Shown piece by piece: positions 1-8,473 of a stretch of 8,473 nucleotides of DNA (position 1 is the first letter of the stretch; each line of letters opens with the position of its first letter). Source of the stretch: Candidatus Undinarchaeales archaeon SRR5007147.bin71 (lineage in GTDB: Archaea > Undinarchaeota > Undinarchaeia > Undinarchaeales > Undinarchaeaceae); contig DVAE01000004.1 of the NCBI GenBank assembly GCA_014189675.1, positions 1 through 8,473 on the forward strand, given 5' to 3'. Below the pieces are notes generated by a model. That model searched no databases. It was not told the DNA's origin and saw only the letters and a program-made list of their open reading frames with translations. The position numbers and the translations under genes were made by a program.

Positions 1-305
1 AATATGCTATCAAGGCTCTTTTCTGAAATGTGCCTCCTTGTTATTTTTTTGAGAATGCTTCGTTTTTTTCGCGGCTTTTCAGCTTTGGAATCTTCGATTT
101 TCTTTTCTTCTTCAACTTTCTCTTCTGAGTCTTTTTTGGATTTCTCCTTCTTCTTTATTTTTGTTTTTTTCTTAGCAGACAGCTTTGGAGCTTCAAGATC
201 TTCCTCTACTTCAACAAGAACTTCCTCTTCTACTTCCTCTGTTTCTGCCTCTTTTCCGGCTTTGTCGAAAAAGCCCTTTAGCTTCTTTTTAAGATTTCCA
301 AACAT
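1..305 (-). CDS. ftsY: Signal recognition particle receptor FtsY, N-terminal part (runs off the left edge)
   Basis: Only the first 101 codons are in the window. The protein begins MFGNLKKKLKGFF, typical of archaeal FtsY starts. An acidic then Lys-rich charged region follows to about residue 85, and the last visible residues (ITRRHISEKSLDSI) look like the start of the helical N domain that precedes the GTPase domain. FtsY is the membrane-associated GTPase that docks SRP-ribosome complexes at the translocon. The GTPase motifs lie outside the window, so the call rests on the start, the charged region and context: in archaea ftsY commonly follows prefoldin alpha in the eL39-eL31 cluster. A GGAG Shine-Dalgarno core lies about 13 nt before the ATG, and the gap to the prefoldin gene is 24 nt. 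An earlier ATG 10 nt upstream is out of frame. Confidence 0.85.
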   Translation of the reverse strand, partial: MFGNLKKKLKGFFDKAGKEAETEEVEEEVLVEVEEDLEAPKLSAKKKTKIKKKEKSKKDSEEKVEEEKKIEDSKAEKPRKKRSILKKITRRHISEKSLDSI

Positions 306-318
306 AATTAATCATACG

Positions 319-326
319 ACTCCTGC
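319..326 (-). promoter_or_regulatory. Shine-Dalgarno site for ftsY
   Basis: Read on the minus strand the site is GCAGGAGT, with a GGAG core in the pfdA-ftsY gap. It supports the ATG at 305 as the ftsY start, although the spacing of about 13 nt is slightly long. Confidence 0.5.
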
Positions 327-329
327 TTA

Positions 330-755
330 TTAGTCTTTAGCTCTATTCTCTGCCATCATTTTTTCAAGCTCAGGTTCGAGCTTTTCCATTTCTTTGGCTG
401 TTTTTTTGAATTCTGTCTCTATTTTATTTTTAATGTTCTCAAAATTTTTGGCGGCTTCTTCTGTTTCTTTCAGTGCTTCCTTGATATCAGAATCTTTGAA
501 AAGTCCTGCTCCAATACCTCTGACGACCTTTGAAGGGTTTTCAATAACTGCCTTCACAAATGTGTTTACACCAACTGGTACTAGCATTTCCGTTTCCCTT
601 TCAGCTCCGTCCAGGGCTTCAAGAGCTTCCTTTGACACATCCAAGCTTGCTTGGGTATTTGCCAAGGATTCCATTTCCTTTGCAAGGTTTTCTATCTGGG
701 CCTTCTTCATATTATATTTCTCAATAGTTTCCTGAAGGTTTTTATTGTCTGTCAT
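330..755 (-). CDS. pfdA: Prefoldin alpha subunit
   Basis: This 141-residue protein has the prefoldin alpha plan. An N-terminal coiled-coil helix (about residues 3-50, Gln/Lys/Glu-rich heptads) leads to a central beta-hairpin region with the signature 'EMLVPVGVNTFVKAVI' (about 56-71) and a Gly-containing 'VVRGIGAGLF' stretch. A C-terminal coiled coil follows (about 88-138). Archaeal prefoldin is an alpha2-beta4 jellyfish-shaped cytosolic chaperone that captures unfolded chains and hands them to the thermosome. Length is normal for the family (about 140-150). It begins 4 nt after eL31 stops, and a GAGG Shine-Dalgarno core sits inside the last eL31 codons, so the two are probably translationally coupled. 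The position between eL31 and ftsY matches the common archaeal cluster, but eIF6 and eL20, usually found between eL31 and pfdA, are absent here. Confidence 0.9.
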   Translation of the reverse strand: MTDNKNLQETIEKYNMKKAQIENLAKEMESLANTQASLDVSKEALEALDGAERETEMLVPVGVNTFVKAVIENPSKVVRGIGAGLFKDSDIKEALKETEEAAKNFENIKNKIETEFKKTAKEMEKLEPELEKMMAENRAKD

Positions 756-759
756 AATA

Positions 760-1170
760 TTATTCCTCAGATTTTCTGAGACTTACGCGTGCGAGTCCTT
801 CCTTGTTTTTCTCAACACTTACTCGTATGCTTGCTGGGGATTTCTTGTATCCGCGTTTCCAAATTTTCTCGTTAAGCTCTGGATCTATGTATATTGCAGT
901 AGGTTTTATGTGCTGTTCTATGTAGCTTCTTACTCGTTTTGAAGCATCCTTCGCTTTCGAAGTAGTATTATATTGTTTTCTGAGTGGGATGGTGTAAACT
1001 CTTGTCAAAACAGCCTTAAATTCTTCTACTGGCTCCTCTTCCTTTGATTTCTTCTGCTTTTTAGGAACTTCTTCAGCTTTAACAGTCTCTGCTTCCTCAA
1101 GTTTTTCAGGCTTCTCAGTCTTTTTCGCCTTCTTGGCAGTTTTTGTATCTTTTTTAGTAGTTTCAGCCAT
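760..1170 (-). CDS. rpl31e: Large-subunit ribosomal protein eL31 with Lys/Glu-rich N-terminal extension
   Basis: The conserved eL31 domain occupies about residues 50-136, recognised by 'AVLTRVYTIPLRKQYNTTSK', 'ASKRVRSYIEQHIKP' and 'IDPELNEKIWKRG'. eL31 sits near the peptide exit tunnel on the outside of the 50S subunit. The family is usually about 85-95 residues, so residues 1-50 are an extension. It is almost all Lys, Glu, Ala and Thr with no hydrophobic core, so probably disordered. The start was chosen because its ATG overlaps the eL39 stop by one base (TAATG), typical of coupled translation. An internal start that would remove the extension is not evident: no Met occurs between the initiator and the domain. 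Similar charged tails occur on uL22 and uS3 in this window. Confidence 0.92.
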   Translation of the reverse strand: MAETTKKDTKTAKKAKKTEKPEKLEEAETVKAEEVPKKQKKSKEEEPVEEFKAVLTRVYTIPLRKQYNTTSKAKDASKRVRSYIEQHIKPTAIYIDPELNEKIWKRGYKKSPASIRVSVEKNKEGLARVSLRKSEE

Positions 1171-1325
1171 TATGCCTTAGTCTTTCCGACTCTCCAGTGC
1201 CTTCTCTTGGGGTGGCTATTGACCCTCCTGTGAGTCTTGACAATAACCCAGAGTGGAACTCTCTTCGCGTGCCTCGCGATTTTTCCAAGTCTTTGCTTGT
1301 AGTTGGTATGCTTTCTGCTTCCCAT
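1170..1325 (-). CDS. rpl39e: Large-subunit ribosomal protein eL39
   Basis: A short reading frame of 51 codons encodes [20 protein letters not shown] and continues through '[13 protein letters not shown]' to '[14 protein letters not shown]'. This is a full-length eL39: very basic, about 50 residues, with the family's conserved 'KxRLgKxxkqnrxvPxWvxxkT' pattern and 'RRHWR' near the C terminus. eL39 is an unfolded strand with a short helix that lines the lower exit tunnel of archaeal and eukaryotic ribosomes, where bacteria have part of uL23. It is the first gene of the minus-strand operon; its stop overlaps the eL31 start by one base. A TATA box about 25 nt upstream of the ATG suggests a leaderless mRNA, which fits the lack of a Shine-Dalgarno site. 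Confidence 0.95.
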
Positions 1326-1345
1326 CGTATTACACAAGTAGTGAT

Positions 1346-1356
1346 GCTTTTTATAC
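1346..1356 (-). promoter_or_regulatory. TATA box of the eL39-eL31-pfdA-ftsY operon
   Basis: Read on the minus strand the site is GTATAAAAAGC, centred about 25 nt upstream of the eL39 ATG. This matches the archaeal TATA-to-start distance, so the mRNA would be leaderless or nearly so. A weaker TATTTAAC lies further upstream around 1372-1380. Confidence 0.6.
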
Positions 1357-1402
1357 GAGTTTATTGTTTGTTAAATACTTTGTGGTCAGCTTTTGACTCG
1401 GC

Positions 1403-1786
1403 TCACTTATAGCGCTTTTCGTGGACAAGGACGTTCCCTATCCTTCGCATCATTACAAAACCGTAGCCCCATAGGACTGGAAGCCAGAGGGGCATTCCGA
1501 AGAGGGTTTGATCGACAAATGTCTGTTTCCATGTGAATTGGTGGTAGAGGGCGTCTCCTGCCCATTCCATTGTAAAGCCTACAATGGTTCCGAGAATGAA
1601 AACCTTCCATTCATTTCTTTCATAGCGGACTGCAAAGTTCGCCAAAATCAATACTATGATTGTCAGAAGTATAAGAAGCTCGGCCATCACTATCTTCGTT
1701 ATGAAAAGTGCTAGGAACATCAGTCCAACCTCAATGGCGATTTCTGTTTCCGGCCTGTCCCCAATTTTTTTTATCCTTTCAAACAT
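1403..1786 (-). CDS. Small multi-pass membrane protein of unknown function
   Basis: I do not recognise the family. The 127-residue protein has a charged N terminus and probably four membrane segments: about 17-34, 35-53, 62-75 and 96-113, with the first two separated only by a short turn. The second half carries a motif-like run: G-T-x-x-G-F-x-x-E74-W75-x-G77-D78 in the third segment, then F96-G-M-P-L-W101-L-P-V-L-W106-G in the fourth, followed by a positively charged cytosolic-looking end (MMRRIG, then HEKRYK). Polar and acidic residues within membrane helices, plus conserved-looking Gly/Pro/Trp, suggest a small integral membrane enzyme or transport-related protein, but this is only shape. 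It lies alone between tRNA-Ser and eL39, both on the same strand. A possible BRE/TATA pair sits about 45 nt upstream. Confidence 0.75.
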   Translation of the reverse strand: MFERIKKIGDRPETEIAIEVGLMFLALFITKIVMAELLILLTIIVLILANFAVRYERNEWKVFILGTIVGFTMEWAGDALYHQFTWKQTFVDQTLFGMPLWLPVLWGYGFVMMRRIGNVLVHEKRYK

Positions 1787-1825
1787 ATTTCTAGACCTTT
1801 GTCACGTATTCTCTAAACTACTTTG

Positions 1826-1840
1826 CTTAAAAAAGATTTC
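1826..1840 (-). promoter_or_regulatory. Possible BRE/TATA promoter of the membrane-protein gene
   Basis: On the minus strand the site reads approximately GAAATCTTTTTTAAG, a purine-rich BRE-like stretch followed by a T/A-rich box. It is centred about 45 nt upstream of the start at 1786, implying a leader of about 20 nt that contains a weak AAAGGT Shine-Dalgarno-like stretch. The box is not a perfect TATA, so this is tentative. Confidence 0.35.
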
Positions 1841-1857
1841 GTAATGAAAATACTGAG

Positions 1858-1940
1858 CGCCGCGAGTCGGATTTGAACCGACATGTCCCGGAGGACCCGG
1901 TTTTCGAGACCGGTGCAATACCAGATTATGCGATCGCGGC
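1858..1940 (-). tRNA. tRNA-Ser (anticodon CGA)
   Basis: The 83-nt minus-strand sequence folds as a type II tRNA. The acceptor stem is GCCGCGA paired with TCGCGGC (7 bp) with discriminator G. The D arm has a short GCA/TGC stem with TGG in the loop. The anticodon stem CCGGT/ACCGG encloses the loop CTCGAAA, giving anticodon CGA (reads UCG, serine). A long variable arm with stem GTCC/GGAC and loop TCCG is diagnostic of Ser or Leu. The T arm is GTCGG-TTCAAAT-CCGAC. The G discriminator also fits serine. There is no intron, and the 3' CCA is not encoded (the following bases are CTC), so CCA must be added by the nucleotidyltransferase. Confidence 0.97.
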
Positions 1941-2014
1941 GAGCGTATGCGAGCTGCGAGTTATGCAGTACTAATTTGCAAGGTCTGCATCTGATCGCGG
2001 CATAGCTAAGTCTT

Positions 2015-2023
2015 GTATATAAT
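2015..2023 (-). promoter_or_regulatory. TATA box, probably for tRNA-Ser
   Basis: On the minus strand the site reads ATTATATAC, between the nuclease-like gene and the tRNA. A start about 25 nt downstream, near 1993, would give a pre-tRNA with a 5' leader of about 50 nt to be removed by RNase P. Confidence 0.5.
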
Positions 2024-2051
2024 CCTTAATAAAACTATTACGATTTCGCCT

Positions 2052-2960
2052 CTAACTCTTCTTCCGCAAAGCCCACTCTTGCTTTATTACATTGGATTCT
2101 GCATTTCCGTTTTTGTTTGCTACGCGACCAACTTTTCCAGCCCTCTCTAGCTTGTAGAGTTCGTTCACAATAACGCTTGATGAGATCTTGAGTACGGATG
2201 CGATGTCGTCTGCGTTCATACTTGCCTGTGCTCCGAGTGAGTCACTTATTTGCTGCCCAAGATTTTCTTCTGCTTTAGCGCTTTCCTCAGGCGTTTTTCT
2301 CGGAGATCTTGAAGTTTCCATATTTCCGAGCTTCTTTCCCGCCTTTTCTACATGTTCTCTTAATTTATCTTGCACTTTCTTGTCATGAGCATTTACTATT
2401 TTAGACACTTTTCCGCTCAGGTCAAGATCATTTGTCATCAGGGCAATTCCGTACTGGCTCGCAAAACTTTTCGCGTAGTCCGCAAGGTCTCTGTTTGTGA
2501 CGAGTATAGCGTTTGACGGTAGGAGATCAACAGTCTTTGCGACTAGATCGCCTACTGCTCTTGCGTCTATTCTATTTGAAGCTTCATCAGGCATTTGCCT
2601 GCATTCTATTATGAGTTCAGGACTCTTCCCTGCTGGAGGCACCTTGTGGCTTCCACTGTATAGCACGAAGTCAGGGATGTGCCTTGCTCCTGAACCTCCC
2701 CGAATTGGTAATCTGTGCCACACACTCATTGGGTTGTAATCTGTTCTCATCACAAGTATAGGCGGATCGCGGGGGCTTGTTGACTGCTTTAAAGACTCTT
2801 CACCATCTACTTCAACAAATTCGTTCTTGAGACTGTTGAAAATTTCTTCTTCAAGTGTAAGTTCTTGTATATTCTTCTCTGCTTTTAGGCCCTCTAGTCC
2901 GGGTCCCCCTTCTTCAATATAATGTTCCTGAACCTTTTTCTTGAAAATTCCAAGTGCCAT
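2052..2960 (-). CDS. Mrr-like restriction-endonuclease-fold protein with C-terminal winged helix
   Basis: This 302-residue protein has three parts. Residues 1-65 are charged and helical. Residues 66-185 look like a PD-(D/E)xK nuclease core of the Mrr type: 'HIPDFVLY' supplies P96-D97, a strand 'ELIIECRQ' supplies E119-C-R121, and 'NAILVTNRDLADYAKSFASQ' followed by 'GIALMTND' (150-178) matches the Mrr pattern of an 'ilvT' strand, helix and 'gi.l' strand. The usual (D/E)xK lysine is replaced by Arg, so catalysis is uncertain. After a charged linker (190-245), residues 248-300 form a winged helix ('ADDIASVLKISSSVIVNELYKLERAGKVGRV'). A role in DNA cleavage, repair or DNA binding is inference. The start at 2960 was preferred over an upstream ATG at 3029 because a TATA box lies 25 nt before it and the extra residues overlap the promoter region. 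No methylase or other partner is adjacent. Confidence 0.7.
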   Translation of the reverse strand: MALGIFKKKVQEHYIEEGGPGLEGLKAEKNIQELTLEEEIFNSLKNEFVEVDGEESLKQSTSPRDPPILVMRTDYNPMSVWHRLPIRGGSGARHIPDFVLYSGSHKVPPAGKSPELIIECRQMPDEASNRIDARAVGDLVAKTVDLLPSNAILVTNRDLADYAKSFASQYGIALMTNDLDLSGKVSKIVNAHDKKVQDKLREHVEKAGKKLGNMETSRSPRKTPEESAKAEENLGQQISDSLGAQASMNADDIASVLKISSSVIVNELYKLERAGKVGRVANKNGNAESNVIKQEWALRKKS

Positions 2961-2980
2961 AAAAATGAATATATTTCCTA

Positions 2981-2990
2981 GATATAAATC
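2981..2990 (-). promoter_or_regulatory. TATA box of the nuclease-like gene
   Basis: On the minus strand the site reads GATTTATATC, centred about 25 nt before the ATG at 2960. The spacing fits leaderless transcription and supports that start. Confidence 0.6.
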
Positions 2991-3005
2991 CTTTTCCGTA
3001 TAAGC

Positions 3006-3017
3006 AAATATATAAAT
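3006..3017 (+). promoter_or_regulatory. TATA box of the thioredoxin-like gene (divergent promoter)
   Basis: The sequence AAATATATAAAT is centred about 27 nt before the ATG at 3039, consistent with a leaderless transcript. The box is nearly palindromic and lies about 25 bp from the opposing TATA box, so the two divergent genes share a 78-bp control region. Confidence 0.6.
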
Positions 3018-3038
3018 TAAGTCAGGCACTTCTATACT

Positions 3039-3425
3039 ATGTCTAAGAAAACTATATTTCTCACTGTTTCTCTTATTGTAATTATATCTGGGGTCCTACT
3101 TTTCAAACCCCAAGTTTCCGGTTTCATAACATTGGGTCACGATTATACTCTTGACAGTTTTACGGAGTGTCTTGCTGAGAATAATGCTATTATGTATGGT
3201 GCTTACTGGTGTCCTCACTGCACCACTCAGAAGGAAATGTTCGGTGACAGCCTGTCTGGAGTTCTTTACATTGAGTGTGATTCTAAAGGAAAAAATGCAA
3301 AACCAGAGCTCTGTAGGCAAAATAACGTACAATCCTATCCTACTTGGATAATCAGTGGAACGAAATATTCAGGAGTTCAGTCTCTTCAGGATCTTTCTGA
3401 TATAACTGGTTGTAGCCTCGAGTGA
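3039..3425 (+). CDS. Membrane-anchored thioredoxin-like protein, VKOR-partner type
   Basis: The 128-residue protein starts with KK and one hydrophobic segment (about residues 5-22), an uncleaved anchor or signal peptide. A small thioredoxin fold follows. The redox motif is C58-P-H-C61 in 'YGAYWCPHCTTQKEMFG'; 'YIECDSKGKNA' and 'LCRQNNVQSYPTWII' (cis-Pro P101) follow, and it ends with 'YSGVQSLQDLSDITG'. This is very close in pattern to the thioredoxin domain fused to or partnered with bacterial and archaeal vitamin K epoxide reductase (VKOR) homologues, which form disulfides in exported proteins. Further cysteines at 44, 80, 92 and 125 (C80 and C92 also occur in that family) could form a structural or relay disulfide. 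It is expected to act outside the cytoplasmic membrane. No VKOR or DsbB gene is visible nearby, so its redox partner is elsewhere or different. Confidence 0.85.
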   Translation: MSKKTIFLTVSLIVIISGVLLFKPQVSGFITLGHDYTLDSFTECLAENNAIMYGAYWCPHCTTQKEMFGDSLSGVLYIECDSKGKNAKPELCRQNNVQSYPTWIISGTKYSGVQSLQDLSDITGCSLE

Positions 3426-3442
3426 TTGCCTTCCAGCGTAAT

Positions 3443-3470
3443 GTTTATATAGGTAATTCTATATAAATAG
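3443..3470 (+). promoter_or_regulatory. Tandem TATA boxes of the S10-type ribosomal operon
   Basis: Two TATA-like boxes lie in tandem: GTTTATATAG at 3443-3452 and CTATATAAATAG at 3459-3470. Starts about 25 nt downstream would fall near 3473 and 3490, leaving a leader of roughly 95-110 nt before uL3. Confidence 0.55.
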
Positions 3471-3506
3471 GCGGTCGCTAGAATTAGTTTTTTAGTTTGA
3501 CATCAT

Positions 3507-3525
3507 AGGGTTTCGTATGAGCCCT
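3507..3525 (+). promoter_or_regulatory. Hairpin in the uL3 operon leader
   Basis: AGGGTTT (3507-3513) can pair with GAGCCC preceded by its flanking base (3519-3525), giving a 7-bp stem with G-T wobbles and the 5-nt loop CGTAT. The loop and stem contain the ATG of a short upstream ORF. A regulatory role is inferred only from position. Confidence 0.3.
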
Positions 3526-3543
3526 CTGGAGTGCGCAAGGTGA
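3517..3543 (+). other. Eight-codon upstream ORF in the ribosomal operon leader
   Basis: ATG at 3517 is followed by codons for MSPLECAR and a TGA at 3541-3543. The stop overlaps AAGGTGAT (3537-3544), a strong match to the Shine-Dalgarno consensus that has no suitably spaced start codon after it. No Shine-Dalgarno site precedes this ATG, so translation is unproven; it may be chance. Confidence 0.2.
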
Positions 3544-3583
3544 TTGAAAACGTCCCCATACCTCTTCCAAAATCGGAGAATTC

Positions 3584-4561
3584 ATGCCCAGAATACACAG
3601 TCCAAGACGCGGATCCATGGCATACAGTCCCAGGAAAAGGGCTGCTCGCATTTATCCTAGAGTGAGGACTTGGCCGATTTCTGATGATCCTAAATTACTT
3701 GGTTTTGCTGGATATAAAGCTGGTATGACCCACATGTTTGTCCGTGATCCTCGCAAAGACTCAGCAACTGCCGGCAAGGATGTTTTTACACCAGTTACAA
3801 TCCTTGAGTGTCCGGATATCGTTCCTTTCGCAATCAGATTTTACAAGCGATCTGCCTACGGTTTCACGCCTTCTGGCGAGCTGTGGGCTGAAAATCTGAA
3901 TTCCCTCTCTCCGCACATCGCCAAAAAAATAAATATTCCCAAAAAAACTCCTTCTTCTCCTCCCTCTGACGCTGACCGCGTCACACTTCTCGTTTCAACT
4001 TTACCTTCTGAGGCTTCTGTTCCAAAAAAGAAGCCTGAAGTTTTTGAAATTGCAGTCGGCGGAAAGGAATTTAAAGATCAGCTGAAGTTTGCAGAATCTC
4101 TTCTGGGGAAGAGGCAGAAGCCAAACAATGTTTTCAAGGCAGGCGAGTACATTGATGTTGTTGCAGTTACTAAAGGAAAGGGTATGCAGGGTCCTGTCAA
4201 AAGGTTTGGTGTAAAAGTAGATTATAGGAAAGGTCACAATAAGGCAAGGCACGTTGGTTCTCTTGGTAATAGGGCATCTGCAACCCGCTGGACTGTTCCG
4301 ATGGCCGGTCAGATGGGATATGGTTCAAGAACAGAATTTAATAAGATGATTGTCCAGGTTGGGGAAAAAGGGGATGCAATAAGTCCTAAAGGTGGTTTTG
4401 TAAATTATGGTGTTATTGGAGGAGGCTACATAGCAATAAAGGGATCGGTTCCAGGTCCTGCTAAGAGGCTGGTCAGGCTTAGAACTCCTGTCAGGTCGAA
4501 GCAGGCACGTGGAGAACCTGAAATAACTTATGTAAGTCTGGAGTCAAAACAGGGACGCTAA
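3584..4561 (+). CDS. rpl3: Large-subunit ribosomal protein uL3
   Basis: The 325-residue length matches archaeal uL3. The N terminus (MPRIHSPRRGSMAYSPRKRA) matches the archaeal 'SPRRGS..y.PRKRA' signature, followed by 'FAGYKAGMTHM'. The central extension that reaches the peptidyl-transferase centre is clear: 'TKGKGMQGPVKRFGVK', then 'KARHVGSLGNRASATRWTVPMAGQMGYGSRTEFNK'. uL3 is an early-assembly protein of the 50S subunit near the A-site and the factor-binding region. The ATG was chosen because a CGGAG Shine-Dalgarno site lies 5 nt upstream and because the family signature starts here. It is the first gene of the plus-strand operon; its stop is separated from the uL4 start by one base. Confidence 0.97.
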   Translation: MPRIHSPRRGSMAYSPRKRAARIYPRVRTWPISDDPKLLGFAGYKAGMTHMFVRDPRKDSATAGKDVFTPVTILECPDIVPFAIRFYKRSAYGFTPSGELWAENLNSLSPHIAKKINIPKKTPSSPPSDADRVTLLVSTLPSEASVPKKKPEVFEIAVGGKEFKDQLKFAESLLGKRQKPNNVFKAGEYIDVVAVTKGKGMQGPVKRFGVKVDYRKGHNKARHVGSLGNRASATRWTVPMAGQMGYGSRTEFNKMIVQVGEKGDAISPKGGFVNYGVIGGGYIAIKGSVPGPAKRLVRLRTPVRSKQARGEPEITYVSLESKQGR

Positions 4562-4562
4562 T

Positions 4563-5399
4563 ATGAAGACAAATATACTGAAGCTTGATGGAAAGAAAGG
4601 GAAGAGCATAGATATACCTCTAGTTTTCTCCGAAGAGCTAAGGCCAGACCTTATTAGGAGAGCTTTTCATGCCGTTAGGAGCAGGCGTTATCAGCCAAAG
4701 GGAGCTGACCCACTGGCTGGGTTCAGAACAACCGCAACTGGATGGGGAACTGGTGGAGGAATGTCACGTATCCCTCGTACTAAGGCCGGTCCAAAAAGGA
4801 AAGGGAGGTCTGCTAAGGGAAGAAGGTACAGGAGCAAGGGAAGATGGTTCCCAGCTGCAGGAAGAGGCGCCATAATTCCAGGAACTGTTGGAGGAAGACA
4901 GGCTCACCCCCCAAAAAGCTGCAAAATTCTCATCAAAAAAATAAACACTAAGGAGCTTGGTAAAGCAATGCGGAGTGCAATTGCATCTACTGCCGTTCCA
5001 GAGCTTGTTAAAGGCCGTGGACATTCAATTGGAGATATTACTCTCCCTCTTGTTGTAGATGACAAATTCATGTCTCTTGAAAAGACTAAAGGGGTCAAGG
5101 AGACTCTTTCCACGATTGGTCTCTCTACAGAGCTAGAAAGAACATCGAAGAGAAGTATCAGGGCGGGAATTGGCAAACTCAGGGGAAGAAAGTACAGAAC
5201 AAAAACAGGTCCTCTAATTGTCGTTCCAAGTTCAGAGGAGAAGCAGCCTATATTGAAGGCGGCAAGGAATGTCCCAGGAGTCACTGCAGTTTCAGTGAAC
5301 GAGCTTGATATGGACATGCTTGCCCCAGGATCTCATGCTGGAAGGCTTACGATCTGGACTGAATCTGCTATAAAAGATTTGCAAAGGAGGTTTGCATAA
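4563..5399 (+). CDS. rpl4: Large-subunit ribosomal protein uL4
   Basis: The 278-residue protein carries the archaeal uL4 pattern: 'LIRRAFHAVRSRRYQPKGADPLAGFRTTA' early, the tunnel loop with 'GWGTGGGMSRIPR' to 'GTVGGRQAHPPK' (about 53-117), 'RSAIASTAVPELVKGRGH', and the C-terminal 'LAPGSHAGRLTIWTESAIKDL'. uL4 is a 50S assembly protein whose long loop lines the exit tunnel and forms the constriction with uL22. Archaeal uL4 is usually about 250-265 residues. The excess here appears to be a very basic stretch in the tunnel loop (about residues 73-95, 'KRKGRSAKGRRYRSKGR'). The stop overlaps the uL23 start by one base. In bacteria uL4 also represses its own operon; nothing here proves this in the archaeon. 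Confidence 0.96.
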   Translation: MKTNILKLDGKKGKSIDIPLVFSEELRPDLIRRAFHAVRSRRYQPKGADPLAGFRTTATGWGTGGGMSRIPRTKAGPKRKGRSAKGRRYRSKGRWFPAAGRGAIIPGTVGGRQAHPPKSCKILIKKINTKELGKAMRSAIASTAVPELVKGRGHSIGDITLPLVVDDKFMSLEKTKGVKETLSTIGLSTELERTSKRSIRAGIGKLRGRKYRTKTGPLIVVPSSEEKQPILKAARNVPGVTAVSVNELDMDMLAPGSHAGRLTIWTESAIKDLQRRFA

Positions 5400-5659
5400 T
5401 GGAACCATACGAAGTACTTTTGTACTCTCTCATGACAGAAAAGGCCGTTGGAATGGCTACCGCAGAAAATAAATTGACTTTTGCGGTTTCTAAGAATGCC
5501 AACAAAGAAGAAATTGCCAATGCAGTTGAGAAAGCATACAAAGTAAAAGTCCAGAAGGTTGTCACTCAGAGAACATTCAAGGGACTCAAGAAAGCCATCG
5601 TAAGACTGGACTCTCAGTTTTCAGCTGAGGAAATCGCCAGTCGAATAGGTGCTTTCTGA
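5399..5659 (+). CDS. rpl23: Large-subunit ribosomal protein uL23
   Basis: The 86-residue protein matches the short archaeal uL23 (about 80-86). The N terminus 'PYEVLLYSLMTEKAVGMATAENKLTFAV' corresponds to the family's 'tEKa....e..n.l.F.V' motif, and 'EEIANAVEKAYKVKVQKVVTQ' to the conserved 'I..AvE..y.VkV..Vnt'. The C-terminal half ends in 'KKAIVRL'. uL23 sits at the tunnel exit and is the docking point for SRP and nascent-chain chaperones, so it functionally connects to the ftsY and pfdA genes in the other operon. The start overlaps the uL4 stop (TAATG). Length and motifs are normal. Confidence 0.95.
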   Translation: MEPYEVLLYSLMTEKAVGMATAENKLTFAVSKNANKEEIANAVEKAYKVKVQKVVTQRTFKGLKKAIVRLDSQFSAEEIASRIGAF

Positions 5660-5674
5660 TGAGATTAATATAAA

Positions 5675-6394
5675 ATGGGAAAAAGAATCAGGGCACAAAG
5701 AATTGGAATAAGCCCCCGGAGGAAATCTCCAGGGCATCGCTTCAAAGGAGCTATTAAGCATGCGTCTCTCCAGTCATTTGCTGAGGGGACTAGTAAGGGG
5801 GAGGTAATAGACTTTCTGCATGATCCGGGCAGAACTGCTCCTGTTGCACGAGTTAAATTTGAGGACGGCTCTATAGAAAGTGTTATCGCTCCAAGCAGTC
5901 TGAGTGTCGGAGATGAAGTTTCCAAGGGTCCTTCTGCAAAAACAAGTCTGGGTAATTCTGTTTTCCTTTCAAAGATTCCTGAAGGAACTTTGGTGTATAA
6001 TGTTGAAGCAAATCCTGGGGACGGAGGAAAGTTCGCCAGAGCGTCCGGTTCATTTATTAAAATAGTTTCTCATGATCCAACAGGAACTGTTGTTCAAATG
6101 AAGTCAGGAGCATTCAAGACTCTGAACTCCAAATGCCGTGCAAATGTCGGCGTTGTTGCTGGCGGCGGACGTCTTGAGAAGCCCTTCGTAAAGGGTGGAA
6201 CAAAAAGAAAGGTTATGCGAGCTCGTGGAAAGCTGCACCCTCGTGTCAGCGGTATCCACATGAATCCAAAGGATCACCCTTTTGGTGGTGGGAACCATCC
6301 ACATATTGGGAAGCCTAAGACTGTATCAAGACACGCTCCTCCTGGAAGAAAGGTTGGAACTATAAGTCCTAAGAGGACAGGTAAAAAGAGGTAG
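5675..6394 (+). CDS. rpl2: Large-subunit ribosomal protein uL2
   Basis: The 239-residue length matches archaeal uL2. Recognisable segments are the N-terminal 'MGKRIRAQRIG', 'HDPGRTAPVARVKF', 'YNVEANPGDGGKFARASGSF' and, near the C terminus, 'SGIHMNPKDHPFGGGNHPHIGKPKTVSRHAPPGRKVG'. The conserved Asp-His of the 'DHPfGGG' motif, at the base of the peptidyl-transferase centre, is present; the Phe after the Pro is the usual archaeal variant. uL2 binds 23S rRNA and forms a subunit bridge. A 15-base gap follows uL23, and no strong Shine-Dalgarno site is seen in it, so coupling with the uL23 stop is likely. Confidence 0.97.
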   Translation: MGKRIRAQRIGISPRRKSPGHRFKGAIKHASLQSFAEGTSKGEVIDFLHDPGRTAPVARVKFEDGSIESVIAPSSLSVGDEVSKGPSAKTSLGNSVFLSKIPEGTLVYNVEANPGDGGKFARASGSFIKIVSHDPTGTVVQMKSGAFKTLNSKCRANVGVVAGGGRLEKPFVKGGTKRKVMRARGKLHPRVSGIHMNPKDHPFGGGNHPHIGKPKTVSRHAPPGRKVGTISPKRTGKKR

Positions 6395-6401
6395 GGAATA
6401 A

Positions 6402-6788
6402 ATGGCAAGAAAAGAATTCAAATACCGCGGATTGACGCTTGAAGCGCTGCAGAAGCTTAGCGTAGAGGAATTTATAAGCCTCGCGGGATCTAGGACAAGA
6501 CGTTCTTTAATACGTGGAATGAAAGGCAGGAGGGCAACCTTTCTCAAGAGGTCAAGAAAGGATCCTAAAACTGTTCTTAGAACTCACTGCCGTGATATGA
6601 TAGTTCTCCCTGAGTTTATAGGAAGAACTTTTGCAATTTACAATGGGAAGGAGTTTGTTAGCGTAAAGATACTTCCTGATATGATAGGGATGTATTTCGG
6701 AGAACTCTCCCCTACACGAAAGCGTGTAATGCATACAGCACCAGGAAAGGGGGCGACAAGAGCAAGTAAGTTTATATCGCTCAAGTAG
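6402..6788 (+). CDS. rps19: Small-subunit ribosomal protein uS19
   Basis: The 128-residue protein is a typical archaeal uS19. An N-terminal arm ('KEFKYRGLTLEALQKLSVEEF') precedes the core 'KTVLRTHCRDMIVLPEFIGRTFAIYNGKEFVSVKI', with the family-defining 'PEMIGhYlGEfspTRkrv.H..pG.GATRsSkf' pattern visible as 'PDMIGMYFGELSPTRKRVMHTAPGKGATRASKFISLK'-like segments. uS19 lies in the head of the 30S subunit near the decoding-site side and contacts 50S in a bridge. Seven bases separate it from uL2, with AGAGGT/GGGA in that junction able to act as a Shine-Dalgarno site. Nothing is unusual in it. Confidence 0.96.
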   Translation: MARKEFKYRGLTLEALQKLSVEEFISLAGSRTRRSLIRGMKGRRATFLKRSRKDPKTVLRTHCRDMIVLPEFIGRTFAIYNGKEFVSVKILPDMIGMYFGELSPTRKRVMHTAPGKGATRASKFISLK

Positions 6789-6794
6789 AGATTT

Positions 6795-7559
6795 ATGGCG
6801 AAACTAGGATACACATATCAAGGAGATAAGGAAGGCATTGTAAAAGCTTTGGTTAAATCAGAGAGGATTTCTCCAAAAGAAGCCTATGAGCTTGCAAATG
6901 CCATCCGGTCTATGAGTCTTCCTAGAGCTGAGACATTCTTGAGCAATGTCATGGAGAAGAAAGAGGCAGTTCCTTATCGCAGGTTCAATAGAGGTGTTTC
7001 CCACAGGAAGAAAATTGGTCCTGGAAGATACCCACTAAACACAAGCAAGGGCTTTATGAAAGCTCTAAGACTTTTGAGGGCAAACGCAGTCTATAAAGGT
7101 ATGGAGGCAGACAGTCTTGAGTTGTTCCATGTTGCCACTCACCGCGGGGAAATAAATCCGGGCAGATACAAAGGAGGGGCACATAATCATCCTACTGTCC
7201 ATATAGAACTTGTTGCAAAAGAGTCAGTTTCTATTCAGAAAAAAGAAGATGAAAAACCAGCAGAAAAGAAAGTAGAGCTTAAAACTGAGAAGAAATCTGA
7301 AGATAAGAAAGCTGTTGTAAAAGAGAAAAAAGCAAAAACTGAGAAGAAATCTGAAGTAAAGCTTCCTAAGGGGAAGTCGGTAGAAAAAGGCGAGAACAAA
7401 GAGAAGCCACGAAAAGTAAGTGGGAAAATTTCAAAGGCGGACGCAAAACCGGCAAGCGAGAAAACAACAGACGATCTTATAAGTGAGGCAGAAGGGGTAA
7501 TGGATGCAGAGCCAAAAACTTCTGATGTCTCGGAAAAAGATGATGAGGTGTCAAAGTAA
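6795..7559 (+). CDS. rpl22: Large-subunit ribosomal protein uL22 with long Lys/Glu-rich C-terminal tail
   Basis: Residues 1-141 are the archaeal uL22 domain: 'ERISPKEAYELANAIRSMSL', 'VPYRRFNRGVSHRK', 'GRYPLNTSKGFMKALRLLRANAVYKGM', and the end 'VHIELVAKE'. uL22 binds 23S rRNA, and its beta-hairpin lines the exit tunnel opposite the uL4 loop. The hairpin here (about 117-134, 'HRGEINPGRYKGGAHNHP') appears shorter than the archaeal norm and lacks the usual 'pRA.GRA' tip. Residues 142-254 are an added tail rich in Lys, Glu, Ser and Asp; most archaeal uL22 proteins end near 150-160. The tail contains an identical 22-base direct repeat (7281-7302 and 7335-7356). Its stop overlaps the uS3 start by one base (TAATG). 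Confidence 0.94.
   Translation: MAKLGYTYQGDKEGIVKALVKSERISPKEAYELANAIRSMSLPRAETFLSNVMEKKEAVPYRRFNRGVSHRKKIGPGRYPLNTSKGFMKALRLLRANAVYKGMEADSLELFHVATHRGEINPGRYKGGAHNHPTVHIELVAKESVSIQKKEDEKPAEKKVELKTEKKSEDKKAVVKEKKAKTEKKSEVKLPKGKSVEKGENKEKPRKVSGKISKADAKPASEKTTDDLISEAEGVMDAEPKTSDVSEKDDEVSK
7281..7356 (+). repeat. Direct repeat inside the uL22 tail
   Basis: An identical 22-base segment occurs at 7281-7302 and again at 7335-7356, 54 bases apart and in frame, encoding KTEKKSE both times. The intervening bases include the block shared with the uS3 repeats (7316-7337). Confidence 0.85.
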
Positions 7560-8473
7560 TGGCGATTGAAAGAAAGCTGATAAAAGAGTCTATAGATAAA
7601 GTTAAGGTGAAGAAATTCGTTCTTGATAGTCTTGATAATGTTGGTGTAGGCAGTGTTGATGTTAAGAGAACTCCTCTTGGAACACGTATCATTGTTACCG
7701 CTGTCAAGCCAGGTCTTGTTATTGGAAGAAAGGGAAAGAACATACAGATGCTCACAAGTGAGTTGTCAAAAAGATTCAATCTAGAGAATCCTCAGATAGA
7801 GGTTCAGGAAGTCGAGATCCCTGAGTTCAATCCAGCTATTATGGCTGAGCAGCTTGTTTCAACTATAGAGAGGGGCATACATTTCAGGAGGGCCTCACAC
7901 AGTCTTATTAAAAGAATTATGGGTAAAGGAGCACTTGGGGTCCTAATAGAGATAAGTGGAAAGTTGAGTGGAGAAAGGTCAAGAAAGGAGAAGTTCATGG
8001 CAGGATATATAAAATATTCTGGGGAGACAGCTCTGCAGTCTGTTTCAACTTCTGTTAAACAGGCAAAGAGAAAGGCCGGAGTTATTGGGGTCAAAATTAG
8101 AGTTGCACCTCCTTCAGATCCTGTTAAGTTGGCTGCTCTCGTTCTGGATGACAGTCAGATTATTTCTGAATCTATCGAGATGAATGGCAAGGAGGCTAAG
8201 GATGAATTGCAGAAACTCCAGGATTCTATAAGTGAATCCTCAAACAAGTCTACTGATCTAAGTCCTGTCCAGCCAGATAGTACTAAGAAGGTCTCTGTAA
8301 AAGAGAAAAAAGCAAAAGCTCCTAAGAAGGCTGCTGTAAAAGAGAAAAAAGCAAAAGCTCCTAAGAAGGCCTCTGTAAAAGAGAAAAAAGCAAAAGCTCC
8401 TAAGAAGGCTGCTGTAAAAGAGAAAAAAGCAAAAGCTCCTAAGAAGGCTGCTGTAAAAGAGAAAAAAGCAAAA
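7559..8473 (+). CDS. rps3: Small-subunit ribosomal protein uS3 with tandem-repeat Lys/Ala tail (runs off the right edge)
   Basis: The frame is open for 305 codons with no stop in the window. The N-terminal KH domain contains the RNA-binding loop G56-R-K-G59 in 'VKPGLVIGRKGKNIQML'. The C-terminal uS3 domain follows with 'EFNPAIMAEQLVSTIERG', 'FRRASHSLIKRIM', 'GVLIEISGKLSGERSRKEKF' and 'GVIGVKIRVAPP' (to about 185). uS3 lies at the mRNA entry channel of the 30S head. Archaeal uS3 is usually about 200-260 residues. After a Ser-rich linker (about 222-242) the protein enters 13-residue repeats KKAAVKEKKAKAP from K243 to the edge. The start overlaps the uL22 stop. Residue composition suggests a disordered, strongly positive tail able to bind RNA. 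Confidence 0.95.
   Translation, partial: MAIERKLIKESIDKVKVKKFVLDSLDNVGVGSVDVKRTPLGTRIIVTAVKPGLVIGRKGKNIQMLTSELSKRFNLENPQIEVQEVEIPEFNPAIMAEQLVSTIERGIHFRRASHSLIKRIMGKGALGVLIEISGKLSGERSRKEKFMAGYIKYSGETALQSVSTSVKQAKRKAGVIGVKIRVAPPSDPVKLAALVLDDSQIISESIEMNGKEAKDELQKLQDSISESSNKSTDLSPVQPDSTKKVSVKEKKAKAPKKAAVKEKKAKAPKKASVKEKKAKAPKKAAVKEKKAKAPKKAAVKEKKAK
8285..8473 (+). repeat. 39-bp tandem repeat within uS3 (at least 4.8 copies)
   Basis: Copies start at 8285, 8324, 8363, 8402 and 8441; the fifth is cut by the window edge after 33 bases. All are in frame and differ only in codons 3-4 of the unit (GTC TCT, GCT GCT, GCC TCT, GCT GCT, GCT GCT). The alternation of copies 1 and 3 with 2 and 4 hints at an older 78-bp doublet. 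Confidence 0.97.

Follow-up and report, generated by a model that had tools for sequence, protein, structure and literature searches.

Segments of low complexity that are rich in Ala, Glu and Lys are frequent in the ribosomal proteins of prokaryotes, and archaeal S3 is listed among the examples in the available part of PMC6821194. In insects, RPS6 of mosquito and L22 and L23a of Drosophila carry H1-like extensions of approximately 100–170 aa that are rich in Lys, Ala and Glu, and the mosquito RPS6 tail is retained on the mature protein (PMC548281). An independent origin has been reported for the insect tails of RpL23a and RpS6, according to a reference in the available part of PMC11764897. Comparable tails are described for AlgP of Pseudomonas, whose KPAA repeats form a disordered Lys/Ala C-terminus with a repeat number that varies between isolates. 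Moreover, AlgP and PhaF are two proteins of one genome with highly similar tails (PMC9239181). In Chlamydia, the protein Hc2 (HctB) contains lysine-rich tandem elements, the duplication and deletion of which result in size variants (PMC2848022).

The locus described here is an archaeal uS3 gene with a lysine-rich tandem array at its 3′ end. It lies in a window of 8473 bp, i.e., the whole stretch of DNA that was analysed, which is the entire contig C25 of a metagenome-assembled genome of an uncultivated archaeon (623,718 bp in 39 contigs, estimated 83% complete). UBA55 and ARS1358 are the nearest relatives of this genome, followed by Thermoplasmatota, and on the basis of the relatives found, the host genome and UBA55 are placed in Thermoplasmatota. 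The uS3 gene has an S10-operon context, with uS19 and uL22 upstream and, in UBA55 and ARS1358, uL29 as the next gene. The features of the window are listed in Table 1.

Table 1. Coordinates of the features in the window.
Feature	Position	Strand	Length	Remarks
eL31	760-1170	-		N-terminal Lys/Glu-rich extension of ~50 residues
ORF	1403-1786	-	127 aa	Small membrane protein-like; no match in Pfam or NCBIfam
tRNA-Ser (CGA)	1857-1940	-		
ORF	2052-3029	-	325 aa	No Pfam or NCBIfam match
Small secreted/membrane-anchored thioredoxin/glutaredoxin-like protein	3039-3425	+		CPHC motif; immediately upstream of uL3; weak NCBIfam match TIGR02196, below cut-off
uL22 (rplV) ORF	6795-7559	+	254 aa	Pfam Ribosomal_L22, residues 21-141
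Lys/Glu-rich C-terminal extension of uL22	7221-7559	+	112 aa	Such length only in this genus among compared genomes
uL22-tail module	7245-7333	+		85/89 nt identical to uS5 N-terminal extension (contig C35: 437-525)
uL22-tail part matching uS3 unit	7304-7337	+		32/34 nt; 21-mer core identical
uS3 (rpsC) ORF	7559-8473	+	305 codons	Open at contig end; identified from Pfam and relatives
Ser/Asp/Glu-rich linker, S3_C core to array	8126-8284	+		Mostly low pLDDT; one predicted helix, residues 213-227
In-frame uS3 array	8285-8473	+	39 bp x 4.85	Truncated by contig end

The array at the end of uS3

The uS3 reading frame encodes the Pfam domains KH_2 (residues 16–88, 1.6e-15) and Ribosomal_S3_C (residues 101–182, 3.7e-21). 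The array is in frame with both domains, and the initial annotation rightly took the repeats to extend uS3. The units have 13 residues each and are, in order, KKVSVKEKKAKAP, KKAAVKEKKAKAP, KKASVKEKKAKAP, KKAAVKEKKAKAP and KKAAVKEKKAK.... They lie head to tail, in frame and nearly identical, as in a coding tandem repeat, and the reading frame is kept because the unit length is a multiple of three. TRF places the array at 8283–8473, with a period of 39, 4.9 copies and 96% matches. At a lag of 39, identity is 145/152 (0.953), while codon shuffles (n = 2000) averaged 0.39 and did not exceed 0.57, which bears out the near-identical 39-bp repeats reported before. Units 1 (KKVSVKEKKAKAP) and 3 (KKASVKEKKAKAP) deviate from units 2, 4 and 5 at unit positions 8–10 only, and copies 2, 4 and 5 are indeed identical over the visible bases. 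The further claim that even synonymous positions are unchanged is slightly too strong, as one of the inter-unit changes is synonymous (GCC versus GCT, both Ala). Because units 1/3 and 2/4 pair, with a lag-78 identity of 110/113, the pattern suggests that a 78-bp dimer may have been duplicated within the array.

Of the 63 residues that the array encodes, 30 are Lys, 16 are Ala and 5 are Glu. The tail is probably disordered: in the AlphaFold model, the N-terminal part of uS3 is predicted with confidence and the tail has a pLDDT of ~40–45, without structure. The H1-like composition that had been noted is in line with these properties.

Counted from 8285, copy 5 of the array breaks off after 33 bases at the contig end, and the 4.85 copies are a lower bound. 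Contig C22 of the same genome has its first base one position before the uL29 ATG, and in UBA55 this ATG overlaps the stop codon of uS3. Therefore, the piece missing between C25 and C22 is the remainder of the uS3 tail. The terminal base of C25 is the point at which the path to a next unit in UBA55 (GCT) and the exit from the array (ACT) diverge, and this end position would be as expected for a repeat that the assembly could not span.

uS3 tails in related genomes

In UBA55, the uS3 core is 94% identical to that of the window and is followed by three diverged units (KKELSKVKKAKAP, KKALVKETKAKAP and KKAIVKETKAKTE), the exit from the array (KAKTE...) and the stop codon. In ARS1358, the core is 87% identical and the Lys-rich tail has a different sequence, without the array of the window. 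Counted in one genome per species, the copy number is thus approximately 5 or more in the window genome, 3 in UBA55 and none in ARS1358, and the variation in repeat number anticipated by the initial annotation is seen between species. The three units of UBA55 resemble one another far less than do the units of the window. Because the latter are near-identical while the cores of the two genomes differ by 25 synonymous differences in 200 codons, the array was expanded or homogenised after the split from UBA55, which upholds the recent expansion or homogenisation proposed earlier.

Across the phylum, the 57 complete uS3 tails (UBA55 and ARS1358 included) range from 37 to 199 residues in length. 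Their net charge is negative in 49 cases and positive in 7. Since the C-terminus is acidic in 49 of the 57, the positive charge seen in the window does not represent a conserved property of uS3. Counted from the LQKLQ motif on, the three congeners have net charges of +23 (window), +8 (UBA55) and +10 (ARS1358). DNA tandem repeats were detected in 24 of 58 uS3 tails (TRF, low threshold). Thus, a tendency of the uS3 tail to form repeats is nothing unusual for the phylum, but its positive charge is. One acidic tail, from Methanomassiliicoccales (L062, JAUVWO010000083), has a perfect 36-bp repeat of 3.5 copies, PVEEPIEEPIET, that is ended by the contig edge. A tail of 199 residues from Thermoplasmata (L039, JAEHCN010000017) has an 81-bp repeat of 2.2 copies with 97% matches. 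A duplicated 203-bp stretch near uS3 at a further locus (L066) was dismissed, since it adjoins runs of N and looks like a scaffolding duplicate.

DNA common to uL22, uS3 and uS5

The uS3 unit is linked at the DNA level to uL22 and uS5, which the initial annotation had missed. The genome contains the 21-base core of the unit at one further site, which lies in the C-terminal tail of the adjacent uL22. BLAST with the uS3 array and the uL22 tail retrieved a uS5 gene on contig C35, where the match falls in its N-terminal extension, and genome-wide searches of the window genome gave strong-scoring module matches in uL22, uS3 and uS5 only. The uL22 tail has approximately 100 residues in this genus versus 5–16 residues in other genomes. 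No match to the uS3 unit was found in the viral contigs scanned. In the regions compared, the DNA of the eL31 extension does not match any of the shared modules.

Sharing of this kind is also found in the congeners. In UBA55, uL22 and uS5 have 54/58 nt in common, and a scaffold gap masks the part of uS5 that follows. In ARS1358, uL22 and uS3 have 88/96 nt in common within one 173-kb contig, yet the sequence involved is a different one: it was not found in the window genome, and the three genomes contain no other strong match to it. Among the compared loci of the phylum, sharing between uL22 and uS3 within 3 kb of uS3 was seen in ARS1358 only, and 28 Thermoplasmatota genomes outside the genus have no DNA common to the uL22-uS3 region and uS5. 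In a comparison of three congeneric genomes, two of them fragmented, the DNA demonstrates at least two separate sharing events. The uL22 tail of ARS1358 (L010/L014) contains an internal 44-bp duplication (38/44) in addition to the copy shared with uS3.

The first copying between uL22 and uS5 took place before the window genome and UBA55 diverged. Over 58 nt, the uL22 and uS5 copies show 2 and 4 differences within genomes versus 2 and 5 between genomes, and these four copies yield no clean tree. Because the sharing predates the split and the four copies lack a clean tree, repeated conversion at this pair is not proven. In the window genome, uL22 and uS5 both carry a 21-bp insertion, which was considered as a case of clean concerted evolution. 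This case is weakened, as uS5 of UBA55 is N-masked at that place, and a slippage deletion between imperfect repeats can account for the indel in uL22.

Origin of the tails and comparison with known systems

It is fairly probable that these disordered tails of ribosomal proteins grow through tandem duplication and through the transfer of copies from one ribosomal-protein gene to another. Since pieces of the same DNA are found in the tails of uS3, uL22 and uS5, intragenomic DNA copying seems to underlie both the growth and the spread of the tails. The raw material would be a small set of DNA modules in this genus that code for Lys, Glu and Ala, and that may have moved among the three tails by ectopic recombination or gene conversion. 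The uS3 array would then be a recently grown, disordered and basic C-terminal extension on an otherwise normal archaeal uS3, formed by in-frame tandem duplication of the unit via replication slippage or unequal recombination, probably in part as 78-bp dimers.

Other origins of the similarity have to be weighed. That the array and the common segments were produced by assembly, through repeat collapse or expansion or through chimerism, is highly improbable. While the window terminates inside the array with the next contig starting at the uL29 ATG, and the UBA55 scaffold gap lies directly after the shared part of uS5, units 1, 2 and 3 differ and are therefore not stuttered copies of one read. Moreover, UBA55 is a separate assembly that has its own three-unit 39-bp array, contiguous up to the stop codon, and the sharing in ARS1358 has 8 differences and lies inside a single contig. 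Very little credence can be given to convergence, in which low-complexity coding for Lys, Glu and Ala and a biased codon choice would yield similar tails without copying. The tails do use few codon types, and the available part of PMC11764897 cites a title in which the lysine-rich tails of mosquito RpS6 and RpL23a are called independently evolved (Hernandez and Fallon, 2007). However, codon-shuffled tails never came near the observed scores of the main pairs: with 1000 shuffles each, the score was 158 versus a maximum of 46 for uL22 and uS5 of the window genome, 152 versus 46 for uL22 and uS3 of ARS1358, 96 versus 38 for a further main tail pair and 65 versus 43 for uL22 and uS3 of the window genome. 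In addition, the match of 85/89 includes the less simple stretch PAEKKVELKT, and such uS5 matches are absent from the 28 other Thermoplasmatota genomes.

A selected device, in which interactions with mRNA or rRNA at the site of uS3 would be tuned by repeat number and the uL22 and uS5 modules would be kept alike through the same job, is considered unlikely. It would fit the net positive charge of the uS3 tails in all three congeners and the link between nucleic-acid binding and lysine-rich low-complexity regions given in the available part of PMC6821194. On the other hand, most relatives in the phylum are acidic at the same position of uS3, the sequence and architecture of the tail vary between the congeners, and the net charge of their uL22 tails is close to zero (+3, -4 and -3).

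With low confidence, the tail may be regarded as a polycation under loose constraint, which would bind rRNA or other RNA in its vicinity non-specifically and whose length and exact sequence would be under weak selection. Tail lengths that vary from 37 to 199 aa, a mostly acidic character and predicted disorder are as expected of a weakly constrained segment. From its position at the entry channel, contact of the uS3 tail with mRNA is a weak suggestion. A genus-wide, actively recombining pool of tails is rather unlikely. In such a pool, modules would pass repeatedly among uL22, uS3 and uS5 and undergo tandem expansion, the tails of different ribosomal proteins would co-evolve, and strains would differ in the tail length of their ribosomes.

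Ribosomal proteins serve as slowly evolving, vertical markers, and the extensions described here apparently consist of DNA that was copied from one ribosomal-protein gene to another and expanded in tandem. In genomes with such tails, assembly breaks and truncated ribosomal-protein models are likely. The tails also provide a natural case for the tolerance of the ribosome to changes in tail length and charge.

Because Lys/Ala repeat tails are already known, the uS3 array alone is one more case of a familiar type. Hc2 is a chromatin protein with 36-aa elements, the variation of which was found in 378 specimens (PMC2848022), whereas uS3 is ribosomal and has 13-residue units. AlgP and PhaF are DNA-binding granule or nucleoid proteins with another unit, for which strain variation was shown; the uS3 array was compared between species. 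The available part of PMC6821194 treats composition and prevalence, and near-identical DNA arrays or sharing of tail DNA between genes are not described in that part. A literature search, chiefly of open-licence papers, found no report of exchange between the tails of ribosomal proteins, and the sharing of tail modules as DNA between different ribosomal-protein genes is possibly the new part. The insect tails are eukaryotic and their resemblance to H1 is ascribed to convergence (PMC548281), whereas the archaeal tails have DNA in common. Gain of an extension by copying and tandem growth would be a route unlike the independent origin reported for the lysine-rich tails of insects.
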